From assembly GCA_002842135.1 (NCBI GenBank), contig PHCD01000011.1, positions 1 to 39,675 of the forward strand: a stretch of DNA of 39,675 nt, read 5' to 3'. Both the position numbers and the translations under genes were made by a program. The notes below the pieces were generated by a model. It worked only from the letters and a program-made list of their open reading frames with translations. It ran no database searches and was not told where the DNA came from. Each line of letters begins with the position of its first letter. Position 1 is the first letter of the stretch. Positions 1-39,675 of this stretch are shown here, in pieces. Source of the DNA: Betaproteobacteria bacterium HGW-Betaproteobacteria-8 (GTDB lineage Bacteria > Pseudomonadota > Gammaproteobacteria > Burkholderiales > Methylophilaceae).

Positions 1-41
1 GCATTACAAGTGCGCTGCTCTACCAACTGAGCTAATCCGGC
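1..41 (-). tRNA. tRNA-Thr (anticodon TGT), 3' part cut off by window edge
   Basis: Read on the minus strand, the first 41 bases give the acceptor 5' strand GCCGGAT, a D-arm with AGCTCAGTTGGTAGAGCA, and an anticodon stem-loop with loop CTTGTAA. The anticodon is therefore TGU, decoding ACA threonine. The 3' side of the anticodon stem, the T-arm and the acceptor end lie outside the window. It follows sspB in the same direction. Confidence 0.9.
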
Positions 42-67
42 AAAAACGTAATTTTATCGTATTAAAT

Positions 68-502
68 CTATTTAACCAACTTCAAAAACGGTTTCTTTTT
101 AGCTGGTTTCATATTTTTATTCTCTTCCCCATCCAAAACTGTTTCCTGCGAATCCGCCTCTTCAACTTCCGGCACTTCCGCTTCCTCCGGCTCGGGCTGG
201 AAAAACATGCCCTGACCGTTCTCCCTGGCAAAAACACCTCTTACTGCATGCACAGGAACAAACAAATCACTGGAAACACCGCCAAAACGCGCCGAAAAGG
301 TAATTGCATCATTACCTATCAACAGGTTCTTTGTAGCCGAATAATTGATATTGAGCACAATCTCACCATCCTTGACAAAAGCCATCGGCACGCGCGTCTG
401 GCCATCCACCGCAACCAGAAGGTGCGGCGTCAATCCGTTATCTACACACCACTCGTGCATTGCACGGATCATGTATGGCTTGGTTGAAGTAAACTCGCTC
501 AT
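68..502 (-). CDS. sspB: ClpXP protease specificity-enhancing factor SspB
   Basis: SspB is a cytoplasmic adaptor that tethers ssrA-tagged proteins to ClpXP for degradation. The 144-residue protein begins with the family pattern (STKPYMIRAMHEWCVDNGLTP), followed by the small beta-barrel tag-binding domain to about residue 95. A long acidic, flexible linker follows (about residues 100-128). The C-terminal KPFLKLVK resembles the ClpX-docking XB tail of the family. The start has GAGG about 7 bases upstream. It lies 63 bp downstream of sspA in the same direction, the usual sspAB arrangement, and probably shares its transcript. Confidence 0.95.
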   Translation of the reverse strand: MSEFTSTKPYMIRAMHEWCVDNGLTPHLLVAVDGQTRVPMAFVKDGEIVLNINYSATKNLLIGNDAITFSARFGGVSSDLFVPVHAVRGVFARENGQGMFFQPEPEEAEVPEVEEADSQETVLDGEENKNMKPAKKKPFLKLVK

Positions 503-565
503 CGCTTTGCCTCAGTCTTTAGATGACCATCAGGATAGTCAGCGTTAAACCTCAGATTGACATAC

Positions 566-1165
566 TTACTTACGCATTGCCTTTTCTGAAGGAGTCATCG
601 CTTCGATGTATGCCGGGCGAGAGAATATACGTTCTGCGTACTTAAGTAAAGGAGCAGCCTGCTTCGGCAACTCAATACCGTAGTGGCCCAAGCGCCACAA
701 CAGCGGCGCAAGAGCAACGTCCAGCATGGAAAAATCATCGCCCAGAATGTATTGCTGCTTGCTGAACAACGGCACGATTTGTGTCAGGTTGTCACGTATG
801 GCCGCACGCGCTTTGTCAGCCACTTTCTGGTTTTCCGATTCAACGTCAGCAATGTGATCAAACAACTGCTCTTCGAAGTTGTGCAGAAACAGCCTTGCCC
901 GCGCACGCATTACCGGATCGGCCGGCATTAGTTGCGGATGGGGGAAGCGCTCATCAATGTATTCGTTGATGATATTCGCCTGCTGCAATACCAGGTCCCG
1001 CTCAACCAGCACCGGAACTTCATTATGCGGATTGATGATCGCCAGATCTTCTGGCTTGTTTGCCAAATCGACATCAATGACCTGAAAATCCATGCCTTTT
1101 TCAAAAAGCACGATACGGCAACGGTGACTGTAAGGGTCAGTGGTGCCAGAGTATAGAGTCATCAT
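566..1165 (-). CDS. sspA: Stringent starvation protein A (GST-fold RNA polymerase-associated regulator)
   Basis: SspA is a glutathione-S-transferase-fold protein that binds RNA polymerase and acts as a regulator under starvation and acid stress in E. coli; that role here is by homology. The 199-residue product has an N-terminal thioredoxin-like domain (MTLYSGTTDPYSHRCRIVLF, then NPHNEVPVLVERDLVL) and an all-helical C-terminal domain, the normal length. Of two adjacent ATG codons the upstream one (1165) is better placed relative to the AGGAA ribosome site 9 bases before it. It is followed by sspB and lies just downstream of the petABC terminator, so it probably has its own promoter in 1166-1200. 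Confidence 0.95.
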   Translation of the reverse strand: MMTLYSGTTDPYSHRCRIVLFEKGMDFQVIDVDLANKPEDLAIINPHNEVPVLVERDLVLQQANIINEYIDERFPHPQLMPADPVMRARARLFLHNFEEQLFDHIADVESENQKVADKARAAIRDNLTQIVPLFSKQQYILGDDFSMLDVALAPLLWRLGHYGIELPKQAAPLLKYAERIFSRPAYIEAMTPSEKAMRK

Positions 1166-1199
1166 AATAGTGGTTTCCTAAAAAACTAAATTCAATACT

Positions 1200-1246
1200 A
1201 AAAAGCAAAACGGGAGCAGCCTCCATTTAACTGGAGGCTGCTCCCG
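1200..1246 (-). terminator. Rho-independent terminator of petABC
   Basis: A perfect 14-bp stem (arms 1211-1224 and 1233-1246, beginning CGGGAGCAGC) with an 8-base loop lies 9 bases after the petC stop. On the minus strand it is followed by TTTTGCTTTTT. It separates the bc1 operon from sspA. Confidence 0.92.
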
Positions 1247-1255
1247 GCAGTTAAA

Positions 1256-2020
1256 TTAATGGACGTCTTTCCAGAATTCTTTCTTCAGGTAATACGCCAC
1301 GACAAACAGCAGACCCAAAAACAGTAAAACGATCACACCCAGCTTTTTACGTTGCATTTGCGCAGGCTCAGCCATGTACACCAGGTAATTCACCAGATCC
1401 GCCGCAGCCTCATCATACTCAGCCGGGGTCATGCTGCCCGGCTTATCCAGTACCAGACGATGGGCTTCGGTCTTGACGCCATGTGCATCGATATGTTCTT
1501 CCGTCTTCAGCACTTGCTGGCCTTGCAACTCCCACAGGATATGCGGCATGCCAACATTGGCGAATGCAACATTATTCCAACCTGTCGGGCGGCTGTCATC
1601 ACGATAGAAGCCACGCAGATAGGTATAGAGCCAATCCGCTGTACGCGCACGCGCCTCAACCGAAAGATCAGGTGGCACTACACCGCCAAACCAGACTTTT
1701 GCATCCACCTTGGACATCGACACCTTCATGGTGTCACCGACCTTTTCGGAAGCCATCAACAAGTTATTCTTGATTTGATCTTCGGTCAGGCCAATATCCA
1801 CCAGCCTGTTATAACGCATGTAATTTGCGCTATGACAATTCAGGCAATAATTGACGAACAGCTTGGCACCACGCTGCAAGGATTCATGATTGTTGAGGTT
1901 GATTGGAGCCTTATCCAGATGACCTTCTTCACTCGCAACAGCGAATACCGGAAGCGTCAGGATTAAGGCAGCCAGGAATCCACGCTTAACTGCATTGATG
2001 ATTATTTGTGACTTCATCAT
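1256..2020 (-). CDS. petC: Ubiquinol-cytochrome c reductase cytochrome c1 subunit
   Basis: This is the cytochrome c1 of the bc1 complex, carrying electrons from the Rieske centre to soluble cytochrome c at the periplasmic face. The 254-residue protein has an N-terminal signal segment (about residues 10-29), a heme c site CLNCH at residues 59-63, and a C-terminal anchor helix (about 226-246) followed by basic residues, as in the family. The ATG at 2020 overlaps the petB stop codon (ATGA type), so it is translationally coupled to petB. It is the last gene of petABC and is closed by the terminator at 1200-1246. ResB/CcsB encoded in this window is the likely heme ligation machinery. Confidence 0.97.
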   Translation of the reverse strand: MMKSQIIINAVKRGFLAALILTLPVFAVASEEGHLDKAPINLNNHESLQRGAKLFVNYCLNCHSANYMRYNRLVDIGLTEDQIKNNLLMASEKVGDTMKVSMSKVDAKVWFGGVVPPDLSVEARARTADWLYTYLRGFYRDDSRPTGWNNVAFANVGMPHILWELQGQQVLKTEEHIDAHGVKTEAHRLVLDKPGSMTPAEYDEAAADLVNYLVYMAEPAQMQRKKLGVIVLLFLGLLFVVAYYLKKEFWKDVH

Positions 2021-3312
2021 ACGGTCACCCTTTCTGGCACTGGTTTTGTCTTATCTTTTTTCGTATACCAAGGCATCAGAATAAAGAAGAGGAAATAGGT
2101 CAAAGTGAAGATGCGCGCCACGATGGTGGCACGGTCAGCGCCGCCCACAAGCCAAGTGCCTGCATCAAACACACCCCAGACGTTCGATGGCTTGGTGCCC
2201 AGGTAGCCGAGCACGACAAAACTCACAACGAACAACGCCAGCCACTTTTTGTAGAGTGCTCCGCGATAACGGATAGACTTCACCGGACTGCGGTCCAGCC
2301 ATGGCAGCAAGGCGAATATCATGACCGACAAGCCCATTGCAGCCACCCCAGGGAACTGGGAATTGAGGACAGGAGGCACCGCACGCAGGATCGAGTAGTA
2401 GGGCGTGAAATACCAGACCGGGGCAATATGCGCCGGCGTCACCATCGGATTGGCCGGGATAAAGTTGTTTGCCTCCAGAAAATAACCGCTCATCTCAGGC
2501 GCAAAAAACACAATCGCCGAGAATACGATCAGGAAGACTGCAACCCCGACAATATCCTTAACCGTGTAGTAAGGGTGGAATGGAATGCCATCCAGCGGGA
2601 TGTGCGTCTTCGGATCCTTCTTTTCCTTGATCTCGACACCGTCCGGGTTGTTGGAGCCGACTTCATGCAAGGCAATCAAATGCGCAACAACAAGGCCGAG
2701 CAATACCAGCGGCAACGCAATCACGTGAAACGCGAAGAATCGATTGAGCGTTGCATCAGAGACAACATAGTCACCACGCAACCACTCCGACACATCAGGG
2801 CCGATAAAAGGGATGGAAGTAAACAGGTTGATAATAACCTGGGCACCCCAGTAGGACATCTGCCCCCAAGGCAACAGGTAACCGAAGAAAGCCTCGCCCA
2901 TCAGCACCAGGAAGATACCTACACCGAACAGCCAGATCAGTTCGCGCGGTGCACGGTAGGAACCGTAAATCAAACCACGGAACATATGCAGATATACCAC
3001 GACGAAGAACATGGAAGCGCCAGTCGAATGCATGTAACGAATCAGCCAGCCCCATGAAACATCACGCATGATGTACTCGACGGAACCAAAGGCCAGCTCA
3101 GCATCCGGTTTGTAATGCATGGTCAGGAAGATGCCGGTCACAATCTGCAAGACCAGCACCAGCAATGCCAGCGAACCGAAGAAATACCAGAAGTTGAAAT
3201 TCTTCGGGGCGTAATACTCGGTCAAATGCGCTTTCAGGCTGGATGTCAGCGGAAAACGTTTATCAACCCAGGCAAGCGTAGCCATCATATATTTTTCGAC
3301 ATTATTGCTCAT
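2017..3312 (-). CDS. petB: Cytochrome b subunit of the bc1 complex
   Basis: The membrane quinol-oxidising subunit with two b hemes. The 431-residue protein has eight or so hydrophobic helices. Candidate heme ligands are His95/His109 and His196/His211, with the usual spacing. The Qo-site motif normally written PEWY is PVWY here (residues 298-301); this variant is known in a subset of proteobacterial bc1 complexes, so it is not by itself a defect. It lies between petA (2-bp gap) and petC (overlap), in one operon. Full length, no frame disruption seen. Confidence 0.97.
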   Translation of the reverse strand: MSNNVEKYMMATLAWVDKRFPLTSSLKAHLTEYYAPKNFNFWYFFGSLALLVLVLQIVTGIFLTMHYKPDAELAFGSVEYIMRDVSWGWLIRYMHSTGASMFFVVVYLHMFRGLIYGSYRAPRELIWLFGVGIFLVLMGEAFFGYLLPWGQMSYWGAQVIINLFTSIPFIGPDVSEWLRGDYVVSDATLNRFFAFHVIALPLVLLGLVVAHLIALHEVGSNNPDGVEIKEKKDPKTHIPLDGIPFHPYYTVKDIVGVAVFLIVFSAIVFFAPEMSGYFLEANNFIPANPMVTPAHIAPVWYFTPYYSILRAVPPVLNSQFPGVAAMGLSVMIFALLPWLDRSPVKSIRYRGALYKKWLALFVVSFVVLGYLGTKPSNVWGVFDAGTWLVGGADRATIVARIFTLTYFLFFILMPWYTKKDKTKPVPERVTV

Positions 3313-3314
3313 GG

Positions 3315-3911
3315 CTATGCCACCTCCTTGCTATGCTCACCAATCACCAATATGTCGTCACTCAAATACCCATGCGGCGGCACAACTAGGTTGGTTGGCG
3401 CAGGAGAGCCCTTGAACACGCGGCCTGCCAGATCAAACTTGGAACCGTGGCATGGGCAGAAGAAGCCGCCCTGCCAGTCAGCACCCATATCGCCATTAGG
3501 CTGCAGCTTGGGTGATGGCGAACAACCCAGATGAGTACAGACACCTTCCATCACCATCAGGTTAGGTTTAATTGAACGGGTGGCATTCTGGCAATATTCA
3601 GGCTGCTGACTAGTCACTTCCATCTTCGGATCCGTCAGCTTGTCTTCCTGTCCAGACAACGTCTTTGCCATCTCATCAGTCAGACTGACAATCCATACCG
3701 GTTTGCCGCGCCACTCAACAGTAATCATCGCACCCGGCTCGATCTTGCTGATATCCACCTCGACGGCGGCACCTGCTGCCCTTGCGCGGGCACTCGGTAG
3801 CATACTGCTTACAAAAGGTACGGCCATCGCGGCCACCGCAACCCCGCCAACAGCGGAGGTAGCAGCGATCAAGAATCTTCGCTTAGCCTGATCAACTGGT
3901 TGATTTGCCAT
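3315..3911 (-). CDS. petA: Rieske iron-sulfur subunit of the bc1 complex
   Basis: This subunit carries the [2Fe-2S] cluster that takes the first electron from quinol. The 198-residue protein has a twin-arginine signal/anchor (KRRFLI at about residues 10-15 followed by a hydrophobic helix), so it should be exported folded by Tat, whose genes tatABC lie at 6027-7361. Cluster motifs are CTHLGC (Cys125, His127 as ligands, Cys130 in the disulfide) and CPCHGS (Cys152 and His155 as ligands, Cys154 in the disulfide). It is the first gene of petABC. The upstream gap 3912-4042 must hold its promoter, but no clear -10 pairs with the TTGACA at 3943-3938. Confidence 0.97.
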
Positions 3912-4042
3912 TACTTACCCTTAAAAATTGTCCATACTGTCAAGCGTTCCTGCCGCAACTAGCAGCAAAATCAGAATCGCGTAAACTCACCAGCCCGCCA
4001 TTTTACAGCTTTAGCATTAAAAATTAAACCTTTATCCGCATA

Positions 4043-4789
4043 TCAAATGGGGTTATCGATGTCGATAAACCGGTGCTTCAGGCCAAAACGGTCCGCCAGA
4101 TGCCGTCCCAGCGCCTGGATACCGTAACGCTCGGTCGCATGATGCCCGGCGGCGATATAGGCCACGCCTGACTCACGAGCCAGATGTACCGTTTGCTCCG
4201 AAATTTCACCACTGATAAATACATCCACTCCCAGTTCGATGGCAATATCCAGATACTGTTGAGCCGCCCCCGTGCACCATGCAATTCTCTGCACCGGCTT
4301 GCCCAAGTCTCCTATCACGACAGGTGGCCGATGCAGCAGTTTGCCAAGCCGGCCCCGAAACATATCCAGCGATTCAGAATGTGCCAAACGGCCATATGCC
4401 ACTAATGACTGCTCCCCGGCAAACCCCTCAGTCTCCAAGCCCAGCACGCGTGCGAATTGTGCATTGTTGCCAAATTCTGGATGAGCATCCAGGGGCAGAT
4501 GATAGGCAACCAGATTCATTTGATATTCAAGCAGAAACTGAATGCGCTTATACTTGATACCAACAATCCTTGGATCCTCATTACGCCAGAAATAGCCGTG
4601 ATGCACCAACACTGCGTCTGCACCGGCCTGCTGCGCAGCCTGTAACAATGCCATGCTGGCGGTCACCCCAGTGACAATAGTGCTCACCTCAGCACGGCCT
4701 TCGATTTGCAAACCATTCGGACAATAATCGCGAAAGCGCTCAACCTCCAGGATTTGTCCGGTATAATCCATTAACTCTTTAATATTCAT
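4043..4789 (-). CDS. Nif3-like dinuclear metal centre hexameric protein (YbgI/DUF34 family)
   Basis: The Nif3/YbgI family forms toroidal hexamers with a dinuclear metal site. A GTP cyclohydrolase I type 2 activity has been proposed for some members, but the function is unsettled. The 248-residue protein shows family metal-binding segments: LVHHGYFW (about residues 61-68), YHLPLDAHPEFGNN (about 96-109), and, near the C-terminus, SGEISEQTVHLARE and AAGHHATERYG. It is divergent from the htrA-like gene 29 bp away. Being next to a DegS/HtrA gene is common in betaproteobacteria but gives no direct functional hint. Confidence 0.9.
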   Translation of the reverse strand: MNIKELMDYTGQILEVERFRDYCPNGLQIEGRAEVSTIVTGVTASMALLQAAQQAGADAVLVHHGYFWRNEDPRIVGIKYKRIQFLLEYQMNLVAYHLPLDAHPEFGNNAQFARVLGLETEGFAGEQSLVAYGRLAHSESLDMFRGRLGKLLHRPPVVIGDLGKPVQRIAWCTGAAQQYLDIAIELGVDVFISGEISEQTVHLARESGVAYIAAGHHATERYGIQALGRHLADRFGLKHRFIDIDNPI

Positions 4790-4818
4790 TATGTTTTACC
4801 CTTAACCCGTCCATCCAT

Positions 4819-5991
4819 ATGAAGAAACTTTGGCTTATTTTTGCACAGACCGTCACCATCAGTCTTGGCGCGTTGTTCGTAGTACAAACCTTCTACCCCG
4901 AACTCCTCAACCAGTCGCTGGAAACGAAGAATTCACTACCGGTACAAGTCAATCAGGTAGTCCCTGAGCAGAATACCCTTGCAGCAGGCTCATACAGTAG
5001 CGCAGCAAAAAAGGCCATGCCGGCGGTGGTCAATATCTTTACCAGCAAAAAAGCCGAACCCGGTCCGCAACATCCTTTTATGAATGATCCATTGTTCCGG
5101 CACTTCTTTGGCGACCAGTTTGACGATGAGCAGCGCTCCGACAACAGTTTGGGATCCGGAGTGGTTGTTAGCCCCCAAGGCTACATCATTACCAATCACC
5201 ATGTAATTGAATCAGCAGATGAAATCGAGGTTGCCCTGGCAGATGGGCGCACGATGCCTGCCACCATCGTCGGCACTGATCCGGAAACGGACCTTGCCGT
5301 ACTCAAGGTAGCTGCCACCGACTTGCCATCCATCACTCTGGCGAATCCGGATCAATACAATGTTGGTGATGTAGTGCTTGCCATCGGCAATCCATTTGGC
5401 GTCGGCCAAACCGTAACACAGGGCATCATCAGCGCCCTGGGACGCAGCCATCTTGGCATCAATACCTTTGAAAACTTCATTCAGACCGATGCATCCATCA
5501 ACCCCGGCAATTCCGGCGGCGCGCTGATTGACACCAACGGCAATCTGGTCGGCGTCAATAGCGCCATATATTCACGTAGCGGCGGTTCAATGGGAATCGG
5601 CTTTGCCATTCCGGTAAGCCTTGCCAAACAGGTAATGGAACAAATCATTCGACAAGGTAGCGTTGTGCGTGGCTGGGTCGGTATCGAAGCGCAGGATGTG
5701 ACGCCACAACTCGCCGAATCCTTCAAACTTTCCCATACCGAAGGTTCTCTGATTGCAGGCATATTGCCCAACAGCCCAGCGGAAAGAGCGGGCTTGAAGC
5801 CCGGTGATATATTGCTGGCAATCAATGGCAACAAGGTTGCCAACAGTTCATCCATGCTCAACCTGATTGCCAACCTGCAACCCAACAACAAGGCCACTCT
5901 CCGAATCGCAAGAAACCAGCACGAAATGGATGTTGATGTCATCATCGGCAAGCGTCCATCAGCGCAACAGGTCATGCAGAACCGGCGCTAG
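4819..5991 (+). CDS. DegS/HtrA-type trypsin-like serine endopeptidase with one PDZ domain
   Basis: A periplasmic quality-control protease of the HtrA family. The 390-residue protein has an N-terminal membrane anchor or signal (about residues 4-24). The trypsin-like domain carries the triad His128 (TNHHVI), Asp158 (DPETDLAV) and Ser232 (NPGNSGGAL). A single PDZ domain follows (about 280-375, with GSLIAGILPNSPAERAGLKPGD-like sequence). One PDZ domain plus an N-terminal anchor resembles DegS rather than DegP/DegQ, which have two. Whether it triggers a sigma-E response here is not visible. It stands alone on the plus strand and converges on tatC with a 35-bp gap. Confidence 0.92.
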   Translation: MKKLWLIFAQTVTISLGALFVVQTFYPELLNQSLETKNSLPVQVNQVVPEQNTLAAGSYSSAAKKAMPAVVNIFTSKKAEPGPQHPFMNDPLFRHFFGDQFDDEQRSDNSLGSGVVVSPQGYIITNHHVIESADEIEVALADGRTMPATIVGTDPETDLAVLKVAATDLPSITLANPDQYNVGDVVLAIGNPFGVGQTVTQGIISALGRSHLGINTFENFIQTDASINPGNSGGALIDTNGNLVGVNSAIYSRSGGSMGIGFAIPVSLAKQVMEQIIRQGSVVRGWVGIEAQDVTPQLAESFKLSHTEGSLIAGILPNSPAERAGLKPGDILLAINGNKVANSSSMLNLIANLQPNNKATLRIARNQHEMDVDVIIGKRPSAQQVMQNRR

Positions 5992-6026
5992 GCAAGTCGA
6001 TCCTGTGCACTAGATAGCGGCCACTC

Positions 6027-6761
6027 TCAGACAGAGGGGTCGATGACTTTTCTTCTTTCGATAAAAGTCGCGACAAAGATTCCAGCCTCATAAAGCAGCC
6101 ATAGCGGCACAGCCAGCATAAACTGCGAGATGATGTCAGGCGGGGTAAAAACAGCGCCCAGCACAAAGGCCCCGACAATCACATAAGAACGAATCTCCTT
6201 CAATGTGCTGATCTGCACAAAGCCGAAACCAACCAGCCCAATCACGGCGATAGGCACCTCAAAGGCCAGGCCGAAGGCCATAAAAAGCGTAATCACGAAA
6301 TCAAGATAACGGCCGATATCGGTCATCACTGCCACACCTTCTGGCGCATAGCCGGTAATAAAGCCGAACACTATGGGGAATACAAGAAAATAAGCGAATG
6401 CCATTCCCGCCAGGAAAAGCAGGGTGCTGGCAACGACCAAAGGCATCATGAAGCGACGTTCATGCGCATAGAGGCCTGGCGCGACAAACGCCCATATCTG
6501 ATAGAGCGTGTGCGGCAAAGCCAGGACAAATGCTGTCATCATTGCCATTTTCATCGGAACAAAAAATGGCGTTGTGACTTCGGTGGCGATCATCTGGCCT
6601 CCAGCGGGGAGACTCGCCAGTAAAGGTTGGGCCAGCAAAGTGTAAATCTGGTCGGCAAACGGGAAAAGTACGACGAAGGCCAGAATCAGGCCGATGACAA
6701 CGCGCAACAGCCGGTCGCGCAATTCAATCAAGTGGGAAATGAAAGTTTCCGAGGTGCTCAT
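6027..6761 (-). CDS. tatC: Twin-arginine translocase subunit TatC
   Basis: TatC is the polytopic core of the Tat translocase that recognises twin-arginine signals. The 244-residue protein has six predicted membrane helices. It starts with the family pattern (FISHLIELRDRLLR, about residues 7-20) and has the periplasmic-loop stretch FFVPMKMAMM and a conserved central region (FRAYFLVFP-like AYFLVFPIVFGF). Normal length. It is the last gene of tatABC, which continues the his-hit transcription unit. The bc1 Rieske protein in this window is one expected substrate. Confidence 0.96.
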   Translation of the reverse strand: MSTSETFISHLIELRDRLLRVVIGLILAFVVLFPFADQIYTLLAQPLLASLPAGGQMIATEVTTPFFVPMKMAMMTAFVLALPHTLYQIWAFVAPGLYAHERRFMMPLVVASTLLFLAGMAFAYFLVFPIVFGFITGYAPEGVAVMTDIGRYLDFVITLFMAFGLAFEVPIAVIGLVGFGFVQISTLKEIRSYVIVGAFVLGAVFTPPDIISQFMLAVPLWLLYEAGIFVATFIERRKVIDPSV

Positions 6762-6779
6762 AGCACAGGCCTTGTGAAC

Positions 6780-7133
6780 TCAAGGCTGGTCATCTGGGGT
6801 TTTTTCAGGTTTGGCATCAGGGACTTCCACCGTTTTAACTTGACCGGCCAAATCTTCAGTTAACTGCCTGGCTTCGGTCAGGCCCGAATGGATAGTGTTC
6901 TCGACTTCGTTTTTGACGGTTTGTGTGCCCTGCTGGACATCTTGCTGCAATTTCCGCAATTCATCCATTTGCAACTCACGCTCAATGTCCTGCTTTACGG
7001 TTGTGACATAGCGCTGCATACGGCCAACCAGAGAACCCAGGGTACGTGCCACCTTGGGCAGTTTTTCCGGGCCAATCACCAATAGCGCAACAACCGCTAT
7101 GATGATGAGCTCTGTAAAGGCAATATCGAACAA
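6780..7133 (-). CDS. tatB: Sec-independent translocase subunit TatB
   Basis: TatB forms the receptor complex with TatC. The 117-residue protein has a single N-terminal helix (FDIAFTELIIIAVVALLVIGPEKLP) with the TatB hallmarks Glu8 and GPEKLP, followed by a long amphipathic/coiled region (about residues 25-95) and a charged tail. It lies 9 bp after tatA and 18 bp before tatC. Confidence 0.95.
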   Translation of the reverse strand: MFDIAFTELIIIAVVALLVIGPEKLPKVARTLGSLVGRMQRYVTTVKQDIERELQMDELRKLQQDVQQGTQTVKNEVENTIHSGLTEARQLTEDLAGQVKTVEVPDAKPEKTPDDQP

Positions 7134-7142
7134 GGGATAAGG

Positions 7143-7361
7143 CTACTGCTTGCTTTTACTGGTAACTTCGCCCTCGACCGTCTTGCTCTTGGCGTCCTCT
7201 TCAAGCTTGTCGGAAGCCTGGCCTTCTTTCATTGAGTCCTTGAAGCTCTTGACCGCCCCACCCAGGTCTCCGCCAATATTGCGCAGTTTCTTTGTACCAA
7301 AAATCAGTACCACAACCAGCAACACGATCAACCAATGCCAAATACTGAATGCACCCATCAT
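7143..7361 (-). CDS. tatA: Sec-independent translocase subunit TatA
   Basis: TatA oligomers make the translocation path. The product is 71-72 residues: one N-terminal membrane helix ([17 protein letters not shown]), the [14 protein letters not shown] hinge, then an amphipathic helix and a charged tail. Two consecutive ATG codons (7361 and 7358) follow a GGAGA ribosome site; either could be used. An open frame continues further upstream into the HIT gene, but that extension has no TatA character, so I reject the longer start. Confidence 0.93.
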
Positions 7362-7380
7362 TGTTCTCCAGATATATCGC

Positions 7381-7719
7381 TTACGTTTTAGGCAGAGTCT
7401 GCCCACCACCGAACACATGCACATGCAGGTGAAAGACTTCCTGCCCACCTTCACGGCCCGTATTGATCATAGTACGGAACCCGTTTAATCCCTGCTGTTT
7501 AGCCAGTTCAGGAGCCAGCAGCAATATCTTTCCCAGCAAGACCTGATGAGTCTCATCGCAATACAACAGACTTTCCGTATGCAACTTCGGCACAATCAGA
7601 AAGTGTACCGGGGCGATTGGATGGATATCGTTGAACGCGATCACGTCGTCATCTTCATAGATCTTGCTGCAAGGGATATCGCCCTTGATAATCTTGCAAA
7701 AAATGCAGTCCGAGCTCAT
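7381..7719 (-). CDS. HIT-family (histidine triad) nucleotide-binding protein, HinT-like
   Basis: HinT-type proteins hydrolyse AMP-lysine or other purine nucleoside phosphoramidates. The 112-residue protein has the N-terminal metal-binding pattern ([13 protein letters not shown]), the middle HFLIVPK segment, and the C-terminal triad HLHVHVFGG (about residues 97-105). It lies between hisE and tatA, the usual betaproteobacterial position, and is probably co-transcribed with them. Confidence 0.94.
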
Positions 7720-7778
7720 GTTAGTTCCCTGATTAACTGTTAGCGGCCTTATTGCTCAAGGTCCTCAATTCCACACCA

Positions 7779-7835
7779 CCTGCAGGTAACCGGCTTTCCC
7801 TCCCGGAAAATCTTTTAGCTCCGGTTAACCGCAGG
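7779..7835. repeat. Imperfect inverted repeat between hisE and the HIT gene
   Basis: The arms CCTGCAGGTAACCGG (7779-7793) and CCGGTTAACCGCAGG (7821-7835) are complementary at 13 of 15 positions, with a 27-base loop that can extend the stem. The right arm lies within two copies of the 8-bp palindrome GGTTAACC (7823-7830, 7834-7841). No T-run follows on either strand, so it does not look like a terminator. It could be an mRNA processing or stability hairpin in the his-hit-tat transcript, or a small intergenic repeat. Confidence 0.55.
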
Positions 7836-7853
7836 TTAACCTCCACTGAAAGG

Positions 7854-8177
7854 CTACCCCTCCTTCGGACGTGCAGCCTTTTCAGCGATGCCTGACAAAC
7901 CTTCGCGCCTGGCCAGTTCATCCAGTACGTCCTGCGGCTTCAAACCCGCCTGTGCCAGCATGACCAGACAGTGGAACCACAGATCCGCAGTTTCATAGAT
8001 AATTTTTTCCGGATCGCCATCCTTGGCGGCAATGATCGTTTCTGCTGCTTCTTCCCCGACTTTTTTCAGGATGCTGTCCATACCCTTGCTGTAAAGCCTG
8101 GCTACGTAGGAAGTTTGCGGGTCAGCGCTTTTACGCTGCTCAAGCAATGTTGCCAGCCGGTCCAGTACATCATTCAT
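7854..8177 (-). CDS. hisE: Phosphoribosyl-ATP pyrophosphatase
   Basis: HisE carries out the second step of histidine synthesis, PR-ATP to PR-AMP. The 107-residue protein is a stand-alone alpha-helical MazG-like NTP pyrophosphatase, not fused to HisI as in enterobacteria. It has the conserved [16 protein letters not shown] stretch (about residues 37-52) and the [13 protein letters not shown] metal-binding helix (about 61-73). Its start overlaps the end of hisI by 8 bp, so translation is probably coupled. Confidence 0.96.
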
Positions 8178-8562
8178 GGCGATATATCTCCTGCGGATTT
8201 TTCAATACCGGCTGGTCTGTTATCCATTGCCCATCCACCAGCTTTCTGAAAAAGCAGTTATGCCGGCCAGTATGACAGGCAATGCCGCCAACCTGTTCAA
8301 CACTGATCAGGATGACGTCTTCATCGCAATCCAGCCGGATTTCATGGACTTTCTGTACATGTCCGGACTCTTCACCCTTATGCCACAACCTGTTTCGTGA
8401 ACGCGACCAGTAAACTGCCCGCCCCGTTTCCACAGTCAGCTGAAGTGCCTCACGGTTCATAAAGGCAAACATCAGTATCTTGTTGCTGCCAACTTCCTGC
8501 GCAATGACCGGCACCAGCCCGTCAGCGCTCCAACTCACTTCATCCAGCCAATTCTCGCTCAC
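8170..8562 (-). CDS. hisI: Phosphoribosyl-AMP cyclohydrolase
   Basis: HisI opens the adenine ring of PR-AMP in the third histidine step and uses Zn and Mg. The 130-residue stand-alone enzyme has the family core [18 protein letters not shown] (about residues 51-68), the metal-binding [10 protein letters not shown] and the cysteine motif [14 protein letters not shown]. It overlaps hisF at its start (ATGA type) and hisE at its end, consistent with coupled translation. Confidence 0.97.
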
Positions 8563-9317
8563 AATCGCACCTCGATGCCATGATCGCGCATGTATTCCTT
8601 GGCCTGCCTCACAGTGAATTCCCCATAATGAAAGATGCTTGCTGCCAGTACTGCGTCAGCACCACCTTCCTGTACACCTTCAACCATGTGCATCAGGGTG
8701 CCAACCCCACCGGAAGCAATGATAGGCACATCCACTGCATCGCTGATAGCGCGATTCAAGGGCAGGTTGAATCCGGTTTTTGTACCGTCCCTGTCCATAC
8801 TTGTGACCAGCAATTCACCAGCACCGAGTTCAACTACTTTACGTGCCCATTCAACGGCGTCCATGCCGGTTGGCTTGCGGCCACCATGGGTGAACACTTC
8901 CCAATGGTCGCCTACCTGCTTGGCGTCTATTGCCACCACGATGCATTGCGAGCCAAAACGGCCGGCCGCATCAGCGACGAGTTGCGGATTGAGTACAGCG
9001 GACGTGTTGATGCTGACCTTGTCGGCGCCGGCATTGAGCAATCGACGGACATCCTCGACTTCACGCACGCCACCGCCAACGGTGAGGGGAATAAAAACCT
9101 GGGAAGCGACTTCTTCGATGATGTGCAATATCAAACCGCGATTATCAGAACTAGCGGTGATATCGAGAAAAGTAAGTTCATCGGCGCCCTGCTCATCATA
9201 ACGACGGGCGATTTCCACTGGGTCCCCGGCATCGCGCAATTCGAGGAAATTGACACCCTTTACGACACGACCATCGGTGACGTCCAGGCAAGGAATGATG
9301 CGCTTGGCCAGTCCCAT
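8559..9317 (-). CDS. hisF: Imidazole glycerol phosphate synthase cyclase subunit
   Basis: HisF is the TIM-barrel cyclase that uses ammonia from HisH to make imidazole glycerol phosphate and AICAR. The 252-residue enzyme keeps both catalytic aspartates, Asp12 ([14 protein letters not shown]) and Asp131 ([11 protein letters not shown]), and two phosphate-binding loops (GGGVRE near 81, ASGGVGT near 201). It overlaps hisA by one base upstream and hisI by four downstream. Confidence 0.98.
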
Positions 9318-10060
9318 TATTGACCGCTTAACTCATCTGCCAGCTTCTGTGCGGCAGAAAAGTCCAGTGAACCTTCGTAAATCGCACGTCCGGTAATAGC
9401 CCCCATGATGCCTTCCGACTCGACCGCACAGAGACGCTTGACGTCCTCCAGGTTGGTAATGCCGCCACTGGCAATCACCGGGATATGCAAAGCCTGGGCA
9501 AGCGCTACGGTTGCTTCGATATTCACGCCGGTCAGCATGCCATCACGTCCGATATCCGTATAAATCACAGCTTCAACACCGTAGTCCTCGAACTTCCTTG
9601 CCAGGTCCACCACGTCATGACCGGTTAGCTTGGACCAACCATCGACCGCGACCTTGCCATCCTTGGCGTCGAGGCCAACCATGATGTGCCCCGGAAAAGC
9701 ATCGCAAGCCTCGTGCAGAAAACCCGGGCTCTTGACTGCAGCAGTGCCGATAATGACATAACTCACGCCGTCATCCAGGTAACGCTCTATGGTTTCCAGA
9801 TCACGGATACCGCCACCCAGTTGAATGGGAATCTCGCCACCGACGGCATCAACGATAGCCTTGATTGCGCCTTCATTGACCGGCTTTCCGGCAAATGCGC
9901 CATTCAGATCGACCAGGTGCAGACGCTTGCCACCCTGGTCTACCCAGTGGCGGGCCATCGCGCCAGGATCTTCGGAAAACACGGTGGCATCTTCCATCAT
10001 GCCTTGTTTAAGTCTTACACAGTGGCCGTCCTTGAGGTCAATGGCAGGTATGATCAACAT
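9317..10060 (-). CDS. hisA: ProFAR isomerase (phosphoribosylformimino-AICAR-P isomerase)
   Basis: HisA is the TIM-barrel isomerase of the fourth histidine step. The 247-residue protein has Asp8 ([14 protein letters not shown]) and Asp131 ([16 protein letters not shown]) at the catalytic positions and the phosphate loops LGGGIRD and ASGGI. A second, tryptophan-directed PriA role cannot be judged but is not expected in this group. It lies 29 bp after hisH. Confidence 0.97.
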
Positions 10061-10089
10061 GATTATTCAACACATTCAATAAACGTAAT

Positions 10090-10734
10090 TTAAGCTCGCC
10101 CATTCCATTGGGCGAAATTGGACAAGAGTTGTAATCCAGCGTGCTGGCTTTTCTCGGGGTGAAACTGCACAGCGAAAATATTATCCTGCGCCACCGCTGA
10201 GGTAAAGCGTGCTGGATATTCGCTATAGCCGGCGATGCATTCCTGATTGCGCGGCACAACATAGTAACTATGCACATAGTAGAAGCGCTCGGCGTCCGGA
10301 ATGTTCTGCCACATCGGATGCTTCATCACCTGATAGACCTGATTCCATCCCATATGCGGCACTTTAAGCTTATGGCCGACAGCATCATGCATCTGGTCTT
10401 TGGCAAACTTGATGACCTTGCCCGGCAATATGCCCAAGCCTGCCGCGTCACCCTCTTCACTGCGCTCGAACAGCAACTGCAAGCCAATGCATATCCCCAG
10501 AAACGGCTTGCTCGCCGCCGCACGAACGACGGCATCGCGCAGGCCGCGCGCATCCAGTTCACGCATGCAGTCCGGCATGGCCCCCTGACCGGGGAACACC
10601 ACGCGTTCTGCCGCATCGATTTGCAAAGGATCGCTAGTCACAAGCACCTGTTTATCGGGAGCAACATGTTCCAATGCTTTGGACACGGAACGCAGATTTC
10701 CCATGCCGTAATCGACAACAGCGATATCAATCAT
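10090..10734 (-). CDS. hisH: Imidazole glycerol phosphate synthase glutaminase subunit
   Basis: HisH is a class I glutamine amidotransferase that supplies ammonia to HisF. The 214-residue protein has the nucleophile Cys82 (LGICIGLQ), and His192 and Glu194 (FHPEKSQHAGL) complete the triad. The oxyanion loop PGQGAMPDC lies at about residues 48-56. It sits 45 bp after hisB. Confidence 0.97.
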   Translation of the reverse strand: MIDIAVVDYGMGNLRSVSKALEHVAPDKQVLVTSDPLQIDAAERVVFPGQGAMPDCMRELDARGLRDAVVRAAASKPFLGICIGLQLLFERSEEGDAAGLGILPGKVIKFAKDQMHDAVGHKLKVPHMGWNQVYQVMKHPMWQNIPDAERFYYVHSYYVVPRNQECIAGYSEYPARFTSAVAQDNIFAVQFHPEKSQHAGLQLLSNFAQWNGRA

Positions 10735-10779
10735 AATTTAGCTTTGCAACGAACCTTAATTTTGCAGCAACCCAGGGAA

Positions 10780-11367
10780 CTATAGCGAACCTTTGGTAGA
10801 AGGCATGATACCGGCCATACGGGAATCAGCCTGTACGGCCATGCGCAAAGCGCGTCCGAACGCCTTGAATATGGTCTCAGCCTGGTGGTGAGCATTGTCG
10901 CCACGCAGATTATCAATATGCAAGGTCACATGTGCATGATTGACGAAACCCTGAAAAAATTCGTGTATCAGGTCTACATCAAAATCGCCAATGCGGGCAC
11001 GCGTGAACTCCACACCAAACTCCAAGCCCGGGCGACCGGAAAGATCCAGCACCACGCGCGACAGCGCCTCATCCAGCGGAACATAGGCATGACCATAGCG
11101 GCAGATGCCTTTTTTATCGCCGATTGCCTTGGCGAAAGCCTGACCCAAGGTAATGCCAATATCCTCGACCGTATGGTGTGCATCTATATGCAAATCCCCT
11201 TTAGCCGTCACACTGATATCCATCATGCCATGACGGGCGATCTGATCAAGCATATGATCAAGGAAGGCCAGACCTGTAGAAAATTTGGATACACCCGTTC
11301 CATCCAGATTGATGGAGACACCAATCTGGGTTTCGAGGGTGTTACGACTGACTTCAGCAATGCGCAT
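10780..11367 (-). CDS. hisB: Imidazoleglycerol-phosphate dehydratase (monofunctional)
   Basis: HisB removes water from imidazoleglycerol phosphate using Mn. The 195-residue enzyme is the short monofunctional type, without the N-terminal histidinol-phosphatase domain of enterobacteria; no phosphatase gene is present in this window. Metal motifs are [22 protein letters not shown] and the internal repeat [15 protein letters not shown] terminator at 11403-11441 separates it from the hps gene upstream, so hisBHAFIE need read-through or a local promoter. A TAAAAT hexamer about 10 bases before the start is a weak -10 candidate. Confidence 0.97.
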
Positions 11368-11402
11368 AATCGAATTTTACTACGTAAGTAGGTTGCACAA
11401 AT

Positions 11403-11441
11403 AAAAACCGCCACAAAACATCATGAATTGTTTTGCGGCGG
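11403..11441 (-). terminator. Rho-independent terminator after the hexulose-phosphate synthase gene
   Basis: Arms 11408-11420 (CCGCCACAAAACA) and 11429-11441 pair with one mismatch around an 8-base loop. On the minus strand the stem is followed by TTTTTAT. It ends the hps transcript before hisB, inside the his cluster. Confidence 0.85.
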
Positions 11442-11465
11442 CCTGAGGCTTGATACTAGGAGATA

Positions 11466-12146
11466 TTAGCTGAACAGCTTCTTCAACCAGCCAAAGAAAC
11501 CACCGCCAGAAGCGCCATCACGTGCCAGGCTAGTGATTTCTGCAGCAGCAGCAGCAGGATCAGCAGCACCGTAGATAGCAGCACCTGCCACGATGATGTC
11601 AGCACCAGCGTCCTTCACTTGCTTGACGGTTGCAGCCTTAACGCCACCAGCCACCGAAATCTTCAGGCCAGTGTTCAGGCTGGCAACCAGTGCCAAATCG
11701 GTGAATGGTGTCTGACCTGCAGCTTGTTGGTCCAAGCCAGTGTGAACACCAATGATGTGCGCGCCCAGCTTGGCAGCTTCTTTAGTGCGTGTTGCCTTGT
11801 CTTGAACATTGATCAGGTCAACTTGCGCTTCCTTGCCGTACTTATTGGCCACATCAACTACACCCTTGATAGTACCCAGGTCAGCGGTGCCCAGAACTGT
11901 ACAGATATCGGCACCTGCCTTGTAGAATGGTTCTGCTTCGTAGTAACCAGCATCCATGGTCTTCAAGTCAACCAGGATCTTGTTGTTTGGGAATTTTGCA
12001 CGCAAGGTTTGCAACAGCTCGATACCGTTGTGCTTGATGCAAGGTGTGCCAATTTCAAGAATATCTACATGCGGGGCTACCTTGGTAGCCAGTGCCACAG
12101 TTGCGTCGAAATCCAGAGAATCTAATGCCATTTGGGTTAGTGCCAC
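11466..12146 (-). CDS. hps: 3-hexulose-6-phosphate synthase (RuMP cycle)
   Basis: HPS condenses formaldehyde with ribulose 5-phosphate, the entry step of the ribulose monophosphate cycle. The 226-residue protein belongs to the OMP-decarboxylase-like TIM-barrel group, with LEIGTPCIKHNG (about residues 31-42), the metal/substrate motif DLKTMDAG (about 60-67), the VLGTADL loop, and the SVAGGVK and AGAAIYGA phosphate loops. The GTG at 12146 is the best start, because GGAGG stands 7 bases before it. The last 16 residues form an unusual tail (see findings). It lies between hisC and hisB but has a 175-bp upstream gap and its own terminator. No hexulose-phosphate isomerase gene is adjacent. Confidence 0.95.
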   Translation of the reverse strand: MALTQMALDSLDFDATVALATKVAPHVDILEIGTPCIKHNGIELLQTLRAKFPNNKILVDLKTMDAGYYEAEPFYKAGADICTVLGTADLGTIKGVVDVANKYGKEAQVDLINVQDKATRTKEAAKLGAHIIGVHTGLDQQAAGQTPFTDLALVASLNTGLKISVAGGVKAATVKQVKDAGADIIVAGAAIYGAADPAAAAAEITSLARDGASGGGFFGWLKKLFS

Positions 12147-12321
12147 GATATTTCCTCCACTCTATATAACAAGGGTTGTGCGATTTATGTTTTGTTAACC
12201 GCGTAATGATACATTTTTTCTGGATTTTGGGGGAACTTTCGTAATTTTCGACGATAAAACCATAATCACCTGCAATTTACAGAACTTTGCCTGCAAACCG
12301 GCGAAGTTCAACCAGATGACT

Positions 12322-13383
12322 TTAAGCCAGTATTTCCCGCAAAGCGGCAAGCAGCTGCTGATTTTGCGCGTCCGTTCCTATGGTGATGCGCAAATACGCT
12401 GCAATTCTGGCCGGTTTTTTGAAATGGCGGATTATGACGCTGCGTGAGCGCAGCAGCGCAGTCAATTCAGCGCCATCGCGGTCCGGATGCCTGGCAAAAA
12501 TGAAATTGGCACCGGATGGCAATACTTCAAAACCCAGACCTTGCATGGCGGCTACCAGATTTTCACGGCTAGCCATTACTTTCTGGCGCGTCATCTCAAA
12601 ATATTCAACATCTTCCATGGCGGCAATAGCCCCTGCACTCGCCAACCGGTCCAGAGGATAAGAGTTGAAACTGTCCTTCACGCGCGTCAAGGCCTCAATC
12701 AAATCCGGATGGCCAAGCGCATAACCCACACGCAAGCCTGCCAGCGAACGTGCCTTTGATAGGGTATGGGTTACCAGCAAATTAGGGAATTGGCCAATCA
12801 CACCAACTGCAGACTCTGTCCCAAAATCCACATAGGCCTCATCAATGACTACAACAGAATCCGTATTTGCCTTGAGCAAACGCACAATCTCGGACAGCTT
12901 TAGCGGGATGCCTGTTGGTGCGTTCGGATTAGGGAAGATGATGCCGCCATTTGGCTTCAGGTAATCATCCACATTGATTTCAAAGCCCTCGGTCAGCGCT
13001 ACAGTTTCGTAGTTAATCCCGTAGAGCCCGCAATAAACTGGATAAAAACTGTAAGTAATGTCCGGGAATAGCAATGGCGCGTCGTGTTTGAGCAATGCCT
13101 GAAAAGTATGTGCCAGCACTTCGTCCGAACCATTGCCAACAAAAACCTGATTCACGTCGAGGCCGTGCTGCTTGGCGATAGCTGCCTTCAGGCGATCCGA
13201 GTTGGGGTCTGGATACAGACGTAGCGGTTCCCCTACCTCGGCATGCAATGCCTCTAGCACTTTTGGGCTTGGCCCATAAGGGTTTTCGTTGGTATTGAGC
13301 TTGACCAGATTGGCGAGCTTGGGCTGCTCGCCCGGTACATACGGCGTCAAACCATGAACGACCTCACTCCAGAATTTGCTCAT
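12322..13383 (-). CDS. hisC: Histidinol-phosphate aminotransferase
   Basis: HisC is a PLP-dependent class I/II aminotransferase making histidinol phosphate. The 353-residue protein has the N-terminal [12 protein letters not shown] pattern, the FPNPNAPTG loop, the [10 protein letters not shown] strand and the PLP lysine motif [20 protein letters not shown]. It lies 10 bp after hisD. The 175 bp that follow it carry the 5' region of hps, and no clear terminator was seen there. Confidence 0.97.
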
Positions 13384-13393
13384 GATTAACCGC

Positions 13394-14692
13394 TCAAGAC
13401 TTCAGGCGATACTCAGCAGAGCGGGCATGCGCTTGCAGGCCTTCGCCATAAGCCAGCGTTGCCGCCACCTTGCCCAGTTTCTGCGCACCCTCCGTCGACA
13501 CCATGATCAGGCTGGAGCGCTTCTGGAAATCATAGACACCCAGCGGCGAAGAGAAGCGTGCCGTGCGTGAAGTAGGCAGCACATGGTTAGGACCGGCGCA
13601 ATAGTCGCCAAGCGCTTCGCAAGTGTCACGGCCCATGAAAATGGCGCCGGCATGTTTGATCTTCTTGCTATAGGCCAAAGGATGTTCAACCGACAGCTCC
13701 AGGTGCTCAGGCGAGATATAGTTGGCAATCAGTGCAGCCTCATCCAGATCCTTTACCTGAATCAAGGCACCACGACCTTCCAGTGAAGTACGGATAATCT
13801 CCTTGCGCGGCATTTCTTCAAGCAGACGGCTTATGCTCGCATGCACCTTGTCCAGGAAATCTGCATCAGGCGAAAGCAGGATCGACTGCGCAAGCTCATC
13901 GTGTTCCGCCTGCGAGAACAGATCCATGGCAATCCAGTCCGGATCGGTCTTGCCGTCACAGATCACCAGGATCTCGGAAGGACCGGCCACCATGTCGATG
14001 CCGACAACGCCGAACACGCGACGCTTGGCAGCTGCCACATAGGCGTTGCCCGGGCCGACGATCTTATCCACTTGCGGAACGGTATCCGTACCATAAGCCA
14101 GTGCCGCCACCGCCTGCGCACCACCGATACAGAATACGCGGTCAACACCGCAAATTGCTGCAGCGGCAAGAACCAGCTGGTTCTTTTCTCCGGCCGGGGT
14201 CGGCACGACCATGATCAGCTCTTGCACACCCGCCACCTTGGCTGGAATCGCATTCATCAATACTGAAGATGGATAAGCCGCCTTGCCGCCTGGCACGTAG
14301 AGGCCGACGCGATCGAGCGATGTGACTTGCTGGCCCAGCAAGGTTCCGTCGTCTTCAGTGTAAGACCAGGACGACATCAGCTGCTTCTCGTGGTAGATAC
14401 GAACCCGGTCAGCGGCCTCCTGCAGAGCTTTGCGTTGTTCTGCCGGCAAGCCATCCAGGGCTTTTTGCAGCTCGGTTTTTGACAACTCCAGTTCGCTGAT
14501 GTCAGCGGCATCAAGGCGATCGAATCTGCGGGTGTATTCCAGCACCGCTTCGTCACCACGCTGCTTGACGTCACGCAGAATGTCGGCAACCACGGCATCG
14601 ACGCTGTCATCCTGCGCGGTATCAAATGCCAGCAATGCCTTCAGTTTCTGGTCAAAATCCTGGTCTGTTGTTGAAAAACGTCTGATATTCAT
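13394..14692 (-). CDS. hisD: Histidinol dehydrogenase
   Basis: HisD is the Zn-dependent NAD enzyme that oxidises histidinol to histidine in two steps. The 432-residue protein has the conserved [47 protein letters not shown] (Zn ligands Gln/His) and YISPEHLEL (catalytic Glu-His) segments in order. Length is normal. It sits 18 bp after hisG and 10 bp before hisC. Confidence 0.98.
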
Positions 14693-14710
14693 TTTTGTCT
14701 GCTTAATTCT

Positions 14711-15367
14711 CTATTTTCCGGAATTCTTTTTGTAATCCACTGCCCTGGCAAAATCATCCATGATGGGTTGCAGCAAACTGCGCTTCAATTTGAGTGACGC
14801 CTGGTTCACGATCAACCTGGAACTGATCTCACCCACTTCTTCCACCGCCTTCAGATTGTTGGCGCGCAGCGTACCGCCAGTACTCACCAAATCGACAATC
14901 GCATCCGCCAAACCCACCAACGGGCCCAACTCCATCGAGCCATAAAGCTTGATGAGATCGACATGCATACCCTTGTCGGCAAAGTGCTCGCGCGCGGTCT
15001 TCACATATTTGGTGACCACTTTCAGGCGCGCGCCCTGGCGGATGGAACCGAAATAGTCAAAATCCTCGCGCACGGCAACCATCATCTTGCAGCGGGCAAT
15101 TTCCAGATCCAGCGGTTGGTAGAGCCCTTCACCACCATGTTCGTTCAACACATCCTTACCGGCAATACCCAGATCGGCTGCGCCATATTGAACATAGGTG
15201 GGCACATCCGTCGCACGCACAATAATCAGCCTCACATCCTCGCGATTGGTCGGCAGGATCAGTTTGCGCGAAGATTCCGGGTCTTCCAGCGCAGAAATAC
15301 CCGCCGCTGCCAGCAGTGGTGTGGTTTCCTCAAAAATACGGCCCTTGGATAAGGCAATTGTAATCAT
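14711..15367 (-). CDS. hisG: ATP phosphoribosyltransferase, short HisG_S form
   Basis: HisG catalyses the first and feedback-controlled step, ATP plus PRPP to PR-ATP. The 218-residue protein is the short form lacking the C-terminal ACT-like regulatory domain. Members of this form depend on the regulatory subunit HisZ. No hisZ is present in the window, so it should lie elsewhere. Recognisable are [13 protein letters not shown] at the N-terminus, [11 protein letters not shown], and the PRPP loop around [14 protein letters not shown]. It lies 18 bp downstream of murA. Confidence 0.96.
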
Positions 15368-15385
15368 GCTATTCCTAATCTAGAT

Positions 15386-16654
<1,269 letters not shown>

Positions 16655-16972
16655 TTAACTTGCTACTTCCTGCAGCATCTTCTGCAATTCGCCCTGTTCA
16701 TAAAGACTGCGCATGATATCTGAACCGCCGACAAACTCACCTTTGATGTAAAGCTGCGGAATGGTCGGCCAGCTGGAGAACTGCTTGATGCCATCACGTA
16801 TTGCCGGGTCAGCCAGCACATCGACCGCGACAAAGTCCTTCAGGCCGCATGCCTGCAAAATCTGCACAGCCAGCCCGGAAAACCCGCACTGCGGAAACTT
16901 TGGGCTACCCTTCATGTAAAGCACAACAGGATTAGACGTCACCTGATTCCTGATTAATTCCTGTGTATCCAT
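16655..16972 (-). CDS. grxD: Monothiol glutaredoxin, Grx4/GrxD type
   Basis: Monothiol glutaredoxins bind and pass on [2Fe-2S] clusters, often with BolA proteins. The 105-residue protein has the CGFS-type active site (PKFPQCGFSGLAVQ), WPTIPQLYIKGEFVGGSDI with the cis-proline, and the GEL tail motif. The ATG at 16972 has GGAGAG 7 bases upstream; a longer frame opening with TTG at 16987 is less likely. It lies next to a bolA gene, which fits the known Grx-BolA partnership. Confidence 0.95.
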   Translation of the reverse strand: MDTQELIRNQVTSNPVVLYMKGSPKFPQCGFSGLAVQILQACGLKDFVAVDVLADPAIRDGIKQFSSWPTIPQLYIKGEFVGGSDIMRSLYEQGELQKMLQEVAS

Positions 16973-16996
16973 CTTCAAACTCTCCAAATAAATTCG

Positions 16997-17245
16997 TTAT
17001 CTTGCCTGGAACTGCAACCAGGCTTCCGGGGTAAAGGTGCGCATGGACAATGCATGGATTTCTTCCCGCATCCTGTCACCCAACGCCCGATATACCAACT
17101 GATGCTGCTGCACCATATTCTTGTCGACGAATTGCGGGCTAACGATCAAGGCTTCAAAATGCTGCCCATCGTCACCCTGCACTTGTACATAATCACAAGC
17201 CAGACCTTGCCTGATGTAAGCCTCTACTTCTGCTGCACTCAACAT
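16997..17245 (-). CDS. BolA/IbaG family iron-sulfur assembly protein
   Basis: BolA/IbaG proteins form cluster-bridged heterodimers with monothiol glutaredoxins. The product (82 residues from the ATG at 17245; a GTG/ATG a few codons earlier at 17257 is possible) has the fold pattern VQVQGDDGQHFEALIVSPQF and ends HALSMRTFTPEAW, with the cluster-ligand histidine candidate in IHAL. The SD-like GGGA lies 6 bases before 17245. It lies between the ABC permease and grxD in one direction. Confidence 0.9.
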   Translation of the reverse strand: MLSAAEVEAYIRQGLACDYVQVQGDDGQHFEALIVSPQFVDKNMVQQHQLVYRALGDRMREEIHALSMRTFTPEAWLQFQAR

Positions 17246-17259
17246 TCCCAATCCCATCG

Positions 17260-18033
17260 CTAACCGCGTAATTTATAACCGGATTTAAGCATTCCGAGAG
17301 CCAGCCATGATATGGCAAAAAAGCTCAGCGCAACAATACTCAAACTCACGGCCGGTGAAATGTCACCCACACCAAAAAAACCATACCTGAAACCATCAAT
17401 GATATAGAAGAAAGGGTTCAGGTGAGACACTTGCTGCCAGAAAGGCGGCAGCGAGTGTATCGAATAAAACACGCCGGACAGGAAAGACAGCGGCATGATA
17501 ATGAAATTCTGGAATGCCGCCATCTGATCAAACTTGTCCGCCCACATACCGGCGATAATACCGAATGCCCCCAGCAGCGCACTCCCCAGTATGGTGAACA
17601 GCAGCACCAGGAATGGGTGTGTGATCGGCAAGTCAATAAAAAGTATCACCACCAGATAGATGCCCAAGCCAACGACCAGGCCGCGCACAATGGCTGCAGT
17701 CAAGAATGCCAGGAAAAACTCCAGGTAGGAAATCGGCGTCAGCAGGATAAATACCAGATTACCCATGACTTTTGACTGGATCAGGCTGGAGGAACTGTTG
17801 GCAAAAGCGTTCTGCAGTACCGACATCATAATCAAGCCAGGGATCAGGAATGCCGTGTAATTGATACCATGCACCTGCACCCTGCCCTCCAGCACATGTG
17901 AGAATACCAGCAAGTAAAGCAGGGCCGTCATCACCGGAGCTGCCACCGTCTGAAAACTCACGCGCCAGAACCTGAGCAGCTCTTTCTTGAACAGCGTCCA
18001 CGGGCCGCGCGTTTTGGTCGAAATCAAATTCAT
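17260..18033 (-). CDS. ABC-2 type transporter permease (YadH-like)
   Basis: This is the membrane part of an ABC-2 exporter. The 257-residue protein has six predicted membrane helices and the ABC2 signature region around FLSGVFYSIHSLPPFWQ. The substrate is not known. The start overlaps the yadG-like stop by 4 bp (ATGA type). The pair lies between mlaB and bolA; proximity to the Mla system suggests an envelope role, but this is only positional. Confidence 0.92.
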   Translation of the reverse strand: MNLISTKTRGPWTLFKKELLRFWRVSFQTVAAPVMTALLYLLVFSHVLEGRVQVHGINYTAFLIPGLIMMSVLQNAFANSSSSLIQSKVMGNLVFILLTPISYLEFFLAFLTAAIVRGLVVGLGIYLVVILFIDLPITHPFLVLLFTILGSALLGAFGIIAGMWADKFDQMAAFQNFIIMPLSFLSGVFYSIHSLPPFWQQVSHLNPFFYIIDGFRYGFFGVGDISPAVSLSIVALSFFAISWLALGMLKSGYKLRG

Positions 18034-18929
18034 GGCTGACTTACCAGGTCGACAAATACATCTTCCAAATCGGCTTCTATCAATTGCATGTCTTCGACCA
18101 CAATATTGGCTTGCCGTATCTCAGCCAGCACGCTTTCAACTTGCGTAACCTCAATTAGCGCCAGCATGTATTCATTGGCCTCTTCATGACGCAGCAGTGG
18201 CCGCAAGGTTTCAGGTAGCGCCGCCGAAAGCTTGAGCCGGAGGTTCTTGCCCGGGATTTTTTTCAACAGGTTCGCGGTACTGTCAAGGGCGATGATTTGC
18301 CCCAGCTTCATCATGGCAACACGCGAACAGAGCGTTTCCGCTTCTTCCAGGTAATGTGTGGTCAGAATGATGGTGTGACCTTCGCGGTTCAAACGCTTGA
18401 TAAACTCCCAAAGCATTTGCCGCAGCTCAACATCAACGCCGGCAGTCGGCTCGTCCAGCACAATCACTGGCGGCTTGTGCGCCAAAGCCTGCGCTATCAG
18501 CGCACGGCGCTTCATCCCGCCTGACAGTTTGCGCATATTGGTATGCGCTTTATCAGCCAGACCCAAACACTCGATGACCTCATCGATCCAGGCATCGTTT
18601 TCCGGTCCGTGCCCGAAATACCCGGCCTGAAAACGCAACATTTCACGCACATTGAAAAACGGGTCGAACACCAGTTCCTGTGGCACCACACCCAGTGCAT
18701 GCCTGGCCTGGCGATATTGCGCCTGCACGTCAAAACCCATTACCGATAACTTGCCACTGGTTGGACGTATCAACCCCCCCAGCAGGTTAATCAGTGTCGA
18801 CTTTCCGGCTCCATTGGGGCCAAGCAGGGCAAAGAACTCGCCCTGCTCTATCGTCAGGTCGATGCCCTTGAGTGCTTGCAGATTGCCATAGTGCTTTTGC
18901 ACCTGCTCAATTTTGATTGCAGGAATCAT
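18030..18929 (-). CDS. ABC transporter ATP-binding protein (YadG-like)
   Basis: This is the ATPase partner of the YadH-like permease. The 299-residue protein has Walker A GPNGAGKST (residues 37-45), the signature KLSGGMKRRALIAQAL, Walker B VIVLDEPTAGVD and the switch histidine in TTHYLEE. The C-terminal roughly 80 residues form the extra domain common in DrrA/YadG types. The substrate is unknown. Confidence 0.94.
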   Translation of the reverse strand: MIPAIKIEQVQKHYGNLQALKGIDLTIEQGEFFALLGPNGAGKSTLINLLGGLIRPTSGKLSVMGFDVQAQYRQARHALGVVPQELVFDPFFNVREMLRFQAGYFGHGPENDAWIDEVIECLGLADKAHTNMRKLSGGMKRRALIAQALAHKPPVIVLDEPTAGVDVELRQMLWEFIKRLNREGHTIILTTHYLEEAETLCSRVAMMKLGQIIALDSTANLLKKIPGKNLRLKLSAALPETLRPLLRHEEANEYMLALIEVTQVESVLAEIRQANIVVEDMQLIEADLEDVFVDLVSQP

Positions 18930-18959
18930 TCAGGATATAGAGAGGCACTGCCTCGAAAA

Positions 18960-19280
18960 TCAATGCGCAGCTGCGTGCCCGGCAGCCTGTGGAATGAAAT
19001 CGAGAACGCCATAAAGTGATGCCAGGCTGGTCAGACTGGCAGGGAGATTGCTGTAAACGAGCCTGGTTTGATTCATCCCGGCCTCGCGCAACCATTCAAA
19101 AAGCAGGCTGATAGCGATTGAGTCCACTTCCGTCACGCCGGACATATCCACTTCCAGCGATGGGGAGCCATTGACCATTATTCTCTGGGCGAGCAGGCTC
19201 TCAACATCTCCGATCAGCAAACTTCCGCTAACCAGCCACTTTCCGTCAATTTTAGTAATTTCTGCCACGGTATCAGTCAA
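18960..19280 (-). CDS. mlaB: STAS-domain protein MlaB
   Basis: MlaB is the cytoplasmic STAS subunit that stabilises the MlaFE ABC complex in retrograde phospholipid transport. The 106-residue protein is almost all STAS domain, with the characteristic LEVDMSGVTEVDSIAISLLFEWLREA stretch (about residues 42-67). It lies 7 bp after mlaC. It shows the weak overall conservation usual in this family; the assignment leans on position. Confidence 0.9.
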   Translation of the reverse strand: MTDTVAEITKIDGKWLVSGSLLIGDVESLLAQRIMVNGSPSLEVDMSGVTEVDSIAISLLFEWLREAGMNQTRLVYSNLPASLTSLASLYGVLDFIPQAAGHAAAH

Positions 19281-19287
19281 CTATCTA

Positions 19288-19908
19288 TCAAACACCAGCT
19301 TGCTTGTTTTTCTCAACCAGTTTCTGAATCAGCCCATCCATACCACCAGCCTGGCGAATCTCATTACTGAACTGGCTACGATAGTTAGTCACCAGGCTGA
19401 CATCTTCAATCACGATATCAAAGACTTTCCAGCCATTTGGACCCTTCTCCAACGTGTAATCTATGCCAATGGGCTGACCACCCGGCTGCAGGATCTTGGT
19501 TCGAACAGTCGCCCTGGTGGAATCTGGCTGCAGGCGGAATGGCAAATACTCTATAGTCTGGTTGCGATACTTGGACAGTGCGCTGGCATAGGTACGCAGC
19601 AGCAAGCTACGGAATTCCTTCTGGAACTCAGCCTTCTGTTCCGGGGTGGCAGCTAACCAATTCCTGCCCAGCACCAAACGGCTGACGCGATCGAAATCGA
19701 AGTTGGGCAAGATTTTGGCTTCCGCCAGGTCAAAAATCTTCTTCTGGTCGCCAGCCTGGATATCCTTGTCATTTTTGACAATTTCCAGGACTTCTTCGGC
19801 AGTCTTCTTGACCAATACATCCGGTGTAACCTCTGCCATTGTCAGCGAACTGAAGCCCAGCAATGCGAGAAGAGATATAAATTTAAATATTAATTTCATG
19901 AGATTCAC
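19288..19908 (-). CDS. mlaC: Periplasmic phospholipid-binding protein MlaC
   Basis: MlaC shuttles phospholipids between the outer-membrane MlaA complex and MlaFEDB. The 206-residue protein has a signal peptide (about residues 1-25, ending near LTMAEV) and the tol2/MlaC domain with FDFDRVSRLVLGRNW, FQKEFRSLLLRTYASALSKY and WKVFDIVIEDVSLVTNYRSQF. It lies 19 bp after mlaD. No mlaA gene is present in this cluster. Confidence 0.96.
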   Translation of the reverse strand: MNLMKLIFKFISLLALLGFSSLTMAEVTPDVLVKKTAEEVLEIVKNDKDIQAGDQKKIFDLAEAKILPNFDFDRVSRLVLGRNWLAATPEQKAEFQKEFRSLLLRTYASALSKYRNQTIEYLPFRLQPDSTRATVRTKILQPGGQPIGIDYTLEKGPNGWKVFDIVIEDVSLVTNYRSQFSNEIRQAGGMDGLIQKLVEKNKQAGV

Positions 19909-19927
19909 CTGATCCTGAGTAACGGAA

Positions 19928-20395
19928 TTATTCCTTGGTTTCTGTTGCTTTACTGTAAAGGAATTGACTAATCATCTTTTCCAGAACGACCGCATCCTGG
20001 GTTTGCATGATTCTATCGTTTTCCTGCAGATATTCTTCTTCCCCGCCTGCTTCCAGCCCAATGTACTGTTCACCCAGCAAACCGGCAGTATAGATATTGG
20101 CAAAAGTGTCTTTGGGGAAGCGATAGCGCTTATCCAGCTTGAGAGTCACTTTCGCTTCATAAGTTGCGCTATCAAACTGAATCCCATCTATCCGGCCCAC
20201 AACCACACCGGCGCTCTTGACCGGGGAACGCGGCTTGAGGCCACCGATATTCTGGAAACCGGCCGTCACCGTATAAGTTTCACCAATATTGGATGTAGTA
20301 AGATTGCCAACTTTCATTGCCAAGCCCAGCAACGCCGCGACACCAAGCGCTGCAAACACGCCCACCCATAAGTCAATTTTGGTTCTTTCCATCAT
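19928..20395 (-). CDS. mlaD: MCE-domain lipid transport protein MlaD
   Basis: MlaD is the membrane-anchored MCE ring subunit of MlaFEDB. The 155-residue protein has one N-terminal membrane helix (about residues 8-27) and one MCE domain (about 36-125, with GFQNIGGLKPRSPVKSAGVVVGRI and AGLLGEQYIGLEAGG). Length matches the family. It lies 26 bp after mlaE. Confidence 0.96.
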   Translation of the reverse strand: MMERTKIDLWVGVFAALGVAALLGLAMKVGNLTTSNIGETYTVTAGFQNIGGLKPRSPVKSAGVVVGRIDGIQFDSATYEAKVTLKLDKRYRFPKDTFANIYTAGLLGEQYIGLEAGGEEEYLQENDRIMQTQDAVVLEKMISQFLYSKATETKE

Positions 20396-20421
20396 ATCTC
20401 CTCAAATTCCCTTACTACTTA

Positions 20422-21225
20422 TCAGCTAATCATGAACGAGGTCATGATGAAATCCAGGCCCAGTACGGCCAATGACGAATTCACAACCGTGCGCGTTGTG
20501 GCACGGCTGACGCCATCAGCGGTTGGCGGCGCATCATAGCCCTCAAACAGGGCGATCATGGTACAGGCCACACCAAACACGCAGCTTTTAATGACCCCAT
20601 TGAGGACATCTTCCCTGAAATCAACAGATTCCTGCATTTGCGACCAGAAGGCTCCGCCATCCACACCAATCAGCGGCACGGCAACCAGGTAGCCACCGAG
20701 AATACCCACCATGGAGAACAGCGCTGCCAACAGTGGCATGCTGATCACGCCACCCCAGAATCGCGGTGCGACAACGCGCGCAATCGGGCTGACCGCCATC
20801 ATCTCCATTGCCGACAACTGTTCGGTCGCTTTCATCAAGCCGATTTGCGCTGTAATCGCCGTACCGGCACGCCCTGCAAACAACAGCGCGGTAACCACAG
20901 GGCCGAGCTCGCGAACCAATGAAAGCGCAACCAATACCCCGATGGCATCGGAGGAACCATATTTCTGCAGCGTATTATAGCCCTGCAAACCCAACACCAT
21001 GCCGACGAAAAACGCCGAAACGAGGATAATAATCAGTGACAAGACGCCAGTAAAATAGACTTCCTTTATTATCAGGTAAGGCCGGCGCAGGCTTTCACCG
21101 GAAGACGCCAGGGTATAAGCAAACAGGCGCGATGCCGAACCCAGGCGCCAGAATTGATCGATCAGGCGATGGCCGAAACCCTGCAACAATGCCGCCGACT
21201 TGGCAATGACTCGACTAAGCATCAT
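20422..21225 (-). CDS. mlaE: Lipid ABC transporter permease MlaE
   Basis: MlaE is the integral membrane subunit of the MlaFEDB complex. The 267-residue protein has five or so membrane helices and conserved segments VLGLQGYNTLQKYG, LVRELGPVVTALLFAGRAGTAITAQIG-like and MKATEQLSAMEMM. Its start overlaps the mlaF end by 11 bp. The two opening methionines leave a choice of start one codon apart. Confidence 0.96.
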   Translation of the reverse strand: MMLSRVIAKSAALLQGFGHRLIDQFWRLGSASRLFAYTLASSGESLRRPYLIIKEVYFTGVLSLIIILVSAFFVGMVLGLQGYNTLQKYGSSDAIGVLVALSLVRELGPVVTALLFAGRAGTAITAQIGLMKATEQLSAMEMMAVSPIARVVAPRFWGGVISMPLLAALFSMVGILGGYLVAVPLIGVDGGAFWSQMQESVDFREDVLNGVIKSCVFGVACTMIALFEGYDAPPTADGVSRATTRTVVNSSLAVLGLDFIMTSFMIS

Positions 21226-22021
21226 GACCCCTCAGCATATCGCCCTTGTAGTCAGGGGCCGGATAATGGAAAGGCACCGGGCCATCGACTTCACCATGCA
21301 CGAATTGATGCACGAACGGCAAGGTCGATCCACGCAGCTCATCAGGCGTACCTTCAGCCGCCACAACCCCGTCAGCCACAAAATAAACATAATCCACAAA
21401 CGAGAATGCCTCTTTCACATCGTGCGTCACGACGATTGAAGTAGAACCCAACGCATCGTTCAATCTGCGAATCAGATTGCAGATCACGCCCATGGAAATC
21501 GGATCGAGACCGGCAAACGGCTCGTCATACATGATAATCGCGGGATCCAGCGCCACCGCACGCGCCAGCGCAACACGGCGCGCCATCCCGCCGGAAAGCT
21601 CAGTCGCCATCAGGTCCCGGGCACCGCGCAGACCGACCGCGTCCAGCTTCATCATTACCAAGTCACGAATCATCGCCTCTGGCAGGCTAGTATGCTCGCG
21701 CATGGGGAAAGCAACGTTTTCATAGACAGAAAGATCGGTAAACAAGGCCCCCATCTGGAACAACATGCCCATTTTGCGACGCAACTGCTGCAAGTCGTTG
21801 CGACTTTGCTCATGAACGACCTTGTCACCTACGCGAACTTCGCCGCTCACCGGCTTCAACTGGCCGCCAATCAACCGCAATATGGTTGTCTTGCCGCTAC
21901 CGCTGCCGCCCATGATGGCCACGATCTTGCCGCGCGGAAAAGACATATTGATGCCTTTATGCAGCATGCGATTCTTATAGCCAAACGTAAGATTGTCGAT
22001 TTCGACGATATTGTCAGTCAT
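21215..22021 (-). CDS. mlaF: Lipid ABC transporter ATP-binding protein MlaF
   Basis: MlaF powers the Mla phospholipid transporter. The 268-residue protein has Walker A GGSGSGKTT (residues 38-46), signature ELSGGMARRVALARA, Walker B AIIMYDEPFAGLDP and the H-loop VVTHDVKEAF. It is the first gene of mlaFEDCB; its promoter should lie in 22022-22089. Confidence 0.97.
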   Translation of the reverse strand: MTDNIVEIDNLTFGYKNRMLHKGINMSFPRGKIVAIMGGSGSGKTTILRLIGGQLKPVSGEVRVGDKVVHEQSRNDLQQLRRKMGMLFQMGALFTDLSVYENVAFPMREHTSLPEAMIRDLVMMKLDAVGLRGARDLMATELSGGMARRVALARAVALDPAIIMYDEPFAGLDPISMGVICNLIRRLNDALGSTSIVVTHDVKEAFSFVDYVYFVADGVVAAEGTPDELRGSTLPFVHQFVHGEVDGPVPFHYPAPDYKGDMLRGHDA

Positions 22022-22089
22022 AGCATGTTGTTAGAGTTATCAGGCCGTCATTTTAATGCAAATATTGCTAATGGGCATAAGACGAAAAT

Positions 22090-22115
22090 AAAAAGCCCGC
22101 TTTGGCGGGCTTTTT
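22090..22115 (-). terminator. Rho-independent terminator of the pilin gene
   Basis: An 11-bp perfect stem (AAAAAGCCCGC at 22090-22100; GCGGGCTTTTT at 22105-22115) with loop TTTG. It lies 22 bp after the pilin stop, and the symmetric A/T flanks make it work in both directions. Confidence 0.93.
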
Positions 22116-22136
22116 ATTACAATCAATTCCAAGTCG

Positions 22137-22784
22137 CTAGAAAGCAAAACAGATAGTATAGGGGTTACCATCCACTATATTTGCACTAAGAACCGGTGCT
22201 GGCGCACCCGCCACAATTGCCCTTAGCGCCCCGGTACTAGATTCACCGTCGTCTAAATTCACGTCAATTTGTTTTACAAGCCTACCTACAATATTCTCCG
22301 AACACACCACATACTGACCCGCTGTATTGAGCCCATTTATTTCGACAAATCCAGTAGTTCCTTGCACACCCACACGACCACCATCTGCATTTCTAGGTAA
22401 ATAATTGGCGTCCGCAACATTCGTTGGCCCTGTAGCCAAACCAGCCAATCGCACATGCTGCCAAAACAGAAAAGACTCGTCAGTTGCCGTAACAGAATTC
22501 CACAGACCATTAATCTGCGCGTTACCTAACGTAGCTACTGGGGTGGTCGCTCGTGTTGCCCCATTAATGTTCCTAGTAACATTCTGATCATCACCAGGAA
22601 TTGCCCTAAACTTGTCCTGATATCCATAAATAAAGATTTGAGCGTTCTTAAGCTCACTCGCAATATTTTTTGCCTTGGCGCTGTTAATCAGCTCCTGGCC
22701 TTTTAGCACGCCACCTAGCAGCAAGCCAATAATCACCAGCACGATGGCTAGCTCGATAAGCGTAAAACCGGATTGTTTTTTCAT
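22137..22784 (-). CDS. Type IV pilin / pseudopilin-like prepilin
   Basis: The product is 215 residues from the ATG at 22784, which has GGGGA 5 bases upstream; a longer frame to 22847 lacks family character. The class III leader MKKQSG is cut before Phe7, with Glu at +5 (FTLIELAIVLVIIGLLLGG), the hydrophobic N-terminal helix of type IV pilins and type II secretion pseudopilins. The globular part has two late cysteines (VVCSEN and YTICFAF at the very end), able to form a C-terminal disulfide loop as in PilA. No assembly genes are nearby. A near-consensus sigma-54 promoter lies just upstream. Whether it is a major pilin or a minor subunit is undecided. Confidence 0.88.
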   Translation of the reverse strand: MKKQSGFTLIELAIVLVIIGLLLGGVLKGQELINSAKAKNIASELKNAQIFIYGYQDKFRAIPGDDQNVTRNINGATRATTPVATLGNAQINGLWNSVTATDESFLFWQHVRLAGLATGPTNVADANYLPRNADGGRVGVQGTTGFVEINGLNTAGQYVVCSENIVGRLVKQIDVNLDDGESSTGALRAIVAGAPAPVLSANIVDGNPYTICFAF

Positions 22785-22842
22785 TTTGTTCCCCAATTGG
22801 CGCGTATGCACTACGATAGCGTTTGATTTGATAATTTTGTAC

Positions 22843-22859
22843 TGCAAACTTCATGCCAG
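22843..22859 (-). promoter_or_regulatory. Sigma-54 (-24/-12) promoter of the pilin gene
   Basis: On the minus strand the sequence CTGGCATGAAGTTTGCA matches the sigma-54 consensus YTGGCACGRNNNTTGCW at every defined position except one (T for C at the sixth base of TGGCAC). The -24 GG and -12 GC have the required 10-base spacing. The expected start of transcription is near 22832, giving a leader of about 48 bases to the pilin ATG. Confidence 0.85.
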
Positions 22860-22933
22860 TAAGAAATCTGCCAATGCACCGCGCTATTACTGGCACCCAA
22901 CAGTATAGCTTGCAGCAAAATCAAGCCGCAACT

Positions 22934-22969
22934 GTCAAAATTTTGACGATATTGACAATTTGTTGACAC
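22934..22969. promoter_or_regulatory. Candidate upstream activator sites for the sigma-54 promoter
   Basis: On the minus strand three TGTC-like boxes occur in tandem: GTGTC (22969-22965), TTGTC (22958-22954) and TCGTC (22949-22945), spaced 11 and 9 bp. They lie about 115-137 bp upstream of the expected pilin transcription start, where enhancer-binding proteins act. Overlapping the last is a perfect 14-bp palindrome GTCAAAATTTTGAC (22934-22947). On the plus strand the same bases read as TTGAC repeats in front of the kinase gene. Confidence 0.5.
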
Positions 22970-22992
22970 TTTAACTTTAAATTAAGCTCACC

Positions 22993-24684
22993 ATGCCAAT
23001 CAAACTACTCGCCGAAAAAACCAGCAACCTGTTCCACCGTATGTCACTGGGCCTCATGCTTTTAACACTGCATATCGTCCTGGTTTGGGGTTTTGATGGT
23101 AACTTGCAAAAAGCATTCCTGATTTGCCATTACGGATTCTTTTTGCTGTGGCAACCGATCTGGCGCACGCAGGCTTCCCTCTCCCACTTTGCCTCGGCCT
23201 TGTTTATTGCGGGCGGACTGTTGCTTACCTATTACATGAGCTGGTGGCTGATGGCCTTCTGGGTTGCCGTCCTGTTTGGCTTGTTAGGCGGGCGCGTATT
23301 TTCCAGCAAAACCAGAAGCCGCCTGGCCTACCTGTTTGCCGCAGGCTATCTGCTAACCATGCTGTTGCTATGGGTGGTACCGAAGTTACTGGGCAGCGCC
23401 CAGGATATTGCCATTACCGAGTTTATCGTGACCTTTCTCATGCCTCTGCTGCCGGTTGCCATCCTCATCGCCGCGTCAGAGAATTCCAACGACCCCTCAT
23501 CACCTCCCACACTGGATTTTTTCTATACGCTGCTGCTGTTATTGCTGGCCGTGATACTGGTACTTGGCAGTTACGCTATCGAGACATCCAGCGGGGCAAG
23601 CTACACCCTGGTCCTGGCAAAAGTGCTGTTTGGCCTGGCCTTCGCCTTGCTGGCAATCAGCTGGCTGTGGAATCCGCGCGCCGGTTTTGCCGGCATCGGC
23701 CACTTGCTTTCACGCTACCTGCTGAGCCTGGGCCTGCCGTTCGAACTATGGCTGAAAAATATTGCGGAGCTGGCCGAACAGAAGAATACGCCAAAAGACT
23801 TTATTGAGTCCGCCATGCATGAAATCGCCACCCTGCCCTGGGTCAGCGGCATAAGCTGGGATGCGCCCGAAGGCCGCGGGGAGTTGGGCGTTATGAGCAA
23901 ACATTACTCCGATATCGACTTTCATGGTGTGCACATGCGCCTCTACACCCGCTTTGCACTGACGCCCGCTCTCGCCCTGCACCTGAAGCTGCTGACGCAA
24001 GTGCTGGGAGAGTTCTATGAAGCAAAACGTCGTGAAGAAACCCTGCAGCAAAACGCCTATATGCAGGCGGTTTATGAAACCGGCGCACGCCTGACCCACG
24101 ACATCAAGAATATCGTGCAATCCATGAGCGCTCTATGCAGTGCCGCCGAACTCACGCCAAATGATGATGACGCCCTTCTGGCAGACCTGATTCGCCGCCA
24201 GTTACCGAAAATGAACCAGCGCCTGGCACTCACGCTGGACAAGCTGCAAGCACCAAACAGCGCGAGCAACCGCCGGGTAAAACTAGCGGACTGGTGGCTC
24301 AACCTGCAACAGCGGCATCATCAAACCAAGGTCCAGTTCCTGTCCGGGAAACTGCCCGACATTGAAGTGGACGATGAGGTACTGGATAGCGTAGTGGATA
24401 ACCTGCTGCAGAATGCCATCGAGAAATCCCGCAATGAGGCAAACATCGAGATTGAGGCCGAGCTGGGTGTTGGCGAGAACTTCAGCATCGAAGTATCGGA
24501 CTCCGGCAATGCCATGCCGCAGGACAAGGCAGAGCGCTTGTTCAAGCACCATGTGCGCTCTGAAAATGGCCTGGGGATCGGGCTCTATCATGCAGCGAGG
24601 CAAGCAAAACAGGCCGGTTACTCGCTAAGCCTGGTGAATAACCAGAATGGCGAGGTGCGGTTCCGGCTCGCACAGGAATCCTGA
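22993..24684 (+). CDS. Multi-pass membrane sensor histidine kinase (orphan)
   Basis: The 563-residue protein has seven or eight predicted membrane helices (from about residues 18-34 to 208-226), a cytoplasmic region of about 100 residues that may be GAF-like (250-345), then a kinase core. The H-box is LTHDIKNIVQSM with phospho-acceptor His369; the HDxKN form resembles the PrsK-like group rather than PilS. The N-box (DNLLQNAIEKS), G1 (EVSDSGNAMPQ) and G2 (GLGIGLYHAARQ) of the ATPase domain follow. No response regulator gene is adjacent. It is divergent from the pilin gene across a 208-bp region with shared control elements. The signal it senses is unknown. Confidence 0.88.
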   Translation: MPIKLLAEKTSNLFHRMSLGLMLLTLHIVLVWGFDGNLQKAFLICHYGFFLLWQPIWRTQASLSHFASALFIAGGLLLTYYMSWWLMAFWVAVLFGLLGGRVFSSKTRSRLAYLFAAGYLLTMLLLWVVPKLLGSAQDIAITEFIVTFLMPLLPVAILIAASENSNDPSSPPTLDFFYTLLLLLLAVILVLGSYAIETSSGASYTLVLAKVLFGLAFALLAISWLWNPRAGFAGIGHLLSRYLLSLGLPFELWLKNIAELAEQKNTPKDFIESAMHEIATLPWVSGISWDAPEGRGELGVMSKHYSDIDFHGVHMRLYTRFALTPALALHLKLLTQVLGEFYEAKRREETLQQNAYMQAVYETGARLTHDIKNIVQSMSALCSAAELTPNDDDALLADLIRRQLPKMNQRLALTLDKLQAPNSASNRRVKLADWWLNLQQRHHQTKVQFLSGKLPDIEVDDEVLDSVVDNLLQNAIEKSRNEANIEIEAELGVGENFSIEVSDSGNAMPQDKAERLFKHHVRSENGLGIGLYHAARQAKQAGYSLSLVNNQNGEVRFRLAQES

Positions 24685-24710
24685 TCTTCAAAGGCAATAT
24701 CCAGTCCAAT

Positions 24711-24742
24711 AAAAAAGCCAGGCTTTAAAGCCTGGCTTTTTT
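24711..24742. terminator. Bidirectional terminator between the histidine kinase and ccsB
   Basis: A fully symmetric 32-base palindrome: A6, GCCAGGC, TTTAAA, GCCTGGC, T6. It serves both convergent genes, the kinase (stop 24684) and ccsB (stop 24763). Confidence 0.95.
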
Positions 24743-24762
24743 ATTGTTTATTGCAGCTTTTT

Positions 24763-25908
24763 TTACAGCTCACCGTAAGAGTGCAAGCCCGAAAGGAACA
24801 TGTTGACACCGATAAAGGCAAAGGTCGTCACCAGCAGGCCAATGACCGCCCACCAGGCCAGGACAGGACCGCGCATGCCCTTGACCAGCCGCAGATGCAG
24901 CCATGCAGCATAATTCAGCCAGACGATCAGCGCCCAGGTTTCCTTGGGGTCCCATGACCAGTAGCCACCCCAGGCCTCAGCTGCCCACATGGCACCGAGA
25001 ATGGTGGCAATGGTAAAAAAGGCAAAGCCGATGGCGATTGCCTTGTACATCACATCATCCATGGTCTCGAGCGAAGGCAGGCGCGAAGTAAGGAAACCTT
25101 TGGCCGAGAGCAAATAGGCAGCACCGACCATGGCCGCCAATGAGAATGCGCCGTAACCGATAAAATTGGCCGGCACGTGTATCTTCATCCAGTAGGATTG
25201 CAGTGCAGGCACCAAGGGCTGAATGGTGTGTGCCTGACGATCAAAGATGTACCAGAGAATGAAACCGACAGCGGCACTGACAATCAGCATGACAAAACCA
25301 CCCAGCTGGCGGGTAGCATAACGCTGCTCATAATAGAGATACAAGAGGGCGGTAATCAGGCAGAACAGGATGAAAACTTCATATAGATTGCTGACCGGGA
25401 TATGGCCGACATCCGGCGCAATCAGGTAGGACTCATACCAGCGCACCATCATGCCGACAAAACCCATCAGGACGGCCGTCCAGGCAAGCGAGGAGGCGAA
25501 TTTCCCGGTGAATTCAGAACGGTTAAACAAGGCAAGCCAATAAGCGGCTGTGGCGAGAATGAACAGCACATTCATCCACATGATGGCCGACTGACTCGAA
25601 ATCAGGAACTTGAGGAAAAAGACCTGTTCCGCTTTCTGCAGGTCTGCATCGTAGAGCGAAATGGCGAAGATACTGAGCACACCCACAGCCGCGACCAGCG
25701 CACGCACCGGCTTCCATACCCAACCCAGCCAGATGAAAGTCAGCGCAGCGCCGAACAGGAAGCCCTGCTCATAGACATCCATATGATGGTTATATTGGTT
25801 AAAGGCAAAGAGCGCGCCAATCACCAGCACGATGGCATACAACCAGTCTTTCCAATCCAGACGTTTCAATAGTGGAATTGGTTCATCATTGATTAAAACG
25901 TTGTCCAT
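24763..25908 (-). CDS. ccsB: System II cytochrome c maturation protein CcsB/ResC
   Basis: CcsB with ResB exports heme and attaches it to apocytochromes c on the outer face of the membrane. The product is 381 residues from the ATG at 25908, which has GGGG 6-7 bases upstream. It has about eight membrane helices and the heme-handling WWD-type motif (WAAEAWGGYWSWDPKETWAL, near residues 318-337), flanked by conserved histidines (for example KIHVPANFIGYGAF). It lies 29 bp after resB. Confidence 0.95.
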   Translation of the reverse strand: MDNVLINDEPIPLLKRLDWKDWLYAIVLVIGALFAFNQYNHHMDVYEQGFLFGAALTFIWLGWVWKPVRALVAAVGVLSIFAISLYDADLQKAEQVFFLKFLISSQSAIMWMNVLFILATAAYWLALFNRSEFTGKFASSLAWTAVLMGFVGMMVRWYESYLIAPDVGHIPVSNLYEVFILFCLITALLYLYYEQRYATRQLGGFVMLIVSAAVGFILWYIFDRQAHTIQPLVPALQSYWMKIHVPANFIGYGAFSLAAMVGAAYLLSAKGFLTSRLPSLETMDDVMYKAIAIGFAFFTIATILGAMWAAEAWGGYWSWDPKETWALIVWLNYAAWLHLRLVKGMRGPVLAWWAVIGLLVTTFAFIGVNMFLSGLHSYGEL

Positions 25909-25937
25909 GGTATTCCCCAAAAATAGATAAACAACTG

Positions 25938-27902
25938 CTACGCCAGCAGGCGCTGCAGTTGCTCTTGATAGCGTGCGAACTCAATATCCAGATCACGATT
26001 CTTGCGATTAGAGGATATGGCAAACAATACCCGGTTATCGGGTTTGACCAGCAACCAGATTCGTCGTTCACGAATATAGATCATGGAAAAAATACCGAGA
26101 ACCAGCAAAACAGAACCGGTATAAACCAGGTTTTTGCCCGGAGAACGTGTCAGTTGCAGACCACTCGCTTCGCGGTGCTCGTATTCCTTCAACTGCAGGT
26201 AGAACGGGGTGCCATAAAAAAACAGGTCACTCAGACTGTTAAGGCTGTCCTGCAAAAACAGCATGGTTTGTTCATCAGGCTCTGATGGGGTCTTGCCGGC
26301 ACGTTCACGCGCCAGATTATGCGCTTCGAATGCAGCCCCATTGATGATTTTGATATAGGTTTGGGCCGCATTGCCGCGCTCTTTTTCCGGAACCGACTCT
26401 TCAATCAGGCTGGCAATCCGCGTATAACCGCCTTTGCCGAAGGCGTCCAGCAATTGCCGCACGCTGGATTCAAACTTCTCTTTCATGTCCTTACTGGCGG
26501 CATCACCCGTCAAAGCACTGGCAGACAGGCGACGGGCGATCTCGGCATGCGAGGCCTCGTCCATCATTACCGCGCGCAAACGCATGAAGCCCTCGATTTC
26601 AAAATCCTCATCCACCGGGATACGCAAATACTTGAACTCTGCCTGCAGATCAGGCCGCATGCCGGAAACGAAATAGTGTCTATCATCCAGCTTCAGCGGC
26701 TGCATGTAACTCACATACTCACGGGCCTGACCCTGCGTATCGCGCACCTTGAATGTGACATTGGGGCCGACGTTATGCGGCTTGCCTTTGCCATCAGGGG
26801 AAAGATTGAGGATATTGAATTTACGGAAGTCATCAAATTCTATCGTCAGCGCAGCATCGCCTTCGCCCAGCGTCACTTCCTTGTGGATCGTACCCTTGAC
26901 CGGCAACGGTGTCTGCTGTTGGCTGAACAGCCCCCACAGATTGAAATCCAGGTTGGAACCGCCATCCTGAAAATCGGATTGGTAGATAGCGATACCTTTA
27001 TAGATTAAAGGCTTGTTAACACTGATGGTCGCTTCCAGCGGTTCCGCCAGGTCAGGGTCGGATATGACCAGGTCGCTCTCGAACGATTTGGGCTGGCCGG
27101 TGGCATAGTGTTCGATACGAAAATCCTTCAGCGCTACCCGGAATGGCAGCTCCTGCACCAGATAGCCATCGCGCATGCGCATGAAAGCAACATCGGCACT
27201 AGTGCCTTCTGGCAGGGTCATATTGGCACGGAAAGACAGATTCGCGATTGACAAGCGGCTTTCAGCCGGCACTTCCGAAGCAGCGATATCCAGCGTCTCG
27301 ACCTTCTTATAGCCCAGCAGCTCCTGAATCTTGAATGGCACATTGCCATCTATCAGGCCGCCCACACAGATCACCACGATGGCCACGTGTGTAAATATAT
27401 AGCCCAGACGTTGGTAGCTGCCTGCTTTTGCTGCAATCAGTTCGCCACCGTCTTTTTGCTGTACCGTTTTGAAGCGGAAGCCGCGTGCCGTCAGGAAACG
27501 TGCGAGCTTCGTCTTGACTTCTTCCGCCGTGCCGCTCGCCTGGTATTCGTGCTGATGACTGAAAGCGCGCAGCGATTTTTCCGTGGCATGTTCGCGCCAG
27601 ACACGCATCTCGCGCAGCATGGTGGGGGAGTTACGATAAACACAGAGGCTGGTGGAAGTAACAAGGAACAGCAGGATCAGCAGAAACCAGACGCTGTGAT
27701 AAACATCGTAAAGACCCAGCACTTCAAAGAGCTCGAACCAGAACTGGCCGAATTGCACGATGTAATTGGTATAGGGCTCGTTCTGCTTGAGCACGGTACC
27801 AATAATGGAAGCTATACCCAACACGGTCAGCAAGCTGACAGCGAAGCGCATGGAGCTCAACAGTTCATATATGCGTTTGGAAGTGGTTTGATGGGACTTC
27901 AA
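25938..27902 (-). CDS. resB: System II cytochrome c maturation protein ResB
   Basis: ResB is the partner of CcsB in System II heme ligation. The 654-residue protein has membrane helices at about 17-36, 66-85 and 165-185, a large periplasmic domain (about 190-590) and a final helix near 600 (NLVYTGSVLLVLGIFSMIYI). The N-terminal RIYELLSSMRFAVSLLTVLGIASIIGT-type start and the helix-flanking histidines fit the family. Expected clients in this window are cytochrome c1 and cytochrome c4, the latter encoded directly upstream. Confidence 0.95.
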   Translation of the reverse strand: MKSHQTTSKRIYELLSSMRFAVSLLTVLGIASIIGTVLKQNEPYTNYIVQFGQFWFELFEVLGLYDVYHSVWFLLILLFLVTSTSLCVYRNSPTMLREMRVWREHATEKSLRAFSHQHEYQASGTAEEVKTKLARFLTARGFRFKTVQQKDGGELIAAKAGSYQRLGYIFTHVAIVVICVGGLIDGNVPFKIQELLGYKKVETLDIAASEVPAESRLSIANLSFRANMTLPEGTSADVAFMRMRDGYLVQELPFRVALKDFRIEHYATGQPKSFESDLVISDPDLAEPLEATISVNKPLIYKGIAIYQSDFQDGGSNLDFNLWGLFSQQQTPLPVKGTIHKEVTLGEGDAALTIEFDDFRKFNILNLSPDGKGKPHNVGPNVTFKVRDTQGQAREYVSYMQPLKLDDRHYFVSGMRPDLQAEFKYLRIPVDEDFEIEGFMRLRAVMMDEASHAEIARRLSASALTGDAASKDMKEKFESSVRQLLDAFGKGGYTRIASLIEESVPEKERGNAAQTYIKIINGAAFEAHNLARERAGKTPSEPDEQTMLFLQDSLNSLSDLFFYGTPFYLQLKEYEHREASGLQLTRSPGKNLVYTGSVLLVLGIFSMIYIRERRIWLLVKPDNRVLFAISSNRKNRDLDIEFARYQEQLQRLLA

Positions 27903-28019
27903 GGCTTGATCGTTTCAGTCGAGTTTGATAATCGGAGTTTAGGACATTCTTCCAGCCCATGAGTTGCCTGACCGGCAGAATTAAATAATCAGGGTTTAAA
28001 TTCCTGGCGCCGGATAAAG

Positions 28020-28045
28020 TTAAGGGCGGCAAACGCCACCCTTAA
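28020..28045 (-). terminator. Possible hairpin terminator after cytochrome c4
   Basis: Arms TTAAGGG (28020-28026) and CCCTTAA (28039-28045) enclose a 3-bp inner stem with one mismatch. Only a weak CTTTATCC follows on the minus strand, so it may be a processing hairpin or a partial terminator before resB. Confidence 0.45.
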
Positions 28046-28071
28046 CCAGAACCTGATCGATATCCGTTTGC

Positions 28072-28680
28072 TTAACGCAAGCCCTGAATGTAATCAGCAA
28101 CTGCAGCGATATCTTCATCACTCATCTTGCCAGCGATCATGCGCATCATCTTGGCTGCATCATTTGCACGTTCACCCGAGCGGAAGGTCTTCAGCTGCGC
28201 AATAGTGTATTCAGCATGCTGGCCTGCAAAACGCGGAAACTGCACTGGCACGCCAGCACCGGCAGGACCGTGACAGGATGCACAGGCTGGAACACCCATA
28301 CCGGCGATCCCTGATTTGAAGATTTTTTCGCCTGCGGAGCCCTTGCCATTGGATTGGGCTGTACCGCCTTTAGGTGCCTGGCTTGCATAGTATGCACCGA
28401 GGTTATCCATATCTTGCGGTGTCAGCGTTGTGACCATACCGGCCATCACTGCATTCTTGCGTTCGCCGGATTTGAAATTTTTCAGTTGCTTGGCAATATA
28501 TTCTGGATGCTGGCCAGCCAGTTTCGGGTACATGGGAATCATGCTGTTGCCATCGGCACCGTGACAAGCCAGGCAAACCTGATTAGCAATTGTGGCGCCC
28601 TTGCCTGCATCACCAGCAGCGTTGGCAGAAACGGCACTGAACAAACCTAACGCAAATGCCGCAAATATACGGAAACTCAT
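28072..28680 (-). CDS. Diheme cytochrome c4
   Basis: Cytochrome c4 is a periplasmic diheme electron carrier from the bc1 complex to terminal oxidases. The product is 202 residues from the ATG at 28680 (GGAG 8 bases upstream). It has a signal peptide cut near SANAAG (about residue 22) and two class I cytochrome domains with heme sites CLACH (36-40) and CASCH (133-137), each followed by the paired PKLAGQH / PRFAGQH motif and candidate axial methionines (VMAGMV, KMMRMIAG). Confidence 0.95.
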   Translation of the reverse strand: MSFRIFAAFALGLFSAVSANAAGDAGKGATIANQVCLACHGADGNSMIPMYPKLAGQHPEYIAKQLKNFKSGERKNAVMAGMVTTLTPQDMDNLGAYYASQAPKGGTAQSNGKGSAGEKIFKSGIAGMGVPACASCHGPAGAGVPVQFPRFAGQHAEYTIAQLKTFRSGERANDAAKMMRMIAGKMSDEDIAAVADYIQGLR

Positions 28681-28807
28681 ACCCGACTCCTCAGTACTCA
28701 ACAGTTGATACAAAATGGTTACACAACAATAATCGCGCTATTTTATCGAAAAGCGTCATATCGTGATAGCATTTTCCACTCTTCAGCGCTTTATAAGTTT
28801 ATCTCTC

Positions 28808-29491
28808 ATGCCCCTGTTTCAAAATGCCAGCTTTTACATTTCCGCGCACAACCTGCGTGACCTGCCTCCCCCTGCGGGTATCGAGGTCGCGTTCGCGGGG
28901 CGCTCCAATGCCGGCAAATCCAGCGCACTCAACACCCTGGCCAACCACAACCGGCTTGCCTATGTCAGTAAGCAGCCTGGACGCACGCAACTGATCAACT
29001 TTTTCACACTGGGCGATGAGCGCTTTCTGGTCGACCTGCCGGGTTACGAACTGATCAACTTTTTCACACTGGGCGATGAGCGCTTTCTGGTCGACCTGCC
29101 GGGTTACGGTTATGCAAAAGTGCCGCAAGCCATGCGCGAACACTGGCAGATGACGCTGTCCGCCTATCTCAGTTACCGCACCTCATTACACGGCCTGGTG
29201 CTGGTCATGGACTGCCGCCATCCGCTCACACCGCTGGACCGGAAAATGCTGGACTGGTTCTGCCCCAGCGGCAAGCCTGTGCATGTTTTGTTGACCAAGT
29301 CCGACAAGCTCTCCCGCAACGCTGCCAATCAGACCCTGCAGGCAGTGAAAAAGGAACTGAACGAGACTTGGGGAAATTGCACGGTACAACTCTTTTCCAG
29401 CTTGAAGAAACAGGGCGTGGAAGAGGCCGAAAAGATCATCGGCCAGTGGTTATTTGCGGATGAAGATAAGATCCCAGACACCGTGGCCTAG
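28808..29491 (+). CDS. engB: Ribosome-biogenesis GTPase EngB/YihA with an internal 20-residue duplication
   Basis: EngB is a TRAFAC GTPase needed for large ribosomal subunit assembly and usually essential. From the ATG at 28808 (best match to family N-termini, though with poor SD; a GTG at 28763 is open) it is 227 residues. G1 is GRSNAGKSS (31-39), G4 is TKSDK and G5 is FSSLKKQG. G3 occurs twice: DLPGYE (76-81) and DLPGYG (96-101), because residues 62-81 are repeated exactly at 82-101, apart from the final Glu/Gly. Without the repeat the length is 207, normal for the family. The reading frame is kept. The 3' end overlaps trmB tail-to-tail by 42 bp. Confidence 0.93.
28989..29108 (+). repeat. 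Perfect 60-bp tandem duplication inside engB
   Basis: Bases 28989-29048 and 29049-29108 are identical over all 60 positions, both starting AACTGATCAACTTTTTCACA and ending GGGTTACG. The unit is a multiple of three, so the frame is intact. Confidence 0.98.
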
Positions 29492-30154
29492 ATTCAGGCC
29501 GCGCTTCTCGAACTTGGTCAGCGGCCGGTAATCCGGTCGCGGGGCATAATCCTTCGCGGTGTTTTCCAGCAACGGTTCAGCACTCAGCACCTCCAGCACC
29601 CATTCCGCATACTCTTGCCAATCTGTCGCCACATGAATGTAAGCGCCCGCTTTCAGCTTGCTGCACAGCATGCTGATGAACGCCGGCTGAATCAAGCGTC
29701 GCTTGTTATGGCGTTTTTTATGCCAAGGGTCGGGGAAAAAGATATGCACACCATCCAGCGCACCATCGGCAATCATGTTGTTCAGCACTTCCACTGCGTC
29801 GTGCTGAACCAGCCGTAGGTTGGTCAGCTGTGATGCCTCGATCAGCCTGAGCAGATTGCCGACACCAGGGCCGTGCACCTCGATACCCAGATAGTCGATA
29901 TGCGGGTTGGTCGCGGCGATGGCTGCCGTGCTGTCGCCCATGCCGAATCCGATCTCCAGAATCTTGCAGCTTTCTGTACGGCCGAACAGGGCATCCAGTA
30001 CCAGCAACTCCGGTTTGTAGGCAACGCCAAAACGCGGCATATTGGTTTCGATCGCACGTTGCTGGGCAGGCGTCAAACGCCCCTGACGCAGGACAAAACT
30101 GCGTATCGGCCGGTGTTTCAAATCCTCGTTTGCGGTCTCGTCTTTTTCGGACAT
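29450..30154 (-). CDS. trmB: tRNA (guanine-N7-)-methyltransferase TrmB
   Basis: TrmB methylates G46 of tRNAs using SAM. The 234-residue protein has the SAM motif [16 protein letters not shown] (about residues 70-85), [14 protein letters not shown] and the catalytic/tRNA-binding [18 protein letters not shown] (about 140-157). The C-terminal GHGVWDLIF matches the family end, so the 42-bp tail overlap with engB is genuine and not a missed stop. Confidence 0.96.
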
Positions 30155-30226
30155 GATAATCTGCGCTCAATAATAAGGCGGCGATTATACCTGAGTCGTT
30201 CAGGGCGGTTTCTTCGAACGCTCCTG

Positions 30227-31384
30227 TTAGAGCGTATGCGACCGGTCGCCCTGCATGAAACCAATAAGCGAACGCTCACATCGCTTGCCCAGTGCCATCA
30301 CCTTGAACAACTCACCCATCTCGGCTGGCGACAATAGTTTCTGTGCCTGTGATGCAAGTGGCGCATAAAGCGCCATGTCGTGCGGTGAAACGCGACTTAG
30401 CAGCTCTGTAATGCCGCAGTTGATGAGAAACTGCGCTTGGCCGCAATAACCCTTCAACTCCAGGCCATTCACCTGTGCCACCTGCGCCACAGCGCTGAAA
30501 TCAACATGCGCCGTGATGTCCTGCAAACCGGGATAGAGAAAAGGGTCATCATGGGCATGATGCCGGTAATGGCACATCAGGGTGCCCTGATTGCGTTGAG
30601 GATGGTAATACTCGCGCCGCGGGAAGCCGTAATCAATGAACAGCATGACCCCGCTTTCCAGCACCTGCGCAAGACTGCTCACCAGCCCGTTGGCTGCCGG
30701 GCAGAGCTCCGTCACATAATCAGGCGGCAAATCCAGTCCGGCAAGCAAGGCCTGCAGTTGTTTGTTGACCAACGGCCGCTCCGTCCAGGCAAAGCCCTGC
30801 TCACTCGCAACGACACCCAGTTCCAACGGCCCGCCAACCGAAGTCTTGACGACATGCACCGGCAGGGCATCCAGCACCTCATTGGCCAGAATCATGCCGC
30901 TGAAATTCTCAGGCAAGGCATCCAACCACTGCACCCTGCTCAAAAGTTCTGGCGACAACTTGGCCGCCAGCGTCTGTTGCTGCACCTCACGTAAATAAGC
31001 ACTTACTTCCAGAATCAGGTAACGCCCCGGTACCCGTTGCAACCGCTCCAGTTCAAGCAACAGCTCGGCGGCAAGACTGCCAGTACCTGCACCCAGTTCG
31101 AGAAGGTCGCCCGACGTAGCCTCCAGCACCTGTGTCGCCTGCCTTGCCAGACATTGCGCGAACAGCGGCGAGATCTCCGGCGCCGTGACAAAATCCCCGC
31201 CATGCCCGAACTTTTTTGCCCCGCCGCTGTAATAACCTAGCCCCGGCGCATACAATGCAAGTTGCATGTAGCGGGCGAAATCGATCCAGCCCTGGTTCCC
31301 GGCAATCTCCGTTCTGATTTTTTGTGCCAGCATTTCGCTGTGCGCGATGGCTTCAGCGTCCGGGGCAGGTAAGGTAGCGTTCAT
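30227..31384 (-). CDS. SAM-dependent methyltransferase, MidA/NDUFAF7 family (COG1565)
   Basis: The eukaryotic relative NDUFAF7 dimethylates an arginine in complex I; the bacterial substrate is not established. The 385-residue protein has the family N-terminal pattern (FARYMQLALYAPGLGYYSGG and FGHGGDFVTAPEISPLFAQC), SAM motif I LLELGAGTGSLAAELL (about residues 95-110), ILANEVLDALPVHVV and FIDYGFPRREYYHPQRNQGTL-type C-terminal segments. It is divergent from the folM-like gene. Confidence 0.93.
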   Translation of the reverse strand: MNATLPAPDAEAIAHSEMLAQKIRTEIAGNQGWIDFARYMQLALYAPGLGYYSGGAKKFGHGGDFVTAPEISPLFAQCLARQATQVLEATSGDLLELGAGTGSLAAELLLELERLQRVPGRYLILEVSAYLREVQQQTLAAKLSPELLSRVQWLDALPENFSGMILANEVLDALPVHVVKTSVGGPLELGVVASEQGFAWTERPLVNKQLQALLAGLDLPPDYVTELCPAANGLVSSLAQVLESGVMLFIDYGFPRREYYHPQRNQGTLMCHYRHHAHDDPFLYPGLQDITAHVDFSAVAQVAQVNGLELKGYCGQAQFLINCGITELLSRVSPHDMALYAPLASQAQKLLSPAEMGELFKVMALGKRCERSLIGFMQGDRSHTL

Positions 31385-31473
31385 AGACCCGGATTATAAT
31401 GGCTTGGCAAGCTAGCCAGTTTTTTTGACAAGTTTTTTTAATAGCGCCATTTTTTGATATTTAAAGGCATTCA

Positions 31474-32250
31474 TTGGAATTCAGCGTGAGCGATAGCACA
31501 GAAAACAGCCTTGAGAATAAAGTCATCCTCATCACCGGCGGTGCCAAACGCGTGGGCGCAGCCATTTGCCGCATGCTGCACGCCGGTGGCGCCAAATTGA
31601 TGATCCACTACCGGCAATCTGCCTCCGAAGCACGCGCACTACAAGCCGAACTCAACCTGCAACGGCCGAACTCAGTCGCCATCATTCACGGCGACCTGCT
31701 CAACCTGGCCGTACTGCCCAAGCTGGTGCAAGAGACCGTGCAGCATTTCGGCCGTCTCGACGTGCTGATCAACAATGCCTCCAGCTATTACGCCACCGAA
31801 CTGGGCGACATCGGCGACGACCAGTGGCAAGACCTGATCGGCTCCAACCTGAAAGCGCCGCTGTTCCTGTCACAGGCCGCCGCTGCCGAACTGGCCAAGA
31901 CCAGAGGCTGCATCGTCAACATCACGGATATGCATGTGGAACGCCCGAAAAAAGGCTACGTCGTCTACAGTGTGGCCAAGGCCGGACTTGTTACCCTGAC
32001 CAAATCGCTGGCGCACGAGATGGCACCCGATGTCCGCGTCAACGCCGTGGCTCCCGGGCCAGTCATGTGGCCGGAAGACAACCCCCAGTTCGATGAAGTG
32101 TATCGAAAAAGAGTCATCTCGCAGACCCTGTTGAAACGCATCGGTGAAGGTGATGATGTCGCCAAGGCCGTCCGCTTCCTGATCCAGGACGCACCGTTCA
32201 TGACCGGGCAAGTGATCGCCGTCGATGGTGGCCGCTCGCTGAATCTTTGA
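31474..32250 (+). CDS. folM: Pteridine reductase / FolM-like short-chain dehydrogenase
   Basis: FolM-type SDRs reduce dihydromonapterin or dihydrofolate with NADPH. The protein is 258 residues from the TTG at 31474 (AAAGG 6 bases before) or 254 from the GTG at 31486 (GGAA 6 bases before). It has the pteridine-reductase cofactor motif TGGAKRVG in place of the usual SDR glycine loop, the INNASS segment, catalytic YSVAK and the C-terminal GQVIAVDGGRSLNL. It is the last conserved gene before the CRISPR locus. The symbol folM is a family-level choice. Confidence 0.9.
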   Translation: MEFSVSDSTENSLENKVILITGGAKRVGAAICRMLHAGGAKLMIHYRQSASEARALQAELNLQRPNSVAIIHGDLLNLAVLPKLVQETVQHFGRLDVLINNASSYYATELGDIGDDQWQDLIGSNLKAPLFLSQAAAAELAKTRGCIVNITDMHVERPKKGYVVYSVAKAGLVTLTKSLAHEMAPDVRVNAVAPGPVMWPEDNPQFDEVYRKRVISQTLLKRIGEGDDVAKAVRFLIQDAPFMTGQVIAVDGGRSLNL

Positions 32251-32265
32251 GCCTCATAAAAATCG

Positions 32266-32304
32266 GCCCAGAATTACACAGCATACTGCTGCGCAATTCT
32301 GGGC
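32266..32304. repeat. Nested inverted repeat at the array's upstream edge
   Basis: Arms GCCCAGAATT (32266-32275) and AATTCTGGGC (32295-32304) pair perfectly; inside, CAGCA and TGCTG (32279-32283, 32287-32291) pair around TAC, with a symmetric 3x3 internal loop between. It lies 15 bp after the folM stop and 21 bp before the first repeat. A T5 tract follows only on the minus strand (32257-32263 side), so it could end leftward antisense transcription from the array. It could also be part of the leader. Confidence 0.75.
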
Positions 32305-32308
32305 AAGC

Positions 32309-32314
32309 TATAAG
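32309..32314 (+). promoter_or_regulatory. Candidate -10 box for leftmost pre-crRNA transcription
   Basis: TATAAG stands 11 bases before the first repeat. No convincing -35 is present at 16-18 bp, so this is tentative. It would drive rightward transcription of the array. Confidence 0.35.
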
Positions 32315-32831
32315 ACCGATACGAGGTTGTAGCTCCCTCTCTCACCCCGGATAAACTACAATCACGCGGCAGAGTTCTACACCATAACCGCGGTTGTAGC
32401 TCCCTCTCTCACCCCGGATAAACTACAATGCAAACCCTCTAAGTAATCCCGCCATGCGGGTTGTAGCTCCCTCTCTCACCCCGGATAAACTACAATGATA
32501 CTCGCTCAATTAGCTTGGTGCCGTTGGTTGTAGCTCCCTCTCTCACCCCGGATAAACTACAATAGGCGATGGGCTATCCAACGCTGTGTATATGTTGTAG
32601 CTCCCTCTCTCACCCCGGATAAACTACAATGCCGAGAGCAGCGCAGCCCAGGTGTGGCCGGTTGTAGCTCCCTCTCTCACCCCGGATAAACTACAATTGG
32701 GGCGTCATGCATCCGGTAAGTAGAAAAGTTGTAGCTCCCTCTCTCACCCCGGATAAACTACAATTGACGCCGGAATTGATGGCGGAACTGAAAGGTTGTA
32801 GCTCCCTCTCTCACCCCGGATAAACTACAAT

Positions 32832-32861
32832 CATCAAGGAGTGAATCATGAAATCTGAAGA
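32832..32861 (+). other. Spacer 8 (related to spacer 19)
   Basis: Begins CATCAAGGAGTGAATCATGA and ends CTGAAGA. It contains a ribosome site (AAGGAG) and an ATG, so it was probably taken from the start of a phage or plasmid gene. Confidence 0.8.
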
Positions 32862-33568
32862 GTTGTAGCTCCCTCTCTCACCCCGGATAAACTACAATCT
32901 GCAGCCGATCAGTACCAGCGGGAGGGCTGTTGTAGCTCCCTCTCTCACCCCGGATAAACTACAATCCTCACAGGTTTAACATTCCATCCGAAGCGGTTGT
33001 AGCTCCCTCTCTCACCCCGGATAAACTACAATCAGTTACGGCGGTTGGTTCAAGCCCTTTCGGTTGTAGCTCCCTCTCTCACCCCGGATAAACTACAATA
33101 ACGGCCGTTTGTTCCGCGTAAGTGGTGTAGTTGTAGCTCCCTCTCTCACCCCGGATAAACTACAATGAATTCATCGACTGGCCTGTACGTGCAGCTGTTG
33201 TAGCTCCCTCTCTCACCCCGGATAAACTACAATCCACGGTGTACGATGATTCATGCGATGAACGTTGTAGCTCCCTCTCTCACCCCGGATAAACTACAAT
33301 GCGGACGGTGAGGTCAAGCGCAAAGGTGAGGTTGTAGCTCCCTCTCTCACCCCGGATAAACTACAATGTGGGCGTTAGCTGTGCCGCCGCCCAATCCGTT
33401 GTAGCTCCCTCTCTCACCCCGGATAAACTACAATTGGAGAACCCTTCACCATTTATCGTTCAGGGTTGTAGCTCCCTCTCTCACCCCGGATAAACTACAA
33501 TGTTCGACCCGGAGCCGAACACCAAGGAAGTGTTGTAGCTCCCTCTCTCACCCCGGATAAACTACAAT

Positions 33569-33598
33569 AACCATCAAGGAGTGAATCATGACTGAAGA
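33569..33598 (+). other. Spacer 19 (related to spacer 8)
   Basis: Shares the 20-mer CATCAAGGAGTGAATCATGA with spacer 8 and also ends CTGAAGA. The two differ by an in-frame 3-bp indel after the ATG, and spacer 19 extends 3 bases further at the 5' side. Confidence 0.8.
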
Positions 33599-34439
33599 GT
33601 TGTAGCTCCCTCTCTCACCCCGGATAAACTACAATATAGAGTTGGCGGTGGTGGAAGGCCATGGCGTTGTAGCTCCCTCTCTCACCCCGGATAAACTACA
33701 ATAAAACACAGACTAGCCTCTGATTATCGGAAGTTGTAGCTCCCTCTCTCACCCCGGATAAACTACAATTAGGCGTGCCAATTTCAGCGAAAGCTTCCGG
33801 TTGTAGCTCCCTCTCTCACCCCGGATAAACTACAATACGGTACGCCGGCCGAGCGAAGCCGCGGTGGTTGTAGCTCCCTCTCTCACCCCGGATAAACTAC
33901 AATACATCGCCAAAGATTGATGAACGGTAAGCAGTTGTAGCTCCCTCTCTCACCCCGGATAAACTACAATATTCGATAAAAACAATCCAGAGCATATTGA
34001 GTTGTAGCTCCCTCTCTCACCCCGGATAAACTACAATGAACCCCCTTGATTTACCTGCAAAACAGAAGTTGTAGCTCCCTCTCTCACCCCGGATAAACTA
34101 CAATAATTGACCGGCAAGCTGCTGAATTGCGCGAGTTGTAGCTCCCTCTCTCACCCCGGATAAACTACAATGAACAGGAACCTGATGGAGCGCCGACAGA
34201 GGTTGTAGCTCCCTCTCTCACCCCGGATAAACTACAATAAGCCCAGGGCAAAGGTGATTATCAGGAGGGTTGTAGCTCCCTCTCTCACCCCGGATAAACT
34301 ACAATGGTTAAGTATTTACCAATCGCCCCAGCACTGTTGTAGCTCCCTCTCTCACCCCGGATAAACTACAATGAAAATGCAAAGTGTGTCTGCATCCAGT
34401 GAGTTGTAGCTCCCTCTCTCACCCCGGATAAACTACAAT

Positions 34440-34469
34440 AGCTGCTGCTATCCCCAGCAGCAGCGGAGC
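34440..34469 (+). other. Spacer 32 with a strong internal hairpin
   Basis: GCTGCTGCT and AGCAGCAGC form a 9-bp perfect stem around ATCCCC within this one spacer. The source could be a hairpin or terminator in a mobile element. Confidence 0.75.
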
Positions 34470-34652
34470 GTTGTAGCTCCCTCTCTCACCCCGGATAAAC
34501 TACAATACTGCTGTAGCAGGAAAAGCATGGGAGACAGTTGTAGCTCCCTCTCTCACCCCGGATAAACTACAATAGTAGCCATGCAGCCCCCAACAAGCCA
34601 ATCGTTGTAGCTCCCTCTCTCACCCCGGATAAACTACAATAGGCTCTCACCT

Positions 34653-34690
34653 AAGCCCCAACCAGCAAAACTGGGCGGGGCTTTTTATTT
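34653..34690 (+). terminator. Terminator of the pre-crRNA transcript
   Basis: AAGCCCC (34653-34659) pairs with GGGGCTT (34677-34683), and CCAG pairs with CTGG inside, with a 5-base loop CAAAA. TTTTTATTTT follows on the plus strand only. It starts 13 bp after the last repeat and lies just past the cas2 stop, so it ends rightward transcription before it runs into cas2 antisense. Confidence 0.88.
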
Positions 34691-34701
34691 TCAAAAAACC
34701 A

Positions 34702-35034
34702 CTAAAAGAGAATCATCTGGTTGGCCTTAATGGCTTTTTCCTGGAAAAGTGGTAGGCCAACCAACAACTTCATGCTCGCATATTGTTTTTCTGTCACGGT
34801 TAACACACGGACTGAACCATCAGAGGGGAGATTGGATACTAAACGCTGCATATGCTTTTCTTCTGCATCACGTCCATTCAAGATACGACCATATACAGAA
34901 AACTGAATCATATCGAAGCCATCATTCAGCAAATAACGACGAAACACGGTATAAGCCCTGCGCTCGGCTTTAGTGACTACAGGCAGATCAAAAAACACGA
35001 GCATGCGCATATATCGTCGTGTCTCCGCGCTCAT
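34702..35034 (-). CDS. cas2: CRISPR-associated endonuclease Cas2
   Basis: Cas2 is the structural partner of Cas1 in spacer integration. The 110-residue protein has the ferredoxin-like start MRMLVFFDLPVVTKAERRAYTVFRRYL, with Asp at the conserved acidic position, then FDMIQFSVYGRIL and the C-terminal strand with VLTVTEKQYASMKLLVG. Length and sequence are typical for type II. It lies 3 bp after cas1 and is the last cas gene; no csn2 or cas4 follows, hence II-C. Confidence 0.96.
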   Translation of the reverse strand: MSAETRRYMRMLVFFDLPVVTKAERRAYTVFRRYLLNDGFDMIQFSVYGRILNGRDAEEKHMQRLVSNLPSDGSVRVLTVTEKQYASMKLLVGLPLFQEKAIKANQMILF

Positions 35035-35037
35035 GGC

Positions 35038-35952
35038 TTACATTTCAAAGCCATGCTGACGCAAGCCTATTAAGACGGGCAACTCTAAAACACTTTCATT
35101 AGCGCCATCAAACAGACGGACTAGAGATTCAGTGGCTTGCTCAATGCTAGAAAGCACACTCATATTGCCGCGCGGCATTTGTACATCGACATTGAGCAAC
35201 CCTACTAACGCCACTTTATCAGCAGGTGCTAAATCAACTTCTGGCAATGCATGTGGGTTAATGTGTTGGAATACGTGTAAATCTACCAAGGCACGGTAAG
35301 GCTCAATCAAATCATCAGCCAGATTGAAAGCGTTTTGCTCGCTACGATGAAACAACCCGATGTTGGGCTGAAAACCATGCGCTACCAGAGCACGCGTGAT
35401 GGCGCCACGAATAATCGCGTAGCCGTAATCCAGCGCAGCATTAACCCAACAATCTTTAGCACGATGAAAACCAGTACCGAATATCTGTGGAAAGTAATAG
35501 CTACTGGCCTGTGCCTCCATATTTTCAGGGTCCCCAGACCGTACACGACTAGCATAAGACTCAAGCCGCTCAATATCACCACGCTTAACTAACTTTAAGC
35601 ATTTCGCCTGATTGCTGATTTTTACTTTGACAATCTCAGCCCATGCCCGCTTGGCTTGCGGCTTATCAATATCCAGTTGTAAACGCATCATGCGCGTAGC
35701 GCGACTATGGCTTAAAAATGGCACAAACACGCCATTTGGCTGGTGGTTATCGCCGGTGGAATAAAGCCCGATACCATATTCACCACAAGCAGATAGCACT
35801 GGATGCGTAATCGTGATTTCACGATTATTCAACACAATCACCGCAATATCTTCAAACGGTACACGGGCAGATTGCTGCTGCTCGATGACAAGCGAAAAAT
35901 GCTCGCGCTTGAGCTTAGCTGGTTGAGAGATAACGACGCTACGCCAGACCAC
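35038..35952 (-). CDS. cas1: CRISPR-associated endonuclease Cas1
   Basis: Cas1 is the integrase for new spacers. The 304-residue protein starts MVWRSVVISQPAKLKREHFSL and has PFEDIAVIVLNNREITIT, the family pattern of type II Cas1. Metal-ligand candidates follow in the alpha-helical domain: Glu in NMEAQASSYYFPQIFG (near residue 146), His in NIGLFHRSEQNAFNLADDLIEPYRALVD (near 205), and acidic residues in the last part of that stretch. Its start overlaps the cas9 end by 14 bp, so cas9-cas1-cas2 is one operon. Confidence 0.97.
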   Translation of the reverse strand: MVWRSVVISQPAKLKREHFSLVIEQQQSARVPFEDIAVIVLNNREITITHPVLSACGEYGIGLYSTGDNHQPNGVFVPFLSHSRATRMMRLQLDIDKPQAKRAWAEIVKVKISNQAKCLKLVKRGDIERLESYASRVRSGDPENMEAQASSYYFPQIFGTGFHRAKDCWVNAALDYGYAIIRGAITRALVAHGFQPNIGLFHRSEQNAFNLADDLIEPYRALVDLHVFQHINPHALPEVDLAPADKVALVGLLNVDVQMPRGNMSVLSSIEQATESLVRLFDGANESVLELPVLIGLRQHGFEM

Positions 35953-38900
35953 GTCGCTCTTCTTTCAATACGGGATAAATATTGCCAAGGACATCAACGT
36001 TAAATTTTTCTACTGCTAAAGCAGTTTTAACGCCAATGCCGCGAATCAAACCACTTTTACCAACAGAAGCATTTCTATCTTGCGCCCATACATTAATTGC
36101 CCCAGTCGCTCTATCACATCCAGAGTAGTAGCCAGTTTGGATTTCAGATTTCAAAGTAACTTTCACAAAGTCATTTGGATACAAGGAAAAACAAAAATCA
36201 AAACTCTCGTCAATCAGCGTCCACTCATCCTCATCTTTAAATGCCACAACCGCTCTATCAGGTAATGTTTTAGCCACCGCATGATGCACATACACAGGCA
36301 CCAAGTGAAATTTATTGGCTTTGGTAAACACATCCACCCGTAGCATGGTGTCATTTTTGGCAACACCATGACGAATGGAAATACCAGATAGCTTGTCAAT
36401 CACCATCGTGACAGTGCGCACTATGGGGCCAGCTGAGCCATCGTTCATGGGTTTACGCGGCAACGCCCTCAAGCGTTCAATCTCAGCCCTTTCATCCATG
36501 GTGAGCGCTCGTTTTTCTTTACCGCGGCCAGCACTAGCTTCGATCTCTTTCGCGCGCTTTTCTCGTTCATCTTTACCTTGCAGCCAAATTGCTATTGCGG
36601 CGTAGAGTTTTTCATTGCGATGCGGATCAATCAGCTTGCAATTAACGCGCTCACCATCAATAACTTCACCTAAGTCTTTGAGTGATAAATTCGTCACAAC
36701 GACTTTTTGTGTCACGCTCCCCATTTTCCTCAAACGCTCGGTCTGCCCGTAAATGGTTTCCTTATGTGCTGCCCCACTGTTTCGCCGTTGCGGCGCACGA
36801 GAGACAAACAAAGGCTTGACGCTTTCCAACTCATCTTCTGAATAAGTGCCTAGATTCGCCAGTTCGGCTTTCATCAATAGCCAATCATCCACCAATCGCC
36901 TTGCCTCCAACTCTTGCCTGAAATGTGGCCATGGGTCTGGGAAGTGTTCTTTCAATTGCTGATACATGGCAGGATTAGCAATCTCACCCGTCGTCACATC
37001 GACAAAGCCTTCGCTAACTTTTTCTAGCTCTTTGCGCCGTGAATAATCGGACAATCGCTTCACCATGCCATGACTGCACGCAGCCACCACGGCCGCATCC
37101 AACGCATGATGGCGGTCACTATCGGCGCGGACTTTGGTTAAACCCCATCGTGCACGTAAAAAGGCGGTCATTTGTCCGCTCAATACCACGCATCGCTTTG
37201 CTTCACTGGTGTCAGCTAATTGCAAGAATTGCTCGACATAGTTTTTGAAAAAACGGCAAATGTAGCGCGTGTCGTTGAGATTTCTGTCGCGAAACTCAGC
37301 AGAATCTTCTTTACCGAACTCTTTGCGCAGCAGCCTACTGCGCTTGGCTTGGCGGTAAGCTTTATTGCTGTTGACAGACACTTCAAACTGATGCCAGCGC
37401 TCACTATTGTTTTTGCCATCCAGATATTCGTAAGGAGTCTGGTTGCCTTTATTGCGGTTTTCGCGCGCCAATACCAACACACGATTATTTTTGCTGTCAT
37501 CAAAGCTGCGGGAATACGGCAATGCATGGTCAATTTCTACATAGCCCATTTCAAATAACCGGTGTATGTCCAAAGTCTCACGCGAATAGGCGCATTTACA
37601 CTCTTGTTCCTCGTACAACTGCCACTTCTCGAAGTCACGACCTTTCAAGTCACCAGATGCATTGAAGGTTTCATTGAATTTATCGCGAGCAATTTTATTG
37701 CGGTCACGAAAATCTTCCTGAGCATCTTTAATCTTACGGCGCTCATCGAGTGGCCTAGATAAATCACGTGCCATTTCAATATTGACCTGATGCGGAGAGC
37801 CGTATTTTTTAATCAACGCGTTCATGACTTTTCGCGCTTGATTAAGCGCTCGAAGTACCACTGGGTTACGCGGCACGTCAATATTTTCATTGAAAATCAG
37901 CTTGCCTGTTTTATCACGCGCGCTATAAAACGGCGGCAGATAGTGCAGTTTTTCATCGTCCGGCTTGATTAGTTGACTATGGTGATACCCAGCCTCAATG
38001 CAAGCCTCGTCATAGCGTAAGCCGCGCTCCATATGCGGGACAATTTTGCGTAAAGCCTTAAGCGACAAATTGCTGAATTTGTCAAAGCGTATACCTTGCA
38101 AGACCTCAACCATGTTGGTTTTGCTAGGTAAATTCAGTGCTTTCAACTCCCGTTCTACTTCTTCATCATCTTTATAGATGCTGAGCACCCATGCGATTTG
38201 ATCAAGCAAACTGGCATCCCCCGACATGGCAGCGTTCACCATGCCTTGCCATTCCGTTTCCAAACCTGCGTCTTTTAAAGTTTTTCGCAACTCTTGAAAG
38301 GCGGGTATTTTTATCAGTGTGGCAGTTTCTGGGTCTTTGGCTTTGCCCTCTTTGAGTTGATTCAAGCTCGGATAACTCAATCCGGTAAAGCGTGCAGTTT
38401 CTGGCCAGAGGCCTTGCTTAACCATCGCTGCTTTGAGTTGTTTGTAGGTAAGATCACTTGCCTGATTGTATGGAAGTGACAAAGTAAATTGGCGCTCGGC
38501 CTCATTGAGTGGGCGGGTAATGCCATCCATCACCACCCGCAAATTGTTAAGTCGGGTCAGCCAAACATGACGCTCGGCTGTAAAACTGGCTTTGGGTGCT
38601 CGGTATTCGGATTTCTCAAACGTACATTTTCCAAGCATTTTCAATAAAGCTTCACCCGCTAGCGCAGGTTTTTGCGCCCAAAATAATCCTGTTTTGCGGT
38701 CGAGCAGTTTGATTTCTAACTCAGAACTTGCGTAGGGATTATTCATCGCCCGCTGCGCTGCAAACAACATGGAGAATTCCTCGCTCAATAAAGCTCGACT
38801 CAAAGCCTTACTGTATTCACCCTGTTTATTGCGCTGCGCTTGGGGAAACTCTGCCAGCACCATCTCGGCAGCGGTTCGATAACCTTTTTCTTTCATTAAC

Positions 38901-39385
38901 CGAGCTGTTGCTGCAAGTCCCTGCTTAACCTTGCCACTCTCACCTGCGGTATCTGCCTCGGCTTTTTTCTCTTCTGCCTTACTGACCCAATGAAAACCAC
39001 GGTGTTTACATAAATGGTAAATAACACGTGCCCATTCCTCTGCATTAAGTGTGCGATCTAATGCTTGTTTACGCAGCTCCCATAATGAAACAGTAAACGG
39101 ATGTTCAGGCTTGAATATCGTGACATCGTTAATTAGGCCATGTCTTTTAAGGAGACGCGCCACTTTGGTCAATCGCCATGCCCTACGACGTAAACGACGG
39201 CGCATCAAACGCGCGGTGCGTCTTGCGAGATTCAGCGACTCACCCTCTTTGGCCGTCTCGGCTTTGTCAAAGCACCGCACTCCCAAATCCACAACCCGGC
39301 GTTCATTCAGTACAGCCCAGCCAACAGATGCAATACCAATATCAAACCCGAAGGTCAATTGACCAAAATTGTTATTGTTGTTCAT
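35939..39385 (-). CDS. cas9: Type II-C CRISPR effector nuclease Cas9 (Nme-like)
   Basis: This is an RNA-guided DNA nuclease using crRNA and tracrRNA. Of 1148 residues: RuvC-I with Asp15 (FGFDIGIASVGWA), arginine-rich bridge helix (about 55-80), recognition lobe, RuvC-II with Glu537 (VNIEMARDL), HNH with Asp619-His620 (EIDHALPYSRSFDD) and the following NRNKGNQTPYEY, then RuvC-III with His760 and Asp763 (RHHALDAAVVA). The WED/PAM-interacting part (about 900-1148) ends GIGVKTALAVEKFNVD as in Nme Cas9. All catalytic residues are present, so it should be active. It is about 66 residues longer than Nme Cas9 (1082), partly through a charged insert near 939-976. AGGGGA lies 7 bases before the ATG. 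Confidence 0.98.
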   Translation of the reverse strand: MNNNNNFGQLTFGFDIGIASVGWAVLNERRVVDLGVRCFDKAETAKEGESLNLARRTARLMRRRLRRRAWRLTKVARLLKRHGLINDVTIFKPEHPFTVSLWELRKQALDRTLNAEEWARVIYHLCKHRGFHWVSKAEEKKAEADTAGESGKVKQGLAATARLMKEKGYRTAAEMVLAEFPQAQRNKQGEYSKALSRALLSEEFSMLFAAQRAMNNPYASSELEIKLLDRKTGLFWAQKPALAGEALLKMLGKCTFEKSEYRAPKASFTAERHVWLTRLNNLRVVMDGITRPLNEAERQFTLSLPYNQASDLTYKQLKAAMVKQGLWPETARFTGLSYPSLNQLKEGKAKDPETATLIKIPAFQELRKTLKDAGLETEWQGMVNAAMSGDASLLDQIAWVLSIYKDDEEVERELKALNLPSKTNMVEVLQGIRFDKFSNLSLKALRKIVPHMERGLRYDEACIEAGYHHSQLIKPDDEKLHYLPPFYSARDKTGKLIFNENIDVPRNPVVLRALNQARKVMNALIKKYGSPHQVNIEMARDLSRPLDERRKIKDAQEDFRDRNKIARDKFNETFNASGDLKGRDFEKWQLYEEQECKCAYSRETLDIHRLFEMGYVEIDHALPYSRSFDDSKNNRVLVLARENRNKGNQTPYEYLDGKNNSERWHQFEVSVNSNKAYRQAKRSRLLRKEFGKEDSAEFRDRNLNDTRYICRFFKNYVEQFLQLADTSEAKRCVVLSGQMTAFLRARWGLTKVRADSDRHHALDAAVVAACSHGMVKRLSDYSRRKELEKVSEGFVDVTTGEIANPAMYQQLKEHFPDPWPHFRQELEARRLVDDWLLMKAELANLGTYSEDELESVKPLFVSRAPQRRNSGAAHKETIYGQTERLRKMGSVTQKVVVTNLSLKDLGEVIDGERVNCKLIDPHRNEKLYAAIAIWLQGKDEREKRAKEIEASAGRGKEKRALTMDERAEIERLRALPRKPMNDGSAGPIVRTVTMVIDKLSGISIRHGVAKNDTMLRVDVFTKANKFHLVPVYVHHAVAKTLPDRAVVAFKDEDEWTLIDESFDFCFSLYPNDFVKVTLKSEIQTGYYSGCDRATGAINVWAQDRNASVGKSGLIRGIGVKTALAVEKFNVDVLGNIYPVLKEERRGLA

Positions 39386-39403
39386 CGTAAAATCCCCTAT
39401 TAT
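39375..39403 (+). promoter_or_regulatory. Predicted tracrRNA promoter overlapping the cas9 start
   Basis: TTGTTG (39375-39380), 17 bp, then TATTAT (39398-39403). The expected start is near 39410, exactly the first base of the anti-repeat. The -35 lies in the cas9 N-terminal asparagine codons and the -10 abuts the cas9 ribosome site on the other strand. The -10 is good and the -35 is weak. Confidence 0.6.
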
Positions 39404-39409
39404 TTCCTC

Positions 39410-39499
39410 GTTGTAGCCTATCCGGGGTGAGAGCCGTTGCTACAATAAAGAATCGTAAGATTCTGTATCCAGCCCAGCATAGCAATATGCTGGGCTTTT
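39410..39499 (+). ncRNA. tracrRNA
   Basis: Bases 39410-39446 are an anti-repeat to the CRISPR repeat: pairing gives a 15-bp core (repeat positions 14-28), an 8-bp end helix including one G-U, and a further 7-bp helix, with an internal loop at repeat positions 9-13. The segment CCGTTGCTACAATAA is shared with Neisseria tracrRNA. Next come a hairpin AGAATC-GTAA-GATTCT (39449-39464) and a terminator stem AGCCCAGCATA / TATGCTGGGCT (39471-39481, 39486-39496) with loop GCAA and T4. Predicted length is about 90 nt. It is transcribed divergently from cas9. Confidence 0.93.
39471..39499 (+). terminator. Terminator hairpin of the tracrRNA
   Basis: An 11-bp perfect stem with tetraloop GCAA, followed by TTTTC. 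It is also the last structural hairpin of the tracrRNA. Confidence 0.9.
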
Positions 39500-39600
39500 C
39501 ATTTTTAACTCAAATATAAACCCATTTGATTGATTTTTCAGCAAATCACTACCATTCCGGTAAAATTGCACTCCCATTTGCTTTGTAGTTTGACTGCGCC

Positions 39601-39675
39601 ATGAAACATTACCCCGACAACGTCTCCGGCAACTTTCTCAAGTTGCGCAACAGTCTGATCAGCGCCACCGGCAAG
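39601..39675 (+). CDS. Start of a protein gene cut by the window end (possibly ttcA)
   Basis: An ATG at 39601 opens 25 codons to the window edge, beginning MKHYPDNVSGNFLKLRNSLI. No good SD precedes it. The pattern NFLKLRNSL...ATGK is similar to the region just before the conserved core of TtcA (tRNA 2-thiocytidine synthetase), and ttcA near folM and a COG1565 gene is an order I recall from betaproteobacteria. This is a guess from a very short stretch. The gap 39500-39600 is AT-rich and shows no other gene. Confidence 0.5.
   Translation, partial: MKHYPDNVSGNFLKLRNSLISATGK

Follow-up and report, generated by a model that had tools for sequence, protein, structure and literature searches.

A perfect in-frame 60-bp duplication in engB most likely reflects an assembly artefact near a switch of lineage

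The reading frame of the ribosome biogenesis GTPase EngB (engB/yihA/ysxC, TIGR03598; 28808–29491, + strand, 227 residues) contains an exact 60-bp tandem duplication that most likely is not biology. Judging from comparison with related sequences, the second 60-bp unit is very probably an artefact of assembly, because the repeat lies near a switch of lineage in the record and because an otherwise identical single-copy protein exists. The window, by which we mean the whole stretch of DNA analysed (39,675 bases), is apparently a complete contig, as its own EngB (P0001) is assigned a longest contig of just this length.

The two units, 28989–29048 and 29049–29108 (both + strand), are identical at 60/60 bases, as determined by TRF and by direct comparison, and encode 20 residues each (62–81 and 82–101). 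The unit starts at the second base of codon 61, and the frame is kept open through both copies, from the ATG at 28808 to a stop codon ending at 29491. An earlier, sequence-only reading had described a perfect in-frame duplication at this position, and this description holds, with 20 residues added to the protein. The flanking bases do not lengthen the match (C at 28988 versus G at 29048, and G at 29109 versus A at 29049). Hence, the self-match run and the period are both 60, there are exactly two copies, and microhomology is absent at the joint. Owing to the joint, DLPGY is followed in copy 1 by Glu instead of Gly, which gives DLPGYE in the first copy and the native G3 in the second. All 33 EngB sequences of our alignment (A1) have Gly at the corresponding position (G101). 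The repeat is more than a chance match, because, once those wholly within the CRISPR array are set aside, the repeated exact 25-mers of the window (direct repeats only) are the 36 expected from a 60-base repeat, and because an exact tandem duplication with a period of 30–200 was found in 0/32 fetched loci (528,129 bases, partly overlapping and not all from close relatives).

The window EngB scores 256.2 bits against the NCBIfam equivalog profile TIGR03598 (cut-off 124.45). Its row in the alignment (P0001) contains GRSNAGKS (G31–S38), T60, DxPG (D96–G99, in addition to that of copy 1) and TKSD (163–166), which we take to be G1, the G2 Thr, G3 and G4 respectively. It thus has the G motifs and overall sequence in common with the EngB/YihA/YsxC GTPases (solved examples 5ucv, 4dhe and 1pui), but differs from these by the extra 20 residues, which fall between G2 and G3, and by the Glu replacing the invariant Gly after the first G3 copy. 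The distance from PG[RS]T to G3 is 35 residues in the window; among the 120 EngB relatives listed, which are the top-ranked of 7,999 scored proteins and include the window EngB, it is 15 in the remaining 119. The usual single G3 at short spacing after PG[RS]T is thus not seen in the window. Across 33 loci, the spacing is 15 in 27 cases and 16, 17 and 19 in one each, with 3 unreadable by motif search. A second unit was found in none of these 119 proteins and in none of the 30 readable loci; rarer cases lower in the family could have escaped, because the listing comprises the best 120 of the 7,999. No report of a duplicated G3 in EngB was found in the literature, the search being thin and no proof of absence. 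The spacing of 19, rather than 15, belongs to the EngB of locus L056 (genome G048), which has four extra residues between G2 and G3. This genome, in which the match is unsplit across the whole engB region, was considered as a duplicated relative and rejected, its hairpin being only four residues longer.

A protein of 207 residues (P0007) matches the window EngB at every position, through its first 61 residues and then its last 146, and only the extra 20 are missing. It is found on 2 contigs, the longest of 216,376 bp (sources ncbi, jgi, lgn and ena), and the sample may differ from that of the window. Other near relatives also have one copy (P0011, 98% identical to the window EngB; P0002 and P0015, 97%). 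When searched against five close genomes (G001–G005), the window engB matches as two pieces. These abut at the duplication on the query side and share ~53–58 bases on the genome side, as would be expected for one copy there.

The window is a mosaic, its nearest kin changing close to the repeat. The relatives used to establish this are metagenome-assembled genomes, namely Betaproteobacteria bacterium HGW-Betaproteobacteria-2 (G001, locus L001), HGW-Betaproteobacteria-1 (G002, L002) and Methylophilaceae bacterium UBA7525 (G003, L003), with a further locus (L004) as outgroup. Both 1-kb bin identities and a site comparison divide the window into a left block (1–28591) of a lineage outside the G001–G003 group, and a right block (28671–32250) of a lineage close to G001/G002 and G003. 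From 0 to 28 kb the bins are 74–88% identical to G002 and 69–87% to G003 (aligned bases only), while bins 29 to 32 kb are about 90–93% identical to G001/G002 and 86–90% to G003. At 24001–28560 the window differs from L001, L002 and L003 by 20.8, 20.7 and 20.9%, only slightly below the 22.7% from L004; at 28660–30250 it differs from the first three by 8.0, 8.6 and 10.7%. It is the window and not the relatives that changes company, because the mutual differences of L001–L003 are 6.7–10.3% on the left and 2.5–9.9% on the right. Where L001–L003 share a letter that differs from that of L004, and the window carries either letter, the window sides with L001–L003 at 361/604 sites up to 28560, at 5/10 in 28561–28660 and at 188/205 beyond.

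A change-point fit over 24–30.25 kb places the switch within 28592–28670, with a best estimate of 28605 and a likelihood ratio of 146.1. The maximum over 200 permutations was 16.7. Permutation proved too weak a control by itself, since the outgroup L004, through rate differences between genes alone, reaches up to 30.0 (at 24767) on the same 5,352 sites. The value for the window is far above both. Gene conservation fails to explain the switch, since the difference of L004 from the L001–L003 consensus is nearly flat across 28.6 kb (18.3% left, 15.8% right), whereas that of the window falls from 15.4% to 4.1%. The switch falls close to the start of a cytochrome c gene (ORF 28072–28713, - strand) and 384 bp before the first unit. 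A jump in identity exactly at the unit joint was considered and found to be wrong, as finer bins and the change-point fit both lead to 28605; BLAST pieces break at the joint because of the insertion. G+C content is uninformative as a sign of chimerism, the left and right stretches of the window both falling inside the spread of the relatives.

These observations are best explained by a single troubled join. Two contigs, or two graph paths, from related Methylophilaceae would have met within engB, both ends carrying the same 60 bases as a k-mer-sized overlap. Concatenation by an assembler or scaffolder with the overlap kept twice (contig A ending in the unit, contig B starting with it, the two written in succession) would then give the observed repeat, while the organism itself presumably has one unit. 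The lineage switch 384 bp upstream would be part of the same join, and we regard both it and the unit joint as symptoms of one problematic stretch, the lineage change being near the joint and not at it. The repeat has the form of an uncollapsed overlap, i.e. exactly two copies with a self-match run equal to the period, and a run that ends without a shared base beyond it is as would result from a contig-end overlap written twice. Slippage or recombination at short homology usually leaves microhomology. A k of 60 or 61 is in use in assembly, and the 60 bases would fit either value. As 60 is a multiple of 3, an overlap of this length is always in frame, and the open reading frame is therefore no evidence for selection. 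In a contig of 39.7 kb, switch and duplication would come to lie no more than 0.4 kb apart with a chance of about 2%, by a hand estimate for a coincidence noticed after the fact.

Related assembly errors have been described. PMC7111523 reports perfect scaffold overlaps that are often n (IDBA-UD) or n-1 (metaSPAdes) bases long, n being the largest k-mer, and duplicate sequence, with Ns between the copies, that can remain where scaffolding overlooked overlapping flanks. The engB repeat resembles the latter as an exact, k-mer-like duplicate at an apparent join, and the window also changes lineage close by, but it has no Ns between the copies, unlike the case described there. The same paper portrays chimeras of two organisms as rare and recognisable by differing coverage or phylogenetic profiles on either side, and PMC3100316 has simulated metagenome assemblies giving chimeric contigs among related organisms. 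Against an artefact, the switch is 384 bp left of the joint rather than at it, so that chimera and duplication need two linked steps and not one. Furthermore, the lineage switch may stem from genuine recombination, 60 may differ from the k-mer size of the assembler, and blunt joints are also found in real duplications. The sequence-only reading had left three options for the duplication: a very recent event, a phase-variable state or an assembly error. The last is the best supported, since an otherwise identical single-copy protein exists, the switch is only 384 bp away, and run and period are both 60.

A variant of the artefact explanation, with odds that overlap those given above, keeps the mosaic as real and is possible, if clearly the less favoured course. 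Here, homologous recombination, crossing over near 28.6 kb, would have carried the right block, and perhaps the CRISPR-Cas II locus with it, into another species of Methylophilaceae, and the assembler would have stumbled with both versions in the sample. Gene order with the relatives is unbroken in the alignment through the switch, and at the place of the window's CRISPR-Cas locus G002 lacks an ORF of Cas9 size, both of which suit such a transfer. However, closer kin than G001–G003 for either block are absent among the matches listed (187 family genomes, 174 and 175 of which have a match), and a real mosaic still leaves the duplication itself unrescued. Among the best 120 matches listed in each case, the left-block sensor kinase has its nearest match (98% identical) on an 8.8-kb contig, and the nearest matches of the left-block cytochrome c are 90–93% identical.

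That the 60-bp duplication is real, arose very recently in a natural strain and leaves EngB able to tolerate it is unlikely. In its favour, the frame is open with the remainder of EngB intact, and the protein still scores well above the TIGR03598 cut-off. Moreover, the G2–G3 length varies in nature, with spacings other than 15 in 3/30 readable loci. The largest such extension (+4 in L056) is nonetheless far below 20 residues, the single-copy protein with all other residues identical is present on two other contigs, a second case is absent among the 120 listed proteins and the 30 readable loci, and the joint is without microhomology. Were the duplication real, EngB would have to accommodate a segment located between switch I and switch II and extending into them in part; for the essential Bacillus subtilis YsxC, PMC12560758 assigns these to residues 45–65 and 75–103. 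The least damaging fold would probably maintain the native links from switch I to β2 (copy 1) and from β3 to switch II (copy 2), pairing β2 of the first copy with β3 of the second. The altered G3 of copy 1 would go unused, and the middle, with the 20 extra residues, would be extruded at the β2–β3 hairpin turn, where the natural length variants (up to +4) also appear to fall. That such a natural EngB exists, with the whole β2–β3 hairpin duplicated, outer strands drawn from different copies, a hairpin longer by 20 residues and an additional, altered G3 lying between the switches, is quite improbable; if true, it would offer a view, in a living organism, of an essential GTPase with a freshly duplicated segment. 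In T4 lysozyme, engineered tandem repeats reportedly give the repeated segment two registers, so that one copy can loop out. The likeness to a duplicated EngB would lie in the two registers and the loopable copy, but the lysozyme repeats were engineered and structurally solved, whereas the EngB duplication is a feature of the sequence record.

The proposal of a selected conditional or phase-variable allele, in which the two copies recombine and EngB activity is switched on or off as a unit is gained or lost, is highly improbable and finds no support, because 60 bases are 20 codons and leave the frame unswitched and because the two units occur in none of the other 119 listed relatives (best 120 of 7,999), so that neither a frame switch nor a copy number varying among relatives is seen; perfect direct repeats can in general collapse through slippage or recombination, but toggling an essential ribosome assembly GTPase would bring no evident benefit.

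If the second unit is an artefact, as we favour, engB provides a worked example of how the overlap of two contig ends can be mistaken for an in-frame duplication, here in an essential gene; a real duplication would instead test, in a way rarely offered by nature, how a GTPase core takes a duplicated switch-flanking hairpin. A caution attaches to the 39.7-kb record itself. As it changes lineage near 28.6 kb, the co-occurrence of genes on the left and right supports no inference, and the organism that owns, for example, the CRISPR-Cas locus cannot be deduced from it.

This locus comprises a CRISPR array at 32322–34642 (about 34 units, period 67), followed at 34702–39385 by a small ORF at the cas2 position (34702–35034, 110 aa), a type II cas1 (TIGR03639) and a 1148-aa Cas9 (TIGR01865). 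Judged by ORF size, no Cas9-sized frame is present at the corresponding place in G002, and G003 matches the stretch from 35 to 39 kb at about 64–70%. The last 42 bp of engB (29450–29491) are shared with the 3' end of a convergent ORF at 29450–30154, presumably trmB by its appearance. At the left contig end, positions 1–41 (- strand) hold a cut-off tRNA gene, which scores 29.9 bits against Rfam RF00005 (gathering score 29) and is not called by ARAGORN.
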